Assembly: GCF_016132545.1 (NCBI RefSeq)
Contig: NZ_CP066167.1
Span: forward strand, 434,001 to 498,000
Length of the DNA: 64,000 nucleotides
Reading direction: 5' to 3'
DNA from: Spongiibacter nanhainus
Lineage (GTDB): Bacteria; Pseudomonadota; Gammaproteobacteria; Pseudomonadales; Spongiibacteraceae
How positions within the stretch are numbered: position 1 is the first letter of the stretch; each line of letters begins with the position of its first letter. Shown piece by piece: positions 1-64,000 of this stretch. A program made the position numbers and the translations under genes. Below the pieces are notes generated by a model that saw only the letters and a program-made list of their open reading frames with translations, searched no databases and was not told where the DNA came from.

Positions 1-12
1 ATCGAGGTGCAT
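1..12 (-). CDS. jetC: start of jetC (partial, runs off left edge)
   Basis: Only the first four codons (Met-His-Leu-Asp) lie in the window. The ATG overlaps the jetB stop as TAATG, the tight coupling expected inside a Wadjet operon, where the SMC-like ATPase gene jetC follows jetB. The identity comes from operon position, not from protein sequence. Confidence 0.55.
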
Positions 13-746
13 TAGGATTCCCCTTCGTCTCGTAGGGAGGCTGCATGTGACTTTAACGTGTGGAGTAAGGCAGTGAGGTTCTCCGGGTTGGCCAGGTGGG
101 TGATAATAGGTCTTATACTAATCCGCTCGTGGCTGTCGGGCGCAGATACTAATCCGTGACCTTTCAGCTGATCAAGAAGTTGTAGTGCCCGAGTACGTTC
201 CCGCGCCTCGCTGCCGCTATCACCCAAGTAAACTTGCAGCTGCGGTATCAGCTCATCAACGGTTACCACTGCTTCTGCGGAGCCAGTGCCGGCTTCCTGC
301 TCATGGGCAATAAAGTACTGCCTTAGAATAGCTACGAGTAAGGTCTGCTCCAGGTTCAGGCGCTGTTTACGCACTAGTGGATGAGTCCATTCGTCATTTG
401 GCGTTGCCGAGTCGATGCTGCGAACGGTTAGAAACACCAGGCCGCGTATGTCATCGGCCCTGGCGGCCAAGTCAAGCGGCTCTAAAATCACGTTGATTTT
501 GTCCATCGATACGATGGCGGCTCTGTAGAGATTGGGTCGCAGGCTTTGTTCTAGGAGGCCGACACGCAACAGCTCCTGGGTGGCTTCCCTGAGGGTTTGA
601 TCTGTACGTGCTTGCTGCAGGGGTGAGGCGCCATCTTGTTCCAGGGCAGAGAAATTTTGCTCAGCCTCGCCGCCAGTGGTTTGATGTTCTGCGGGCTGTG
701 GATCGGCATTGGTTTGCCCGGTAATCTGATCGAAAATCCCCGCCAT
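12..746 (-). CDS. jetB: Wadjet protein JetB (DUF4194)
   Basis: A 244-residue protein resembling DUF4194, the kleisin-associated subunit of Wadjet, comparable to MukE. Wadjet complexes recognise and cleave small circular DNA. I place the start at 746, where GGGAG lies 8 nt upstream and the stop of jetA is 2 nt away; a longer start at 773 would overlap jetA. The N-terminal 50 residues are Gln/Glu-rich and probably unstructured, followed by a helical body. The family call rests on length, composition and position directly after a DUF3375 gene. Confidence 0.75.
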   Translation of the reverse strand: MAGIFDQITGQTNADPQPAEHQTTGGEAEQNFSALEQDGASPLQQARTDQTLREATQELLRVGLLEQSLRPNLYRAAIVSMDKINVILEPLDLAARADDIRGLVFLTVRSIDSATPNDEWTHPLVRKQRLNLEQTLLVAILRQYFIAHEQEAGTGSAEAVVTVDELIPQLQVYLGDSGSEARERTRALQLLDQLKGHGLVSAPDSHERISIRPIITHLANPENLTALLHTLKSHAASLRDEGES

Positions 747-748
747 GC

Positions 749-2248
749 TTACAACTCCCATTCCAGATCGCATAGATCTTCGTTGGTCAGTGAGGCTACT
801 GGCACCGTAAATAGCCAGTGCTCTTGATCCTCATCTATAAGTTGCACCTCCTCCGTGAGGGTTGGTTCAATTTCGATGCCGGCTTCTCGCGCCATGCCTA
901 GCCATAAAGCCAATGTTTCCAAGTCGTGGGTGGGCGGGAGACGCTGGGCGAGTTCTGATAGGGTGAGAGCTCGTCCTTCCTTGGAGAGTAGCGCTAATGT
1001 GTTCTGAACTAGTGCTTCTCGGTCAAGGCCGTCTAAAGCATCCCAAAACTCATCCTCAAGCCCCTCCAGATTTGTTTCCTGCGGGGATAGGTCCAACTCA
1101 GCATTGGCGTCACTGTCCAGTGACTTAAACCGTAAGCGCTCGGCGAGAGGCAAGTTACCGAGTGTGAACCCCAGTGGTGGCAGTGGTGAAGCTGTACGAC
1201 GAGTAGATTGGTGCTGCCAGTCAAGTTCTTGGGCGATCTGAAATACCTCATTTAAAAGCTGGCCTACACGATGGTGCTCTGCCGCCAACCCAGTTTTAAT
1301 AAAGCCTTTAACATCTTTTTCGCTGCGCGCCCTTGCTTGGAGAACGGCCTGACTTTCTAACACGAGACGCATACGCAATAGTTTCAAGTCAGACAGCTGG
1401 ATTCGGTTAAGGGCTTTTTCTGCTGAGGGATGCGCTAGAATGCTACGCAGTTGCTCGCGCATATTGTCAAGCTCGATACTTCGCTTCAGTTGTTGCTGAA
1501 AACTGTCAAAAACCCGTCCCTCAGAGGTGTCTAGCAGCGCTTCCTGTCCATTCAGGAGTCTATCGAGAATATCACCCCTATCAAATTGCTCCGACATAAT
1601 TGACTGACGCAATTCGCGGTCTGCTGCCCGCCAGGAGTCCTCTACTCGCCGGAAATCGGCGCGGAGCCCGGTGGCCAGAGTATAAATCTCCCGGATTCGT
1701 TCGATAGCTTCGGAGCTGGATAGGACGGGAGTATGTCCCGCCTCAACAGCGGCTAATTCATCTTCCAGTACCTTGATTTTGCGCTGGATAGCAGCTTTGC
1801 GGCTTGCTGGGTTGGGATTGAGTCCTACTTCCAGGTTCTCAATTTCACGTTGGACCACCGCCAGCCGAGAGGCCGTGGAGGTCATAAAGCGATTATCCAG
1901 AGACTCTACAAAGCGTATAGCTGAAGATAGTGCGTCAGTGGCATAGACCCGTTGCCCGCGTTCAAGTATTAGCCCGCGTTTTAACCACTGCCTAAGCTCC
2001 CTGCTGGCCAGCAAATGGGTATTTTCAGGGTCAATATCATATTCATCTTGGATGGCGTATTCGGCGAGCATTTCGGACAACGCTTGGAGACCATCCTCTT
2101 CCGCAATGCCGTCGTCGCTAAATTCAAATAACGACGTCAGACAGCCAAGCACAAGTGGGGCTCGGGGGGAGGCTAGCAACAACCATGCGGGATGTTGGCG
2201 ACGTATAGACACCAATTTGTGGGTTAGTTGTTGGGCAGAGCTATCCAT
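749..2248 (-). CDS. jetA: Wadjet protein JetA (DUF3375)
   Basis: A 499-residue protein of the DUF3375 family, the kleisin-like subunit of type I Wadjet (JetABCD), an SMC-type anti-plasmid system. The N-terminus has the family-typical pattern of short helices followed by the HPAWLLLASPRAPLVLGCL segment (residues 19-37). A long coiled-coil-like stretch covers roughly residues 120-300, and the C-terminus is acidic. The length is normal for the family. It is first in a minus-strand operon and jetB follows 2 nt after its stop. jetC begins at the window edge and jetD should lie beyond it. Confidence 0.85.
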   Translation of the reverse strand: MDSSAQQLTHKLVSIRRQHPAWLLLASPRAPLVLGCLTSLFEFSDDGIAEEDGLQALSEMLAEYAIQDEYDIDPENTHLLASRELRQWLKRGLILERGQRVYATDALSSAIRFVESLDNRFMTSTASRLAVVQREIENLEVGLNPNPASRKAAIQRKIKVLEDELAAVEAGHTPVLSSSEAIERIREIYTLATGLRADFRRVEDSWRAADRELRQSIMSEQFDRGDILDRLLNGQEALLDTSEGRVFDSFQQQLKRSIELDNMREQLRSILAHPSAEKALNRIQLSDLKLLRMRLVLESQAVLQARARSEKDVKGFIKTGLAAEHHRVGQLLNEVFQIAQELDWQHQSTRRTASPLPPLGFTLGNLPLAERLRFKSLDSDANAELDLSPQETNLEGLEDEFWDALDGLDREALVQNTLALLSKEGRALTLSELAQRLPPTHDLETLALWLGMAREAGIEIEPTLTEEVQLIDEDQEHWLFTVPVASLTNEDLCDLEWEL

Positions 2249-2629
2249 TTATCCACCATTACCAGTTGTACTCCGGGAGTTTGGCAGAAAATAGGGGGTT
2301 GTGGAAACTGGGGTAAGTGATGTGTTTTTACCACTTGGGTGGGTCCGCGTAGAGCGGTCAGAAACTTTCTGGCTATATAGGCTAGATCTAGCACGGCTAA
2401 TGATGAGTAAAAGGCGAGGTTCGGAGGGGAGGATATTTCGTCAAATGGCCACTTGGAACCAACGAAATTCCTTCCCTTGCAGATACCGAACCTGCCTATT
2501 TCACTTCAATGCATTCACTGGCCGAGGCGAGCACTTGGCTCTATCGATTTGATAGCGGAATTTCGGACCGTATGCGTATGCAAATCCTGAGCGCGCACGA
2601 ACTACTCAGCCGATATCAAACAGATTCCT
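2249..2629. other. intergenic stretch with a possible gene fragment
   Basis: No convincing gene lies between jetA and the next minus-strand gene. On the plus strand a 55-codon frame at 2509-2676 reads like real protein (Ser/Leu-rich with a CGCNTC motif near its end), and the same frame stays open upstream to about 2410 without a start codon. It could be the tail of a decayed gene. It overlaps the 3' end of the neighbouring gene, so I do not call it a CDS. Confidence 0.3.
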
Positions 2630-3448
2630 TTATCCGCGAATTATGTGGGTGTAATACCTGCTCGCGTAGTGACTGAGATCGTATAGTATGATTGATTTCC
2701 CAACCATTTCTAATGAAAGTGGCCCTTGACGAACCGTCGGGTTAATTGGGTGCCAACGTCCATCGACATAATCAAAAGAGCGAACCCCACGATCAATTAT
2801 CCGCCTCGCATGTTCCAGAATATTTCTCTTTGTGCTAGCAAAGACCAAACCTTGAATTTCGCCCCGGATAATTGATTCCGCATATAGGGAAAGAATCAGT
2901 TCCAAATGATAGGATCGTAAAGGAGATTCCTGAACTTCGATCAGAACCTGATGCGGTTTTTTATGCGATCCTAAATGCACCACAGCGTCTGGAATTTTGT
3001 AGGCTTGCCGCAAGAAAAATTTCTGCCTCAATCTGAGCTGCCTATCGGTTAAAAAGCGCGCCTGACTATGTTCGGATTTCAGACGCAAGACAATATGCTG
3101 CGTCAATAGATCGTGGACCACATGACTCCTATTTATTTTTGAAGGGAAATAGGCCGTTTTTAGATGCTCGTCTTTATGGCCCACGAATAGTTCTCGGGCA
3201 GTCGAAACTCCGTTCTTTTTTAAGTGGTAAACCCGACCACAAACATTAGGCATTGTGAATGCGTCAATTAAGCCAAATTTTTCGTATCGTGAAAGTGTAG
3301 AGTAAGTGGCTGATCTCTTCGTACCAAACAGCTCGGCTAGAGCGTGTACACTAGATACCTCCCACCGGTAAAGCCATCGCAGCATTTGCCCAAGCTTTTC
3401 TCCTGAGCGCGCCTTGGCGGAGTGGTAATCGTAGTCGCTAAATTTCAT
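2630..3448 (-). CDS. replication-relaxation-like winged-helix protein
   Basis: A 272-residue protein. Residues 15-75 look like a winged helix (an LYRWEVSSVHALAELFG-type recognition region followed by a basic wing). The second half has the pattern of the replication-relaxation family: a His-Val-Val-His-Asp segment near residue 128, a PDAV motif near 172, and an IEVQESPL strand near 188 followed by helices. Members of this family sit on plasmids and mobilisable elements next to replication or relaxase genes. The start follows GGAGAG. Its leader resembles those of the AlpA-like gene and the integrase at 57.7-59.2 kb. The family assignment is by pattern only. Confidence 0.55.
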   Translation of the reverse strand: MKFSDYDYHSAKARSGEKLGQMLRWLYRWEVSSVHALAELFGTKRSATYSTLSRYEKFGLIDAFTMPNVCGRVYHLKKNGVSTARELFVGHKDEHLKTAYFPSKINRSHVVHDLLTQHIVLRLKSEHSQARFLTDRQLRLRQKFFLRQAYKIPDAVVHLGSHKKPHQVLIEVQESPLRSYHLELILSLYAESIIRGEIQGLVFASTKRNILEHARRIIDRGVRSFDYVDGRWHPINPTVRQGPLSLEMVGKSIILYDLSHYASRYYTHIIRG

Positions 3449-3494
3449 GGGGGTTCTCTCCTATTAAATGGACTTCACAATCACAGTGGGAGAA
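3449..3494 (-). promoter_or_regulatory. shared leader element, copy 1
   Basis: Upstream of the gene ending at 2630, the minus strand carries CTCCCACTGT (3483-3492), then 21 nt, then the ribosome-binding purines GGAGAG just before the ATG. GTTCTC on the 5' side can pair with GAGAAC around the ribosome-binding site. The same arrangement recurs at 57720-57766 and 59137-59180. Confidence 0.5.
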
Positions 3495-4571
3495 CACGCC
3501 ACGAGAATTGATCTGGCTGGCCTATGCGGGAGAAGGCGCTGGCTTTGTCGGACGCTCTGGGCGACATATCGGTGGACTGGATGTCCAGCACGGAGTCCGG
3601 CCATTTCGTCCGGGTAGTTCTGCGGCTCTCCAACCCCTGCCCGAGGCGATGTCATGTAGGAAGCACCTTTGCCTAATGAGTTCTAACTCATTGATTTCTG
3701 GAAGGTCTTGGCCCGCCACCCCGCTGTCGCGGGGCCCCGAACAGGCCAAGACGGCCGACAAAAAGCAGTGCTTTTGTGTCAGCTAGTTCGCGCCGCCGTC
3801 TTCGACGGCCACCCGCCCTGACGGGCTGGAAAAGCGCTCCCGATGGTCGCCCCTTGCGCCACCGGCCCGATAACCAGCTAGCGCTGCTTATCGGGGCCCG
3901 CCCGGTGGCCCTGCGGGCTGCGGCATTTTCCAGGTCCTGCGGATGCCGTATCGTCGCTAACGCTCCTGCCCGCCTGCGGCGGCGGCATCCTCGGACTCCA
4001 CCCGACGCCCCGCTCGCGGGGACCCCCGTCGGGTTGGACACGGGGTGCAATTCGAGCGGCCCTGATTGTCGCGCTGCGACCGGCCTACGGCCTCAATCCG
4101 GGGCCCGGCCGCTCGAATTACACCCCTCCGTCAGCTCGGGTGGCCGTCGAAGACGGCGGCGCGAAGGCGTGCTTTCGCAGCGCCTGATGAAGCGGATTTG
4201 CGTACCCATTTTTCTACAAACCTCATCGCCCAGAGACAGAAAAATGGGACCCTGCGCGCAAATCAGCACTCTTTCCAAGCATTGGATCTGGAAGGATTTC
4301 GTCGTCTGATCAGGGCCAGCCAATCGGACGATCAGGTTGTTATTTCCCGCTGGAAGCAATACGTTTAAAGGTACAAGTTGACTTGATTGCTGAGGCTCAT
4401 CTCGAACTCGATTACCCTTGATAGAATCACAAATTTGCCTGGCAATTTAACACTATTATGGGGTTAAAATAAGCGGATGATGGGAGAAAAACGATTGATG
4501 CAAAGACCAACTACGCTGGAAAGAACCCGCTCACATGACCAAATAGACCATTGGTGCTGGGAACCATTTTC
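3495..4571. other. gene-poor stretch surrounding the GC-rich repeat block
   Basis: Long open frames here are by-products of high GC and inverted repeats and are present on both strands. A 50-codon plus-strand frame at 3524-3676 (starting MREKALALSD) has a protein-like composition but no recognised family. From 4265 to 4571 I see no gene; the region is AT-richer and ends at the left terminus of an IS3 element. Confidence 0.4.
3700..4264. repeat. GC-rich block of nested inverted repeats
   Basis: A perfect 29-bp inverted repeat (3787-3815 against 4137-4165) encloses about 320 bp at far higher GC than the flanks. Inside are further stems: CCCCGC/GCGGGG twice, CCACCGG/CCGGTGG around CCGATAA/TTATCGG (about 3861-3910), CCCGACG/CGTCGGG (about 4000-4034), and AATTCGAGCGGCC against GGCCGCTCGAATT (about 4051-4120). 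To the left, GTCTTGGCC pairs with GGCCAAGAC near 3705-3752. To the right, GATTTGCG...CGCAAATC encloses CCCATTTTTCT/AGAAAAATGGG (4195-4264). This could be a structured RNA, a transfer or replication origin, or a non-autonomous mobile element. Confidence 0.7.
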
Positions 4572-4634
4572 TGAATCGCCCCCAGTTTGCTAGACACCTT
4601 TTAGCCATAGAAAATGGCACAAAGAGAGGTGTTT

Positions 4635-4913
4635 ATGAGCAAGCAGCGTTATCCAGAAGAGTTCAAGATTGAAGCGGTTAAGCAGGTCACGGTATCGGGT
4701 CACAGCGTAGCCGATGTGGCCCAACGGCTAGGCACAACAACTCATAGCCTTTACGCATGGATTAAGCGTTACGGCCCTAACTCAGAAGCGCATCGCAAGG
4801 AGTCCGATGATGCTGCGGAGATCCGACGTCTACAGAAGGACTTGAAGCGCGTTACTGAAGAGCGTGACCTGTTAAAAAAAGCCGCGGCGTACTTCGCAAG
4901 CCACCCCGAGTAA
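4635..4913 (+). CDS. IS3-family transposase OrfA
   Basis: A 92-residue DNA-binding subunit. It starts with the YPEEFKIEAVKQV helix typical of IS3 OrfA, has a helix-turn-helix around residues 20-45 and a leucine-zipper-like heptad region near 60-85. The start at 4635 follows AGAGAGGT. A run of seven A at 4874-4880 near the end is the expected -1 slippery site, fusing OrfA to OrfB to give the active transposase. Confidence 0.9.
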   Translation: MSKQRYPEEFKIEAVKQVTVSGHSVADVAQRLGTTTHSLYAWIKRYGPNSEAHRKESDDAAEIRRLQKDLKRVTEERDLLKKAAAYFASHPE

Positions 4914-5791
4914 GATACGCCTTTATCGCTGAACACCACAGCTCTCATTCTGTACGGCAGTTATGTCAGCTGTTTGGTGTTCAACCCAGCGGGTACTACG
5001 CCTGGAAGAAACATCCAAAATCCAAGCGACAGATTGATGATGAGCGTCTTACTGGTCTCATCAAGCAGTATTGGCTTGAATCAGGCTGCGTCTATGGCTA
5101 TCGCAAGATTCATAGAGATCTAAGGGACGCGGGTGAGCGTTGTGGCCTAAATCGCGTACATCGTTTGATGAAGCTTGAAGGCATTAAGGCTCAGGTTGGG
5201 TACCGCAAGCCCAGACAGCGCGGTGGAGAACGACATGTCATCACACCCAATGTGCTAGACCGGCAGTTTGATCCGGTCATGCCAAATCAGGCTTGGGTTA
5301 CCGATATTACGTACATCAAGACCCATGAAGGCTGGCTTTACCTCGCAGCGGTGATGGATCTCTTCTCTCGCCGTATCATTGGTTGGTCTATGCAGTCTCG
5401 CATAACCAAAGAGCTTGTGCTGGATGCATTACTAATGGCTGTCTGGCGTCGAAAACCTATAAAGGGAGTGCTGGTTCACTCGGATCAGGGCAGCCAATAC
5501 ACAAGCCATGACTGGAGCGAGTTTCTCAGAGAGCATGGCTTGGAGGGGAGCATGAGCCGCCGAGGCAACTGCCACGACAACGCGGTTGCGGAAAGCTTCT
5601 TCCAGTTACTAAAGCGAGAACGAATAAAGCGCAAAATATACGCGACACGAGATGCAGCAAGGAGCGATATATTTGATTACATCGAGATGTTCTACAACAC
5701 AAAACGACAGCATGGTTCCAACAATGGGCTGTCGCCTGTAGATTATGAGCGTCAGTATTTAAAAGAGGCTGAAAAGCGTCTAGTGAACTAG
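4880..5791 (+). CDS. IS3-family transposase OrfB (frameshifted)
   Basis: The DDE integrase-type half of the transposase, read in the -1 frame after the A7 slippery site. An HTH_21-like region (QLFGVQPSGYYAWKK) precedes the rve core. Acidic residues are seen in WVTDITYI, HSDQGSQYTS and the AVAESFFQLLKRE glutamate segment. The frame is intact to the stop at 5791, so the element may still be active. Confidence 0.88.
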   Translation, partial: SRGVLRKPPRVRYAFIAEHHSSHSVRQLCQLFGVQPSGYYAWKKHPKSKRQIDDERLTGLIKQYWLESGCVYGYRKIHRDLRDAGERCGLNRVHRLMKLEGIKAQVGYRKPRQRGGERHVITPNVLDRQFDPVMPNQAWVTDITYIKTHEGWLYLAAVMDLFSRRIIGWSMQSRITKELVLDALLMAVWRRKPIKGVLVHSDQGSQYTSHDWSEFLREHGLEGSMSRRGNCHDNAVAESFFQLLKRERIKRKIYATRDAARSDIFDYIEMFYNTKRQHGSNNGLSPVDYERQYLKEAEKRLVN

Positions 5792-5801
5792 TGGCGATTC
5801 A

Positions 5802-6886
5802 CTACTGCATGAGCCAGCTTACCTTTGCCGAAGCCGAATACCAGAACAAAAAGCGTAAAACGCGGCGTGAGCTGTTCTTGGAAAAAATGGATAGTCTGAT
5901 TCCCTGGGCCAAGCTAGAGAAGAAGCTCCGCAAGCACTACCCCAAAGGTGAGAATGGAAACCCGCCGTATCCGCTCCCCATTATGCTTCGGGTGCACTGC
6001 CTGCAATTGTTCTACAACCTCAGCGATCCGGCGATGGAGGATGCCCTGTACGAGATTGAGTCCATGCGCCGCTTTGCAGGGCTACGCTTGTCTGATCGGC
6101 TACCAGATGAAAGTACTATCCTCCGCTTCCGTCATTTTTTAGAGCGCCACAAATTGGGCGAAGTGATCTTCGATACCGTGAGCGCCCAGTTGCGTCAGCA
6201 GGGTTTGATGATGCGTGAAGGCACCATTGTTGATGCCACGATTATCGCCGCGCCCAGCTCAACCAAGAATCAGGATGGCGAGCGAGACCCGGAAATGCAC
6301 CAGACCAAGAAAGGCAATGAGTGGCACTTTGGCATGAAGATGCATATTGGCGTGGATGACCGGGACGGCTTGATTCACAGCATCGAGACCACAGCTGCGA
6401 ATGTGCATGATCTCACTGCGGCAGATCAGCTTCTTCATGGAGAAGAGCAGCGGGTCTGGGGTGACGCGGGTTATACCGGCATCCATAAGCGAGACGCATT
6501 TAAAGATCGGGATGTCGATTGGCGTATCGCGCTACGCCCCGGCACCCGGAGCAATCTGGCTGATCAGCTGCAGGAAATGCTGGAGGGGATAAAGGCCAGC
6601 GTTCGCGCCAAGGTTGAGCATCCGTTCCGGACGATCAAGCAACAGTTTGGCTATACGAAGGTTCGCTACCGTGGGCTGGCGAAAAACACCAACCGCCTGT
6701 ATGTGTTATCAGCGTTTACCAACCTGCTGAGAGCGGAGAAATACCTGCCCTCATAGGGTAGGTACGCCTGTAGTCAGCCAAATGGCTGCCTACAGGCTGA
6801 GATGAACTGAGGATTGCTGCGTTTTACGCCGTTGACGCGGAAATTTGGCGATATTTTATAAAAGGGAGAGGTTGTGCAGACCTTCC
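5802..6886 (+). mobile_element. IS5-family element, copy 1, left end deleted
   Basis: Nearly identical to the complete copy at 11883-13027, but the first 60 bp including the left inverted repeat are absent and replaced by the IS3 element. The right terminus GTTGTGCAGACCTTCC is present and is followed by CTAA, which fits the YTAR target preference of IS5. Without a left end it should not transpose on its own. Confidence 0.85.
5809..6756 (+). CDS. IS5-family transposase, copy 1
   Basis: A 315-residue transposase with an N-terminal DUF772-type domain (LFYNLSDPAMEDALYEIESM) and a DDE core: DATIIAAPSS carries the first Asp, WGDAGYTG the second, and the RAKVEHPFRTIKQQFG segment the Glu. It differs from the copy at 11950 by only a few residues. 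The start at 5809 matches that copy; an upstream in-frame Met derives from IS3 sequence. Confidence 0.9.
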   Translation: MSQLTFAEAEYQNKKRKTRRELFLEKMDSLIPWAKLEKKLRKHYPKGENGNPPYPLPIMLRVHCLQLFYNLSDPAMEDALYEIESMRRFAGLRLSDRLPDESTILRFRHFLERHKLGEVIFDTVSAQLRQQGLMMREGTIVDATIIAAPSSTKNQDGERDPEMHQTKKGNEWHFGMKMHIGVDDRDGLIHSIETTAANVHDLTAADQLLHGEEQRVWGDAGYTGIHKRDAFKDRDVDWRIALRPGTRSNLADQLQEMLEGIKASVRAKVEHPFRTIKQQFGYTKVRYRGLAKNTNRLYVLSAFTNLLRAEKYLPS

Positions 6887-6923
6887 CTAAGTAATGAGAA
6901 CACCCATCGAAGAGAATGAAATT

Positions 6924-7013
6924 ATGACAGGCGTATTATTCTACACAGTATTCAGCACAATGCTTGGTATCGCATACCTGTGTTTTGCAAAGGTACGCGA
7001 TAAGGCACTCTGA
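6924..7013 (+). CDS. possible 29-residue single-span membrane peptide
   Basis: A short frame starting MTGVLFYTVF encodes one hydrophobic segment followed by a basic tail. A weak purine stretch (AGAGAA) lies upstream. It sits between an IS5 element and a short repeat-bounded remnant. It may be a real small protein or chance; no family was recognised. Confidence 0.25.
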   Translation: MTGVLFYTVFSTMLGIAYLCFAKVRDKAL

Positions 7014-7024
7014 AATTCGACAAG

Positions 7025-7200
7025 TGTCATCACTTTTTTAGCAGCCTGGTCATAATTTGATCATTTCTGCTGCGTGTCATGGTGAAAGGTTTACACGTAA
7101 TTGTTTTTTCCGCCAAAGTTTGTAAATCTGCCTGCTGATTTCAAGACGCATGCAGATAATCTCTGCCAGAATTGATGACACTTGCCGAAAACTGATGACA
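7025..7200. mobile_element. small non-autonomous repeat element, possibly IS21-like ends
   Basis: A 176-bp stretch begins TGTCATCA and ends TGATGACA, with another TGATGACA about 20 bp inside the right end. Repeated terminal motifs of this kind are typical of IS21-type ends. It contains no transposase frame, so it is a solo-end remnant or MITE. Confidence 0.4.
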
Positions 7201-7291
7201 TCTATCTAAATCCGTAATGGAACCCGGAATTTAAATTAGTAATAATTTTGCCTTGCTTAGGCGACTGGATCTACAAGCAAAGGGAAACGGA

Positions 7292-8362
7292 ATGTCCCAC
7301 AACAAAAAGCTCAACACGCTATTAAAGTCGGTACGCAATACCAAGGCATCTTCTGGCCGCCCGGATACTACAAAGATTGTCGCCCAGCTACGCGGATTGG
7401 GAGGCCCGATTCGCTACGAAGACACTGGCAAGCTTGGGTTCGGCCTTCTTCTGCTCTTTGCCGGGGGCTACGGACATCTTTTAGGCTCGGAGAGAGGCTA
7501 TCCCATTGGTCCAGATGGCACATCTGACTCTGTAATTCTAATTTACAACACCTTGATAGCGGTTGCGGCAGGTTTCATCCTGTTCTGGCTTTTTCGTAGG
7601 CGTAAAGCCCGAAAATTCGTACAGGAAGTATTCGAGCGTGCGGCGTTGGTCAGCTATGGATTTCATGATGAGCCCGTGCCGGCGTTGAAAGAGCTGGACC
7701 AGCACTTTCACGAATTTGACCGAGGAAATGACTCCCGTAAGATCGTGTATTTCATGTCGGCGCCGGGGGATGGTAACAAGGTTAGGCAAGGCTACTCGCT
7801 TTTTCAGTTTCACTGGGTAGTTCGAGAAGAACGCCAAGTGACGGAAACCGACCACAACGGACACTCAACCACAAAAACTGAAACGACTTACTACCACTAT
7901 GATCGTTACGGCCTGATGCTTGAAGGTAGCTATAGCGGTATACAAATAGTATCCGATGCACCAGGCGGTAGATATAAGCTCAAATATCGTCCGGCCTCGG
8001 TAGAATTCAATCGTCGTTATAGGATCCGATGTGTAGACGAGATGCAAGCGGCCAAGCTCTTAAAGCCATCCGTCGTTATTGCCTTGGAAAACGCGAGCGA
8101 TCAGCTCAAGAGCCCTAACCTCGAATATGGATTGAACGGCCAGATGTGCCTGACTTGGTCAAATGATCCGCTAAGCGTTCGTACGGTAATGAAATCCAAG
8201 GATAACCCCAATGAGCTCGCCGATATTATTGCGGCGGGTGCTAAATTGCCGGTCCTGGACGACGCCCTGCAACTCGTAGCCGACATTCAACGCCATACCC
8301 AATCAAATTTTTCTATGCTGGAAGGCAATAGCCCCGAGGCATCTATTCAAGGAGTGAAGTAA
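7292..8362 (+). CDS. membrane protein of a LemA operon, unknown function
   Basis: A 356-residue protein. I choose the ATG at 7292, preceded by AAGGGAAACGG. Two hydrophobic segments are visible (about residues 50-70 and 85-110, the latter followed by LFRRRKARKF), then a large soluble domain rich in aromatic residues and beta strands. Its stop overlaps the LemA start by one base, so the two are translationally coupled. Membrane proteins with one soluble domain often accompany LemA, but I cannot place this one in a named family. Confidence 0.6.
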   Translation: MSHNKKLNTLLKSVRNTKASSGRPDTTKIVAQLRGLGGPIRYEDTGKLGFGLLLLFAGGYGHLLGSERGYPIGPDGTSDSVILIYNTLIAVAAGFILFWLFRRRKARKFVQEVFERAALVSYGFHDEPVPALKELDQHFHEFDRGNDSRKIVYFMSAPGDGNKVRQGYSLFQFHWVVREERQVTETDHNGHSTTKTETTYYHYDRYGLMLEGSYSGIQIVSDAPGGRYKLKYRPASVEFNRRYRIRCVDEMQAAKLLKPSVVIALENASDQLKSPNLEYGLNGQMCLTWSNDPLSVRTVMKSKDNPNELADIIAAGAKLPVLDDALQLVADIQRHTQSNFSMLEGNSPEASIQGVK

Positions 8363-8934
8363 TGAGCGATACAGTAGTTTTTCTTATAGTGGCCGCGGTG
8401 GGCGTTGTCGTACTGGTATGGTTTTACAACCGAATTGTGAGTGGCAAGAATGCCATCCAGCGCGCCTGGTCTGACGTTATCGTGCAAGAGCGGCAAAAGC
8501 TCAAGGTCATCCCAGAGTTGGAAAAAATTGTTCAAGATCATAAAGCCTACGAGTCTGGCGTTTTGGAAAAGCTAACGGAAATGCGCGTTGCGGTAACGCA
8601 ACTGGCCAGCGACCAGATCGATACGCAAGCCCTGAAAGAGGCTGAGGCTAAGACGAAATCGGCGATGTCTGGCATTCGGGTGGCGATGGAAGCTTACCCG
8701 GATCTAAAAACGGCTGGCTTGATGAACAATCTGATGCGCGAAATAGCCGATCAGCAGGACAATATTGCCGCCGCCATTCGCATTTTTAACCAAAATGTAG
8801 AGGCGTTTAATAACGCGATTGAAACCTTTCCGGGCTCAGCCGTAAATAGCCTGCTGAACAAAGAAAAGCGACAGCGCTCGTTCGATGATGAAGAGGCTGC
8901 ATCTGAAATTGCTTTCCGGCCTGGAGCGGAATAA
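8362..8934 (+). CDS. lemA: LemA family protein
   Basis: A 190-residue LemA protein. One N-terminal transmembrane helix (about residues 4-22) is followed by the family signature YNRIVSGKNAIQRAWSDVIV and a long helical domain with coiled-coil character. LemA proteins are membrane-anchored helical-bundle proteins without an established biochemical activity. It overlaps the upstream gene and is followed 54 nt later by an exported protein, forming a three-gene unit beside defence genes. Confidence 0.88.
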   Translation: MSDTVVFLIVAAVGVVVLVWFYNRIVSGKNAIQRAWSDVIVQERQKLKVIPELEKIVQDHKAYESGVLEKLTEMRVAVTQLASDQIDTQALKEAEAKTKSAMSGIRVAMEAYPDLKTAGLMNNLMREIADQQDNIAAAIRIFNQNVEAFNNAIETFPGSAVNSLLNKEKRQRSFDDEEAASEIAFRPGAE

Positions 8935-8988
8935 CGCGCGGTCATACTCCTATGAAATTTACGTTATAAACTCAAGGATGGTACCACT

Positions 8989-9618
8989 ATGAAGTTATAC
9001 ATCGTTCGAATTATTTTTCTGTTCTTTGCTTTTACCGGTGTCGCGGACGCTTTGAACTGGAAGGACTTTGTGACCGTCAATGGAAAGCCCCTATCCCAGC
9101 CCGGTGATGAGTCTGAGGTGTCAGGCGAGAAGGATGGAGAAAATGGCAAGGATCCTATCGCGGATAAGTCAACAAAACACTATTGCTATACATTGAAGTA
9201 CGAAAATCGCCCGGACAGTCGTGATCCTCGTTGGTGTATGAATATGATTCTGGAGGGGGGAGTATGGCATGATGTCCCAGATTCAGAAACGACGATTCCA
9301 GTTCGTGTAAACCTAGCCTACGTTCGTGCTAAACGGTTTTTGAAATTTGAAGATCCAGATGATCAGAAGGCAAATGCTAATAGTCGGTACAACAGCAACA
9401 CAAGTGGTTGGGACGGTATTCCAGGTACCTACTACCGTGTAAAAGGCACCTACGGCGGGCCTCGCATCAAAGATCCTATTCTTTGGCGTGCGCCATATGA
9501 GGTCGAGTTTGAAGCAGTCAATGATAACGAAACTAAAGTAATTTTAAGCTACCGAGTGTATGGGCGAGACGTTGAGCCGCGCCTGTTCCAGCAGCAGTTA
9601 ATGGATGCTTTGCGCTAG
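8989..9618 (+). CDS. exported protein of unknown function
   Basis: A 209-residue protein with a signal peptide (basic start, hydrophobic residues 5-18, likely cleavage after ADA). The mature part is Asp/Gly/Lys-rich near its N-terminus, has three Cys (in a CYTL segment and a WCMN segment, among others) and ends in a beta-rich region. The start follows AAGGATGG. It is third in the LemA operon. I do not recognise the family. Confidence 0.6.
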   Translation: MKLYIVRIIFLFFAFTGVADALNWKDFVTVNGKPLSQPGDESEVSGEKDGENGKDPIADKSTKHYCYTLKYENRPDSRDPRWCMNMILEGGVWHDVPDSETTIPVRVNLAYVRAKRFLKFEDPDDQKANANSRYNSNTSGWDGIPGTYYRVKGTYGGPRIKDPILWRAPYEVEFEAVNDNETKVILSYRVYGRDVEPRLFQQQLMDALR

Positions 9619-11882
9619 CTCTAAACATTTAGCCGGAACAAGGACGCATCATGAAATTGCTTTGGTGTGAGCATCAAATGAACCAATCGCGCGCCGTTTC
9701 TGCTTGTAGTAAATAAAGTACGAGTTCTACATAACCAAATTAAAATAGCGGTAGAGTTTCATCTGATACGGCTGCGACTCTACCACGGCTCCCTAAAATA
9801 AAAAAATTTAGTGCTCCAATAAAAGGAGCAAATTTATAACGTAAATTAGCCGGTAGTTTTGCTACCTCTCGTCAACAGCCGGGCTTAGTTTAACTAGATT
9901 TCTCGCGATGTATTTTGGTTGCCCTTGGAAAGGTGGGTCATTCGGATCCTTTCCTTCAAGCTTTTAATTTGTAATGAAATTTCATCATTCAGATCACCGC
10001 TGTATATCATCGAAGTTTCCATATTCGCATACTTCCCAGTTCGAGCAGCACTGGCCCAGTTATAGGAGCCTACGCTTAAGAAGCTATTGTCGGCCATGAT
10101 TAGCTTACTATGAACGCCGTTTACTACGTAGACATCTACGCCGATCTCACACAAGGTTTCACAATTCTGTGCAAAGAGCGACGCTTTGGACTCGTCGTAA
10201 TGATTCATTGATGTTGAATTGAAATGATAGTCAGTATAGATACTGATGCTGACCCCGCGTCGAAGGGCATCTAGGATTTCTGGGTACAAGCCCGTTTCCT
10301 TGAGGCGCTGAATGGATATCCACGGCGAGACCATATCAATTCGGGAGTTCGCCTTTCTCAATATTTGCCTAATATACTCATCATGTTCCTCTGCATTATT
10401 AATGAGCCTAGGGGTAACAGCTGACTTGAATAGATCCGGTCTTTCATCTACCGGCAATATCAATTCATTGGAATCTGAACTGAATAAATAGCGGGCCAAT
10501 ATACTCCTTGGCTTACCTCGACCCGCACTGGAGATGACGTCCATATCTCCAAACACAATAAAGCTATCCTTTGCCCTTGAGACAGCGACGTTAAGCATTG
10601 ATGGAGCCATATCAATAAAATCACCATCACTATGTCTTGAATAGACAGCAGAAAAAATAATGATCGGTCTTTCCGCCCCCTGTAGTGCGTGAACGGTTCC
10701 CACTATTAATTTGCTTTCGCCTTTGCCGGCATGAATACCGTTCTTGACGCAAGCGCGTTCTATTTTTTCCTGTTGAGATTTGAAAGGGGTAATGACGCCA
10801 ACCAAATCCTCCAGCTTTTTGTCTTGGTAATCTCCACCTTTTTTTTGGTAATAACTTTCAATATTCTCCCGATTTGCTGCAAGCCAATTGGCGATCTGAA
10901 TTGCCTCCAAAACATTATGGCGACTTCCGGTGGGAGGCGCTTCTGCAAGGCCATCAATATGAAGATAAGACATGGGGGGGAATAGAGAATCGTGAGGAGC
11001 AGAACCTCGTTTGGGTTCCAATAACCCCTGATAACAAAGGTCATTGCTAAACGAAATTATTTCGTCATAACAGCGGCGATGTTCACGCAGGAACATGCCT
11101 GGCTCAGCTTCCTTAATGTAGCAATAACGACTAGTACGTTGTGCTATACGCATTACACTTCCGTTAATTACGGAGTTCCCCGTTTTTAATGCTTCGGGGT
11201 ACTCCTCTTCGTTACTAATTACGTCATATTGGATGAGGTTCCCTGTGTCTATTGATCCCGTGAGTGATCTAATCGGCTCGATTTGGTGGATATCGCCAAT
11301 AATCAGAGCGCTTTTCGCCAAGGAAAAAGAAGCGGCAGCAACCTCTGGAGACACTTGCCCTGCTTCGTCAACGATTAGTAAATCGATTTCCCCCGCCAGA
11401 TATTCGTCACTAAATTTTTCTCCCCCTGAGTGCGCTTGATATACCATGTGGGACGGTAGTGAATGCAAGGTAGATACAATGCACGGTGTTAGCATCATCC
11501 GTCTCCGCCAGCGTGGTAGTACGGATTTTTTGCCGGTTCTCCGACTTCCTGCCCAGTCTGTGCCACCTTCTTCCTGCATTTTTCTGCACTCGATAAGCCA
11601 CTGCGCTTCCCAGTAATGCACGCTTAACTGAAAGAGCTGGAACCTGACGGACGTATCTAAAATGTTATCAATCGACGTAATGTTCGGTAAATCTGTCAAT
11701 CCGGGTGCGATATGGTTAGTTACTGAACGCCAGTTTTGCTGTGCGGTGATCCATTCTTTAATAAGAGCAGCTTTGTATTCCTTGTCTTTTTTCAGTGCTG
11801 AAAGGTCATTCTCCTTTGCCTGTATCCAAGATAGAAGCTCCTCCTCTACGTTATCTACATTCCTGATAACAGATTTACTTAA

Positions 11883-13027
11883 GGAAGCTCTGCATAACCC
11901 CCGTAATTTGAGATAATTCTGCGATCACCGATTTCAACCGGACTACTACATGAGCCAGCTTACCTTCGCCGAAGCCGAATACCGGAACAAAAAGCGTAAA
12001 ACGCGGCGGGAGCTGTTCCTGGAAAAAATGGATGGCTTGATTCCCTGGGCCAAGCTGGAGAAGAAGCTCCGCAAGTACTACCCCAAGGGTGAGAATGGAA
12101 ACCCACCTTACCCGCTCCCCATTGTGCTTCGGGTGCATTGCCTGCAATTATTTTACAACCTCAGCGATCCGGCGATGGAAGATGCGTTGTACGAGATTGA
12201 GTCTATGCGCCGCTTTGCCGGGCTGCGCCTGTCTGACCGGCTGCCAGATGAAAGCACCATTCTCCGCTTCCGTCATTTTTTAGAGCGTCACAAATTGGGC
12301 AAGGTGATCTTCGATACCGTGAGCGCCCAGTTGCGGCAGCAGGGCCTGATGATGCGTGAAGGCACCATTGTTGATGCCACGATTATCGCCGCGCCCAGCT
12401 CAACCAAGAACCAGGATGGCGAGCGAGACCCGGAGATGCACCAGACCAAGAAAGGCAATGAATGGCACTTCGGCATGAAGATGCATATTGGCGTGGATGA
12501 CCGTGACGGCTTGATTCACAGCGTCGAAACCACAGCCGCGAATGTGCATGACCTCAATGCGGCAGATCAGCTTCTACATGGAGAAGAACAGCGGGTCTGG
12601 GGTGATGCGGGTTATACCGGTATCCATAAGCGAGATGAATTTAAAGATCGGGATGTCGATTGGCGCATCGCGCTACGCCCCGGCACCCGGAGCAAGCTGG
12701 CTGACCAGCTACAGGAAATGCTGGAGGAGATAAAGGCCAGCGTTCGTGCGAAGGTTGAGCATCCGTTCCGAACGATCAAGCAGCAGTTTGGTTATGGGAA
12801 GGTGCGCTACCGCGGACTGGCGAAAAATACCAATCGCCTGTATGTCCTATCGGCATTTACCAACCTGCTGAGAGCGGAGAAATACTTGCCTTCGTAGGGA
12901 AGGTGCGTCTGTAGCCAGCCAAATGGCTGACTACAGACAAGGCGAAGCAGCGAATGGCGTTGTTTTGCGCATATGGCGCGGAAAAACGACCATATTTTAT
13001 GAATGCGGGAAGTTGTGCAGAGCTTCC
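11883..13027 (+). mobile_element. IS5-family element, copy 2, complete, with TTAA duplication
   Basis: A 1,145-bp element. The left terminus GGAAGCTCTGCATAAC matches the reverse complement of the right end with one mismatch. It is flanked by TTAA at 11879-11882 and 13028-13031, fitting the YTAR target of IS5. It lies antisense within the helicase-PLD gene and its insertion point is exact. Confidence 0.95.
11950..12897 (+). CDS. IS5-family transposase, copy 2
   Basis: A 315-residue intact transposase almost identical to the copy at 5809. The DDE core residues lie in DATIIAAPSS, WGDAGYTG and the VEHPFRTIKQQFG helix. The complete termini and target duplication suggest a recent, potentially active insertion. 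Confidence 0.93.
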   Translation: MSQLTFAEAEYRNKKRKTRRELFLEKMDGLIPWAKLEKKLRKYYPKGENGNPPYPLPIVLRVHCLQLFYNLSDPAMEDALYEIESMRRFAGLRLSDRLPDESTILRFRHFLERHKLGKVIFDTVSAQLRQQGLMMREGTIVDATIIAAPSSTKNQDGERDPEMHQTKKGNEWHFGMKMHIGVDDRDGLIHSVETTAANVHDLNAADQLLHGEEQRVWGDAGYTGIHKRDEFKDRDVDWRIALRPGTRSKLADQLQEMLEEIKASVRAKVEHPFRTIKQQFGYGKVRYRGLAKNTNRLYVLSAFTNLLRAEKYLPS

Positions 13028-14751
13028 TTAAATCGCTAAACTTAGTTTCGATAAACACATTTCTAAGTAGGAGTAATTTGCGAGCAACAGGTGGGAGCCA
13101 ACGAAAAATCAGATAAAAAACTGGTTCTTTCGATAAAAACATTCGCCAAGACTTCTGGTCTGACCTAACATCGCGCAGCATTTTTTCAGCCGCTTCCAGG
13201 TTCTGCGTGACCTGAAGATAGCTATTTTTTGGGTCTTCACCCATGGCCTCCAAACATCGATTATGCGCTGTAGACAATGTTTCCCAAGCGTTTTTTATCT
13301 GCAATAGCGTGTCTTGAAGATCAAGCATGCTTTGGTGCAAAGTTTTTTGTATAATCTCGATTGAATCTAGGTTGGTATTTTTAAACGCGGCCTTAGCCTT
13401 TCTGATAAATATTGACTCAGATCGATCAATAAATTCAGATTGCTCCATCGATTCATAGAAGCTTTTCGTTTGATAAAGCGGTGATGCCTCGCTCTCTTTG
13501 CTGGCAGCAGGGAAATAACCGCCATAACTTTTTAGTTCTGGGATCCAACGTCCGCTAAATAATGAATCGTTCTCTTCGAAGTCCTTTCCAAAAGCAGCAA
13601 TAATATTTGTTACCGCCTGATTATTGGTCGATGCTGCGATAATAATTGGTGGGTCGGCTTTTTTCAGAGCTGCTTTAATCCATAAGGAGGCCACAGCAGA
13701 AAGTACGAATGTGGTTTTACCTGTGCCTGGCGGACCATTAACTGCGAGAATTTCTCCCTCCTTCATATGGAGCATATGCGCCAATGCATCTTTTTGCGCT
13801 TTTGCTAAAGGGAAATTACTATTTGAGTGCCCTAGTCTGCAAGAAATAGATTTTTCTTGATCTAAACGCGGAAGAAACTTAGTAACCTTTCCAAGAGCAA
13901 AGTTCTCTAACAGAGGAAAATTCTCGTTCTTGGTTTGCAGCCAATCATATAATCGCAAGATATTTCGACTTGTATTTATCGCGTCATCGGTTTTGATCAG
14001 ATAGGTTTTCTTGTTTTTTTCTGGCAAATATCCGGCGGAAAGTTTTAATTTTGTCTCGTCGCTATTTAATGCTGTGAACAATGTTTGGGCGAGTTTATAG
14101 TACTGCTCCCATTCCTGATATTGCTTGCCGGGAATCAGTTCGTTTTCAGCGAGCGCTTGTGCTTCCTGCTCATTAAAAACCTGTATTTCATTCTGAGTTT
14201 GAAATGCATCCAGATCGTCAACGCTATACAAAGTAAATTTGTCATCGTCTTGGGGGGATAACAAATCCCTAGGGACAGTCGGTTTACCTGCTGGGTAAAA
14301 TTTACCATTTCGGCTTATCCATACATGGCAGATTATTGGGCTCAGCACATCAGGTCTGGAGCTTGTGTGTTTCTGGCCATGTTCATATTTGCTTATATAT
14401 ATTACGGGCCGTATAAGAGCCTTAATGATCCGAGTCTTTTCAGGCTCACCCGCGAAAAGAATTTTTAAGTTTTCTTTGTTAAGTTCCGAGTTGGCGTCAT
14501 TTTGTAACGTCCCCTGTTGAAATTGAGCAACGTTAACAGAGATGTGAGACCTAAGATTTTTTTTGTTTATTGCGCCTCTTCCTGCTTCGGCATCTGCGAG
14601 TGAGTTGCGCCAGTAACGAAGCCAGTTTTTCGTGTTCCCTGATTTGTGCATACAAAATTCCATTTCATTTTTCAACTGAAAAGGTTTTAAACCTTAAAAA
14701 ATATGACACTCCGCGCCTCAAGGAGTAGCTCCTTCCAAAGAAGAAGCGTAT

Positions 14752-15861
14752 TCATTCCAAGCTAACCAAAACATAGCTTGTGCTTCTACCGCCAGCTGGC
14801 TCCTTCTCTAGCAACCCACGCGTCATAAGATCATTAATATCCCGAGTAGCAGTATCCTGCGAGCATTTGCAGATTTTTGCCCACTTGGAAGAGGTCAACT
14901 TACCCTCAAACCCATCCAGCAGGCTATTCAACATTTTCTGCTGCCGTGAATTAAAATTCTGGTCCGCATTACTGGTCCAGAACTTGGCTTTGGCCATCAC
15001 TTTTCCTGTGATGATCTCCGCACCATCAATGGCTCCCTCAAAGGCCTCCAGGAACCACGACAGCCAAGGCGTGATATTCAAACTGCCCTTTTGGGTTTTC
15101 TCCAGAATATCGTAATAGGATTTATGCTGCCGCTGTATTTCGGCTGACATACTGTAAAATCGGTGTGGACTGCCCTCAGCCCGGGCCAGCAGCATATCTG
15201 CCTGCGCGCGAGCTGTCCGCCCATTACCATCTTCGAAGGGGTGGATCGTGACAAACCAAAGGTGGGCTATACCCGCCTTAAGATTGAGGTCACCTTTAAA
15301 TGGAGCGTCGAACCATTCGAGGAATCGCGCCATTTCTTGTGGTATCCGTCCGGCATCTGGCGCTTCAAAGTGTATTGTTTCCCGGCCTATTGGACCGGAT
15401 ACAACCTGCATGGGACCAGCTTCCGCTTTACGCCAGTCTCCAACCGTGATTTTGTGCATGCCGCTACGTCCGGTGGGAAACAGCGCCGCATGCCAGGAAC
15501 ACAGGCGCTCACTGGTGAGCGGCTTATCGAAGTACCGGGTAGCATCCAGCATCATTTCCACCACGCCTTCGACAGCGTGATCAGCTTTGACCAGACCTGG
15601 AATATCCATTCCCAGATGCCGGGCAATAGAGGAGCGTACCTGCTGCTTGTCGAGGATTTCTCCTTCGATTTCGCTGGTCCGCAGTACATCTTCGGTCAGC
15701 GTGTAGAGCTCAGCCTCTTGCTGCAATTCAAAACCGAGGGATTCCATCCTCCCGAGCAGACGCCCCTGCTTGCGGGAAACAGCAGGTACCCGCTCCGCGA
15801 TGATTGCTTCATCGAAGCTGAAGTTGGGCCAGTCGGGAAGTTCGTGGATATACCTTGCCAT
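14752..15861 (-). CDS. fic: Fic family AMP transferase
   Basis: A 369-residue protein with an N-terminal DUF4172-like region, a central Fic core and a C-terminal winged helix. The catalytic motif HPFEDGNGRTAR (residues 207-218) is complete, so it should transfer AMP to a hydroxyl group on a target protein. The inhibitory motif TSEIEG at residues 62-67 fits [S/T]xxxE[G/N], placing it among Fic proteins with an N-terminal self-blocking helix. The ATG at 15861 follows GGAG. It lies 76 bp upstream of the split helicase-PLD gene. A decayed paralogue sits at 56520-57461. Repeats overlapping its start hint at autoregulation by the winged helix. Confidence 0.9.
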   Translation of the reverse strand: MARYIHELPDWPNFSFDEAIIAERVPAVSRKQGRLLGRMESLGFELQQEAELYTLTEDVLRTSEIEGEILDKQQVRSSIARHLGMDIPGLVKADHAVEGVVEMMLDATRYFDKPLTSERLCSWHAALFPTGRSGMHKITVGDWRKAEAGPMQVVSGPIGRETIHFEAPDAGRIPQEMARFLEWFDAPFKGDLNLKAGIAHLWFVTIHPFEDGNGRTARAQADMLLARAEGSPHRFYSMSAEIQRQHKSYYDILEKTQKGSLNITPWLSWFLEAFEGAIDGAEIITGKVMAKAKFWTSNADQNFNSRQQKMLNSLLDGFEGKLTSSKWAKICKCSQDTATRDINDLMTRGLLEKEPAGGRSTSYVLVSLE

Positions 15862-15940
15862 AATCTCCGCACCTTTTGCTGGGATTATGGCGATTAATCT
15901 CCGCATCCGCAATGCTATTATCCGCACTGTGTGCGGAGAA
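15859..15940 (-). promoter_or_regulatory. repeated operator-like motif upstream of fic
   Basis: TAATCTCCGC occurs at 15861-15870 and 15895-15904 on the plus strand, with a close relative (TATTATCCGC) at 15916-15925. The third copy forms a perfect palindrome with its right neighbour, TCCGCAC-TGT-GTGCGGA (15921-15937). The first copy covers the fic start codon. Fic proteins of this type often carry a DNA-binding C-terminus, so autorepression is plausible. Confidence 0.5.
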
Positions 15941-15969
15941 AACTGTGATTCATCCCCGCAAGGCAAGTA

Positions 15970-16140
15970 CGCCCATCAAAGCCACACGTAATGCTACCCC
16001 AGGTTCAGTGGTAGATTTGTGGGGGCACATGTTCTCTGCTTCGCCAAACTATACCCAACACAACGGCCACCTCGGGAATTTTGCATTTAAAAAAACAGTG
16101 GCTTAAGGTTTTTTTGGATTTCTCATAACCTCAATCTCTA
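15970..16140. repeat. direct repeat block A (paired with 57480-57640)
   Basis: This stretch downstream of block coordinates shared by both Fic loci is recognisably the same as 57480-57640: common landmarks are GATTTGTGGGGGCACATG, CCAAACTATACCCA and GGATTTCTCATAACC. Both copies lie in the same orientation about 41.5 kb apart. Confidence 0.7.
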
Positions 16141-16434
16141 AGGAGTGGCCTTGAACCCCCATAGTGAACTCGACCTGCCTGATAAAATTACTTTGTTCAT
16201 AGAGAAGAAATGAGCCGCCACATTCGTCAAATATCCAGATTTCTATGCCGTCTGGCAATTCGGGCAGGGCAATTGTTTGGAGGGTATTACCTGGAGTGAG
16301 GGTGATAAGGCGATCAATAATGACGTCTTGATTTGCACGGCAAATGGGGGCGCTGCAAATTCTGAGGCCCGGCAAACATCCAAGTGTTTCCGTTCTGCTT
16401 CCGCCTCATCAGTATTTCGACAGAACTCGATCAA
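16103..16434 (-). pseudogene. frameshifted gene of unknown function
   Basis: Two overlapping minus-strand frames look like parts of one protein: an N-terminal piece (about 16434 to 16320, starting IEFCRNTDEAEAER) and a C-terminal piece (about 16320 to 16103, ending EVMRNPKKP). The switch near 16310-16340 looks like an indel. The last codons recur at 57620-57640 beside the decayed Fic locus, so it is part of the duplicated module. No family was recognised. Confidence 0.4.
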
Positions 16435-16828
16435 GAGGCGTCTACCAAATGGGGGAAGGTTCCCGGCGCTAGTTGGAATATCTCAAAATTACCGAGGCTC
16501 CCAGAATGGCGGCCATTGAATGGGAGGTTTAACTCATTTTTTATAGGGTAGTCAGGGCAGGGTCTAACTTATCGGAACAATCGGTCAAGGATTTTAGGGG
16601 CAGGTAGGGTGTATTAGAATGTCATGCAGATCCGCCCATGGCCTAGGCATTCCTGGAGAAGTTGAAGGGATACAGCTATTTTCTGTTCGGGCGCTAGTGC
16701 GTCAAAAATTTATGGTCGCAGTTCGCCGATAAATTTTGGACGCGGCTGTGACATCTTGGCGGCAACCTCACTGGCGCCGAGATCTGAGGTAGAATGCAAC
16801 GTTGTAACCCAAGAGGCCTCTCTGCTTT
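16435..16828. other. intergenic region with an inverted repeat
   Basis: No gene was found. GCGTCAAAAATTTAT (16699-16713) and ATAAATTTTGGACGC (16729-16743) are inverted repeats with one mismatch, about 85 bp upstream of the AraC gene at 16829, and could be its operator. Confidence 0.4.
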
Positions 16829-17842
16829 ATGCCCTACCCAGACCCCAACTGGAGTGTATATACAACGCTAGCCAACGCTGTGGTGCGTGCAGGGCGCTGT
16901 TTGGGGGCGCCAGTCGACAGTCTGCTGATCAAGGCGGATATTGATAAGAAGATACTCGCCAACCCCGACCACAGGTTGCCGGTAGAAAAAGTTTTGCAGC
17001 TTTATGAGTTGGTGGCCCACTACAGTGACACCCCGGATATTGGTCTCTACACTGGGCGGATAAGCTACCTCGACGGACTTAACCTGCAGCTTTATATGTC
17101 TACAATCTGTCGAACCTTTCGGGAATATTTGAATCTTATGCCCAGTGTTTTGCGCTTTACCGGTGATATCGGTGAGGTGCGAATACGGGGTGAGAAAGCA
17201 CATATCCGGTTGGAATGGTATCCGCTGTGGACTGAGACAACGAAACAGCGCTATCTCAGCGATGAAATGCTGACGCTATCAGCGATGATTGTAAATTCGC
17301 TCTGTGTACTGCCCATTCCCGTACGCCGGGCCAAGTTCACCTATCGGCGGCCTGCTAAAACCGAATTGCTGGTAAACGCTTTTGGCGAGAACCTCTCTTT
17401 TGCTGAGCCTGTAAGTTGCCTCTACTTTGACCGTGAGAGCTTGGATTACCCTCTAGTGCGCGTAAGCGGAGGTGTCACGGCTACCCTAGGGAGACCGGTA
17501 GAGCATCTTTTTGGCGACGGCCGGGGCCGAGACGAATTTCTGGAACAGCTGCGCGAAACCATAGTGCGCTTGCTGCCGGAGGGTGAACTCAGTATTGATC
17601 ACGTGGCCAGTCATTTGAATGTGTCCAAGCGAACCCTGCAACGGCGTTTGTCCGAACGCGATACACAATTTCAAACCTTATTGCAGAAGGTCAGGGGTGA
17701 GCTGGCTATCCGCTACCTGTCGGACGGGCGACTGACAGTGACCGAAATCGCCTTTCTGCTGGGTTACCGCGACCAAGGTTCTTTCTCCTCGGCCTTCAAG
17801 CAGTGGCATGGCATCTCGCCGCGCGAGTATCGTCGACGTTAA
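16829..17842 (+). CDS. AraC-family regulator (Arabinose_bd type) of the Atu-like operon
   Basis: A 337-residue regulator of the OruR/ArgR-like AraC subgroup: a long N-terminal effector domain (residues 1-215) and two helix-turn-helix motifs at the C-terminus (LSIDHVASHLNVSKRTLQRR, then VTEIAFLLGYRDQGSFSSAF), ending in the usual FKQWHGISPREYRRR. It lies 146 bp upstream of, and codirectional with, the AtuD-like gene, so it is the likely local activator. The inducer is unknown; an acyl-CoA or isoprenoid acid would fit. Confidence 0.88.
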   Translation: MPYPDPNWSVYTTLANAVVRAGRCLGAPVDSLLIKADIDKKILANPDHRLPVEKVLQLYELVAHYSDTPDIGLYTGRISYLDGLNLQLYMSTICRTFREYLNLMPSVLRFTGDIGEVRIRGEKAHIRLEWYPLWTETTKQRYLSDEMLTLSAMIVNSLCVLPIPVRRAKFTYRRPAKTELLVNAFGENLSFAEPVSCLYFDRESLDYPLVRVSGGVTATLGRPVEHLFGDGRGRDEFLEQLRETIVRLLPEGELSIDHVASHLNVSKRTLQRRLSERDTQFQTLLQKVRGELAIRYLSDGRLTVTEIAFLLGYRDQGSFSSAFKQWHGISPREYRRR

Positions 17843-17988
17843 TTACCCCCTGGCTTCGTGCGCTGGCACCATTGCCTATATGACTGGCGCTATTTCCCGG
17901 GCGCCCGCCCATGCTTTCGATAAACTGGTGACCAAGTGGTGGCTTTGGTTGCCTATTGAACGTATTAGGATTATTGCGGGAGCACTCC

Positions 17989-19161
17989 ATGACGCTCAGT
18001 TTTGATTCAGCCCGATTGACCAACCCCAATCTGACGCCTGACCACGAGGCGTGGCGCGAACAGATGCGACGCTTTGTCGATCGCGAAATCATGCCCTTTG
18101 CAGCGGGTTGGGATGAAGCAGGAGGGTTGCCCGATAAACTTTGGCGCAAAGCGTCGGAGGTGGGAATGCTCGGCTTGGGCTACCCCGAGAAATATGGCGG
18201 GCTAACGGATGGCATTGATATCTGGCATCACAATATTCTTAACGAGGAGTTGGCTCGTCCTGGTGTCGGTGGCTTGGCAGCAACCCTGATGGTTCAAAGT
18301 ATTGGTTTACCACCGGTGGTTAATTTTGCCAGCGATGCCGTGCGCCAATCGGTGGTGCCTCAGATACTCGATGGCAGTAAATGCATCGCCTTGGGTATTA
18401 CGGAGCCCGGTGGTGGTTCGGATGTCGCCAATATCACAACCACTGCCCGGCGAGAAGGCGACGAGTGGGTGATCAATGGCTCTAAGACCTTCATTACTGG
18501 CGGCATGCGAGCGAACTGGTTGTCCGCCGCGGTGCGAACGGGTAGTGCAGGCGCGGATGGCGTTTCTATGGTCCTGATTCCCATGGATGCAGAAGGCGTG
18601 ACACGCACAGCCCTCGACCGCAAGCAGGGGTGGTGGTGTTCGGATACCGCCACAATCTATTTCGATAATGTACGGGTGCCGGTTGGCAATCTGATCGGTG
18701 CAGAAAATCAGGGCTTTCAGGTCATCATGTACAATTTTAACAGTGAGCGGATGATGCTGGCGGTAGGCATGGAGGCCTCGGCGCGGGTGTGTTTGGAAGA
18801 AGCCGTTGCGTGGGCCGGGCAGCGGCGCACGTTCGGCAAGCGACTGGCCGACCATCAGGTAATCCGGCATAAGATTGTAGATATGAAACAGCGTATTAAC
18901 GCTTGTCAGGCTTACATCAATCATTGCTCGCGAGAAATTCAGGCTGGCAACCCAAACCCGGGCGATATTGCTTTGCTGAAAATACAGTGCAGTCAAACCA
19001 TGGAGTTCTGCGCACGCGAAGCGATGCAAATATTGGGTGGAATTGGCTATATGCGCGACAACCGGGTTGAGCGTATTTATCGGGAAGTGCGGGTCAATGC
19101 CATAGGTGGTGGATCTGAAGAAATCATGCGTGACCTCGCGTCTCGTCAGTACAGGGTTTAA
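17989..19161 (+). CDS. atuD: acyl-CoA dehydrogenase, AtuD-like (citronellyl-CoA dehydrogenase)
   Basis: A 390-residue FAD-dependent dehydrogenase. ITEPGGGSD (about 138-145) is the FAD-binding signature and GGIGYMRDNRVERIYREVR lies near the C-terminus. The usual catalytic Glu of the YEGT motif is absent (the segment reads AIGGGSEEI). A Glu in NSERMM (about 253) sits where isovaleryl- and long-chain acyl-CoA dehydrogenases keep their base. GGGAG precedes the ATG at 17989. In the Atu pathway it would introduce the double bond that makes geranyl-CoA from citronellyl-CoA. The gene symbol comes from operon context. Confidence 0.75.
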   Translation: MTLSFDSARLTNPNLTPDHEAWREQMRRFVDREIMPFAAGWDEAGGLPDKLWRKASEVGMLGLGYPEKYGGLTDGIDIWHHNILNEELARPGVGGLAATLMVQSIGLPPVVNFASDAVRQSVVPQILDGSKCIALGITEPGGGSDVANITTTARREGDEWVINGSKTFITGGMRANWLSAAVRTGSAGADGVSMVLIPMDAEGVTRTALDRKQGWWCSDTATIYFDNVRVPVGNLIGAENQGFQVIMYNFNSERMMLAVGMEASARVCLEEAVAWAGQRRTFGKRLADHQVIRHKIVDMKQRINACQAYINHCSREIQAGNPNPGDIALLKIQCSQTMEFCAREAMQILGGIGYMRDNRVERIYREVRVNAIGGGSEEIMRDLASRQYRV

Positions 19162-19165
19162 CGGA

Positions 19166-19807
19166 ATGTCGATCAAACTGTGGCACTGTCATAACGCGCG
19201 GTCACTGCGCGCATTGTGGTCGCTGGAAGAGATGTCCATTCCCTATGAGCTGGTTGTATTGCCTTTTCCTCCCAGAGTATTCCAACGCAATTTTCTGGAA
19301 GTAAATGAGCTGGGCACCGTGCCTTATTTCGTAGACGGTGATATACACATGACTGAATCGTCTGCCATCCCTGTTTTTTTGGCGGAACGCTACAGCAAGC
19401 CGGAGTTTACACTGGAAGCTAGCCACCCTGAATACGGTGATTACCTGAACTGGCTTTTTCACAGCGACGCAACACTCACATTTCCCCAGACTGTCTACAT
19501 CCGCTACCAGTTGCAGGAGTCGCCAGAGCGAGGCCTGCAAGCGGCAGCAACCGACTATGCCAGGTGGTTTCACGCACGCTTGCGCAAGCTCAATGGACAC
19601 TTGGCCGATGGGCGCGAATTTCTGGCGGCGGGTCGGTTTACCGTTGCAGATATTGCTATCGCCTACGCACTTCATTTGGGGGAGGTATTGAAAATCGATG
19701 AGCCCTACACCCCTCCGGTACGGAAATACCTGAACCGTATGCGGGATCGTCCAGCTTTCCAAAAGGTGGTCGTCATTGGTGAAGAACACAGCGCTTTCAA
19801 TACCTAA
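19166..19807 (+). CDS. glutathione S-transferase family protein
   Basis: A 213-residue protein. It has an N-terminal thioredoxin-fold half (HCHNARSLRALWSLEEM, then ELGTVPYF and the TESSAI glutathione-binding turn) and a C-terminal all-helical half with the FTVADIAIAYAL N-capping segment. It begins 4 nt after the AtuD-like stop and is clearly part of the operon. A GST is not part of the classical atu cluster of Pseudomonas. It could detoxify reactive epoxide or enoyl intermediates, by analogy with isoprene degradation, but this is inference. Confidence 0.85.
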   Translation: MSIKLWHCHNARSLRALWSLEEMSIPYELVVLPFPPRVFQRNFLEVNELGTVPYFVDGDIHMTESSAIPVFLAERYSKPEFTLEASHPEYGDYLNWLFHSDATLTFPQTVYIRYQLQESPERGLQAAATDYARWFHARLRKLNGHLADGREFLAAGRFTVADIAIAYALHLGEVLKIDEPYTPPVRKYLNRMRDRPAFQKVVVIGEEHSAFNT

Positions 19808-19924
19808 TTGGGCGTGACCAACTTTCCGGTCGAAAACTGGTGTCGAGATTTTTCATTGGAAACACCGCCTCGGGTAAACCAATCAACCAATAACCTTAAC
19901 TATCAGCATTCAAGGGAGCTGCTT

Positions 19925-21538
19925 ATGGGCGTAATTAACTCACTAGTGGACACTCAGTCTGACTCCTACCGGGAAAATTGCCGGGTGATGATCGAGGCAG
20001 TTGACGAGTTTCGGGGAATAGAGCGTCGCGTTATGGAAGCTGCCGAAGCCAAAGCTCCCCGTTATATCGAGAAAGGTTTGCTGCCACCGCGAGAGCGTTT
20101 GAACCTGCTTCTGGATGCAGGAGCGCCGTTTCTGGAGCTCTCCACGCTGTGCGGCTATTTGCAGGAGGATGACAAGGACGGATCAAGTGCCGGTGGCAGC
20201 TGCATCGCGGGAATTGGCTACGTTGAAGGCGTTCGCTGTCTGGTAATGGTCGACGACTATCTCACCAAAGGGGGTAGTATCTCGCCCTTAGGCGGAGAAA
20301 AGCGCCGAAGAATGATGAGCATTGCCGAAGAAAATAAACTGCCCTTGGTCGCGCTGTCGCAAAGCGGCGGCGGCAACCTGAAAATGTTGGGCCAGTTTTT
20401 CGGCTATTCCGGTGGTATGTTCGCGCAACAGTGTCGCTTGTCTGCTGCGGGTGTGCCGCAAGTAACTGTGGTACATGGCAGTGCAACGGCCGGTGGCGCG
20501 TATCAGCCGGGCTTGTCGGACTATGTAGTGATGATCCGGGATCAGTCGACAGTCTATCTGGCCGGTCCGCCGCTGTTAAAGGCCGCAACGGGCGAGATTG
20601 CCACCGATGAAGAAATTGGTGGTGCGGCCATGCATGCGGAGGTCGCCGGTACAGCAGATTTCCTGGCGGAAAGTGATGCTGACGGCATACGTATCGCACG
20701 TGAGATTGTGCAGAAACTGGGTTGGAACGACGGCTTTATACCCTCACCTCGCCGGTCCTTTGACGCCCCGGCATATCCGGCGGAAGAGCTGCTTGGTTTG
20801 GTGCCTAGTGACAACAAAACACCCTACGACGCTCGTGAAATCATAGCGCGATTGGCCGATGGATCGGACTTTCTTGACTTCAAAGCCGACTACGACATAG
20901 GAACCGTGTGTGGACGGGTTACCATCGAAGGTCGGTCCTGCGGTGTGATTGGCAATAACGCGCCCATCACAGCCAGAGGTGCTGCCAAGGCAGGGCAGTT
21001 TATCCAGCTCTGTGAACAATCAGGTACCCCCTTGCTTTTTCTGCATAACACCACCGGGTTTCTGGTGGGCACAGAGATGGAGCGATCGGGCATAATCAAA
21101 CACGGTGCCAAGCTGATTCAGGCGGTGACGAACTGTAGCGTGCCGTGTATCAGCGTGGTTGTAGGCGGCTCGTACGGCGCTGGCAACTATGCAATGTGCG
21201 GTCGTGGTATGGCGCCACGCTTCATGTTCGCGTGGCCGCGTAGTGTGGTGTCGGTAATGGGGCCGGCACAGGCCGGAAGTGTGATGCGGCAGGTCGCGAA
21301 AGCGAAAATGCAGCGCAGCGGTTCGGTCGACGAGAGCATGCTAGATGCGCTTCAACAAGACACAGTAGCGACCATGGAAGCCCAGTCTCGCGCCCTGGCC
21401 AACACTGCGCGGCTGTGGGATGACGGCTTGATTGATCCGCGTGACACTCGCGCTGTACTCGGCCTGGTACTCGATGTTTGTGATGAGGCAGACAGACGGA
21501 AGCTCAGCACCAACACCTTTGGCATCGCCCGACTGTAA
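19925..21538 (+). CDS. atuC: geranyl-CoA carboxylase beta subunit (AtuC-like)
   Basis: A 537-residue carboxyltransferase subunit of the acyl-CoA carboxylase family with two crotonase-fold halves: GGSISPLGGEKRRRMM and the GGAYQPGLSDY oxyanion segment in the first, VVGGSYGAGNYAMCGR in the second. It starts at 19925 after AAGGGAGC. With AtuF it would carboxylate the methyl branch of geranyl-CoA. The close relative methylcrotonyl-CoA carboxylase (LiuB) cannot be excluded from sequence alone, but the AtuA gene in the same operon favours the geranyl enzyme. Confidence 0.8.
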   Translation: MGVINSLVDTQSDSYRENCRVMIEAVDEFRGIERRVMEAAEAKAPRYIEKGLLPPRERLNLLLDAGAPFLELSTLCGYLQEDDKDGSSAGGSCIAGIGYVEGVRCLVMVDDYLTKGGSISPLGGEKRRRMMSIAEENKLPLVALSQSGGGNLKMLGQFFGYSGGMFAQQCRLSAAGVPQVTVVHGSATAGGAYQPGLSDYVVMIRDQSTVYLAGPPLLKAATGEIATDEEIGGAAMHAEVAGTADFLAESDADGIRIAREIVQKLGWNDGFIPSPRRSFDAPAYPAEELLGLVPSDNKTPYDAREIIARLADGSDFLDFKADYDIGTVCGRVTIEGRSCGVIGNNAPITARGAAKAGQFIQLCEQSGTPLLFLHNTTGFLVGTEMERSGIIKHGAKLIQAVTNCSVPCISVVVGGSYGAGNYAMCGRGMAPRFMFAWPRSVVSVMGPAQAGSVMRQVAKAKMQRSGSVDESMLDALQQDTVATMEAQSRALANTARLWDDGLIDPRDTRAVLGLVLDVCDEADRRKLSTNTFGIARL

Positions 21539-21547
21539 GGAGGTCAT

Positions 21548-22357
21548 ATGCAGACGCTTCCAGATTGTGAAACCTTGTTGCTGGATCTTCAGGGCTCGGT
21601 TTTGACTGTAACGCTTAATCGCCCCCACAAACGTAACTCCATGAACTACAAGCTGGTGTGCGAAATGTTGGACGTTTTTGATGCGATTGAGAAGCGGGAC
21701 GATATCAGAGCGCTGGTGTTGGAAGGTGCCGGCGGTATTTTCTGCGCCGGTGGCGATATTTCTGACATGCGTTTGGTCGAAGGTGTCGACAACGCGGATG
21801 GCCGCGGTGCCCCCTGGCACTTTAATCGCAGTTTTGGTCGATTGATCACGCGTGCTAATGCCTTGCCTCAGGTAGTTATTGTGCTACTCGAAGGGATTGT
21901 ACTTGGTGGCGGATTTGGTCTGGCCTGTGTTTCTGATGTGGCAATAGTCGACCGAAATACACAATTCGCCCTGCCCGAAACCGGTCTGGGAATCGTGCCG
22001 GCACAGATTGCCCCCTTTGTTGTGCAGCGTATAGGTCTCGCCCATGCCCGTCGACTGGCGCTGTTGGGTGAGCGCATCGATGGCCTGGAGGCGCAAGAAC
22101 TGGGTATAGCTCACTACCTTACTGAAGGCCGTGACAGCATGGATGATCGGTTAGCGAAAGTACTGGCGAAGCTTAAAAACTGTGCGCCTAAGGCTAACGC
22201 TACCACAAAAGCGCTGATGCTGAAGGTGGGTGTAGAAGAACATGAAGGGTTACTCGATAGCGCAGCCGATGCGTTTACCCGCGCACTCGAAGGTGACGAA
22301 GGGTGTGAAGGAACCAAAGCATTTAAAGATAAGCGTAAACCAACGTGGGCGCGATGA
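21548..22357 (+). CDS. atuE: enoyl-CoA hydratase, AtuE-like
   Basis: A 269-residue crotonase-superfamily protein. The oxyanion-hole segments are GAGGIFCAGGDISDM (about 58-72) and LEGIVLGGGFGLACVSD (about 114-130), followed by FALPETGLGIVP with the acidic residue at the hydratase position. TAAGGAGG lies 6 nt before its ATG. Between the carboxylase subunits it fits isohexenylglutaconyl-CoA hydratase, the step after carboxylation. A 3-methylglutaconyl-CoA hydratase (LiuC) is the alternative. Confidence 0.78.
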   Translation: MQTLPDCETLLLDLQGSVLTVTLNRPHKRNSMNYKLVCEMLDVFDAIEKRDDIRALVLEGAGGIFCAGGDISDMRLVEGVDNADGRGAPWHFNRSFGRLITRANALPQVVIVLLEGIVLGGGFGLACVSDVAIVDRNTQFALPETGLGIVPAQIAPFVVQRIGLAHARRLALLGERIDGLEAQELGIAHYLTEGRDSMDDRLAKVLAKLKNCAPKANATTKALMLKVGVEEHEGLLDSAADAFTRALEGDEGCEGTKAFKDKRKPTWAR

Positions 22358-22377
22358 CGTCTCTACAGGAGTAAACC

Positions 22378-24348
22378 ATGTCAGGCATCAACAAAATTTT
22401 GGTGGCGAATCGCGGTGAGATCGCGGTGCGGGTGATGACTACCGCCCGTCAACTTGGCTACCGTACCGTAGCAGTTTACAGCGAAGCAGACGCCAATGCC
22501 TTGCACGTTGATGTCGCCGATCAGGCTGTATGTATAGGGCCTGCTGCGGTGGGCGATTCATATCTACACATTGAAAAAATTCTGAACGCGGCCCGACTTA
22601 CAGGGGCGGATGCAATTCATCCTGGGTATGGCTTTCTATCTGAAAACGCTGCGTTTGCCCGTGCCTGCGAAGCTGAGGGCCTGACCTTTATCGGCCCGGG
22701 CGCCGAGGCTATTGAACTGATGGGTAGTAAGCGGCTGTCAAAAATCGCCATGCTTGAGGCTGGGGTACCCTGTATTCCCGGTTATCAAGGAGAAGATCAG
22801 AGCGAAGAAGCATTGACCGCGCGCGCAATTGAAATTGGCTTTCCGTTGATGGTCAAGGCTTCGGCTGGCGGAGGTGGCCGAGGTATGAGGCTGGTGTTTG
22901 GTGAGGCGGAGTTGTCGGAAAAAATTCGCAGGGCGCGCTCTGAATCCGAAAGCGCTTTTGGTAGTGGCGAACTAATTCTGGAAAAGGCAGTACTAGAACC
23001 ACGCCACATAGAAATTCAGGTGTTTGCGGATCAGTATGGCAATGTGGTGTATCTGGGCGAGCGTGACTGTTCTGTTCAGCGTCGGCATCAAAAGGTCGTT
23101 GAAGAAGCGCCGTCCCCTTTTGTCAATGAGGTTCTGCGTCAGCGGATGGGAGAAGCTGCCGTAAATGCAGCGAGAGCCTGTAACTATTACGGGGCAGGTA
23201 CAGTCGAGTTCTTGGTTGACACTGAGGGTAATTTTTATTTCATTGAAATGAATACACGGCTGCAGGTAGAGCACCCGGTGACCGAACTGATAACGGGGCA
23301 GGATCTTGTTGCGTGGCAATTGCGCGTTGCATCAGGTGAAACCCTTCCGCTAAAACAAGAGGAAATTACGCTCAAGGGGCACGCCGTAGAAGTTCGTCTC
23401 TATGCGGAAGATCCGCGCAATGCCTTTACGCCCCAGACCGGCGAGATCTTGCTTTGGGAGCCGCCTCATCGTGCCGGCTTGCGCATTGACCACGGCGTAC
23501 GTTGTGGGCAGCTGGTAAGCTCCCACTATGATCCAATGATTGCCAAGGTCATTGCCTACGGCGATGACCGTACGGACGCGATTCGTCGACTGGCATCAGG
23601 TATTCAAGATTTGGGCTTTGTGGGCGTAAACAGCAACAAACATTTTTTGCAGAATCTACTACGCCACCCAGTGTTTGCAGAAGGTGGCGCAACTACCGCA
23701 TTTATCGAACAACATTTCAACCAGGACCCCAGCTTGGATGACTCTGGACCCGGTGCAGGTTCACTGGCAAGAGCTGCCGTGCTCTTCTTTTCTACAGATC
23801 AGGCTTCACGTGGTGAACAGAATCAGTGGCCCCGGCCGTCAAGGCAGAGTTATGTTTACAGCCTGTCGTTAGGCGAAGAGGTGCACATTGTACGCTTATT
23901 CAGAAACGGCAAATCATTCAAGTGTTCCGTAGGTGAAAATTCTGTCGAGCTGGAACTGCTGAAGTTCGAAGAGAATCGTTGTTTTTTCAGTGAGAACGGG
24001 GTGCGGGAGAGTCTTCGCTATACGCGTCGCGGTGAAACTCTTGCTCTAGACGATGGCAATGGGCACTTTCTGCTGCGGGATGTCAGTCACGCACCGGCAG
24101 CCGCTCGCGGCCGCCGCGGTGGAGACATTAAAGCATCAATGGACGGCGCCATCGTGGCGGTACTCATCGCAGAAGGCGACCTTGTAGAGTCTGGTCAGAC
24201 ATTGATTTTGCTCGAAGCTATGAAGATGGAGCACACTTTGAAAGCTGGGGCGGCCGGGCGTGTTGCTGCTGTGAGCTGCTCGGTCGGTCAACAGGTCAAG
24301 ACCAATCAGCTCTTGGTCAGTATTTCTGAGGTGGAAGAAGTGTCATGA
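22378..24348 (+). CDS. atuF: acyl-CoA carboxylase alpha subunit, biotin-containing (AtuF-like)
   Basis: A 656-residue protein: a biotin carboxylase domain (ILVANRGEIAVRV at the N-terminus, the ATP-grasp loop AGGGGRGMR near 163, EMNTRLQVEHPVTE near 290), a linker, and a biotinyl domain with the EAMKMEH motif, whose Lys (about 616) carries biotin. Partner of the beta subunit in the same operon. Its last four bases overlap the AtuA start (ATGA). The length matches geranyl- and methylcrotonyl-CoA carboxylase alpha chains. Confidence 0.85.
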   Translation: MSGINKILVANRGEIAVRVMTTARQLGYRTVAVYSEADANALHVDVADQAVCIGPAAVGDSYLHIEKILNAARLTGADAIHPGYGFLSENAAFARACEAEGLTFIGPGAEAIELMGSKRLSKIAMLEAGVPCIPGYQGEDQSEEALTARAIEIGFPLMVKASAGGGGRGMRLVFGEAELSEKIRRARSESESAFGSGELILEKAVLEPRHIEIQVFADQYGNVVYLGERDCSVQRRHQKVVEEAPSPFVNEVLRQRMGEAAVNAARACNYYGAGTVEFLVDTEGNFYFIEMNTRLQVEHPVTELITGQDLVAWQLRVASGETLPLKQEEITLKGHAVEVRLYAEDPRNAFTPQTGEILLWEPPHRAGLRIDHGVRCGQLVSSHYDPMIAKVIAYGDDRTDAIRRLASGIQDLGFVGVNSNKHFLQNLLRHPVFAEGGATTAFIEQHFNQDPSLDDSGPGAGSLARAAVLFFSTDQASRGEQNQWPRPSRQSYVYSLSLGEEVHIVRLFRNGKSFKCSVGENSVELELLKFEENRCFFSENGVRESLRYTRRGETLALDDGNGHFLLRDVSHAPAAARGRRGGDIKASMDGAIVAVLIAEGDLVESGQTLILLEAMKMEHTLKAGAAGRVAAVSCSVGQQVKTNQLLVSISEVEEVS

Positions 24349-26129
24349 ATACTAACCAAAAGCTGCGGATCGGCTGTGCTTCGGCATTCTATGGCGACAG
24401 TCAGCTCGCTGCACGTCAGCTGGTTGATTATGGCGCTATTGATTATCTGGTTTTTGATTATCTAGCCGAAGTTACGATGGCGATACTCGCGAATGATAAA
24501 GCTCGCGATGAACGCCTAGGATTCGCGGTGGATTTTGTCAACGTGGCAATGAAGGACGTGCTTGCTGATTGCGCTCGAAAGGGAATCAAAGTGATTGCAA
24601 ATGCAGGCGGTATTAATGTACCTGGGTGTATTGAGGCCTTGGAAAAACTCTGTGAATCTCAATCGCTGGATCTGAAAATTGCCGGTGTATACGGCGACGA
24701 TTTGCTCGATAGAAAGTCTGAGCTGGCAGGAAAAGGCATGCCGGAACTCCAAAGCGGTGAACCTCTTCCTGAGAACCTACTTAGCATGAACGCATACCTT
24801 GGTGCGCAACCTATTGTCAAAGCGCTGGCAGCAGGGGCTGATGTAGTGGTTACAGGTAGGGTAGTAGACAGTGCCGTCGTTATAGCGCCTCTGGTTGAGG
24901 CCTTTGGCTGGGCCAATGACGACTACGAGAAACTCTCACAGGCGGCTCTGGCGGGGCATATTATCGAATGCGGTGCTCAGTGTACAGGCGGAAACTTTAC
25001 CGACTGGCAACTCGTGCCGGATTTTTCGAACATGAGCTACCCAGTCGTTGAAGTGTGTGTAGACGGCAGTTTCGAGGTACAGATTCCACCGGGCACTGGG
25101 GGCCTAGTAACGACCGCCACTGTGGGAGAACAATTGGTTTATGAAATAGGTGATCCGGCCAACTACCTCCTTCCCGATGTTGCCTGCGACTGGTCGGGTG
25201 TGGAGCTCCATACCGTAGGCCAGAATCGGGTGCGGGTTTTGGGGGCACGTGGGCGTGCCCCGGGAAATGCTTATAAGGTCTGCGCAATACACGCCGATGG
25301 CTATAAGCTGATGGGCAGCTTTTTTATGGCGGGTCCACGCAGCCGTGAAAAAGCACGCACTAGCCTTGAGGCGTGGGTAAAGCGAACACAACGCTATTTT
25401 AACATGCAGGGTTGGGCTGGCTATCGTGGAGTGAGTCTCGAGATGATCGGTTCCGAAGATACTTATGGGTCACACAGTCGTGCTCATGATACGCGCGAGG
25501 TCATAGGTAAATTCGGACTGCATCACGACAGCCGTGATGCGCTTACCTTCGCCGCCAACGAACTGGCTTATCTTGCAACCTCCGCAACGCCGGGTATGAG
25601 CGGGCTCGGTGGAGGTCGCGCACGACCGACTCCTTTAATGCGGGTTCATTCCACGTTGATCAATAAGGACGAGGTGACTGTTACCGTCCGGCTTGGGAAT
25701 AACGTAATCGAAGAGCGCTACTTTGCAGGTGACGCTGAGTCTGCTGTCTCAGAAGGACAGATGTATGAGCTATCCCCAGCGCCTACGAGTAACAACATAA
25801 TTGAAGTACCACTGGAAACGCTGGCATGGGCACGCAGCGGTGATAAAGGCGACAACGCTAATATTGGTGTGATTGCTCGCAAGCCGGAATATCTTCCCTA
25901 TTTGTACGAACAGCTTACTGCTGAAGTAGTGGCGGACTATTTTTCCCACTGTGTGCGCGGTGAGGTACAGCGCTTTGATCTTCCAGGGATTAATGGCTTT
26001 AATTTTTTTATGACCGAAGCACTTGGCGGTGGCGGGGCAGGCTCCTTGCAAATCGATCCTCAGGGCAAGGCCTTTGCCCAAATGCTGTTGAGCAAGGTGA
26101 TCATACTGCCTGAGACCATGTTGGAATAA
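24345..26129 (+). CDS. atuA: AtuA-like protein of acyclic terpene utilisation
   Basis: A 594-residue protein with the AtuA N-terminal domain (former DUF1446; RIGCASAFYGDSQLAARQLV start, IANAGGINVPGC near 85, VVVTGRVVDSAVV near 168) and the C-terminal ferredoxin-fold AtuA-like domain (LAWARSGDKGDNANIGVIAR near 490). AtuA is required for growth on citronellol and geraniol in Pseudomonas but its reaction is not established. Coupled to atuF by a 4-bp overlap. It is the strongest marker that this is an Atu rather than a leucine-degradation operon. Confidence 0.88.
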   Translation: MNTNQKLRIGCASAFYGDSQLAARQLVDYGAIDYLVFDYLAEVTMAILANDKARDERLGFAVDFVNVAMKDVLADCARKGIKVIANAGGINVPGCIEALEKLCESQSLDLKIAGVYGDDLLDRKSELAGKGMPELQSGEPLPENLLSMNAYLGAQPIVKALAAGADVVVTGRVVDSAVVIAPLVEAFGWANDDYEKLSQAALAGHIIECGAQCTGGNFTDWQLVPDFSNMSYPVVEVCVDGSFEVQIPPGTGGLVTTATVGEQLVYEIGDPANYLLPDVACDWSGVELHTVGQNRVRVLGARGRAPGNAYKVCAIHADGYKLMGSFFMAGPRSREKARTSLEAWVKRTQRYFNMQGWAGYRGVSLEMIGSEDTYGSHSRAHDTREVIGKFGLHHDSRDALTFAANELAYLATSATPGMSGLGGGRARPTPLMRVHSTLINKDEVTVTVRLGNNVIEERYFAGDAESAVSEGQMYELSPAPTSNNIIEVPLETLAWARSGDKGDNANIGVIARKPEYLPYLYEQLTAEVVADYFSHCVRGEVQRFDLPGINGFNFFMTEALGGGGAGSLQIDPQGKAFAQMLLSKVIILPETMLE

Positions 26130-26264
26130 GCGCACTACAAAATCCAGCCAGTACCAGCTCACGTGAAAGCCTCGAATGACTACCTGGGACATCGCGTGCT
26201 AGGCGAAGATTGCGACAATACTCTGATCTAACACAATTAAGAACCCCCTTTTATTGTGATGCCC

Positions 26265-27410
26265 TTAGCGGCCAACAATGCCTCGGGAAATCACTTCCTT
26301 CATAATTTCAGAAGTGCCTGCATAAATAGTTTGAATGCGGGCATCGACGTAAAAGCGGGAAATAGGGTATTCAACGGTATAACCGTAGCCGCCGAATAGT
26401 TGCAGGCATTCGTTTACCGCGCGCAGTTGCATCTCGGTGGTTGCCAGTTTAAGAATTGCTGCATCGTCCACGGTCATAGCGTCGTACTTAAATTTTTCCA
26501 TATTTTGTTCAAGCAGCGCTTTACTGAGGGCGATTTCGGTTTTAACTTCAGCCAACTTGAAGCGGGTGTTCTGGAACTGGCTGATGGTTTGACCGAAAGC
26601 TTTGCGTTCCTGTACGTAAGCCGTAGTGAGATCGAGTGCGCCTTGAGCCTGGCTTACCGCCTGGGTAGCGCAGCCAAGGCGTTCACGGGGTAGCTCCTGC
26701 ATTAGGTAAATGAAACCTTTGCCCTCCTGCCCCAGCAGAGCGTTGGCAGGTACCCGCAGATTGTCAAAAAACAACTCGGCTGTGTCGCTGGCATGTTGAC
26801 CAATTTTTTCAATGGACTTGCCTTTGGAAAAACCTGGCAGGCTGGTGTCGACCAGAAATAGGGAAATGCCTTTGGCGCCGGCCTGTGGGTCGGTCTTCGC
26901 GCAAACTATCGCAAGATCAGCAAGTATTCCGTTAGTAATAAAAACCTTGGAACCGTTAATAACGTACTCGTCGCCGTCTTTAATTGCGGTTGTACGCATG
27001 CCGGCCAGGTCGGACCCGGCGCCAGGCTCGGTCATGGCGATGCAGCTGACCACTTCGCCTGTTACCATGCGAGGCAGCCAATAGTCTTTTTGTTCTTGGG
27101 AGCCTATGTTGTTGATATACGGCGCAACGATGTTGGAGTGGATATTGTAGTTACTGCCGAGGCCGCCGTAGCCCAGACGGCCCATTTCCCACGCAATCAT
27201 TTGGTTGACCTCGAAGCTGGCACCAGCCGCGCCGTAGGATTCCTCCAGGTCAACGCACAGCATTCCGGCTTCACCCATGGTGTTCCAGAATTGCCGAGGA
27301 AGCTGGTGGTTCTTCTCCCACTCTTCGTAGTGTGGCGCGACTTCCTGCTCCAGAAAGCGCAGTACCATATCGCGAAACAGTACGATTTCTTCGTTGGTAC
27401 TTTCGGACAT
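26265..27410 (-). CDS. acyl-CoA dehydrogenase, long-chain/isovaleryl-like
   Basis: A 381-residue dehydrogenase, convergent with atuA. MTEPGAGSD (about 126-134) is the FAD signature. The C-terminal motif reads IYAGTSEIM, so the medium-chain-type catalytic Glu is missing. A Glu in LPRERL (about 243) matches the base of long-chain and isovaleryl-CoA dehydrogenases. I start at the ATG at 27410 after GAGG; the 88 in-frame codons upstream do not look like dehydrogenase. It is divergent from an AraC regulator 213 bp away. Likely beta-oxidation of long or branched acyl-CoA. Confidence 0.85.
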   Translation of the reverse strand: MSESTNEEIVLFRDMVLRFLEQEVAPHYEEWEKNHQLPRQFWNTMGEAGMLCVDLEESYGAAGASFEVNQMIAWEMGRLGYGGLGSNYNIHSNIVAPYINNIGSQEQKDYWLPRMVTGEVVSCIAMTEPGAGSDLAGMRTTAIKDGDEYVINGSKVFITNGILADLAIVCAKTDPQAGAKGISLFLVDTSLPGFSKGKSIEKIGQHASDTAELFFDNLRVPANALLGQEGKGFIYLMQELPRERLGCATQAVSQAQGALDLTTAYVQERKAFGQTISQFQNTRFKLAEVKTEIALSKALLEQNMEKFKYDAMTVDDAAILKLATTEMQLRAVNECLQLFGGYGYTVEYPISRFYVDARIQTIYAGTSEIMKEVISRGIVGR

Positions 27411-27623
27411 TGGAAACCTCGTTCGTAGGCGGATGTTGGTAGGGGCAAAATCTTGGTCGATGGGAGAGAGTCTGACAATGATAGAAGCTGACGAAAACAT
27501 ATCATTATCGGACATTTGTGCGGTGTTCAGTCTTGAGAAATTGACATAGATATGCAGTTGTGGAGAATAATTTTCTAACATAAGCGGACCTAAAGGCAGG
27601 CCGCGAAACGCGGTAGGATTGCT

Positions 27624-28646
27624 GTGAAACAGGAGATCAAACATACGGTAGCCAGCCACTTTGCCCGTGTACATATTGCCAATGCCGAAAGGATCGGGCT
27701 GGATCGCGGCTTGTTGCTCAGGGAGGCTGGCTTGGCCGAGGCGTTGTTGCAGGAACCGAAGGCACGTATCGCGCCTCGGCAGCTAGCGGCAATTTTCCAA
27801 ACGGTGTGGCGAGAATCTGACGACGAAATGTTGGGCTTGACAGAAGCGCCGATTCGCGTCGGGGTTTTCTCTCTTATTGCAGAGCGGATGGTTGAGTCGG
27901 AGACGCTCGGTGATGCGCTGGATGAAATGATGCGCTTTTATCACCTGGTTACAAACAGCTTTTGCTTTGAAAAGCGTGTTGCCGGTGATCAAGTGGCACT
28001 GTCCATCGCGTTGGCTAAGCCGGAGTATGACCCCGACAATATACTTATTGAAATGCTATTGTTAATTTGGCATCGTTTTCCCAACTGGTTGGTAGGCCAG
28101 CAGATACCCCTACGGGAGGTAAGTTTTACCTATTTACCAAAAGCCTATAAAGAGGAATACCCGCTGCTTTTTCCCGGACTCTGCCGTGTTAAACAGCCCC
28201 AGAATATGTTGGTGTGGCCAGCCGAAGTACTGCGGTGGCCAATCCGTCGGAACCGGGAGCAGTTGCGAGGCTATTTGCGGCGTGCACCGCTGCCGTGGTT
28301 CCGCAAACAAAAAATTGAGAAAAGTTTTACCGACCAGATAAGTCGATTGCTAGAAACATCATCACTGGATGATTCGGCCAGTTTTACGGAGATCGCTTCG
28401 CAACTGCATATGACGGAGCGTACACTGCGCAGAAAGCTTACTGAAGAGGGGAGCTGCTTTCATCGCCTCAAAGGAGATATTCGGAGGGACAGGGCGATTT
28501 ACTGGTTGAGTAAGGGAGATGTGTCGATTGCTGAAATCAGCCATCATGCCGGGTATGCCGATCCGGCGGCTTTTATTCGCGCTTTCAAGGCCTGGACCGG
28601 GCTACCCCCGGGCTTGTACCGACGGCGTTTGCTGGCGGCGGAGTGA
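27624..28646 (+). CDS. AraC-family regulator divergent from the acyl-CoA dehydrogenase
   Basis: A 340-residue OruR-like AraC protein with a GTG start. The N-terminal effector domain spans about 1-230. The C-terminal double helix-turn-helix is seen in FTEIASQLHMTERTLRRKL and IAEISHHAGYADPAAFIRAF, ending FKAWTGLPPGLYRRR. Its divergent placement suggests control of the dehydrogenase gene and itself from the shared 213-bp region. Confidence 0.85.
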   Translation: MKQEIKHTVASHFARVHIANAERIGLDRGLLLREAGLAEALLQEPKARIAPRQLAAIFQTVWRESDDEMLGLTEAPIRVGVFSLIAERMVESETLGDALDEMMRFYHLVTNSFCFEKRVAGDQVALSIALAKPEYDPDNILIEMLLLIWHRFPNWLVGQQIPLREVSFTYLPKAYKEEYPLLFPGLCRVKQPQNMLVWPAEVLRWPIRRNREQLRGYLRRAPLPWFRKQKIEKSFTDQISRLLETSSLDDSASFTEIASQLHMTERTLRRKLTEEGSCFHRLKGDIRRDRAIYWLSKGDVSIAEISHHAGYADPAAFIRAFKAWTGLPPGLYRRRLLAAE

Positions 28647-29481
28647 CCGTAGGGGAGCCCAAAATGCTGTGTTGGTATGCGTATGAGCGAGTTACAAGAA
28701 ATTATAAAAGCACGCTTAAGTCAGTATCGTCTAGTTAACACGCTAGCGGAGGAGCGCTGCTTTGATAGAGCTTCGAGCGTTAACTCGGCCCTTCGTTTGA
28801 TATTCCGCTCTACTTGATGGAGTCCTTGAAGGTAGGGTTTTCTAGCTTGAAGCAAACTAACATGAAGGCAGTCATTTGCAAAAATCAGGTGCTCATTTCA
28901 CTCGTTTCTGGGTTTTTTAACGAGATGTCGCTGGTACGTGCATGGCGCACTTAGCGGTGGTTATCGGGAGGCTGCCGCTGGGGTTTGCTCCATTGTTTCG
29001 AAATATGCTTTTTTTGCCACCATCAGAACAGGCATTGCGGGGCCAATCTGACCCTACATAATGCCAAAGCCATGTTCCACTCGAGCGCGGATTCTCGACT
29101 TTCTTAAGTTGAAGTCGAACTGAGCTTCAGTAAATGTCCGATATCGGCTGTCTGTCTTTTAAGTCTAGTCCAGCGTGGAGTGATCCTTGCAGATCGCACT
29201 ACATTTTCCGTTCTAAACCCACTCGCCAAAGATCAGCTCTTGTTCGACGCTGCTCGGCCTACGACTCGTTGCCTGTGGATTGGGGTAGAGGTGGGGCAAT
29301 TGCTATGACTACTCCAAGCTAGGGGGTAAGGTCACATGTCTTCGAGAAAATGCTACTTGAGACTATTCCAGGAGTGCTTCTCGAGGCTTTTTGTCAGGGA
29401 AAGTTGTTTTATCGTTTTTGCGATGCCTCTATGATCAGGGTGAGTAACCTTCGTTCGTTGGCAGCTATAATCAAAGGTGTC
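28647..29481. other. long intergenic region, no gene seen
   Basis: About 835 bp between convergent AraC genes. Only short unrecognised frames (for example 29134-29322) occur, with no ribosome-binding sites. Probably decayed sequence at a junction between a GC-richer block on the left and an AT-richer block on the right. Confidence 0.4.
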
Positions 29482-30492
29482 CTAATTTTTATTCTTAAAA
29501 TAGTCTCTTGGTGCTACACCATACCAGCGTTTAAATGCGCGGTTAAAAGAACTTTGTTCAGAATAGCCCAATAAGCCGGAGATCTGAGATATTGGTAGTC
29601 TATTATCTCTCATGAATTTTTCAGCCTCCTGCTTCCTGACTGAATCTAGCAGCTGTTCGTAAGTGTATCCGCATTCTTTAAGGCGACGATGTAGGGATCG
29701 CTCGTTCATGTTGAGATGCTCAGCTATAAAAGCGCGAGATAGCTTTGCGGTAGGCATTATTTTTTTAATTAAATCCCTAACTTCAGTGTCCAAAGACTGA
29801 TGTAGTCCCTCATGTTTGTTTTCATCAAGATATTTCACGATTATTTTGTATAACGCAGAGTTACCAGATGGTATTTTTTCCTGAAGGGCTTTGGGGGAGA
29901 GTAAATTGCCATTATGGCTTCTGTTGAATTTAACTGTAACGGGAAAATGTTTCTTGTATGTATTTTCACTGGAAATCGGAGCGTGTTTAAACCATATGGC
30001 ATCGACAATAAGGTGGTGATTTATCATAATCCGAATAATTTCAAAGCACGCTGTAACCATGTGCTCTGTAGCTTGAGGGAACTGCTCGCCCGTTCTGTCA
30101 CGTATTTCTAGGCTTGCAATTGTGGTACCTGATATGTCTTCCAGAGAAAGCTTTATTGCTGGTGTAAAAAAATAAAGGTAGGCGCCAACTGTTACTATAG
30201 CCTTTTCAACCGTAGCCGCTGATATCACTATAAACGCGACAGGCCCTAGTATATTGTGGTCCTGCTTTTTGGCTAGACGAATGCCAAAATCGGAGCAGTT
30301 AAATATTTTAGAACAGTCCTCCAATAAATTGCAAAATTCTGAGTAAGGGAATATATAATTTTCGTCTGTAAGTTTTTTTACATCTATATCATGCTTTTGC
30401 AAAATTAGAGCCGGGTCACCGTTTAATTCTTTCACCAATTCACAAAATCCATTTAAACATGTCGGCTTTACATAATTTTTTGAATAATCCAT
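29482..30492 (-). CDS. AraC-family regulator
   Basis: A 336-residue OruR-like AraC protein with an N-terminal Arabinose_bd-type domain. The C-terminal helix-turn-helix pair (LSRAFIAEHLNMNERSLHRR and ISQISGLLGYSEQSSFNRAF) ends FKRWYGVAPRDYFKNKN. It is AT-rich compared with the Atu regulators, suggesting a different source. Intergenic and IS sequence surrounds it, so its target is not evident; alkB, 4 kb away on the same strand, is the nearest catabolic gene. Confidence 0.85.
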   Translation of the reverse strand: MDYSKNYVKPTCLNGFCELVKELNGDPALILQKHDIDVKKLTDENYIFPYSEFCNLLEDCSKIFNCSDFGIRLAKKQDHNILGPVAFIVISAATVEKAIVTVGAYLYFFTPAIKLSLEDISGTTIASLEIRDRTGEQFPQATEHMVTACFEIIRIMINHHLIVDAIWFKHAPISSENTYKKHFPVTVKFNRSHNGNLLSPKALQEKIPSGNSALYKIIVKYLDENKHEGLHQSLDTEVRDLIKKIMPTAKLSRAFIAEHLNMNERSLHRRLKECGYTYEQLLDSVRKQEAEKFMRDNRLPISQISGLLGYSEQSSFNRAFKRWYGVAPRDYFKNKN

Positions 30493-30818
30493 TGGTAAAA
30501 ATCTCCGATTGTAAGAAAGAATTCAACGAGCATGATGGGTGACGCTACTGCTATTTTAGTAAGCTCTTTTTTTATTGCAATTTCTCGCTTTAATTTGTTC
30601 TCTATCTAGTGGTTGAAGAAAGGTACAAAAGTAGCATTATGCCGCAGTTTCCCTGCACGATCACGCTGGGCTGTAAGCTTCGTTCCTTTTGCAAAGCTGC
30701 AGGTTTCACTATCGTATTGTTAGCATTAAGTCGCGGCCGAAGCTACACTGCTTCGGGCGTTGGCGTCATTTTGTTGTGGCTAGCGCATCGGGGATCGGGA
30801 TTTTCCGGATAACTCAGG
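30493..30818. other. intergenic, no gene recognised
   Basis: A 67-codon plus-strand frame (30609-30812) has no family likeness and no clear ribosome-binding site. The region ends at AGG, the target duplication of the adjacent IS3 element. Confidence 0.35.
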
Positions 30819-30826
30819 TGTAGTGG

Positions 30827-32004
<1,178 letters not shown>

Positions 32005-32109
32005 TGGGTCACCTGTAATCGAATGAGGTGATGCTATCACCTCTAATTAGGTGGCCAAATTCACTATGCCACTACAAGGCAACTCCGCGCAACTCTATGA
32101 GCATATCTA

Positions 32110-34154
32110 AGATATACAGCAGAATTTAAGGATGAGTCCGTTCATCAGATCATTGAAACGAAATATTCAGTCAGCGATGCATCGGAGTGGATAGGTGTCT
32201 CTGATCACAGCTTGTAAAAGAGGGTTAACGCCGCGACGGGTAGGGTCAAAAATCTTTCGCACATTCTTTGGCGGTGGCTTCTCAAGCTGAGTGTTGTGCC
32301 TCCAAATCATGCTGCCTTAGCCAGTCCATTGAGACGTACTTGCGGGTGCCCCATTTGGTGATGGTGATGTGGCGTAACCTGGCTCCGACCAGCATCACTC
32401 CCGACTCCCCATCAGGAAACGCTCCGACTACCCGAGTCCGGCGCCGAATCTCCCGCATGATTCTTTCCATCGGATTATTGGTCTTGAGCTTAAACCAAGG
32501 GGTTGGGGGGATAGCTGTAGTACGTGAGGGTTCCGTTAAACTTGGAGTCGATCAGGTCGGCGGCTTTGGCCAGCGCCATTTCGCAAAGCTCTGCCACGAC
32601 TTTGACGGCCCTTTCTTGCGCCGCAGTCCGATTCTCCTGGGCATGAATGGCCTTGAGCATCGCGGCCACCTGCCGCATTTTATTGCGCGGTACATGGCTG
32701 AAGCCATTGCGGAAGAAGTGTACGGCACGGCGCAGCGCTGCCAGTCGGCATCGGAGTAGCAGTCGGCGATGGATTCCACCAGACCCGGGCAGGCATCCGA
32801 AATGATAAGCTGGACGCCCTTCAAACCGCGCTGTTTGAGGTGTGCCAGGAAGCCACCCCAGCCGGTATTGTCTTCCTCGTGGCCTTCATGAACATCGAGA
32901 ATGCTACGGTAACCGTCTTGATCAACCCCAATGGCGACCAATACTGAGACATTCTTGGCCTCGCTGGTCCAGCTGTGCTTCAGGACGATGCCATTGAGGT
33001 GGACAAAAGCGAGCTTGCCCTTAATGGGCCGGTCACGCCCCGTCTCAATGTGCTGATAGACTTTTTTGTTTAGCTTGCTGAAAGTGCCAGAACTGAAACG
33101 GGTGCCACACATGGCATCGGTAATATCCTCGACCCGGCGCTCAGATACACCTGCCAGATACATCTCCATCAGCGCCTCCTTGATGGAAGCTTCCCGTCGC
33201 TTGTAGCGCTCAATGATGGCAGTCTCAAAGGCCTGCCTGCGCAGTTTGGGCATCTGCAGCTTGACTTCACCCCCCCCTTGGAGTGGAGCGTGCGCGCGCG
33301 TATCAACGCGAACTGGGCTGCGCTCGTAGCGTTGGGCGCCGCACATGGCATCGGCCTCGGCATGCTTTGAATGTGTCAACTGCTCGATGTGTTGGGCGTA
33401 GGCATTTATAAGCGGCTTGCTATACGGCTGCCTGACCGAGCTTTTGAGTATTGCCGTTGCTTATACGCAAATCTTAATATGCCAGCTATGATATTTATGT
33501 TTTCCCCAGGGTGTTTCAGTAACTCCGTGAAATTGGCGAGCCGTTCGGTGTTCAGCGCTTAATGAAAATCATCCGAAATCACCAAATCAAGTCAGATCGT
33601 GGCTATAAGGTATCGTGTACGATCACTCGCTGAACGGCGATAATTGCACCGAATTAGCTAACTCGGGCATTTATTGAGTTATTGCTGAGCAGTCAGATCA
33701 ATTTTCGGTCACCGATATCACCACTATAAGAACCAGGCTTGGGCTGGAGCTATCTCGCAACTGTAGTCGACCTGCCCTACAGAATAATCCGGGGTTGCTT
33801 GATGAAGCCTAATTCAAAAAAACAGTGGTCTAGAAGAGATATTGGCGGCCGCTTGGCGTCGGCGCCCGAGGTAGCGTGAGGCCAAAGAAACAGATCAGGA
33901 ACCAATACGGCAGTCATGCTTGACCGCGATTCTGTACGAAACACGACTAACAACCCAGTATAAGCCGGTGCGGCAACTGCCGTGATTAAACGGCTGCGGA
34001 GTCCTTCTTCATCGGTTTGAAAAAGGAGCAAATCAAGAAACGCATCTGTAAAACCGGTGACGTTGCCCGCACCGATGTGTTCGACTGCATCGAGATGTTC
34101 TACAATCAAACCCGCCGCCACAGCCACCTCGGCAGCGTTAGCTTAAGCCTTTGA
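32110..34154 (+). pseudogene. decayed IS3 element broken by an IS256-type remnant
   Basis: Three plus-strand fragments of one IS3-type transposase are visible. An OrfA piece at 32110-32235 reads EFKDESVHQIIETKYSVSDA and is followed by a stop. An OrfB piece at about 33559-33630 reads KIIRNHQIKSDRGYK. An OrfB C-terminus at about 34000-34154 reads IEMFYNQTRRHSHLG and ends in a stop. The IS256-type remnant lies between the first two. Non-functional. Confidence 0.65.
32282..33379 (-). pseudogene. IS256-family (Mutator-type) transposase remnant
   Basis: A main frame from 33379 to about 32690 carries the family core (a FVHLNGIVLKHSWTSE-type first strand with the usual first Asp not obvious, VLVAIGVDQDGYRSIL, LIISDACPGLVESI). 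Frameshifts near 32690 and 32480 move the rest into other frames (NRTAAQERAVKVVAEL, then NNPMERIMREIRRRTRVVG-type sequence). The first 40-60 residues are missing. Clearly inactive. Confidence 0.8.
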
Positions 34155-34287
34155 AGCCACTTTAAAAGCGACGCTTTGTAAATCTATAATATCCCAAGAG
34201 GTACCGTTTATCCTTCTAGTTCGCCCCGCGCTTGCATTCCGTTGTGATATGGTATTGTCTTTATATGTCGGATGTTATTTTGGGTTG
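34155..34287. other. junction between IS remnant and rubredoxin gene
   Basis: No gene seen. The region carries the end of the alkB transcription unit; no strong terminator hairpin is evident. Confidence 0.3.
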
Positions 34288-34449
34288 CTAAATAATATGA
34301 AAGAAATCTTCCTTTGGTGCCGAACACTCTAAACAGCACCAGCTGTCATCAAGCTCGGAGAATGGCGTACCCGGCTCGATGCCATCTTCTGGGCAGCCTA
34401 GTGCCTCGTCATATATAAACCCGCATGTAGAACACTCAAACTTAGCCAT
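34288..34449 (-). CDS. rubredoxin 2 (53 residues)
   Basis: A small electron carrier with one iron held by four Cys: CSTCGFIYDE near the N-terminus and CCLEC near residue 38-42, with the conserved GTPFSELDDSW between them. It lies last in the alkB operon on the minus strand, 27 bp after another rubredoxin. AlkG-type rubredoxins pass electrons from rubredoxin reductase to AlkB. A third Cys next to the second pair (WCCLEC) is characteristic of some alkane-associated rubredoxins. No reductase gene is in the window. Confidence 0.88.
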   Translation of the reverse strand: MAKFECSTCGFIYDEALGCPEDGIEPGTPFSELDDSWCCLECSAPKEDFFHII

Positions 34450-34476
34450 AAAAATGTATCCCCGTTGTTCGATGAG

Positions 34477-34650
34477 CTATGTTTTATCTATAGCAATAAA
34501 GTCAGGTTTTTCGCGAACAAAGCAATCTGGGCAAGGGAAATCCTTTGGCAAATCATCCCATGGCGTCCCCTTGGGGTAGCCCTCTCTGGGGCAGCCATCC
34601 TCATTTCGATAGATATATCCACAATCAGGACATTGAAAATCTTTAGACAT
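34477..34650 (-). CDS. rubredoxin 1 (57 residues)
   Basis: A second small rubredoxin directly downstream of alkB (gap 96 bp). Ligands are in CPDCGYIYRNEDG and CPDCFVRE, with GTPWDDLPKDFPC between. The loop after the first Cys pair is shorter than in standard rubredoxins (NEDGCPREGYPKG). The AlkB-partner role is inferred from operon position. Two dissimilar rubredoxins suggest one may serve another oxygenase or bind the reductase. Confidence 0.88.
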   Translation of the reverse strand: MSKDFQCPDCGYIYRNEDGCPREGYPKGTPWDDLPKDFPCPDCFVREKPDFIAIDKT

Positions 34651-34746
34651 GTGCTCACCTACATTACATCTCTGCCAGCGTTTAAAAGCTGGCAGGAAGC
34701 TTTTCCGGTTAATTATTTACGTTGGAGAAGGGCGATAATATAAAAC

Positions 34747-35949
34747 TCAAGCCCCTGTTAACTTCAGACTCAAGCTTTTGTATTTCTCTTTTTTGTCTGG
34801 CGAGATATTAACCTTGTTGAGGTCACCATTAGCCCAGGTAATAACCCTCTGGTCCATCAAGGCAAACCATAATGGAGGGATCATGGCAATACCGAACATG
34901 GCGGGATACCCAAATGGCATCGTTGGTACGTTGTCATAATCCCGGAGAACCTGATACGGTTTGGTTGGATGAGCGTGATGATCCGAATGACGCTGTAAAT
35001 GCAACAAGAGTAGGTTTGAGGCTTTGGAGTTGCTGTTCCATGAATGATGTGGTTGGCACCTTTCATATCTACCCGATTGAAGCTTTTCTCTCAATAGCCC
35101 GTAATGTTCAGTATAATTGGCGCATGTTAACTGCCACCAACCATATGCGGCAGATAGTAATAAAAAGGGAATCATAATCCAGCCAAAGAGCGATACAATG
35201 ATTGAATAGGCCGTTATCGTTATTAATGCTGGTTGAATAATTTCATTACTAAATGACCAAGACGATTTACCGAGTCTTGCGAGTCTCGCTTTCTCTAAGT
35301 GCCAGGCTCTTTTGGCTGCGCCGGGTATTTCTCTTAGCATAAACTTATAGATGTTCTCGCCGAGGCGACTAGAGGCTGGGTCCTCGGGTGTCGCAACATC
35401 TTTATGGTGGCCCTTGTTATGCTCTATCGTAAAATGACCATATCCACTACATGCCAAGATTATTTTTGCCGCAGCTAATTGCCCCTTGTCATTTACTTTA
35501 TGTCCAAGTTCATGTCCTGCTACCAAGGCCAAGCCATTTGCAAGGCCTAGGGAAAGAGCGGCGCCCAAGATGCTGAACCAGCCCCATGACAGCCCGTTCT
35601 TCGCAACAGCATAGGACATTGCAAATACCGCCACCCAATGCATAGCTGTAGCAAAATACATAAGTTTTACATAATATCGATCCTTCGATAACTCTGCGGA
35701 AAGATCCTCATTCGGATTGGCGGGGTCATCTCCCATCAGGTGATCTATAAAGGGAAATATTAAATAAAAGAAGACAACAAATAGCCAGAACCAAGCACCA
35801 TTACCTGATTTTAGAGCGATATACGCAGAAAGTATCGGCACTAGAGGCAGGGCGAGGGACGACAAATATAAATATTTTTTGCTTGTGACCCATGCCGTGT
35901 TCGCCAAAGATAAATGTCCCAAAGGGTCGTTCGCTGCAATCTTCTTCAT
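34747..35949 (-). CDS. alkB: alkane 1-monooxygenase AlkB
   Basis: A 400-residue integral-membrane di-iron hydroxylase that oxidises terminal methyl groups of alkanes in the inner membrane. All histidine boxes are present: HELGH (146-150), EHNKGHH (176-182) and LQRHSDHH (318-325), plus the AlkB signature NYTEHYGLLR (278-287) and QPHHSWNSN. Six hydrophobic helices are visible. AGGAG lies 10 nt before the ATG. It is first in an operon with two rubredoxins. The nearest regulator is an AraC gene at 29482; no AlkS-type gene is present. Confidence 0.95.
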   Translation of the reverse strand: MKKIAANDPLGHLSLANTAWVTSKKYLYLSSLALPLVPILSAYIALKSGNGAWFWLFVVFFYLIFPFIDHLMGDDPANPNEDLSAELSKDRYYVKLMYFATAMHWVAVFAMSYAVAKNGLSWGWFSILGAALSLGLANGLALVAGHELGHKVNDKGQLAAAKIILACSGYGHFTIEHNKGHHKDVATPEDPASSRLGENIYKFMLREIPGAAKRAWHLEKARLARLGKSSWSFSNEIIQPALITITAYSIIVSLFGWIMIPFLLLSAAYGWWQLTCANYTEHYGLLREKLQSGRYERCQPHHSWNSNSKASNLLLLHLQRHSDHHAHPTKPYQVLRDYDNVPTMPFGYPAMFGIAMIPPLWFALMDQRVITWANGDLNKVNISPDKKEKYKSLSLKLTGA

Positions 35950-37164
35950 AAAGCACTCCTGGGGCGCCCTTTGTTATCTGAAAAATAACAGGCGGCGGAA
36001 TTGATACGTTAAGGCATATTGGCAACGGTAAGTTATATAATGAGAGCGCACTATGTATTGTCATCTCGTTATGTATATTTATCATTTCGGACGATGTTCG
36101 GCGTATTTTTTCGTGGAGTTCGGCTGTCTTAGAGGTCCTGAACGATGTTCTAAGTCTAGTGGCTTTTGGTGCCTTCGATTCGTGAATTACTGTTGCAAAA
36201 CCTTGCAAGTAGGGGTCTAAAATCGATTAAGTCAAGAGCGCCTCGGTCGGGACTTCATTCATCACGAGTAATAATGATTCCAGCTAAGTCGATGTGGTGA
36301 GGTGCGTATGCAGGCCTGGTCGCGTCATTCGTAGAATAATTCTGTGCCACATTGGTTTAGGTGTTTTCTATTTTATAGCCTTTGTTGAGGTGTATCCTGA
36401 GTGTGGAGATTGGAATACTTCTGATTTAGTGTCTTGGCTTGTGAAAAGCAACCATAGCTAAAAAGTTGCGAAGAGTTTTATCTTTGTGTGCCACTGGGTT
36501 GTCATAACCGGACAAATAGGCATTCATGCTTGGCGGATCGTTGGGTGTCTCTATGGGTTTCTGTCGCATATAAAGTCAATGCCCATCAGTGTTCAGGTTG
36601 TGGTCGTTATTCGCCTGTCGTGATTGGTGCTTTGGGGTCGATTTTACTTCGCGTAAGGCGAGATTTCGTGCGGTCTGGCTGCTGCGGATTGCACATACCA
36701 ATAATTGTTTTAAATTGAGTCGCTCACCTGGTTTGGTGATGGGTTACGGGAGGATGAGGGGCCGCTTTGCAAGCGGGGCACCTGGCTTTGCGAAGGCCGC
36801 TCGGGCTAAGTATGGGGAGGGGTAATTTTCTTCCGTTGGGGAGATGATGTATGTGACCGTTAATGTAAAAAGAATGTCCTGGTAAGGCAATTAAATTGTT
36901 TGGTTGGTAGGTAGTATTGCGGGTCTATCTCTGCAAGAAGCGGTCGGCGTAGAGGGGGTTAAAATAATTGCGTCAGTCCGGATCGTGCCAGTAGGGGTCA
37001 GCATTGATTGAGTATGTGGCTCCGTTCGAGGAATCGCTTTTAGAACGTCCATCATTTGGCCGATGGCTGGCTGGAATTTTTGGCCCTGGAGCAGAGGTTG
37101 TGGTTTGCCGTCAACCAGTTAGAAGGTTGGCATAATTATAATCGACAAACTTTTGAGGTGATTG
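35950..37164. other. long divergent intergenic region
   Basis: About 1.2 kb between alkB (minus) and the TonB-dependent receptor (plus). No credible gene was found; frames on both strands lack ribosome-binding sites and family likeness. A small hairpin CCGCTT-TGC-AAGCGG lies near 36763-36777. The promoters of both flanking units must lie here. The size suggests complex regulation or loss of a gene. Confidence 0.4.
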
Positions 37165-39666
37165 ATGTTTAATCGTTATGTATATCTTGGTGGCCTAGTG
37201 CTGGTCTCCGGGTTTGGCTGTATGAAAGCTGTTCATGCGGCGCCAATGCTTGAGGAGGTTTTGGTAACTGCGCAAAAGAAATCTGAAAGCACCCAGGATA
37301 CGCCTATAGCGATAACGGGGATGTCGGAAAACACATTGGAAAAATTTGGCTTTTCCAGTGCTAACGATATCTCGGCTCAAGTACCAAATATGCAGGTTAG
37401 TGGTCCTTACGGGGATGTTCAGCCGATATTTTCAATCAGGGGGGTGAGTATGTCTGATTACTCCTCTAATCAAGCCAGCCCCATCGGTGTGTACAATGAT
37501 GAGGCATACATGGGCGCGGTATATACTCATGGGATGAGCTTTTTTGATGTGGCTCGCCTAGAGGTACTCCGGGGGCCGCAGGGAACGCTGTATGGTAAGA
37601 ATACGACTGGTGGTGCGATAAACATCATAACAAAGACCCCAGAAATTAATGAAGGGTTTCACTACAATATTAAGCAAGGTATCGGTAACTATAATAGCCA
37701 CAAGGGTGACTATGGTGTTGAGGGTACGTTAATAGAGGATGTTCTGGCAGCAAGATTGGCGTATTCATATTCGCGAAGAGATGGTTACTACGAAAATCGA
37801 TTTGGCGGAAATGATCTCTCCCAGCAAGATTTTCAGGGGGCCAGATTAGTTCTTAATGCAAATGTTTCCGACAATATAAATATGGTGTTTAAGTACACCA
37901 AGGCCAGAAATGACGGCCTAGCTAGCCCTAGTAGAAACGAACCTCGTGGCGATTTATCAAAAAACCCTGCATTGGTTACAGCGCTAGAGACGGCTGGCGT
38001 CGGTGTAAATGATCGGCCAAATAATGGTTACATAGATATAGTTGGCTATTCTCGCCCGGCTGAAGGTCTGGATTATTATGAAGTTGACGACAACTTCACT
38101 GGTCCTTTGGTCGTTAATCTGGATCAGTTGGTGCATAAGATTGAATATTTGAATGACTCATACACATTGACATCTATTACTTCATATACAGACAATGACT
38201 ACGCCCAGGCTCAAAACGTTGATGGTAGTCCCGAGGAGCATCTCGAAATTAACTGGTCCGTAGCAACCCAGGCCTTCAGTCAAGATCTTCGGCTATCTAC
38301 AACCCTTGGCGACGATGTCGACTTAATTGCTGGCGCGTACTATGCCTGGGAAGATCAGCAACTCCATAATATTTATAGCCTTTATGGCACGCCTCCGGAT
38401 TTGAGAACTGCGGTGACCTTTCCTGGTGTTACCGGTTACTATCCCTACCTTCTTGACTTTGGTGCTCTTGACCAGAAAATGGACACAGAGAAGGAAAGCT
38501 TTGCTGTTTATTCTCAGCTGAGATGGAATATTACGGCGCAGCTCGGCATGGATTTTGGGCTACGCTATACGGAGGACAGTGTTGATCTTCGCTACTTGAA
38601 CATCTCCCGCGTCGGCTACGATGGATCACCTCGCGGAACATATGTACCGGGGAATACGACAGGTGTCGATAACATTTTTATACCCCTCAACGTCGCTGGT
38701 CAGAGTCCGTTAGAGCCTGGGCTGCTCATACAGCAGCTGCTGAGTGGTGATCTAACATTGGACGATATTTTGCTATCAGCTCGTACAGGCTATACCCATG
38801 GCCCGTACACCACAGAATCGGCAACACCGATGAGCTCAAAGGAGAAAGAGTGGACGGGTAAGCTTGGCATTGACTACAGATTTAATGATTCGCTTATGGT
38901 TTATGCGTCATACAGTAAAGGCTTTCGCTCGGGCAATTTCAATTCAGGTGTTTACTATGAGGAGCGTGATTTTGAAAATGCCTATGCTTCGCCAGAATTT
39001 CTTGACGCTTATGAGTTAGGTTTTAAGGCTGACTTTTGGGATAGAAGGGGGCGTGTCAATAGTGCCTTTTTCTATTATGACTACACAGATCAACAATTTA
39101 TTAATGTGGTTGGTGTGTCTAACTTCCTCGAAAATGCCGGTGGCTCGAAGATAATCGGGTTTGAGTCGGAGATGTTTTTTGCCCTTACAGAGAAGCTAAC
39201 GGCGCAAATTGGTGTTGGTATTCTTGAAACTGAATACACGGAGCTGGAGCTTTCAAATGTTCAGACCGTTAATGATGACGATGATGTTGTTGACCTGTCT
39301 GGGAATGAGTTAATTTCGGCGCCGAAAATAAGCGCTAACGTTTCAATTGACTGGGAGCTGTTAAGTAATTCCTACGGCTATCTTAGCTTAAATGTAAACG
39401 GTAATTATCAGGACGATCAGTGGTACAGCGCGTACAATGATAAAATCGGTTACGACAAAATTAAGCAAGATGCTTACGCGATATATAATGCAAGAGTTAC
39501 CTGGTTTTCACACAATGAAGATTATAGTGTGGCGTTGTGGGGGAAAAACATTACAGAAACCAAGTACGACGGGTATGCAATAAATCTACAAGCAGGTTTT
39601 GGTTTTGATTACTTCCAGCAAGGTGCGCCGGCAACTTATGGGCTTGAATTTACCTATAGATATTAA
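37165..39666 (+). CDS. TonB-dependent outer-membrane receptor
   Basis: An 833-residue protein: a signal peptide (cleavage after VHA near residue 24), a TonB-box-like LEEVLVTAQK, a plug domain (FSIRGVSMSDYSSN, LRGPQGTLYGKNTTGGAINI near 128-147) and a 22-strand barrel ending in an aromatic residue (FTYRY). Receptors of this CirA/FecA-unlike subgroup import hydrophobic or large substrates in marine gammaproteobacteria. Next to alkB and a small exported protein, uptake of hydrocarbon or a related compound is plausible but not shown. The ATG at 37165 follows GAGGTG. Confidence 0.9.
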   Translation: MFNRYVYLGGLVLVSGFGCMKAVHAAPMLEEVLVTAQKKSESTQDTPIAITGMSENTLEKFGFSSANDISAQVPNMQVSGPYGDVQPIFSIRGVSMSDYSSNQASPIGVYNDEAYMGAVYTHGMSFFDVARLEVLRGPQGTLYGKNTTGGAINIITKTPEINEGFHYNIKQGIGNYNSHKGDYGVEGTLIEDVLAARLAYSYSRRDGYYENRFGGNDLSQQDFQGARLVLNANVSDNINMVFKYTKARNDGLASPSRNEPRGDLSKNPALVTALETAGVGVNDRPNNGYIDIVGYSRPAEGLDYYEVDDNFTGPLVVNLDQLVHKIEYLNDSYTLTSITSYTDNDYAQAQNVDGSPEEHLEINWSVATQAFSQDLRLSTTLGDDVDLIAGAYYAWEDQQLHNIYSLYGTPPDLRTAVTFPGVTGYYPYLLDFGALDQKMDTEKESFAVYSQLRWNITAQLGMDFGLRYTEDSVDLRYLNISRVGYDGSPRGTYVPGNTTGVDNIFIPLNVAGQSPLEPGLLIQQLLSGDLTLDDILLSARTGYTHGPYTTESATPMSSKEKEWTGKLGIDYRFNDSLMVYASYSKGFRSGNFNSGVYYEERDFENAYASPEFLDAYELGFKADFWDRRGRVNSAFFYYDYTDQQFINVVGVSNFLENAGGSKIIGFESEMFFALTEKLTAQIGVGILETEYTELELSNVQTVNDDDDVVDLSGNELISAPKISANVSIDWELLSNSYGYLSLNVNGNYQDDQWYSAYNDKIGYDKIKQDAYAIYNARVTWFSHNEDYSVALWGKNITETKYDGYAINLQAGFGFDYFQQGAPATYGLEFTYRY

Positions 39667-39695
39667 AAAATTAATAAACAATTGAGAGGTGTTAT

Positions 39696-40145
39696 ATGAA
39701 AATATTAAAGGTCTTACTGATTTGCTTTGCTTTGTTTTCATGGAAAGTGCCTGCATTGGCTCTTGAAGTGCCAATTTTAGGATCCTTAACGGTTGGGAAC
39801 CAGGGGCAGGGCCTGGCTGCGATACTTCCTGTTACTTCAGTTTTGATCGGGGACAATAATATAGTCGACAAAGTGTTGTTTAATGAAAATCTTACTGTGT
39901 TGTCGAGTTTGCCAATTGTTGGTAGTCTGCCGGGCTTAGATGGTCGTGGCCTTCCAGTGGTTGGCGGAGTAGAAGAGGCCGTTAACATCGTTAATGGGCT
40001 TTTAGGGGTTGTGTTAATAACCCCAGTTTTGAGTGATGGTGACATAGCTATATTAGATGACGCAGGAGTTTATAATCTTTTACTGGGCGGTAATATACTG
40101 CCGAGTTCGGATTTCCTTGCTCTAGATGCGGTGCTGGAGAACTAG
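39696..40145 (+). CDS. small exported protein following the TonB receptor
   Basis: A 149-residue protein with a clear signal peptide (MKILKVLLICFALF, cleavage after ALA near residue 22). The mature part is very hydrophobic, Gly/Leu/Val-rich and acidic, with almost no Lys or Arg, and alternates short valine-rich segments with turns. It starts 29 bp after the receptor stop behind GAGAGG, so the two are probably cotranscribed. No family recognised. It could be an outer-membrane or periplasmic accessory of the receptor. Confidence 0.65.
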   Translation: MKILKVLLICFALFSWKVPALALEVPILGSLTVGNQGQGLAAILPVTSVLIGDNNIVDKVLFNENLTVLSSLPIVGSLPGLDGRGLPVVGGVEEAVNIVNGLLGVVLITPVLSDGDIAILDDAGVYNLLLGGNILPSSDFLALDAVLEN

Positions 40146-40777
40146 AAGCGCGGCAGTTTGAGTGTGAATGGATTTAGCGCTATAAGCAGAATTTATCACC
40201 AGCTTCTAAGAGGAAGGTCGGCCGAGATGTAGTGTGTTAGGCTGAATACTTTCGAGTAATCGTGCGAGGGTTAGCAATGCCAATAAAAGGTAAACGTATG
40301 CCAGAAATACGGTTTTACCGAGCTAACCTTCGCCACTATAGTAGTGGCAAATTAGTTCAGACAAATCGTCGTTTGGATTAAACGCACTCGTTGGCAATGC
40401 CAAAACATCAAGAAAGCGTTGGGGCAAACCCAAACTTTTACTAACGCGGTACCTTGCCTGGGTTTGACCGTAAACTACGCTAAGCATTGATGCGGTTTTA
40501 GTCTTCTCTCGAATATTCATCCCGAGGTGGAGGTGAGCCACGATTTTCGTTATGTTTTAATATTGTTAGTAAATGTCTGTTGTCATGTCGTAGTCCGCAT
40601 AGGAAAACCCCTGACATTAGGTTTAGCAGAGTTTTCTACTATGAACGACTGGGTTTTGGGTGTGCTTGCTAAATTGCGGAAAGGTCAGTCACTGCAGGTG
40701 CAGTATTCAGTCGTAATGCCCGCGGGCGTCTCGATTAGCAAAAGCAGTGGGATCGGTAGCTATAAACGTTGATTGTC
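40146..40777. other. intergenic region with strong stem-loops
   Basis: No convincing gene. At 40270-40327 GGTTAGC pairs with GCTAACC around GGTAAACGTAT/ATACGGTTTTACC, and CCACTATAGTAGTGG follows at about 40333-40347. They lie between convergent transcription units and may act as bidirectional terminators or be a decayed repeat. Confidence 0.4.
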
Positions 40778-41650
40778 TTACTTTTGCGAAACAAGACGAT
40801 GAATGGCGGCGCGTACTGTATCGCTTTTTTCCATCGGAAGAAAATGGGTTGTATCCTCGATCACTTTAACGTCTGCGGAAGGTAGTAAGGTTTGCAAGCG
40901 TTCGCGTGCGGCTAACGAGAAAGTTGATCCTCGGTCCCCGGACAAAGCGACTACTGGGCAACGTAACTGGCGAATACCAGGCCATGGATTGTGTTCAGTC
41001 TGAGCAAAGGTGGTGCTCTCCCACTCCGGCGAGCAAGCAAGGCGTATGTGATCCTCGTGATCCATGAAAGCAAAGCGAACATAGGCCTCTAGCCAGGTAT
41101 CAGGCCAAGTTTTGAAAATACCTCTGCCACGGTAGTGATTCACCGCAGCTTCGTGCGACTCAAAGACTGCGCGCCGACGCGCAGCTCCCGCAGCAAGCGC
41201 TAGGCGTTGTGACCGGCGCAGCCGTTTGACGAGCCACATCTCCAGACCCTGTTTTCTATCCATAATTACAGGCTCCGCAAGAATCAATCCGAGCACTTTC
41301 TCTGGGCGACGGGCCGCGGCCATGATGCTTGCGGTTCCACCGATTGAATGGCCGGCCAACCAAATCGGTGTATCGAGGTGATCCAGTAGCGTAGTTAAAT
41401 CCTGATAGTAGGTTTCCCATCCGCGGAATGTCGAAGCTTCTGCTGCATTGGCACTGAATCCATGACCTCTCATGTCCCAAGCCAGGACATTGCATTCGGC
41501 CTGAATATCATCAAGGAGTGGCTGGTATAGGCGACCATGAAATCCCGTAGCGTGTGCCCAGTGAAGCATTGGGCGCGATTGAGACTGTGGCCAGCGCCAG
41601 AATGAGATTGCTTGTCCGTCTGTAGCTTGAAATTCGCTTCGCCGAGGCAT
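40778..41650 (-). CDS. alpha/beta hydrolase
   Basis: A 290-residue alpha/beta-hydrolase-fold protein. The nucleophile elbow GHSIGG puts Ser at about 102, the oxyanion segment is HWAHATGFHGR, and the catalytic His is in EDTTHFLP near 270. It lies 7 bp after the stop of the upstream thioesterase-like gene with AGGAG inside that stop region. Third gene of a TetR-controlled operon. Esterase, lactonase or thioester hydrolase activity is possible. Confidence 0.85.
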   Translation of the reverse strand: MPRRSEFQATDGQAISFWRWPQSQSRPMLHWAHATGFHGRLYQPLLDDIQAECNVLAWDMRGHGFSANAAEASTFRGWETYYQDLTTLLDHLDTPIWLAGHSIGGTASIMAAARRPEKVLGLILAEPVIMDRKQGLEMWLVKRLRRSQRLALAAGAARRRAVFESHEAAVNHYRGRGIFKTWPDTWLEAYVRFAFMDHEDHIRLACSPEWESTTFAQTEHNPWPGIRQLRCPVVALSGDRGSTFSLAARERLQTLLPSADVKVIEDTTHFLPMEKSDTVRAAIHRLVSQK

Positions 41651-41657
41651 GGTCTGT

Positions 41658-42149
41658 CTACTGCTCCTGAGCTTCTGTATTCGTGGCGACTACTGCCGGG
41701 AGTAACAGCTGGACTCGTCCGCTGGCAATCGGTGCAGCCCTATTGTCTTGCCAACACATTACCTCGACCAGGCTTGTTCGCCTGCCTTGTCGAATAATTT
41801 CTGCGCTGGCGAAAGTCGGACGGATAGCCGCGAAGCGCAAATAGTTAATGTGGCTGTCTAGAATGCGTGGGCAACGGTTGTCTTTATCTCGACGTTGAGC
41901 AGCCGTCCGTGCGGTCAGCTCGATTAGTGCGGCTAGAACGCCGCCATGGAGCGCGGGTAACTTAAAGTTGCCGATCAATGCCTCACGATAGGGCAAATGA
42001 ATTAAGACTCCTCCATTGTCAGTTTGGGCCTGAAGCCCAAGATGCCGGGCATACGGAATGCGTTCCAGTAAGCCTTGCCAGGCTAAGCACTCGTCGGGGC
42101 TATTGGCGGCGCCAGCGGCCTGGTATTTCGAATTACCGGTAGTGCACAT
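41658..42149 (-). CDS. hotdog-fold thioesterase, PaaI-like
   Basis: A 163-residue hotdog protein. The helix region LHGGVLAALIELTARTAA matches the PaaI/YbgC-type catalytic helix (the HGGxxxA pattern), followed by strands SHINYLRFA and LVEVMCWQDN. It follows 8 bp after another hotdog gene. Probably hydrolyses acyl-CoA thioesters. The double Pro-Leu rich C-terminus is unremarkable. Confidence 0.8.
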   Translation of the reverse strand: MCTTGNSKYQAAGAANSPDECLAWQGLLERIPYARHLGLQAQTDNGGVLIHLPYREALIGNFKLPALHGGVLAALIELTARTAAQRRDKDNRCPRILDSHINYLRFAAIRPTFASAEIIRQGRRTSLVEVMCWQDNRAAPIASGRVQLLLPAVVATNTEAQEQ

Positions 42150-42157
42150 ACATCCCC

Positions 42158-42631
42158 CTAGGCGCGTTCATTTGCTAGAATTCTTCCACCTGGAGTGTTG
42201 CGCATAAAGGTTGCATTCGCTGTCGCCAGTAGCTCATGGCAGCCTTCATGGAAAATGTTGCAATGAATGAATGCGACCTCCTCTGTTAACTTGGGGCAGG
42301 TTGCTACCGCCAATAGGGCGCGATCGCCCTTGGCTGGTTGAAAGTAATCCACCCGTAAATCTAGCGTGGCAATTGGTGACGAATCTCTTGCCTCTGCAAG
42401 CACGGCTAACCCGCTGGCTGAGTCTGCCAGGGAGTAAAGCACACTGGCGCAGAATTCCTCGGTATTATCGTCGACGAACAACCGCGGGTTGGGCGGCAAG
42501 CGAATACATGCTTGGTTTTTGGTGATAGAGATAATCTGCATGCCCAGATCCCTGCTGTGAGGGACTTGTTCGGTAAACTGCCAAGCTATCGCTGTGGCTG
42601 AATTCCACTGATTATGCTTCGAATCTGTCAT
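42158..42631 (-). CDS. hotdog-fold protein, thioesterase-like
   Basis: A 157-residue protein with the same fold as its downstream neighbour. FCASVLYSLADSASGLAVLA occupies the position of the central helix, where the HGG motif of the neighbour is replaced by FCAS. ATLDLRVDYFQPA and EVAFIHCNIF are the core strands. The pair may form a heteromer in which only one partner keeps the standard helix motif. First gene of the operon facing tetR. Confidence 0.75.
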   Translation of the reverse strand: MTDSKHNQWNSATAIAWQFTEQVPHSRDLGMQIISITKNQACIRLPPNPRLFVDDNTEEFCASVLYSLADSASGLAVLAEARDSSPIATLDLRVDYFQPAKGDRALLAVATCPKLTEEVAFIHCNIFHEGCHELLATANATFMRNTPGGRILANERA

Positions 42632-42745
42632 TTAGGATTTCGCAGCTTGCTCTATATTTCTAACTGGTTAGCGTTGGCGGGAATCGCTACTTTTTCATTG
42701 GTCATTGTCATCGCATTGACAGCCCGCATATCATTCGTGTCTAAT

Positions 42746-42767
42746 TTTGGTTGGTTAACCAACCAAA
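42746..42767. promoter_or_regulatory. perfect 22-bp palindrome, probable TetR operator
   Basis: Arms TTTGGTTGGTT and AACCAACCAAA meet with no spacer at 42756/42757, 114 bp upstream of both divergent starts. This is the classical form of a TetR dimer site. It should control both tetR and the hydrolase-hotdog operon. Confidence 0.8.
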
Positions 42768-42880
42768 GGTCAAGGTTTTTTATGTGTTATTAGCGGATCA
42801 CCAGTTTTATGAAGTACGATCGAGGCGACGAGGCACTACTACGAATAATAATCTAAATTGCTCAAGGGTTTGTTATAGCT

Positions 42881-43495
42881 ATGGTTAACAGACAGATTTT
42901 TTCCGCGGGAAAGCTAGGCGATAAGAGCGATGTTTTGACTCATGCAGCCCGACTTTTTCGTGAGAAAGGGTTCGAGAAGACTTCGCTTAAAGAAATTGCG
43001 GAAGCCTGCAGCATGCTTCCCGGGAGTTTGCATTATCGGTACAAGACTAAGGAGGCCCTCCTTGTCGAGCTGATGCGTTGGGGAGTTGACTTAGTGTCTT
43101 CTGAGGTCGAGTCGGCGTACGAGAGCTCTGATGACCCGGCAGAGCAATTGCGACTTTGCATCAATGCGCACTTGCGAGCCTTGTTGGTGGACTCGGACGC
43201 GGTTTACGTGCTGCTGTTTGAGTGGCGAGCGCTGCGTCCGGAGGCTCGCAAAGATGTCATCGACCTGCGTGACCAATACGAATCCCTGTGGTCAAGAATC
43301 ATTGAAAACACGGTTGAAAACGGCGTAACACGGAAGAATATCGATCACCGTTTGCTCCGACTCTTCGGGCTTGGGGCGCTGAATTGGGTCGCGACCTGGT
43401 TTGACCCAAACGGTGATCATTCGCTGGACGCTATCGGTGACTTTATCTGGCAGATCGCTATCGACGGGGTGGTTAATAAAGGTACGCAAACATAG
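42881..43495 (+). CDS. TetR-family regulator
   Basis: A 204-residue repressor. Residues 14-60 form the TetR DNA-binding domain (LTHAARLFREKGFEKTSLKEIAE, then SLHYRYKTKEALL). The C-terminal part is a ligand-binding helical bundle of the TetR_C_33/AcrR-like sort. It is divergent from the hotdog-hydrolase operon across the palindrome at 42746, which makes an acyl-CoA-like or aromatic ligand plausible, but there is no direct evidence. Confidence 0.9.
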   Translation: MVNRQIFSAGKLGDKSDVLTHAARLFREKGFEKTSLKEIAEACSMLPGSLHYRYKTKEALLVELMRWGVDLVSSEVESAYESSDDPAEQLRLCINAHLRALLVDSDAVYVLLFEWRALRPEARKDVIDLRDQYESLWSRIIENTVENGVTRKNIDHRLLRLFGLGALNWVATWFDPNGDHSLDAIGDFIWQIAIDGVVNKGTQT

Positions 43496-43553
43496 TATCT
43501 GGCTATGCAGGCGCCGGAGCTGTATAGGGCCGTCCGTGAGGGCGATGCGAGGT

Positions 43554-44597
43554 TTATGCTCTACCACTTATCCTGATTTGCTCAGGTGGTCGGCCAAACC
43601 AGCGCTTGCAGGCACGCCTGAAATTGGCTCCGTCGTGATAGTTCATCAACGCGGCAATGGCCTCGATGGACAATTGGGTATTTAGTAGGTAGCTCGCTGC
43701 TTGCTGAGACAGAATCTCGTCGCGAATTTCGCGAAAGCTAGTGCACTCCTTTTTGAGCTTACGTGCGAGTGTGCGTTTGCTCATAAATAATGAAGCTGCG
43801 GCCTCATTTTCACTTAGCGTTCCCGGCGGTCGGGATAACATCATTTTCTTCAACCGCGTCTGATAGGTGGGTTGATCAGACTGAAGCTGCGCAAGCATGA
43901 CTTCACACTGCTGTAAGGCGAGACGATAATTTTCGTGGTTGGCAGAGGCGTTGGGTTCCCGACACAATGACATCGGAAATCTCAATTTTAGCTGTTCGCA
44001 GCCAAAGTTAATACGCCCGGACAAGAATTCCGGATATATCGAATGGTATTCGGGCTTAGGATGAGCGAAGAATATTTCTGCGCCGTGCAAGGGCCGGCCA
44101 ATCATGAATTCGCCGAATTCGAAAAGTGCCTTGACCATCACATCCGCTAGGCACCGCTGTATGTTGTCGTCTAGGGCCTCCTGAAAGTCTAGAGTACATT
44201 CAAGATGCTCACCGACTTCCTGCAAACGTAGTTCAGTGAAGCTCGCGCGAGTAGGCAGGTATACATGAATCGCTTGAAGCGCAGTGAGGAAGTTGGGACT
44301 GCTGTAGGCAACAAATCCCATCGTTCCATGAGTTGCCGGGGTCAGTCGCTTGCCAAGCAGTAACCCTAATTCAGGCTGGTTGGATAGTTCCATAGCGTTG
44401 TGTAAGATACGGATCTGCTGTTCGATAGTTATCAGGCTATCGTCTGCCAAAAACTGCGTTATTCCGATGCCAGTGCCCCTTAGTAGTAGTGGTAATTGTT
44501 TGGCGGTCAAACCAAGCTCGCGGGCTATCAGTCGCGAATAATTCGATGGGACATCGCTTCTGCGGCGTTGCGAACCCTCTAATTCTTGCGCTACCAC
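43554..44597 (-). CDS. AraC-family regulator of CYP153 cassette 1
   Basis: A 347-residue OruR-like AraC protein starting with GTG after GGAAGGAG. It is clearly paralogous to the regulator at 50034: shared THGTMGFVAYSSPNFLTAL-type and VYLPTRASF segments, and LFMSKRTLARKLK in the first helix-turn-helix. It ends FKRWFGRPPEQIRI-like. Divergent from the ferredoxin-CYP153 operon with a shared operator-like box between them, so it is the probable alkane-responsive activator. Confidence 0.88.
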   Translation of the reverse strand: MVAQELEGSQRRRSDVPSNYSRLIARELGLTAKQLPLLLRGTGIGITQFLADDSLITIEQQIRILHNAMELSNQPELGLLLGKRLTPATHGTMGFVAYSSPNFLTALQAIHVYLPTRASFTELRLQEVGEHLECTLDFQEALDDNIQRCLADVMVKALFEFGEFMIGRPLHGAEIFFAHPKPEYHSIYPEFLSGRINFGCEQLKLRFPMSLCREPNASANHENYRLALQQCEVMLAQLQSDQPTYQTRLKKMMLSRPPGTLSENEAAASLFMSKRTLARKLKKECTSFREIRDEILSQQAASYLLNTQLSIEAIAALMNYHDGANFRRACKRWFGRPPEQIRISGRA

Positions 44598-44637
44598 TGT
44601 TAGTTCTCCTTCCGATAAAGCAGATACATTGTGTCCT

Positions 44638-44669
44638 AAAATGACCCGGGTTTGTCAAGAAATGACCTG
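44638..44669 (+). promoter_or_regulatory. AraC-type operator box of CYP153 cassette 1
   Basis: AAATGACC occurs at 44639-44646 and 44660-44667, exactly 21 bp apart, as AraC-family activators prefer. The 32-bp box is 23/32 identical to the box at 49923-49954, in the same position relative to its ferredoxin gene (about 60 bp before the start). Confidence 0.65.
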
Positions 44670-44729
44670 ACGCCTGTGTTGTGATAAAGCGAAAATTATT
44701 ATCTCAAAACAACTCGCAGGAGAAGGACA

Positions 44730-45050
44730 TTGGGCAAGGTTACATTTATAGAGCACGATCAAACCAAACATGTCGCTGAGTTCAAGCATGGTTCCTCGCT
44801 AATGCAAATTGCCGTAGACAATGCTATTCCTGGCATCGACGGTGATTGTGGAGGAGAGTGCGCTTGTGGCACTTGCCACGTCATTATCGCAGACGAATGG
44901 TTCAGCAAGACCGGTGTGCCTAATGAAGAAGAGGAGCAGATGCTGTCGATGACACCTGAGCGAGCCAGTACGTCGCGCCTGGGCTGCCAGGTGATTGCTA
45001 CTGACGCGATGGACGGCATTTTCGTCTATTTACCCGAGTTCCAAATGTGA
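44730..45050 (+). CDS. [2Fe-2S] ferredoxin of CYP153 cassette 1
   Basis: A 106-residue adrenodoxin/putidaredoxin-type ferredoxin with a TTG start after CAGGAGAAGG. Cluster ligands are C40, C46 and C49 (in CGGECACGTC) and C86 (in RLGCQV). It feeds electrons to the cytochrome P450 encoded 14 bp downstream. The reductase must be encoded elsewhere. It is a paralogue of the ferredoxin at 49547. Confidence 0.93.
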   Translation: MGKVTFIEHDQTKHVAEFKHGSSLMQIAVDNAIPGIDGDCGGECACGTCHVIIADEWFSKTGVPNEEEEQMLSMTPERASTSRLGCQVIATDAMDGIFVYLPEFQM

Positions 45051-45064
45051 GCATAGGAGAGCGC

Positions 45065-46483
45065 ATGTCAACAATATCCAAAACGCTTTACGATATTCAG
45101 TCCCATGTGATTAATGCTACATCCAAAATCGTGCCGATGCACAGGCAAATTCACGGGCTTAAACTATTGATGGGTGCTAAAAAGAAAGCCTTCGGTACAC
45201 GCCGCCCGGTACCTGAATTTGTTGAGTCAGCGATTCCGGACGTAAACACGCTCGCCCTAGAGGATATCGATGTCAGCAATCCATTTCTATATAGGCAGGA
45301 TCAGTGGCGCGCTTATTTCAAACGGTTGCGTGATGAGGCTCCGGTTCATTACCAAAAGAAGAGTCCTTTTGGTCCTTTCTGGTCGGTAACTCGATATGAA
45401 GACATCATGTTTGTAGATAAAAGGCACGACCTGTTTTCCGCCGAGCCGCAGATTATTCTGGGTGACCCTCCGGAGGGGCTGTCGGTGGAGATGTTTATAG
45501 CGATGGATCCGCCAAAGCACGATGTGCAGCGAAGCTCGGTCCAGGGAGTGGTCGCACCGAAAAATTTAAAGGAATTGGAAGATTTAATTCGATCTCGTAC
45601 CAAAGATGTACTTGATAGCTTGCCCTTGGAAAAACCTTTCAACTGGGTACCCATGGTATCAAAGGAGCTGACGGGTCGAATGCTTGCAACACTGTTGGAC
45701 TTTCCTTATGAAGAACGTCACAAGTTAGTTGAATGGTCGGACCGTATGGCTGGTGCGGCATCAGCGACTGGTGGCGAGTTTGCTGATGAAGGGTCAATGT
45801 TTGATGCTGCAGCAGACATGGCAAGATCCTTTTCCAAGCTTTGGCGGGACAAGGAGGCCCGGCGCGCGGCGGGGGAAGAGGCTGGTTTCGACTTGATCAG
45901 CTTGCTACAGAGCAACGAAGACACTAAAGATCTTATCAATCGCCCGATGGAGTTTATTGGCAACCTGACGCTACTTATCGTTGGTGGCAATGACACTACT
46001 CGTAACTCAATGAGTGGTGGTTTAGTGGCCATGAAAAAATTCCCTCAAGAATTTAAAAAGCTGAAGGCAAAGCCGGAGCTGATTCCTAACATGGTATCGG
46101 AAATCATTCGTTGGCAAACTCCGCTGGCTTACATGCGCAGAATCGCCAAGCAGGATGTTGAGTTGGGCGGAGATACCATCAAAAAGGGTGACCGTGTAGT
46201 AATGTGGTATGCTTCGGGTAATCGGGACGAACGAAAGTTCGAAAACCCAGATGATTTTGTCATTGATCGCAGAGATGCGCGGAATCACATGTCGTTTGGA
46301 TACGGAGTTCACCGTTGTATGGGTAACCGTCTAGCTGAATTACAGCTCCGCATTCTCTGGGAAGAGCTTCTTAAACGTTTTGATAAAATCGAAGTAGTTG
46401 CCGAGCCTGAGTTGGTTCAGTCAAACTTCGTACGCGGCTATTCAGAACTTATGGTTAAGCTATCCCCAAAAAACGACAGTTGA
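45065..46483 (+). CDS. CYP153-type cytochrome P450 alkane hydroxylase 1
   Basis: A 472-residue soluble P450 of the CYP153 alkane terminal hydroxylase family. The I-helix oxygen-activating segment is VGGNDTTRNSMSGG, the K-helix EIIRWQTPLAYMRR, and the haem-ligand loop FGYGVHRCMGNRLAE has Cys at about 418. FIAMDPPKHD is a CYP153 hallmark. I start at 45065 after GGAGAGC. It has about 50 extra N-terminal residues compared with the second copy. It would convert alkanes or isoprenoid chains to primary alcohols. Confidence 0.92.
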   Translation: MSTISKTLYDIQSHVINATSKIVPMHRQIHGLKLLMGAKKKAFGTRRPVPEFVESAIPDVNTLALEDIDVSNPFLYRQDQWRAYFKRLRDEAPVHYQKKSPFGPFWSVTRYEDIMFVDKRHDLFSAEPQIILGDPPEGLSVEMFIAMDPPKHDVQRSSVQGVVAPKNLKELEDLIRSRTKDVLDSLPLEKPFNWVPMVSKELTGRMLATLLDFPYEERHKLVEWSDRMAGAASATGGEFADEGSMFDAAADMARSFSKLWRDKEARRAAGEEAGFDLISLLQSNEDTKDLINRPMEFIGNLTLLIVGGNDTTRNSMSGGLVAMKKFPQEFKKLKAKPELIPNMVSEIIRWQTPLAYMRRIAKQDVELGGDTIKKGDRVVMWYASGNRDERKFENPDDFVIDRRDARNHMSFGYGVHRCMGNRLAELQLRILWEELLKRFDKIEVVAEPELVQSNFVRGYSELMVKLSPKNDS

Positions 46484-46525
46484 CGGGTATACAGTAAAAA
46501 TAACTTGAGCTGAAGCGGCTCAGGC

Positions 46526-46750
46526 GTAGTAGTTCAGACTTGACCTGACAGATACCGGTTTATTATCGGGCGTCTGTCAGGTCAGACTCAGTTTGCGAAC
46601 TTTTCCTTCCAAATTCGTTTACCATCGAACAGGGTTTTCAGCGGTGTTCTGTCGCAGCACTTCTTGCCCTGAGGGGTTTCTTGATTGTCGCAGTAGTCCA
46701 GCCAGTTTTCCAAATCAGTCCGGAGCTCTTTGGGTGAAGAGCGAGTTGAT
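46526..46750 (-). pseudogene. IS481-family remnant (transposase C-terminus)
   Basis: The minus strand from about 46747 to 46588 reads as the end of an IS481 transposase (TDLENWLDYCDNQETPQGKK, ending IWKEKFAN and a stop). Beyond it a perfect 12-bp stem TGACCTGACAGA/TCTGTCAGGTCA (about 46537-46583) is the terminal region of such elements. The rest of the element is gone. Confidence 0.7.
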
Positions 46751-46906
46751 AAAATTCCTGTAGTATCCTCCTATAAAGGCGCTCACAAATACCTTCGTCT
46801 GTGGATGGCGCGGTTTAGTCCGGGTGTGTTTAATATCGTAGATAGCTAGTGGTTCAAGCGGAAAATAAAGTAACGTAAAGACGAGGAGGTGTATAGTGTT
46901 TTTCCT

Positions 46907-47517
46907 ATGCGTACTCCCAAATCTCTACGCGTTTCTGACGATGCCGCAGCCACTCTTAACGAATGGTGCCGGTCAACGACTTTGCCGCACGGTCAGATCA
47001 TGCGATCGAAGATTATTCTTCAGCTCAGCGAAGGTATGACTCCCACAGAGGTTGCCGCCGCACAGCGGACCTCGGCAAAGACGGTTCACCGCTGGCGCAA
47101 TCGCTTCGAAGAAGAAGGCGTTGAAGGGCTACAAGAACGCGCTCGCAGCGGAAGACCTACCGTCATTGATAAGAAGGCCGTAGACCGGGTTCTGTTTCTA
47201 ACGACAAAGCGGATACCGCAAGAAGCGACGCACTGGAGTATTGAGCTGATGGCTAAGTACGCTGAAGTGACGCCATGGCAGGTCCGCCAGATATGGGAAG
47301 CGGCTGATTTGCGTCCTCATCGGCTAAAGACATTCAAGATCAGTAATGACCCTAAGTTCTCTGATAAGGTGATCGACATTGTTGGGCTGTACATGAATCC
47401 GCCGGACAATGCTGTCGTTATGAGCGTTGAAGAGAAGACACAAATTCAGGCCTTGGATAGGACGCAACCTGGCTTTCCTCTAAGCCCGAGTCGAATTGGA
47501 AACCGGACACATGATTA
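46907..47517 (+). pseudogene. IS630-family transposase, truncated
   Basis: A helix-turn-helix N-terminal half (TPTEVAAAQRTSAKTVHRWRN, then LQERARSGRP) and the start of the DDE domain (VVMSVEEKTQIQALDRTQPG, in which the Asp normally in the first strand appears as Val-Met-Ser-Val-Glu-Glu). At 47517 the frame is cut by the left end of an IS3-type element. The catalytic C-terminus is missing, so it is inactive. The 406 bp from 46484 to 46889 hold only the IS481 remnant. Confidence 0.85.
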
Positions 47518-48160
47518 TGACCTTTCCCCCGATTTTAGAGCCATGACCAAGATGAGATTTCCGGTTAACCTAACGGGATGGATATCTCAGCATGAAGAAG
47601 CGATACAGCGACGAACAAATCAACAAGGCCATCAAAGAACATGAGGCCGGCGCTAAGGTAGACGAGATCTGTCGTAACCTGGGTATCTCAAGCGGTACCT
47701 TTTACAGCTGGCGGAGCACGTTTGCAAGCATGGAGGTAAACGAAGCTAAGCGGCTTCGAGAACTGGAAGCCGAGAACAATAAACTCAAGAAGCTATTGGC
47801 TGCCAAGCTCCTTGAGGTTGAAGCGATGAAGGACGTACTTTCAAAAAAGTGGTGAGGCCCGCCGATCGCAAACAGGCGGCGAAGCACATGATTGCCCAGC
47901 ATAGCATCAGTGAACGAGCCGCCTGTAAGTTAGCGGGCATCAGTCGCACGGCGTATCGCTACCAAGCAAGGCCAAGTAATGACGAAGCCTTGAGGGCGCG
48001 ATTGAAAACATTGGCGGTTGAGCAGTCTGCCTACGGTTATTTTTTGCTGCACGGTCTTCTAAAAACAGAAGGGCTTGTTGTTAATAGGAAGCGTATTTAT
48101 CGGATTTATACCGAAGAAGGGCATCAAATGAACGTTTACAAGAGGCCAACTGCAAACTAG
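47518..48160 (+). pseudogene. IS3-family (IS407-like) element, 3' truncated
   Basis: The left terminus begins TGACCTTTCCCCC at 47518. OrfA (47592-47855, 87 residues, KKRYSDEQINKAIKEHEAG start) is complete. OrfB starts at 47849 (VRPADRKQAAKHMIAQHSISERAAC-type, split here) but stops after 103 residues near 48160, before the DDE core. No right end is present. The next gene, a P450, ends at 48265. Confidence 0.8.
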
Positions 48161-48264
48161 ATCTGGAGTTGGCCAGGTTGAAACGATCTCGGTGAATTAT
48201 ACAAATTAAGCCTGATTTGATGTGCAAACAAGTCCATTTTTAAAGGATGTTGCCGAGATTTTCT

Positions 48265-49527
48265 TCATCGGCTAATTTTTACCGTCATGGAACTATATCC
48301 TTTGACGAAATTTGATCTAACCAGGGTGGGCTCCCCAATCACTTCAATGTTTGAAAAGCGCTTCAGAATTTCTTCCCAAACGATCTTTAACTGCATTTCA
48401 GCGAGGCGGTTGCCCATGCACCGGTGCAAGCCAAAACCAAAAGAAAGGTGCTGGCGCGCATTTTCTCGGTCGATGATAAAATCGTCTGCATGATCAATAA
48501 CCGACTCGTCGCGATTACCAGAAACATACCACATAACTACTTTGTCGCCTGCCTTGATCGTCTTACCGCCAAGCGCAACGTCCTGAGTCGCGATACGACG
48601 CATATGTGCCAGTGGAGTCTGCCAACGAATGATTTCCGGTACCATGTTAGGAATCAGCGCGGGATTCGCTTTCAATTTTTCAAATTCGGCAGGGAATTTA
48701 TTCAACGCGTACAGCCCGCCGGTGAGGCTATTGCGCGTAGTGTCATTTCCACCGACAATCAAAAGGAGAATATTGCCCAAAAACTCCATGGGCCGTTCAA
48801 TCATATTGTCGGTTTTATCACTGGAGAGGAGTAATGAAATCAGGTCAAAGCTTTCCGCTTCTCCAATTTCCAACTCGCTTTGCCGTTGCTGCCAAAGCTG
48901 GTTAAAAGTTCTCAGGCAGTCCTGAAGTGCAACCATACGCTCTTCGTTTGTTACGTCGCCACCGGTAATCTCGGGCGTTCCAGCTGCCATATCAGACCAA
49001 TAGGTCAACTTCCGCCTGTCATCGAAGGGGAAATTGAACAATGTAGCCAGCATTTGCGAGGTAAGTTCAATCGATACCCGGTCCACCCAGTCGAATGCTT
49101 CACCAACTGGTAGTCCATCAAGAATCTTGGCCACACGCTCCCTGATTAAAGATTCCATTGCAGCTAGATTTTTGGGGGCAACGACCGGCTGTACGGCCTG
49201 GCGCTGCTCATCATGCCGAGGTGGATCCATGGCGATAAACATCTCAAGGGGGATTTCCTCGCCCATATCACCAATAACGATGGCGGGCTCAGAGGAAAAT
49301 AACTCGTGGTGTTTGTCGACAAACATAATGTCATCGAACCGGGTTATCGACCAAAATGGCCCAAATGGGCTATCTGCCTGATAGTGGACAGGGTCCTCAT
49401 TGCGAAGTCGTTCAAAATAGGAGTTCCATAAGCCAGTCTCAAAAAGTCGTCCGTCACTGAAATCCAGTGAATCGATGTCAACTGCATAGGGATCAGAAAC
49501 CATTTTTGTAGTACTTTCCATATTCAT
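48265..49527 (-). CDS. CYP153-type cytochrome P450 alkane hydroxylase 2
   Basis: A 420-residue P450 of the CYP153 family, without the N-terminal extension of copy 1. Motifs: FIAMDPPRHD, I-helix VGGNDTTRNSLTGG, EIIRWQTPLAHMRR and the haem loop FGFGLHRCMGNRLAE with Cys at about 370. It follows its ferredoxin gene by 19 bp on the minus strand. The pair mirrors the cassette at 44730-46483 but is AT-richer, suggesting separate acquisition rather than a local duplication. Confidence 0.93.
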   Translation of the reverse strand: MNMESTTKMVSDPYAVDIDSLDFSDGRLFETGLWNSYFERLRNEDPVHYQADSPFGPFWSITRFDDIMFVDKHHELFSSEPAIVIGDMGEEIPLEMFIAMDPPRHDEQRQAVQPVVAPKNLAAMESLIRERVAKILDGLPVGEAFDWVDRVSIELTSQMLATLFNFPFDDRRKLTYWSDMAAGTPEITGGDVTNEERMVALQDCLRTFNQLWQQRQSELEIGEAESFDLISLLLSSDKTDNMIERPMEFLGNILLLIVGGNDTTRNSLTGGLYALNKFPAEFEKLKANPALIPNMVPEIIRWQTPLAHMRRIATQDVALGGKTIKAGDKVVMWYVSGNRDESVIDHADDFIIDRENARQHLSFGFGLHRCMGNRLAEMQLKIVWEEILKRFSNIEVIGEPTLVRSNFVKGYSSMTVKISR

Positions 49528-49546
49528 GATAAAGGCCTCTATTTAA

Positions 49547-49867
49547 TTACATTTGAAATTCGGGAAGTCTAACTACAGCACCTTCAAGAGCGGGAGTTAC
49601 GACAACCTGGCAAGCTAATCTAGAACCCTTGGATATTTCCGGCGTCATGGTCAACAATGATTGCTCATCGCTGCCAATTTCTCCGGAGCTACCCAGCCAT
49701 TCTTTCTCAATAACTATGTGGCAGGTTCCACATGCACAATTTCCGCCACAATCGGCATCGATTCCTGGGACCAGATTATTAATTGCGGCAGACATCAGGG
49801 TTTCACCTTTTAGAGCATCAACGTTGTGCTCAACGCCGGTGTGTTCAATAAATCTTATTTTGACCAT
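49547..49867 (-). CDS. [2Fe-2S] ferredoxin of CYP153 cassette 2
   Basis: A 106-residue adrenodoxin-type ferredoxin. Ligands lie in CGGNCACGTC (C40, C46, C49) and RLACQV. It has the same length and C-terminal LPEFQM as the cassette 1 protein, so they are close paralogues. AGAGGAGATA lies before the ATG at 49867. First gene of the minus-strand cassette and the natural electron donor to the downstream P450. Confidence 0.93.
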   Translation of the reverse strand: MVKIRFIEHTGVEHNVDALKGETLMSAAINNLVPGIDADCGGNCACGTCHIVIEKEWLGSSGEIGSDEQSLLTMTPEISKGSRLACQVVVTPALEGAVVRLPEFQM

Positions 49868-49922
49868 TACTCGCTATCTCCTCTAAACACATTTTTATAA
49901 TGGCAGCGATTTAAAAATGTTA

Positions 49923-49954
49923 CAGGTTATTATCTGACAAAGGGGGGGCAATTT
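49923..49954 (-). promoter_or_regulatory. AraC-type operator box of CYP153 cassette 2
   Basis: On the plus strand GACAAA occurs at 49936 and 49957, 21 bp apart. Read on the minus strand, 49954 to 49923 aligns without gaps to the cassette 1 box at 44638-44669 with 23 of 32 bases identical, including TTTGTCA and ACCTG. It lies 56 bp before the ferredoxin start. Confidence 0.65.
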
Positions 49955-50033
49955 AAGACAAATGGGGTAATATTATGTATAATAATTAGTAATTAATTGC
50001 AGCAGTTTTAATATCAACAATATGAATTAAAGT

Positions 50034-51044
50034 ATGATAAACAACAGGGCAACGATTTCCACAAGCTATTCAAAAGTTATCGCGAGAGAACTGAATCTTA
50101 GCGAAGACGCCTTAGGGCCATTCCTTAAGGGCACTAATCTCAAGCCGCGTGAATTTATGGATCCAAACACCCTGCTAACGCCAACTCAACAACTAAACAT
50201 TATTGAAAATGCATTGGAAATCTATGGGGACAGGGGGCTGGGGCTACAGGTCGGACATAAAATCACCCCTTTTAGTCACGGACCACTGGGTTTGCTCGCC
50301 TACAGCAGTCCGACGTTAATGGATGCAATAAAAGCTTTCTGCAACTACCTGCCAACACGAATTATTCTCACCCATTTAACGACGAAAAAATCTGAGAGAT
50401 ACCTAGAGTGTCATCTTATTCTTGATATAAAAACAAATGAAAAAATATACCGCTTTTTTATCGAGGCATTTAGTGCCACGCTGGTTTCGATCGTCAATTT
50501 TGTTCTAGGATATACGCCCGCAGAATTACTAATTGAATACAAATACTCTCAGCCACATTATTCTGGAATCTATGGGCGCTATATCGACTTTAAGTATTCG
50601 TTTTCAAAATCACAATCTGTACTATTCATACCAATCGAGCTTTGCGAGAAGCGTAATGCAAACGCCGATCAGGAAAATTATCGAATCGCCTTGCAGCAAT
50701 GCAAAAAGCGTTTAAGGCAGCTGGGGGGAGGGGTGGTTAATCAAGTTGAGAGCATCATTTTTTCACGAGGGTCTATACATAGCACAGAAGAAGAAGTGGC
50801 ATCACTGCTGTTAATGAATAAGCGGACTTTGGCTAGAAGGCTTAATGATGAAAACAGTTGTTTCCGCGAAATACGTGACAAGGTCCTGGCAACTCTCGCT
50901 TGTGAGTATCTTAGCCAAACTCAGCTATCAGTAGAAGTTATCGCGCAAATTATTGGCTATCACGACAGCGCTAGCTTTCGGCGAGCATTCAAGCGCTGGA
51001 AAAGTATCACTCCCAGTCAGTTTCGCGAGAAAAATCAGCTCTAA
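50034..51044 (+). CDS. AraC-family regulator of CYP153 cassette 2
   Basis: A 336-residue OruR-like AraC protein, paralogue of the regulator at 43554 (shared FSHGPLGLLAYSSPTLMDAI, YLPTRI, LLMNKRTLARRLNDE). The second helix-turn-helix is VEVIAQIIGYHDSASFRRAF. It is divergent from ferredoxin 2 with the operator-like box between. AT-rich codon use matches its cassette. Confidence 0.88.
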   Translation: MINNRATISTSYSKVIARELNLSEDALGPFLKGTNLKPREFMDPNTLLTPTQQLNIIENALEIYGDRGLGLQVGHKITPFSHGPLGLLAYSSPTLMDAIKAFCNYLPTRIILTHLTTKKSERYLECHLILDIKTNEKIYRFFIEAFSATLVSIVNFVLGYTPAELLIEYKYSQPHYSGIYGRYIDFKYSFSKSQSVLFIPIELCEKRNANADQENYRIALQQCKKRLRQLGGGVVNQVESIIFSRGSIHSTEEEVASLLLMNKRTLARRLNDENSCFREIRDKVLATLACEYLSQTQLSVEVIAQIIGYHDSASFRRAFKRWKSITPSQFREKNQL

Positions 51045-51951
51045 TTGCAAAAGAAAAGGCCCTCAATAATTTATCTTAAAAAAAGCGCGATAAATTATCG
51101 CGCAAGCTGGGTGGGACGGTGAAGCATCATGCAATATCATTGCAACAATTAATTAAAATATAGTAATCGATCTCACAACAAAAGGATTCTTTCCCGATAT
51201 TGCGAATTTTATGCCTTAATAAGGTTTTAAGTAGTTTCGGTCGTTCACCATAGTTTTTTAGTTATCTGTGTTTTGCAGATTTTTTCTCACTCCTCTTCTT
51301 CTCATCGCCAAAAATCAGAATTTACAATGCTTTGCGAAGGGTGTTTTTTCTGTCAACTAAGTTTCTCGATCTTGGCACCCTTATTGCCGGCATGCAAATT
51401 CTAAGGAGGTTACGAAATCTCTTGATTTTACAATGCCTGCCTTCGGCAGTGCTCCCTGTGTTGTGATTAGTTCAGCAATCATAATGGACAACCGGAAATT
51501 AACGACTGGCCTCATTCTCGAATATTTTATTGGATTCATTATAATTTTATATGGTATAGCTGAGCATTCTCGGTAAAAATTATAATACACATTATTAGTG
51601 TCAAAAATTCAAAAAATACTACTTATATTTTAATTAAATAATTAAGGGCGGATTTTCCTCCGGATGGCTTGTATTCCCTTGGTTGAGCCGTTCTTAGTAA
51701 TGGTGCACCTAATTTTGGGGATTGTCTTATCGCATTCGGACAATTGGTTGACATTGGAGGACACATGGTTGCCGGCGCACGTTAAAGATATAAATAGATT
51801 GGATTGATCGTATCGCGCGTGACTCGTACCGCTAAAAGTTGTCCTCAACTGCCAATACTTTTGTTCCATCCAAGCGAAAGAATAAGCTGTCGTCAGAAGC
51901 AATGACGCTAAAGTCTGTTTCCATCAAAAAATAATCGATTAAGGAAGTGAA
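51045..51951. other. long intergenic region before the ALDH-ADH operon
   Basis: GCGCGATAA-A-TTATCGCGC (51085-51103) is a perfect stem just after the AraC stop and may terminate it. A sigma-54-type promoter lies at 51373. A 48-codon frame starting ATGCCTGCC at about 51432 encodes one hydrophobic helix, and AAGGAGG at about 51402 lies too far upstream for it. A minus-strand frame at 51642-51902 has no recognised family. No firm gene here. Confidence 0.45.
51373..51387 (+). promoter_or_regulatory. sigma-54 (-24/-12) promoter candidate
   Basis: TGGCAC-CCTTA-TTGC has both invariant elements (GG and GC) at the correct spacing. It points toward the aldehyde dehydrogenase operon 565 bp downstream. 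No sigma-54 enhancer-binding protein gene is seen in the window. Confidence 0.5.
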
Positions 51952-53472
51952 ATGGTATCAATAGCCGAACCGCCATGTTACAACCACATCATTAATGGGC
52001 AGGATACACCACCGAAGGAAAATGCCTACATTGATGTGATTTGCCCCGCTACGGGAAAAATTATTGCATTGACTGCCGACGGCGACGCTCGCGATGTCGA
52101 TCTGGCTGTAGAGGCAGCAAGCACAGCATTTAAAAATAAAGATTGGCGGTTTATGGCGCCAGAACAACGCTCAAAACTACTTTATCAATTGGGCAATACC
52201 GTGCTGGCCAACGCACAGGAATTGGCCCAACTGGAAGTTGAAGCTTCCGGGGGAACCATAAAACGAGTAATGGGGCTGGATATGCTGGCCATTGCCGACT
52301 TGTTCTTTACGTTGGCAGAGTCAATTAAAGACTATCCATTTATCGAGAACCTGGCGCCCAAACTGCTTCCAGAGCAGGTTAATACTATGGTGGTTCGCGA
52401 AGCAGTTGGCGTCTGCGGTGTCATCACAGCCTGGAATTTCCCCCTACTCCTGCTTGCCTGGAAAATTGCCCCAGCATTAGCCGCCGGAAATACGGTTGTT
52501 GTTAAGGCATCTGAACTTACACCAACCTCTACCTATCGAGTTATCGAACTATTTAACACCCTACTCCCACCTGGCGTACTTAATCTGGTCAGTGGTACTG
52601 GCGTCAAAGTTGGCGACGCCCTGGTAAGACATCCCAAGGTCAACAAGATTTCATTTACCGGGTCAACCCGAACCGGCAAGCAAATACAAACAGCAGCCGC
52701 AGAAACGCTGAAGCGCGTCACATTGGAACTCGGTGGTAAAGGTGCCGCGATAGTGATGCCCGATGCCAATCTTGAACTTGTCGCCCACGGTGCACTGTTC
52801 GGCATTATGATGAACGCGGGGCAAGCCTGTGAATCAGCCAGCCGTCTTATTGTGCACGAAGACATTCACGACGAGTTGGTGGCGAAGATGACAGAGGCTG
52901 CAGAGAAGATTGCGGTCGGCAACCCATTCGACCCCAACACAGGAATGGGCCCCATTATTTCGGAACAGCAATTTAACAAAATCATAGCCTATATCGATTC
53001 GGCCAGAGAGCAAGGTGCCAAGATAGTCTGCGGAGGGGAACGCCGTCACGTAGCGGGCTGCGAAAACGGCTACTTCGTTGCGCCGACTATTATCACCGAA
53101 TGCCGTAATGATATGACGCACGCCTGCGAAGAAATCTTTGGACCGGTACTCTCGGTGCTGAAATACCGGGACATTGATGCTGCAATAGACACCGCCAACG
53201 ACTCTGTTTATGGACTTTCCGCCGGCATCTGGACCGAAGATGTTGTTGAAGCCCAGGCCATCGCCCGACGTCTGGAGGCGGGATCGGTGTGGATTAACGA
53301 CTGGCATATGATGCGCACCGACGCGCCATTTGGTGGCATGAAGCAAAGTGGCTATGGCCGAGAAATGAGTGAACTGAGTCTGCACTCGTACACCGAAATC
53401 AAAGCGATTTCGACAGCTTTCGAACGCGACCCTAGAAAGAAATCAACCTATCAATTGGTGCATTCCTTTTAA
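51952..53472 (+). CDS. NAD-dependent aldehyde dehydrogenase
   Basis: A 506-residue ALDH. The cofactor-binding GSTRTGKQI, the general base Glu in TLELGGKG (about 259) and the catalytic Cys in NAGQACESA (about 293) are present, with the EEIFGPVLSV motif near 400. AAGGAAGTGA precedes the ATG. First of three genes that would take a primary alcohol to acyl-CoA; this one oxidises the fatty aldehyde to the acid in the cytoplasm. Confidence 0.92.
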   Translation: MVSIAEPPCYNHIINGQDTPPKENAYIDVICPATGKIIALTADGDARDVDLAVEAASTAFKNKDWRFMAPEQRSKLLYQLGNTVLANAQELAQLEVEASGGTIKRVMGLDMLAIADLFFTLAESIKDYPFIENLAPKLLPEQVNTMVVREAVGVCGVITAWNFPLLLLAWKIAPALAAGNTVVVKASELTPTSTYRVIELFNTLLPPGVLNLVSGTGVKVGDALVRHPKVNKISFTGSTRTGKQIQTAAAETLKRVTLELGGKGAAIVMPDANLELVAHGALFGIMMNAGQACESASRLIVHEDIHDELVAKMTEAAEKIAVGNPFDPNTGMGPIISEQQFNKIIAYIDSAREQGAKIVCGGERRHVAGCENGYFVAPTIITECRNDMTHACEEIFGPVLSVLKYRDIDAAIDTANDSVYGLSAGIWTEDVVEAQAIARRLEAGSVWINDWHMMRTDAPFGGMKQSGYGREMSELSLHSYTEIKAISTAFERDPRKKSTYQLVHSF

Positions 53473-53515
53473 TCGGCGCTCTCAGGTCAACTTTTACAAT
53501 TAGCGAGATAATAAG

Positions 53516-54706
53516 ATGTCATCATCACATTACTATCAATACACTATGCGCACTGCTCTGCACTGTGCAGCGGGATCTATCATTCGGCTACCAGCTTTAT
53601 TTGACGGCATGGGCGCAAAACGCGTTGTCTTATACAGCGACACGGGATTAAGACAAGCCGGCATTGTCGACAAGGTCATCTCGGTTTTTGCGAATGGAGC
53701 CAGCAATAAGGCGAAATTAGTCGGTGTTTACACTGAAATCAGTCAGGATGCCGGATGCGAATCAGTAAACGAAGCGACCGCCTTCGCGCGCTCAGTGGGT
53801 GCAGACGCCATATTGGCGGTCGGCGGCGGCAGCGTACTGGACGCCTCCAAAGGCGTTAAATATTCCCTGCAACACGGCGCCTCCGATATTACCGAACTGC
53901 TCCAGAGCGGTATTAAACTTGAGTCATGGCCAAAGGCGCAACATTCAGCCATTCCTCATATCGGTGTTCCAACAACGGCGGGCACAGGCGCCGAAGTGTC
54001 CCCTGTAGCGGTGTTTTATAACGAATCGCTCGGTATCAAAACCAATCTCGTTGCCCCATTTTTAGAACCCGACATGGCCGTGCTAGACGCAAATTTAACC
54101 CTGGGCCTGCCGCCGTCGCTCACTGCAGCGACCGGTATGGACGCATTGACCCATGCTCTGGAAGCGATTGCTTCACCCACCTCCAATGCCTTGACCGATG
54201 CCCACGCCTTTCATGCCGCACAGTTAATCGTCGAAAACCTGCCAAAGGTGATTGAACGCGGCGACGACGTTATCGCCCGATCCAATATGCTACAGGCCAG
54301 CAGTATGGCGATTGATGCCTTTGGTGGTAGCTTGAATGCCATCCCGGTTCACAACTGTGCCCACGCCTTTGGCAGCATGTTTCACATTCCCCACGGTGAT
54401 GCGAACGCCGCACTGCTGCCGGTGGTAATGGAAGCCTGTCAGGACTTTTATCGCGGGAAGGGCCGGCGTCTGGCTAAAGCACTGAATTTGCCACAAGAAG
54501 GTGACGATCTGGAGCTGGTCCACAATTGCATTGGGTTTCTAAAGGATTTTCAACGCAATATTGGTTGTACGACTGAGTTTTCGCGCTGGAATGCCACCCA
54601 AGATAAGAAGGGTGAAATCGTGGTTGCTATTGCTTCTGACCCTGCCGCCATGTTCTATCCCATCCCTGCCGACGCGGTTTCTAAGATTATTCAAGCCGTT
54701 TCCTGA
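53516..54706 (+). CDS. iron-containing alcohol dehydrogenase
   Basis: A 396-residue group III alcohol dehydrogenase. The NAD(P)-binding motif GGGSVLDASKG is at 103-113 and the metal-binding His cluster HNCAHAFGSMFHIPHGD near 280-297, with HALEAIASP between. It lies 43 bp after the aldehyde dehydrogenase. Probably oxidises alkane-derived primary alcohols to aldehydes. Confidence 0.9.
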   Translation: MSSSHYYQYTMRTALHCAAGSIIRLPALFDGMGAKRVVLYSDTGLRQAGIVDKVISVFANGASNKAKLVGVYTEISQDAGCESVNEATAFARSVGADAILAVGGGSVLDASKGVKYSLQHGASDITELLQSGIKLESWPKAQHSAIPHIGVPTTAGTGAEVSPVAVFYNESLGIKTNLVAPFLEPDMAVLDANLTLGLPPSLTAATGMDALTHALEAIASPTSNALTDAHAFHAAQLIVENLPKVIERGDDVIARSNMLQASSMAIDAFGGSLNAIPVHNCAHAFGSMFHIPHGDANAALLPVVMEACQDFYRGKGRRLAKALNLPQEGDDLELVHNCIGFLKDFQRNIGCTTEFSRWNATQDKKGEIVVAIASDPAAMFYPIPADAVSKIIQAVS

Positions 54707-54772
54707 TCCAACCCTCGGCCTATCCAATGGAATGGGCCGAGGAACTCAAACAACAAGAAGGTTTAAATCACA

Positions 54773-56404
54773 ATGCTCTGTGGGAATATGCAAACCAACG
54801 GTCTACTGATTTCAGATATTCTCGAATATACCGTACGCCACAACCCTGACTCTAAAATCACCAGCCGCGACAACGACGGCAGCATTCGGCAATTTAGTTA
54901 CAGCGAACTCTACCAACGTGTTTTAAAGCTCGCCAGCGCCCTGGACCAACTCGGCGTAGCCCTCGGCGACCGCATCGCAACAATCGCCTGGAACAACCAC
55001 CGCCACCTGGAGCTGTACTATGCTATTTCCGGTTTAGGCGCCGTTACTCACACCATTAACCCGAGACTGTTCCACGAACAAATTAGCTATATCGTCAATC
55101 ATGCTGAAGACAAGATGATTTTTGTCGACGAAAGCTTTGTCGACATCGTCCGCGAACTCCAGTCCAGCTTTACATCAAAGCCTACCATTGTGCTCATGAC
55201 GGAAAGACCTACTTCGGCGGAGCAAGCACTTGAAGGTGCGCTCTATTATGAAGATCTCATTGAAGGGGCCACACCTCTGAACGGCTGGCCGAGCTTTGAT
55301 GACCAAGCCGCCGCCGCACTTTGTTATACCTCGGGCACAACCGGCAATCCAAAAGGCGCGCTCTATTCGCACTCATCGACGATTCTGCACGCCATGAATG
55401 CCTGCCGCCCCGATATTTTCGATTTTGACAAAAGCAGTGTCATCCTTCCAGTCGTCCCTATGTTTCATGTTAGCGCCTGGGGTACGCCCTATGCCGCGTT
55501 GATGTGCGGTGCGCATCTGGTACTACCCGGAAGCGCGCTGGATGGCCAATCGCTGTCTGAGTTAGCGAAACGCTGTGAAGTGGACTGTATGCTAGGCGTT
55601 CCCTCTATCTGGTTTAGCCTGCTCGCCTTTTTGAAAAGCAATGACACCACCCTGCCCAGCCTCAAAAAAGTGGTTGTGGGTGGTTCCGCTGCGCCTGAGA
55701 GTATGATCAGTGAGTTTGAAGATATCCACGACGTACGTGTCATCCACGCCTGGGGAATGACCGAACTCAGCCCTCTGGGTACAATCAATACCGCATCTAT
55801 CACCCATACCCATCTGGAGAAGGCGGCATTGCTTCAACTGCAAAAGAAGCAGGGTCGAGCCTCCTTCGGGATCAAACTAAAAATTGTGAACGCGGATAAT
55901 GAGGAACTCCCCCAGGACGGTAACGCGGTGGGAAGATTACTGGTCAAAGGCCCTTGGGTGATTGAGCGCTATTACAAAGCGGATGAATCCGCATTGACGG
56001 AAGATGGTTGGTTCGACACCGGCGATGTTGCCAGCATTGATGAGCTTGGCTACATGACCATTGTCGACCGGGAAAAAGATGTCGTCAAATCTGGCGGTGA
56101 GTGGATCAGTTCAATCGAACTGGAAAATATCGCCGTTGGTCACGACGGTGTAAAAGAAGCCGCCGTCATTGCGGCACACCATGAAAAATGGGACGAACGC
56201 CCCTTGCTGATCGCCGTCAAGCATTCGATGGCAACAATTAGCAAAGACGAACTTATCGGCTATTTCGACGGTAAGGTCGCTAAATGGTGGATTCCTGACG
56301 ATGTCATCTTTGTAGATGCATTACCCTATAACGCGACAGGAAAAATCCTGAAACGGGATTTGCGCCTGAGTTATGAAGATCACTACTTAAAAAGTGAGCG
56401 ATAA
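54773..56404 (+). CDS. fatty-acyl-CoA ligase (AMP-forming)
   Basis: A 543-residue adenylate-forming enzyme. The P-loop motif YTSGTTGNPKGALYSH is at 185-200, HAWGMTELSPLG near 330, WFDTGDVASID near 415 and the C-terminal catalytic Lys in NATGKILKRDLR near 525. The FACS signature length fits medium- to long-chain acids. Third gene of the operon; activates the acid for beta-oxidation or the Atu route. ATG at 54773 is weakly supported; Met 6 is an alternative. Confidence 0.9.
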   Translation: MLCGNMQTNGLLISDILEYTVRHNPDSKITSRDNDGSIRQFSYSELYQRVLKLASALDQLGVALGDRIATIAWNNHRHLELYYAISGLGAVTHTINPRLFHEQISYIVNHAEDKMIFVDESFVDIVRELQSSFTSKPTIVLMTERPTSAEQALEGALYYEDLIEGATPLNGWPSFDDQAAAALCYTSGTTGNPKGALYSHSSTILHAMNACRPDIFDFDKSSVILPVVPMFHVSAWGTPYAALMCGAHLVLPGSALDGQSLSELAKRCEVDCMLGVPSIWFSLLAFLKSNDTTLPSLKKVVVGGSAAPESMISEFEDIHDVRVIHAWGMTELSPLGTINTASITHTHLEKAALLQLQKKQGRASFGIKLKIVNADNEELPQDGNAVGRLLVKGPWVIERYYKADESALTEDGWFDTGDVASIDELGYMTIVDREKDVVKSGGEWISSIELENIAVGHDGVKEAAVIAAHHEKWDERPLLIAVKHSMATISKDELIGYFDGKVAKWWIPDDVIFVDALPYNATGKILKRDLRLSYEDHYLKSER

Positions 56405-56519
56405 GTGTATGCTTAGATCTTTAAGGCTATAAAATGGCATTGAAAATTGCCAGTTGGCGCGCATACCAGAAAGTACCAAAGAATTAGGATCATTGCTTTG
56501 TTTCAGCTAATTATGCAGT

Positions 56520-57461
56520 GACCAATGCATAGTTGGTGCTTCGGCCTCTACTAGGTAATTTTTTCAACGTGCCTTTTTCGATCAAGTCATTAATATCCCG
56601 TGTAGCATTATCCTGTGATGCTGCTCCGCAGCATCAACGGCTGCCTCAAGGGCCTCCAGAAACCACACCGCCAGGGCGTGATATCTCGACGGCCCTTCTG
56701 GGATTTTTCAGGATGTCGTAATAGGATTTATGCCGCCACTGTATTTCAGCGGACATGCTGTAGAACCGGTGTGGGCTGCCCTCTGCTCGAGCCAGTTGCA
56801 TATCCGCCGTCGCTCTTATTGTTCGCCCATTGCCGTCTTCAAAGGGTCGAATCGTGACGAACCAGAGGTGGGCAATATCCGCCTTTAGATTGAGGTCACC
56901 CTTGAAAGGGGGTTCTTACCATTCGTGGAAACGCGCCACTTCTTGTGGTAACCAGCATCCGGCGCTTCAAAGTGGACGGATTTGCGGCCTATTGGACCGG
57001 ATACGATTTGAATAGGGCCGCCTTCGGCCTGATGCCAGTCACCGACGGTGATTTTGTGCATGCCGCTACGTCCAATGGAAAGCAGCGCTGCATCCCAGGA
57101 ACACAGGCGCTCACAGGTAAGAGGCTTATCGAAGTGCTTGGTGGCTCCGGTATCATTTTCACCACGCTTTCCACGGCGTGATCAGCTTTAACCAGCGGTG
57201 GAATATCCATTCCCAGATACCGGGCAATAGGGGAGCGCACCTGCTGTTTGTCGAGGATTTCGCCCTCAATTTCGCTGGTGCGTAGTACATCTTCAGTCAG
57301 TGTGTAGAGCTCGGCCTCTTGCTGTAACTCAAAGCCCAGAGATTCATTCTTACGAGCAAGCGACCCTGCTTGCGAAACACCGCGGGTAGCCGCTCCGCGA
57401 TGAAGCCTTCATCGAAGCTGAAGTTGGGCCAGTTGGGTAGCTCGTGAATATACTCTGTCAT
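56520..57461 (-). pseudogene. decayed Fic gene paralogous to 14752-15861
   Basis: The minus strand from 57461 starts like the intact Fic (MTEYIHELPNWPNFSFDE), then shows frameshifts near 57350 and 57180, a premature end after the KADHAVE region and an internal deletion near 56620 that removes most of the winged-helix domain. Homologous tracts are found in all three frames. Non-functional remnant of a duplicated or separately acquired Fic locus. Confidence 0.85.
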
Positions 57462-57479
57462 AATCGCCGCAAAATTGAC

Positions 57480-57640
57480 ATGTCCGCCAAAGCCACAAGT
57501 ATTGCTTCGCGAGGTCTAGTGGGAGATTTGTGGGGGCACATGTCCTCTGCTATGCCAAACTATACCCAGAACAACGGACGCCTCGGATATTTTTAACTTA
57601 AAAACAGTAGCTTAGGACTTGGTTGGATTTCTCATAACCC
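57480..57640. repeat. direct repeat block B (paired with 15970-16140)
   Basis: Same landmarks as block A beside the intact fic gene (GATTTGTGGGGGCACATG, CCAAACTATACCCA, GGATTTCTCATAACC) in the same orientation. The two blocks with their Fic genes bracket the catabolic region. Confidence 0.7.
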
Positions 57641-57719
57641 GAAGGTCGTGCTTCAGAGTTGACACATAGCTCTGATGTCGTGCATCACTATCGTTCTTTT
57701 ACTGTGTTTGTTCCTCTAT

Positions 57720-57766
57720 CTCCCACTGTATGTCTGAAATTCCATTTCCGGAGGTATACAGTGCCA
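57720..57766 (+). promoter_or_regulatory. shared leader element, copy 2
   Basis: CTCCCACTGT at 57720-57729 is followed 20 nt later by the ribosome-binding site GGAGG. CACTGTAT (57724-57731) can pair with ATACAGTG (57756-57763), which contains the GTG start codon, so a hairpin could hide the start. Compare 3449-3494 and 59137-59180. Confidence 0.5.
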
Positions 57767-57988
57767 GAACGAGAAATTCTTAATCGAGAAGAAGTAGCCG
57801 CCTTGTTGGGAATAGCACCTCAGTCATTAACCAATCGAATCGCGAGAGGGGGGCCGTTTCCACCGTATCGGGAGCTTTCTCCCCGGTGTCGGGTTTGGTT
57901 GCGGTCGGACGTTGAATCCTGGATATCAACGATGCCAAAAAGAGCGTCGGCTTCGAGAAAGGCTCGAAATTTCCGGGCGGCTCGTTAG
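57761..57988 (+). CDS. AlpA-like helix-turn-helix protein
   Basis: A 75-residue protein. The region LNREEVAALLGIAPQSLTNRI is the winged-helix of AlpA/excisionase-type regulators, followed by the wing with RVWLRSDVESWI. The GTG at 57761 follows GGAGG with 6-nt spacing; a longer start is possible but spans the shared leader. It is convergent with the integrase 77 bp away. Such proteins switch on integrase and excision in integrative elements. Confidence 0.8.
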   Translation: MPEREILNREEVAALLGIAPQSLTNRIARGGPFPPYRELSPRCRVWLRSDVESWISTMPKRASASRKARNFRAAR

Positions 57989-58065
57989 CCTTGCTGAGGT
58001 GGGGGCTGCATCGCCCCTATTTTTAGCCATGCAGGCTGCCCGGTTATCTATATTGGAGTATGCAT

Positions 58066-59136
58066 TTACGATGCTGGCGGCAACACATTCCTCATTTTGC
58101 CGAGTAAGTGCTGTGCGTTCAGGTGTGTATATCGATTGAGCATGGCGATGGTTCGATGGCCAGTAATCAGTTGGGCTTCATGGGGCTCAAGGTGATGCCG
58201 TTCGAATAAGCGACTGGTTGCCTCGTGCCTAAGGTCGTGGAATCGAAACCCCTCTAGCTTAGCTCTCGCTGCGCTTCGTTCAAATGCTTGCCGGATCTGA
58301 GGTGCGTTGCTGCCAAACACGCGGGAGCCTTCTTCTGCGCTCTCGCTTCGCAGCGACGTAATCTCCTGCGCTAAGTTGTACGAGAGGGGGAATTTCCGCG
58401 CATCATTGTTCTTAGAGAACTTGCGGTCTACCGTGACGAACGTGACGCCCAGTTGCGGGTCTTTGTATATATCTTGCCAGCGCAGTTGGGCGATTTCCGC
58501 CTGCCGCATTGCGGTTTCCAGTGCAAATCGTACTATTAGGCCTATTGGGGTTGTGCACCGAGTGTCTGTTTCATACTTAGCGCAGGCTTCCAGAAGTTTT
58601 TCTTCCTCATTGGGGAGTAGGCGTCGGTCTCGGGCGTTGTTTACTTTGGGAAGGCAGCCGGGTTTTACGGGGTTGTCGAGATTTAAGCCCAGTCGTGCAT
58701 TGGCCAGATTATAGGCAGTGCGAATAAAGCCGACATTTTGCTTGATCGTGGCGGCTGCTGCGGGTGGGTGTGCCTTGCGGAGCCGGTTTACCATCTCGGC
58801 AATGTGGCTTGTGCAGAAGGAGTCCGCAGGAATGCCTAACAAATCTGGGTGCTGTGCCTGCAAAGAGCGAATTTTTGAGGTGGTGGTGCGTCGAGTATTG
58901 GGTTTCCACTCTTCGGTTTTCTGCTCAATGAAGACATCGAGCAGTTCGCCAACCGTGATGGTGGCGCCCCGTAATGCGGCGTCAAAGCGGTTGGTGCGGG
59001 CGGCTTTGGCAAGCTGATTTAGCCACTGTGTGGCCGCCTCTTCGGTATCAAAGCTTCTGCTGATTCGCTGCCCTTGTTGCGTCACCCGTGCTCGGTAGCG
59101 AGAACCCCGTTTGTCGATAGAGCCAAAAAATTTCAA
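58066..59136 (-). CDS. int: tyrosine-type integrase
   Basis: A 356-residue tyrosine recombinase. An N-terminal arm-binding region (GSIDKRGSRYRARV) and core-binding SAM-like domain precede the catalytic domain, with Arg in ETAMRQAEIAQLRW, HDLRHEATSRLF and GHRTIAMLNRYTH supplying R..HxxR..H..Y. It starts with TTG after GGGAGAGA. The tRNA-Phe 3' fragment lies 167 bp upstream, so this integrase probably uses tRNA-Phe as its attachment site. Confidence 0.92.
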   Translation of the reverse strand: MKFFGSIDKRGSRYRARVTQQGQRISRSFDTEEAATQWLNQLAKAARTNRFDAALRGATITVGELLDVFIEQKTEEWKPNTRRTTTSKIRSLQAQHPDLLGIPADSFCTSHIAEMVNRLRKAHPPAAAATIKQNVGFIRTAYNLANARLGLNLDNPVKPGCLPKVNNARDRRLLPNEEEKLLEACAKYETDTRCTTPIGLIVRFALETAMRQAEIAQLRWQDIYKDPQLGVTFVTVDRKFSKNNDARKFPLSYNLAQEITSLRSESAEEGSRVFGSNAPQIRQAFERSAARAKLEGFRFHDLRHEATSRLFERHHLEPHEAQLITGHRTIAMLNRYTHLNAQHLLGKMRNVLPPAS

Positions 59137-59180
59137 TGCCTGTCTCTCCCGTCGGAAGGTTTCGAGAAGACAGTGGGAGA
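59137..59180 (-). promoter_or_regulatory. shared leader element, copy 3
   Basis: On the minus strand CTCTCCCACTGT (59168-59179) is followed 19 nt later by GGGAGAG, the integrase ribosome-binding site. CTCTCCC and GGGAGAG are perfect complements, so a 7-bp stem would sequester the site. Related to the leaders at 3449 and 57720. Confidence 0.55.
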
Positions 59181-59302
59181 GTGCGGAACATAGTTAGCGT
59201 GTGAGCGGCGCGCATTTGTCCAGGATTGGTCCAAAACGGCGGCTTTGCCACATCGCAATTATGCTGGGATTTTTAAAAGTCTAGGAATATCAAGAAATTA
59301 AG

Positions 59303-59348
59303 TGGTGCCCAGAGGCGGAATCGAACCACCGACACGAGGATTTTCAAT
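59303..59348 (-). other. attachment site: 3' fragment of tRNA-Phe (46 bp)
   Basis: The minus strand holds the tRNA-Phe sequence from anticodon GAA through the T-arm to CCA, without the 5' half. This is the direct-repeat scar left when an element integrates at a tRNA 3' end. In the minus orientation the element bounded by this copy lies at higher coordinates with the intact tRNA beyond it, and the integrase to the left may belong to a second element in tandem. TCACGTAGAC at 59407-59416 and 59420-59429 could be an arm-type site. Confidence 0.8.
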
Positions 59349-59438
59349 ACTACGTTCAAGTCTCTTAATTGTACTCCAGTACTAGGTTTTAACTTTCTTT
59401 CAAAGCTCACGTAGACGGATCACGTAGACTTTTCTCAG

Positions 59439-59765
59439 CTATCCTTCGATTGTCTCTGAAATGTATCGATACCAACCGGTAAGCTTATTTCGGAACCAAG
59501 CATTCATGAAGCAAAGGTATGCTATCTCTGCTGTAGTAATCACTGCGACTAGCGCTTTGTAATCAAAGTCTGCGAGCGCAATTATCCCAATAATCATAGC
59601 AGTGCAAACAGAGAAAAACGAGCCGAACAGTCCCATAGCCACTGGGCCGCGTCTTACTGATCCCGGTTGAGCTTCGCGGTACGAAATGTCTCTGTATCCG
59701 GCAAAGGCAGTGAAAAGTACTATCACCATGCTTAAGCCAAGAATAACCATTGTGTCTGGGTTCAT
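59439..59765 (-). CDS. small membrane protein, unknown
   Basis: A 108-residue protein with three hydrophobic segments (about residues 7-22, 45-66 and 72-86) and short basic loops. It is 152 bp downstream of another small membrane protein on the same strand. No family recognised. Its place at the end of a module with a helicase-nuclease makes an effector role conceivable but unproven. Confidence 0.5.
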   Translation of the reverse strand: MNPDTMVILGLSMVIVLFTAFAGYRDISYREAQPGSVRRGPVAMGLFGSFFSVCTAMIIGIIALADFDYKALVAVITTAEIAYLCFMNAWFRNKLTGWYRYISETIEG

Positions 59766-59917
59766 GTATTACCTGCTTTGAAGAGAGAGTTCCGGGGTGC
59801 GTCAGAAAATGCAGGGGGGGGTAGGGGGCTTTAGTGGTACTTCCCACGGCTCATAAATATCTCGCAGAAATTATTGGAGTTAGAGGGCCTGAGAGTGAGC
59901 GCTTTCTTGAAGCGATG

Positions 59918-60367
59918 TCAGTCAAGAGGCTCCTCTTTCGAAATAGTATGCATGACTAAAACTATGTCAATCATAGAAAGGGTTGCTATCAGCAGCATCA
60001 CCAAGCAAAAAGTATTGTGGAGGGAAATGGCCATATAGCTATTTTGGTCTACGCCCGATCTGATTATGAGACCAACGAGTACTAGGAGAAATGAAACTCC
60101 AAGGGCCCAGGTTGTTTGATTGATCTCTGTTCTGGCCTCTGAAAAAATTGGTTCCTTTATTCTCCTTTCGATGCGACCAAATTCTATGTGTATCTGGGTT
60201 ATTGAAACTAGGGTCACAGTAACGATTAACGCGATTATGTTTAGTATTTCGTGATTGATGAAGCCATCCAGAAAAGAGTTCTTCGATAGTGTTTCAGGCG
60301 AACACACAGAGATCGTGACCAAAGAGCAGGCGACAAGGAATACTACGATTGCGAATGCTGCTTTCAT
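59918..60367 (-). CDS. four-helix membrane protein, unknown
   Basis: A 149-residue protein with four predicted membrane helices (about residues 3-22, 40-60, 88-106 and 117-139) and a basic/acidic cytoplasmic loop (HIEFGRIERRIKEPIF). Its ATG overlaps the stop of the upstream gene by four bases (ATGA), showing translational coupling to the IS4-interrupted gene. No family recognised. Confidence 0.6.
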   Translation of the reverse strand: MKAAFAIVVFLVACSLVTISVCSPETLSKNSFLDGFINHEILNIIALIVTVTLVSITQIHIEFGRIERRIKEPIFSEARTEINQTTWALGVSFLLVLVGLIIRSGVDQNSYMAISLHNTFCLVMLLIATLSMIDIVLVMHTISKEEPLD

Positions 60368-60904
60368 CTTTTGACTTTTCTCCCAATTACTTGGTCAGGG
60401 CTCTGGCCCTTGTCGAGTTTCTCTCTCGTTGAGTCCGGGAGTTCTACAGTTTCGGCTTGATCTTCTGAATTATAAACAGTTTTTCTACCTGACTTGGCTT
60501 TGACGTTGGCTCCCCCGCCCTCTACGTACTCTATTGACGAGCGGACATCATCATCGTCCAGGTCTACTCCATCTGGGTTTCGGATTTTTATGTCCACGTT
60601 CTTTGCGTTGTTGCGTTCCTTATACTCTCGCAAAGCTTTCCGTGTAGAATCCGCGCCTCCGAAGAACACATTGGGAACTACGTAGTTTATAGATAGCTCG
60701 GTGATTGGCTCTGGGTGTTCGGTAACAGCCTCCCAAAAGCTATCCTTCCGAGGCAAGACAAAAGCATCCAACTTATACTCATTGGGGCCGGTATACCTGT
60801 TCACGTGGCTAACCAGTGAGTGAACGAGAGAAATGCCAGTGCCTACATCGGAGTTTTGTTCGATGAACGCTACTTGCTGGTATTTATGAAGGTTGAGAAT
60901 AAAT

Positions 60905-62177
60905 CATTGCTGTCCCATAAATCAGACATAAAAAAGGCTTGAATCTCAACAAGTTGCTACAATGGATGTGCGACCAAACACTGTAAAAACAGGGAGATTC
61001 AAGCCTTGGCACATCATAACACGGTATTTTCTCAATTGTTGAAACTGGTATCGAGACATGAATTTGAAACCCTCGCCAAACAGCACCACGAGGGTCAAAA
61101 GTTGCGCAGAATGTCGCGCTGGTCTCAGTTCGTTGCGCTGAGCTTGGCACAACTTTCTGGCCGATCCAGCTTGCGCGATATCGTCAGTAATCTGTCTGCT
61201 CAAGCAGCCCGGCTTTACCACCTCGGCGCCGGCAATGTGACGAGAAGCACCCTTTCCCGCGTCAACGAAAGTCAGCCCTATACGCTTTACGAAGCGCTGT
61301 TTCATAAGCTGCTTTCCCGCTGCCACGGCGTCGCACCAAAGCATGGATTTCGTTTCGGGAATAAGCTGTATTCGCTCGACTCCACCACTATTGACCTGTG
61401 CCTTTCCGTGTTTCCCTGGGCAAAATTCCGCCGCACCAAAGGAGCGGTAAAAGTGCATATTGGCCTTGATCATGATGGGCTCCTTCCCAGCTTCGTCAGC
61501 ATTACCGATGGGAAAAAGCACGATGTCACTATCGGTCGCGTTCTTGAATTCCCTGCCGATAGCATTGTGGTCATGGATCGCGCCTATACTGATTATTCAT
61601 GGTTTAACGCCCTGAATGATAAAGGAATTTTCTTTGTTACCCGGCAAAAGCGTAATGCCACGTACCGTATTATTGAACGCCGCGAAATCATTAAATCCAA
61701 AGGCCTGACCTGTGATCAGACCATTGTCATCACCGGCACTAAGGCAAAGGCTTGCCCTGTTCCTTTGCGCCGGATTGGTTTCCGTGATCCTGATACCGGT
61801 AAGCACTATGCGTTTCTGACCAATAACTTCCACCTTGCCGCCAAGACCATTGCCGATATCTACAAATCCCGCTGGCAGATCGAATTGTTCTTCAAATGCA
61901 TCAAGCAAAACCTGAAAATAAAATCCTTTGTCGGCACTTCCAAGAATGCCGTCATGACCCAGATTTGGATCGCTATGTGTGCCTATCTACTGCTGGCCTG
62001 GATTAAGTTCAGCAGCCAAATTGATCGCAGCCTGCAGCAAATGATTCGCCTCCTACAGCTCAATTTATTTGAGCGCAGAGAGTTGCTGCCTTTGCTGAGA
62101 GGTGATCCTCCAGAGCAACTTAACAACACCATTCATCCGCAGCTCTGCTTGCTATGAATATTTGTGGGACAGCAATG
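60905..62177 (+). mobile_element. IS4-family element, complete, with 9-bp duplication
   Basis: A 1,273-bp element. CATTGCTGTCCCA at the left matches the reverse complement of the right terminus (TGGGACAGCAATG). AGAATAAAT is duplicated at 60896-60904 and 62178-62186. The intact transposase and exact duplication indicate a recent insertion into the gene described above. Confidence 0.95.
61006..62157 (+). CDS. IS4-family transposase
   Basis: A 383-residue transposase with a TTG start. It has the DUF4372-like N-terminus (FSQLLKLVSRHEFETLAKQH) and the IS4 DDE core: LDSTTIDLCLSVFPWAKFRR with the first Asp, VVMDRAYTDYSWF with the second, and the YREK-type region YKSRWQIELFFKCIKQNLKI with the Glu. 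Intact and probably active. Confidence 0.93.
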   Translation: MAHHNTVFSQLLKLVSRHEFETLAKQHHEGQKLRRMSRWSQFVALSLAQLSGRSSLRDIVSNLSAQAARLYHLGAGNVTRSTLSRVNESQPYTLYEALFHKLLSRCHGVAPKHGFRFGNKLYSLDSTTIDLCLSVFPWAKFRRTKGAVKVHIGLDHDGLLPSFVSITDGKKHDVTIGRVLEFPADSIVVMDRAYTDYSWFNALNDKGIFFVTRQKRNATYRIIERREIIKSKGLTCDQTIVITGTKAKACPVPLRRIGFRDPDTGKHYAFLTNNFHLAAKTIADIYKSRWQIELFFKCIKQNLKIKSFVGTSKNAVMTQIWIAMCAYLLLAWIKFSSQIDRSLQQMIRLLQLNLFERRELLPLLRGDPPEQLNNTIHPQLCLL

Positions 62178-62503
62178 AGAATAAATAATGATTTTTCCCA
62201 GTAATCTACATCTATAGGACGTAAACCATCCTCCGGCGGGGAGAAGTGTTGTCGAACAATGCGTTTTCCAATTGCACCGTACAGAAAATCTCCTTCTCGC
62301 CCGTAGCATAGATAGCTGAATTGTACCCGTCTATGTTGAAATTGCCACACCTTACCAAAAAGCTTAGTTAAAAACTCTGCTCGGCTTGATCGAGTGAATC
62401 CTTCTTGTTCGTCACCCTCGAAAAGTGGAGCTTCATGCCTTTCCGTAAGTGAGATACGAAGTAAGTTCCCTTTCATAAAGTTCCTTGAATTTGACTCTTT
62501 AAA

Positions 62504-64000
62504 CTATTGGTAGTTTTCCGCCTCGACGCTGCGGTATAGCACTTCTACATCATCCGCTGCTCGAACAGCGTCCCGTACCTTTTGGTTCTTCATGTCTAGT
62601 ACGCGTAGCTTGCCGTCTACTTCCCCAATGGATTCAATCCTGTGGAAGGTGTCACCATAGGCTTCTACGAAATCAGCGAGACCCTTCAGTTTTGGTATGG
62701 CGTCGCTGAGATGGATGCCGTGAGGGTCAACGATGGAAGCTTTTACATTGTTTTCGTCACCGTGGAAAAAGATAAAGTCAGGACACATACGCCGCCAGTT
62801 CCCGTCACTTCCAGTCCAAGCGACTGCGAGAGCGTCCGCCGATGCTCGTGATGGGTTGCGATACCATGCAAGGAAATCACTTCGTCCCATCTCCTTGTCA
62901 ACGACTTTGATTTCCCAGTTGTTTAGGTTTGCAACGGGGAACATGCCGGTAGTATCAGCCATCAGGTGATTACTCCGAGTCTCAAGAAGGTTGCCTTCGC
63001 TATCCTTGGTTTCCTCTGTGCGAATGTGCGGACGCTTAATGTCGATACGCTGGGGCTGCGAGGACATGCCTTTTATGTTGTCGTAGTCAGCCTGCCGTTC
63101 CTCACTAAGGCCCTTTATTGAGACTCTGTACTCATCGAACCAGGCTTTCGCCATCTCATCAGCTTCGGCATCCAGTGCTTCAGTGACTCCGTCAATTTTT
63201 CCAAGTGCGCCTACAGTGATGTGTGCATCTAAAAGGCTATCGTCATCATCTGGATCGGCTAGGTAGTCGGCGTAGCGTTTTGCTAGTTCTGGGGTGAGGA
63301 GCCTACCTGCGGCTTTGTAGTCTGCTTGAATCGCTCTATCGTCTGCGAGTTCGTGAAACACTCCCGCGTCTTCAACATCTCCGCTATGTACACCTACCAC
63401 GATAGTTGCGCCATCGACCTGTAATACGTCCTCCTTGGCCGCTTCGAGTTTGTCAGAGTGTCGGGCTGAGAACCCATCTAAAACCTTGCAGAGCTCGTTA
63501 TAGGCTTCTTTGACGGCGTCGACGCGTAGGCCGTCACGAGACAGGGATTGAGCAAGAGCGGTATAGCGGAAGATTGGCCTTGCTACTTTTCTGGGCAGTG
63601 TTTGTGAGGGGAGAGAGTCAAATAACTCCCAGACACTATCTGGGATATTGGGGTTAGTTCCCATGTCAACCGGTGCAATGAGTACACGTCGGCCCTCACC
63701 GCCTCCTGTACCGTCGCCATCTTCTTTGCGCTGACCGATCATGGCTTTTGCGACTTCGGTAGCTGTGTTGCTATCAAATTCGGGGAGTACGCATTCTACG
63801 GAATTAAGTAGATCGTCTCCGGGTATGCGGCGAGCGAGAGGTGTCCGAACCATGCGGCCAAGCAACTGAGTGATGTATGTGGTGTCTGAGGCGGGTCTGA
63901 ATGAAACAAAGACTTCGGCGCGTGGACAGTCCCAGCCAGTCGAAATTGCATCTTTAGCAAGTAGGACACGGACGTGGGTCTGGTCTTGGATCATCTGCGG
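62504..64000 (-). CDS. type III Res-like helicase-nuclease, C-terminal part (partial)
   Basis: At least 496 residues, with the N-terminus beyond the right edge. The visible start of the protein is the helicase C-terminal lobe: AKDAISTGWDCPRAEVFVSF and a motif VI-like TQLLGRMVRTPLARR. About 420 residues follow, ending in a possible nuclease-type fold (CPDFIFFHGD, then ASIVDPHG). This plan matches Res subunits of type III restriction systems and related stand-alone defence helicases. No Mod methyltransferase gene is in the window. It heads the operon with the unknown gene and the membrane proteins. Confidence 0.65.
   Translation of the reverse strand, partial: PQMIQDQTHVRVLLAKDAISTGWDCPRAEVFVSFRPASDTTYITQLLGRMVRTPLARRIPGDDLLNSVECVLPEFDSNTATEVAKAMIGQRKEDGDGTGGGEGRRVLIAPVDMGTNPNIPDSVWELFDSLPSQTLPRKVARPIFRYTALAQSLSRDGLRVDAVKEAYNELCKVLDGFSARHSDKLEAAKEDVLQVDGATIVVGVHSGDVEDAGVFHELADDRAIQADYKAAGRLLTPELAKRYADYLADPDDDDSLLDAHITVGALGKIDGVTEALDAEADEMAKAWFDEYRVSIKGLSEERQADYDNIKGMSSQPQRIDIKRPHIRTEETKDSEGNLLETRSNHLMADTTGMFPVANLNNWEIKVVDKEMGRSDFLAWYRNPSRASADALAVAWTGSDGNWRRMCPDFIFFHGDENNVKASIVDPHGIHLSDAIPKLKGLADFVEAYGDTFHRIESIGEVDGKLRVLDMKNQKVRDAVRAADDVEVLYRSVEAENYQ

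Follow-up and report, generated by a model that had tools for sequence, protein, structure and literature searches.

What is the role of a gene-free block of nested hairpins beside a relaxase-like gene in Spongiibacter nanhainus? The block occupies positions ~3690-4264 of the 64-kb stretch of DNA analysed here (the window) and is 70% GC. The preliminary description offered a structured RNA, an oriT or replication origin working with the adjacent replication-relaxation protein, or a non-autonomous element. With a probability of about 0.78, we conclude that the block provides the oriT region for a mobilization module of MOBC type, served by the adjacent divergent MobC relaxase. We favour this reading because the neighbouring gene is MobC-like, the equivalent regions ahead of mobB in MOBC plasmids are folded, a pair of inverted motifs is common to these sequences, and the copy in Spongiibacter thalassae sits in an island with att repeats. 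Features of the locus are listed in Table 1.

Table 1. Features of the hairpin block and its surroundings (window coordinates).
Feature	Position	Strand	Remarks
mobC-like gene	2630..3448	-	272 aa; MOBC (CloDF13 MobC / Replic_Relax) relaxase candidate; PF13814; H112, P153, D154, E171
Small hairpin region	3574..3600		Contains GTCCAGC (3583), a weak candidate for a second oriT motif; no difference from S. thalassae
Relaxase-side outer hairpins	3691..3786		85% identity to S. thalassae
29-bp repeat, left arm	3787..3815		GGGTGGCCG on minus strand, 3814 down to 3806; candidate nic 1
Nested hairpins between the candidate nic motifs	3816..4136		3791-4185 has 96.5% identity to S. thalassae; outer flanks ~80%
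29-bp repeat, right arm	4137..4165		GGGTGGCCG on plus strand, 4138-4146; candidate nic 2
Far-side outer hairpins	4166..4264		Includes a long imperfect hairpin at ~4195-4264; 79% identity to S. thalassae (4186-4264)
5' gene remnant	4477..4571	+	Intact (182 aa) in S. thalassae (L011:17402-17950); cut by an IS3-type insertion

The block is GC-rich and strongly folded

The GC content of positions 3700-4185 is 0.704, compared to 0.477 for 2700-3699, 0.490 for 4265-5264 and 0.494 for all 64 kb. The hairpin density of the window is greatest at the block. Open reading frames overlying the block are not the same in the window and in S. thalassae. Hence, the earlier view of a GC-rich nest of hairpins without a credible gene stands. 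The perfect inverted repeat of 29 bp lies within a longer pair of 38 nt (3787-3824 and 4128-4165) with 95% complementarity. A second pair, of 20 nt (4042-4061 and 4107-4126), lies inside it. The 29-bp repeat was originally taken to bound the structure. Although perfect in the window, it does not do so; further hairpins occur at 3700-3786 and 4166-4264.

Folding of 3690-4264 with RNA parameters gave z-scores of -11.1 (plus strand) and -13.3 (minus strand). With DNA parameters, the values were -14.5 and -16.8. None of 100 shuffled sequences folded as well in any of the four tests. A fixed 500-nt grid across the first 20 kb (40 grid windows) cuts the block in two, and the halves scored -3.1 (3501) and -4.0 (4001); taken whole, 3701-4200 scored -10.0. 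The lowest grid score, -7.4, was outside the block at 15501-16000. Another low score, -10.1, was seen at L030:12001-12500.

A search of the 4.08-Mb S. nanhainus genome found one full-length copy of the block; the other two matches were the 38-nt arms aligning with each other. The idea of a dispersed, non-autonomous element was abandoned on this basis.

The block is conserved in S. thalassae

In a DNA search of 390 genomes of the order, the sole other carrier of the block was S. thalassae KMU-166 (G378). Four further genomes had one short match each (L005-L008), none with the block. Homology between the window and S. thalassae spans 2461-4502 (91% identity) and takes in the relaxase-like gene and the block, extending into the first part of the 182-aa gene. 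Identity was 81% in the left flank, 95.5% in the relaxase-like gene, 93% in the next intergenic stretch and 80% downstream. The block was 92% identical overall and 96.5% identical in its core (3791-4185), with lower values for the outer hairpins (Table 1). The core is better conserved than third codon positions of the relaxase-like gene, where 24 of 272 are changed.

In S. thalassae the 29-bp repeat is imperfect, with 26 of 29 Watson-Crick pairs. The right arm has three changed positions; its own small hairpin is kept and the long repeat is spoiled. At the hairpin around 3758-3777, the outer arms are replaced on both sides, the inner AAAAGC/GCTTTT is kept and pairing is retained. For the local fold of the minus strand, four two-sided changes still pair (permutation mean 0.41; 0 of 2000 permutations reach four) and 14 pairs are broken (null mean 18.3, P 0.08). 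For the full fold there are three two-sided changes (null 0.50, P 0.012) and 16 broken pairs (null 22.4, P 0.015). Because they come from a single relative, the paired changes support stem conservation but fall short of proof, and template switching could give the same result. The check proposed earlier, whether homologues exist and preserve the stems by compensatory changes, had a mixed outcome: in the one homologue the local stems are kept, with a few two-sided changes, but the 29-bp stem is not fully kept.

Template switching could also operate neutrally. Palindromes would then grow as arms copy each other, and paired changes would arise without function, as might have happened at the outer arms of the 3758-3777 hairpin. 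We consider this extremely unlikely, given the difference in identity between the core and the flanks, and since closeness to mobC and the motif pair described below are common to MOBC plasmids. The two-sided changes, and the very strong fold of both strands, could also be read as signs of a long structured non-coding RNA made from the region, such as one that regulates mobC or the island. However, DNA parameters give stronger z-scores than RNA parameters, and the scores of both strands are high. Furthermore, Rfam gave no match at the gathering score in the window or in loci L016, L031, L034 and L039; the best sub-threshold match had an E value of 0.085. A non-coding RNA is thus improbable, and a known structured RNA is not supported.

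The neighbouring gene encodes a candidate MOBC relaxase

The 272-aa product of the adjacent gene scored 26.1 bits against Pfam Replic_Relax (PF13814), marginally above the cut-off of 25.3. In a six-frame genome search with PF13814, neither Spongiibacter genome reached an E value of 0.001. The match to NCBIfam NF041423 (MobC_subf) had an E value of 1.4e-13 and 50.7 bits, below the cut-off of 200. By sequence, the product is a relative of this subfamily model rather than a member. All 12 aligned proteins, the Spongiibacter pair included, share residues H112, P153, D154 and E171. The window protein is 16-22% identical to the non-Spongiibacter sequences in this alignment. The MOBC family is described as akin to PD-(D/E)XK restriction endonucleases (PMC12857230) and the invariant PD...E residues are as expected for such a family. 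By analogy with the family, P153, D154, E171 and H112 are the putative catalytic residues (PD-(D/E)xK-like). A structure model of the protein, built from a 2-row alignment, had a mean pLDDT of 46.5 and was too poor to search for the restriction-endonuclease fold and N-terminal winged helix of MobC relaxases.

Among 369 genomes of the class, the window protein was found in its own genome, G413 and G732 only. The G732 protein (L016) is 24% identical to it (E 4e-10), and is ~41% identical to the nearest plasmid proteins annotated as MobC; 1214 plasmid records contain a match. Taken together, the sequence comparisons make the product of the neighbouring gene a distant relative of the MobC (MOBC, CloDF13-type) relaxases. 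PF13814 matched in 9 of 390 genomes, with 3 over the cut-off. The window protein had no tblastn match in plasmids, and the G732 protein had none in phages. No plasmid carried the window block, or the G732 block, in blastn searches. Viral contigs searched with two proteins and one 20-mer yielded nothing. No block was found in L020; when L021-L029 were inspected by hairpin density, L027 had a dense stretch, which fell in a long ORF.

The Pfam name Replic_Relax invites a different explanation: a replication origin, of the rolling-circle or theta type, at which the replication-relaxation protein would act as the initiator. Rolling-circle origins usually contain non-coding DNA rich in hairpins. In addition, the window relaxase has a weak relative at L015:1399-2160 (30% identity), next to an ORF read by eye as a filamentous-phage replication gene. 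Conversely, we recognised no gene for replication next to the block. The plasmid kin are annotated as MobC mobilization proteins and lie beside coupling-protein genes in 9 of 10 records. We therefore regard a replication origin as very improbable. Of the earlier proposal of an oriT or replication origin, it is the oriT that has gained ground, with a MobC-type neighbour and with a motif pair and closeness to the relaxase as in MOBC plasmids. As expected of an oriT, the block is a non-coding, hairpin-rich region beside a candidate relaxase gene.

The 29-bp repeat carries an inverted pair of candidate nic motifs

The sequence GGGTGGYCG occurs only twice in the 64-kb window, at 3814 (minus strand) and 4138 (plus strand). 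The copies are inverted, with one in each 29-bp arm. S. thalassae and 4 of 10 MOBC plasmids (L033, L043, L044 and L045) also have an inverted pair with this polarity. A one-base-longer variant of the pair occurs in L048. The motifs are 324 nt apart in the window compared with 68-84 nt in the plasmids. The exact pair is absent from the other six plasmids (L031, L032, L034, L047, L048 and L049) and from genome loci L016, L053, L054, L056, L057 and L058. Several loci without the exact pair are nonetheless strongly folded. Eight control loci (167 kb) had no inverted pair except for that of the S. thalassae block, which is contained in one of them.

A single match in the block has a P value of 0.037 by shuffling; the second is forced by the inverted repeat. 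We take GGGTGGYCG to be a candidate nic motif from what we presume to be the CloDF13 nic and from the plasmid alignment. The longer presumed form of the CloDF13 nic, GGGTGGTCGGG, was in none of 18 sequences scanned. Because the motif was picked after seeing the alignment of plasmid transfer regions, and from the presumed nic, the pair is a strong lead but no clean test.

Setting aside the window and S. thalassae, 9 of the 11 loci scanned have a second sequence, GTCCAGC, within their putative transfer regions. This sequence occurs once near the block, at the position given in Table 1, with ~0.1 occurrences expected by composition in 771 nt. When GNA loops were oriented by the GTCCAGC strand, the tally was 24 to 3 over 9 blocks; L032 and L045 have no GTCCAGC in the transfer region, and so were outside this tally. 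The window and S. thalassae show the opposite orientation (1 to 7 each), and the tally was not used as evidence.

The loops bear on a further alternative. The block could be a leading-region site for single-strand initiation or a promoter (ssi / Frpo type), with the oriT proper elsewhere, for example at 3574-3600. Such sites are known from leading regions (PMC11541004). The extreme DNA fold of the block, stronger on the minus strand, would suit them, as would the 7 to 1 excess of GNA/GNNA loops on the minus strand of the window. However, the loop strand bias, pursued as a candidate signal, was absent over 13 pooled blocks (P 0.49) and was dropped. Moreover, PMC11541004 describes MOBC leading regions as having no anti-defence enrichment, and MOBC was left out of the later analysis there. 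We judge this alternative highly unlikely. A CGCT-repeat motif was also rejected; it is enriched in some blocks but has one match in the window, and 49 of 200 shuffled sequences had as many.

Regions upstream of mobB in MOBC plasmids are mostly folded

In MOBC systems the layout oriT-mobB-mobC has been described, with two nic sites within inverted repeat IR2 (PMC2262945). An oriT of ~250 bp near mobB is enough for mobilization in ICEKp1, and has two inverted repeats and two nic motifs (PMC4891358, citing Lin 2008 for the mobilization). For ICEEc1, ICEKp1 and pMET1, the two nic motifs are reported to be in inverted orientation within an inverted repeat. MOBC is one of the groups for which fewer than 10 oriTs are known (PMC7755788).

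We examined 10 MOBC plasmid records. The coupling-protein gene, mobB, is annotated ahead of mobC in nine; in L043, mobB is unannotated and its start was assumed to be at 2100. The 500 nt before mobB had z-scores of -5 or below in 8 of 10 records (-5.1 to -14.9; plus strand, 12 shuffles), among which the transfer regions of L033, L034, L043, L044 and L048 can be aligned and hence are not independent. Weaker folds were found for L032 (-2.3; next 500 nt, -8.5) and L045 (-0.9; next 500 nt, -2.9). Control windows from mobB onward (103, from nine loci) averaged -1.70 (sd 2.87, lowest -18.0). Nine of these reached -5, seven of them from L034, L043 and L044. In L034 and again in L043, the fold of one control window equals or exceeds that of the region before mobB.

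For comparison, the intergenic region of R388 (MOBF) that we take to be its oriT had a z-score of -5.9. The 67 windows averaged -1.4 and three reached -5, one of which overlaps that region. Hence, strong folding is a general trait and not specific to MOBC, though it is stronger in several MOBC cases. At six further loci with MobC matches, where genes were judged by position only, the best-folded window was beside the match or upstream of the preceding gene in four (L054, L056, L057 and L058) and elsewhere in L053 and L055. The position of the block with respect to the genes varies. It is found before mobB in plasmids, before mobC in the window and after mobC in G732.

The closest known systems are of the ICEEc1 (HPI-ECOR31), ICEKp1 and pMET1 type, which we compared via plasmids L033, L034, L043, L044 and L048, taken as relatives. 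These share a MobC-family relaxase and a long inverted repeat with nested hairpins that are swapped. They also share the GGGTGGYCG pair with the same polarity, which is exact in L033, L043 and L044, longer in L048 and not found in L034. Conversely, the window gene has no adjacent mobB, its motifs are further apart (324 nt compared with 70-84 nt), and the block is at the 5' end of mobC itself. CloDF13-type plasmids, for which a ColRNAI MOBC plasmid (L046/L049) was the stand-in, similarly have a MobC relaxase and a folded region upstream of mobB (z -5.6). They differ in being plasmids with mobB, and in the stand-in there is no exact GGGTGGYCG pair.

The S. thalassae copy is in a tRNA-associated island

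In S. thalassae the module follows a tRNA-Met gene and a tyrosine integrase gene. The last 45 bp of the tRNA-Met gene are repeated, exactly and directly, at C9:240300, which defines a 40.6-kb island. The island carries a Tmn-like defence gene. With its tRNA-Met, integrase, att repeats, relaxase and defence cargo, it resembles integrative mobilizable elements and tRNA-gene defence islands. The window copy differs: no integrase and att repeats were found around it and it is away from tRNA-Met, which in this genome is at C1:3003315, with no relative of the S. thalassae integrase beside it. The only match to that integrase in the window genome is 29% identical and is at C1:503995.

The window module instead adjoins a Wadjet type I operon on the minus strand (JetA, 749-2248; JetB, 12-773; JetC and JetD are beyond the window). 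PADLOC matched all four of JetA, JetB, JetC and JetD (window 12-2248 and L017:15551-19997, both minus strand). Wadjet acts against plasmids, and its position next to a predicted conjugation origin is a puzzle. On the other side of the block, an IS3-type element (4572-5801), with ends TGAATCGCC...GGCGATTCA, is inserted in the downstream gene. The intact 182-aa product of this gene in S. thalassae has no Pfam, NCBIfam or PHROGs match.

No match to PF02534 (VirD4-type coupling protein) or PF03135 (VirB4) was found in either Spongiibacter genome; PF03135 was detected in just 1 of 14 control genomes. The chromosomal locus in G732, which belongs to another family, combines MobC with a folded block (z -4.3 and -10.1) and AbiE genes, and has ORFs that we read as integrase-like. 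A coupling-protein match under the cut-off, just before mobC, may be a remnant of mobB. Thus, defence genes are near the module in 3 of 3 chromosomal cases, an association that is suggestive only.

Two other observations concern the window. At 57625-57649 there are 19 bp of the tRNA-Met anticodon arm, with GGATTT ahead as in the S. thalassae att repeat. The site adjoins a tyrosine integrase gene (58066-59136), no tRNA gene is present there, and by sequence it resembles the remains of an att site from a tRNA-Met island. Separately, 5801-6893 and 11880-13030 are two copies of one transposase element that is also found in S. thalassae (C9:218109-219262).

A model for transfer from the block

Most likely, the block serves as the oriT of an integrative mobilizable element of the MOBC class, and a nested-hairpin insert of unusual length separates its two candidate nic motifs. 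In that case, it would most likely belong to a known type of transfer origin, as a heavily folded variant. SGI1 uses MpsA, which is of the tyrosine-recombinase kind and not MOBC, and in this the proposed element differs from SGI1. The likeness is in the arrangement, since SGI1 is an island that brings an oriT and mobilization genes of its own and relies on another element for its mobilization (PMC6414798).

In our model, the divergent MobC relaxase, with its PD...E nuclease motif, would bind the block and nick it at one of the inverted GGGTGGYCG copies carried by the 29-bp repeat. A conjugation apparatus from another element would then guide the strand into the recipient. The nested hairpins would fold in the single strand and could act in recognition, in termination and re-closure, or in the first copying steps in the recipient. 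We infer the nicking, the choice of strand, the transfer, the dependence on a helper and the role of single hairpins from the comparisons above.

The model provides a testable route of mobility for the Wadjet-neighboured module of a marine genome and for the Tmn-carrying island of S. thalassae. Defence genes may be carried from cell to cell by islands that lack mating machinery. A further implication is that the fold and the inverted motif pair together might identify MOBC transfer origins, whose sequence is scarcely conserved. Among the matches listed from the open-access literature, no paper dealt with the block or with MOBC islands of Spongiibacter, and none described nested hairpins as a general signature of MOBC origins. 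A broader idea, which we consider doubtful, is that nested-hairpin blocks are a general MOBC module, poor in sequence but conserved in structure. The folded strand would act in the recipient (in priming, early transcription or protection), and hairpins would be swapped whole with the two inverted nic motifs kept. If so, the block would be a structural signature for the transfer origins of MOBC islands that have lost the relaxase or coupling gene.

Two other folded regions were seen. A large intergenic palindrome with inner hairpins, unrelated to the block, is present in another genome of the order (L005:1450-1660). On MOBC plasmids, a second strongly folded region lies near a zincin-like metallopeptidase gene (L044:5801-6300 and L043:5801-6300), and its hairpin density is about that of the oriT region.
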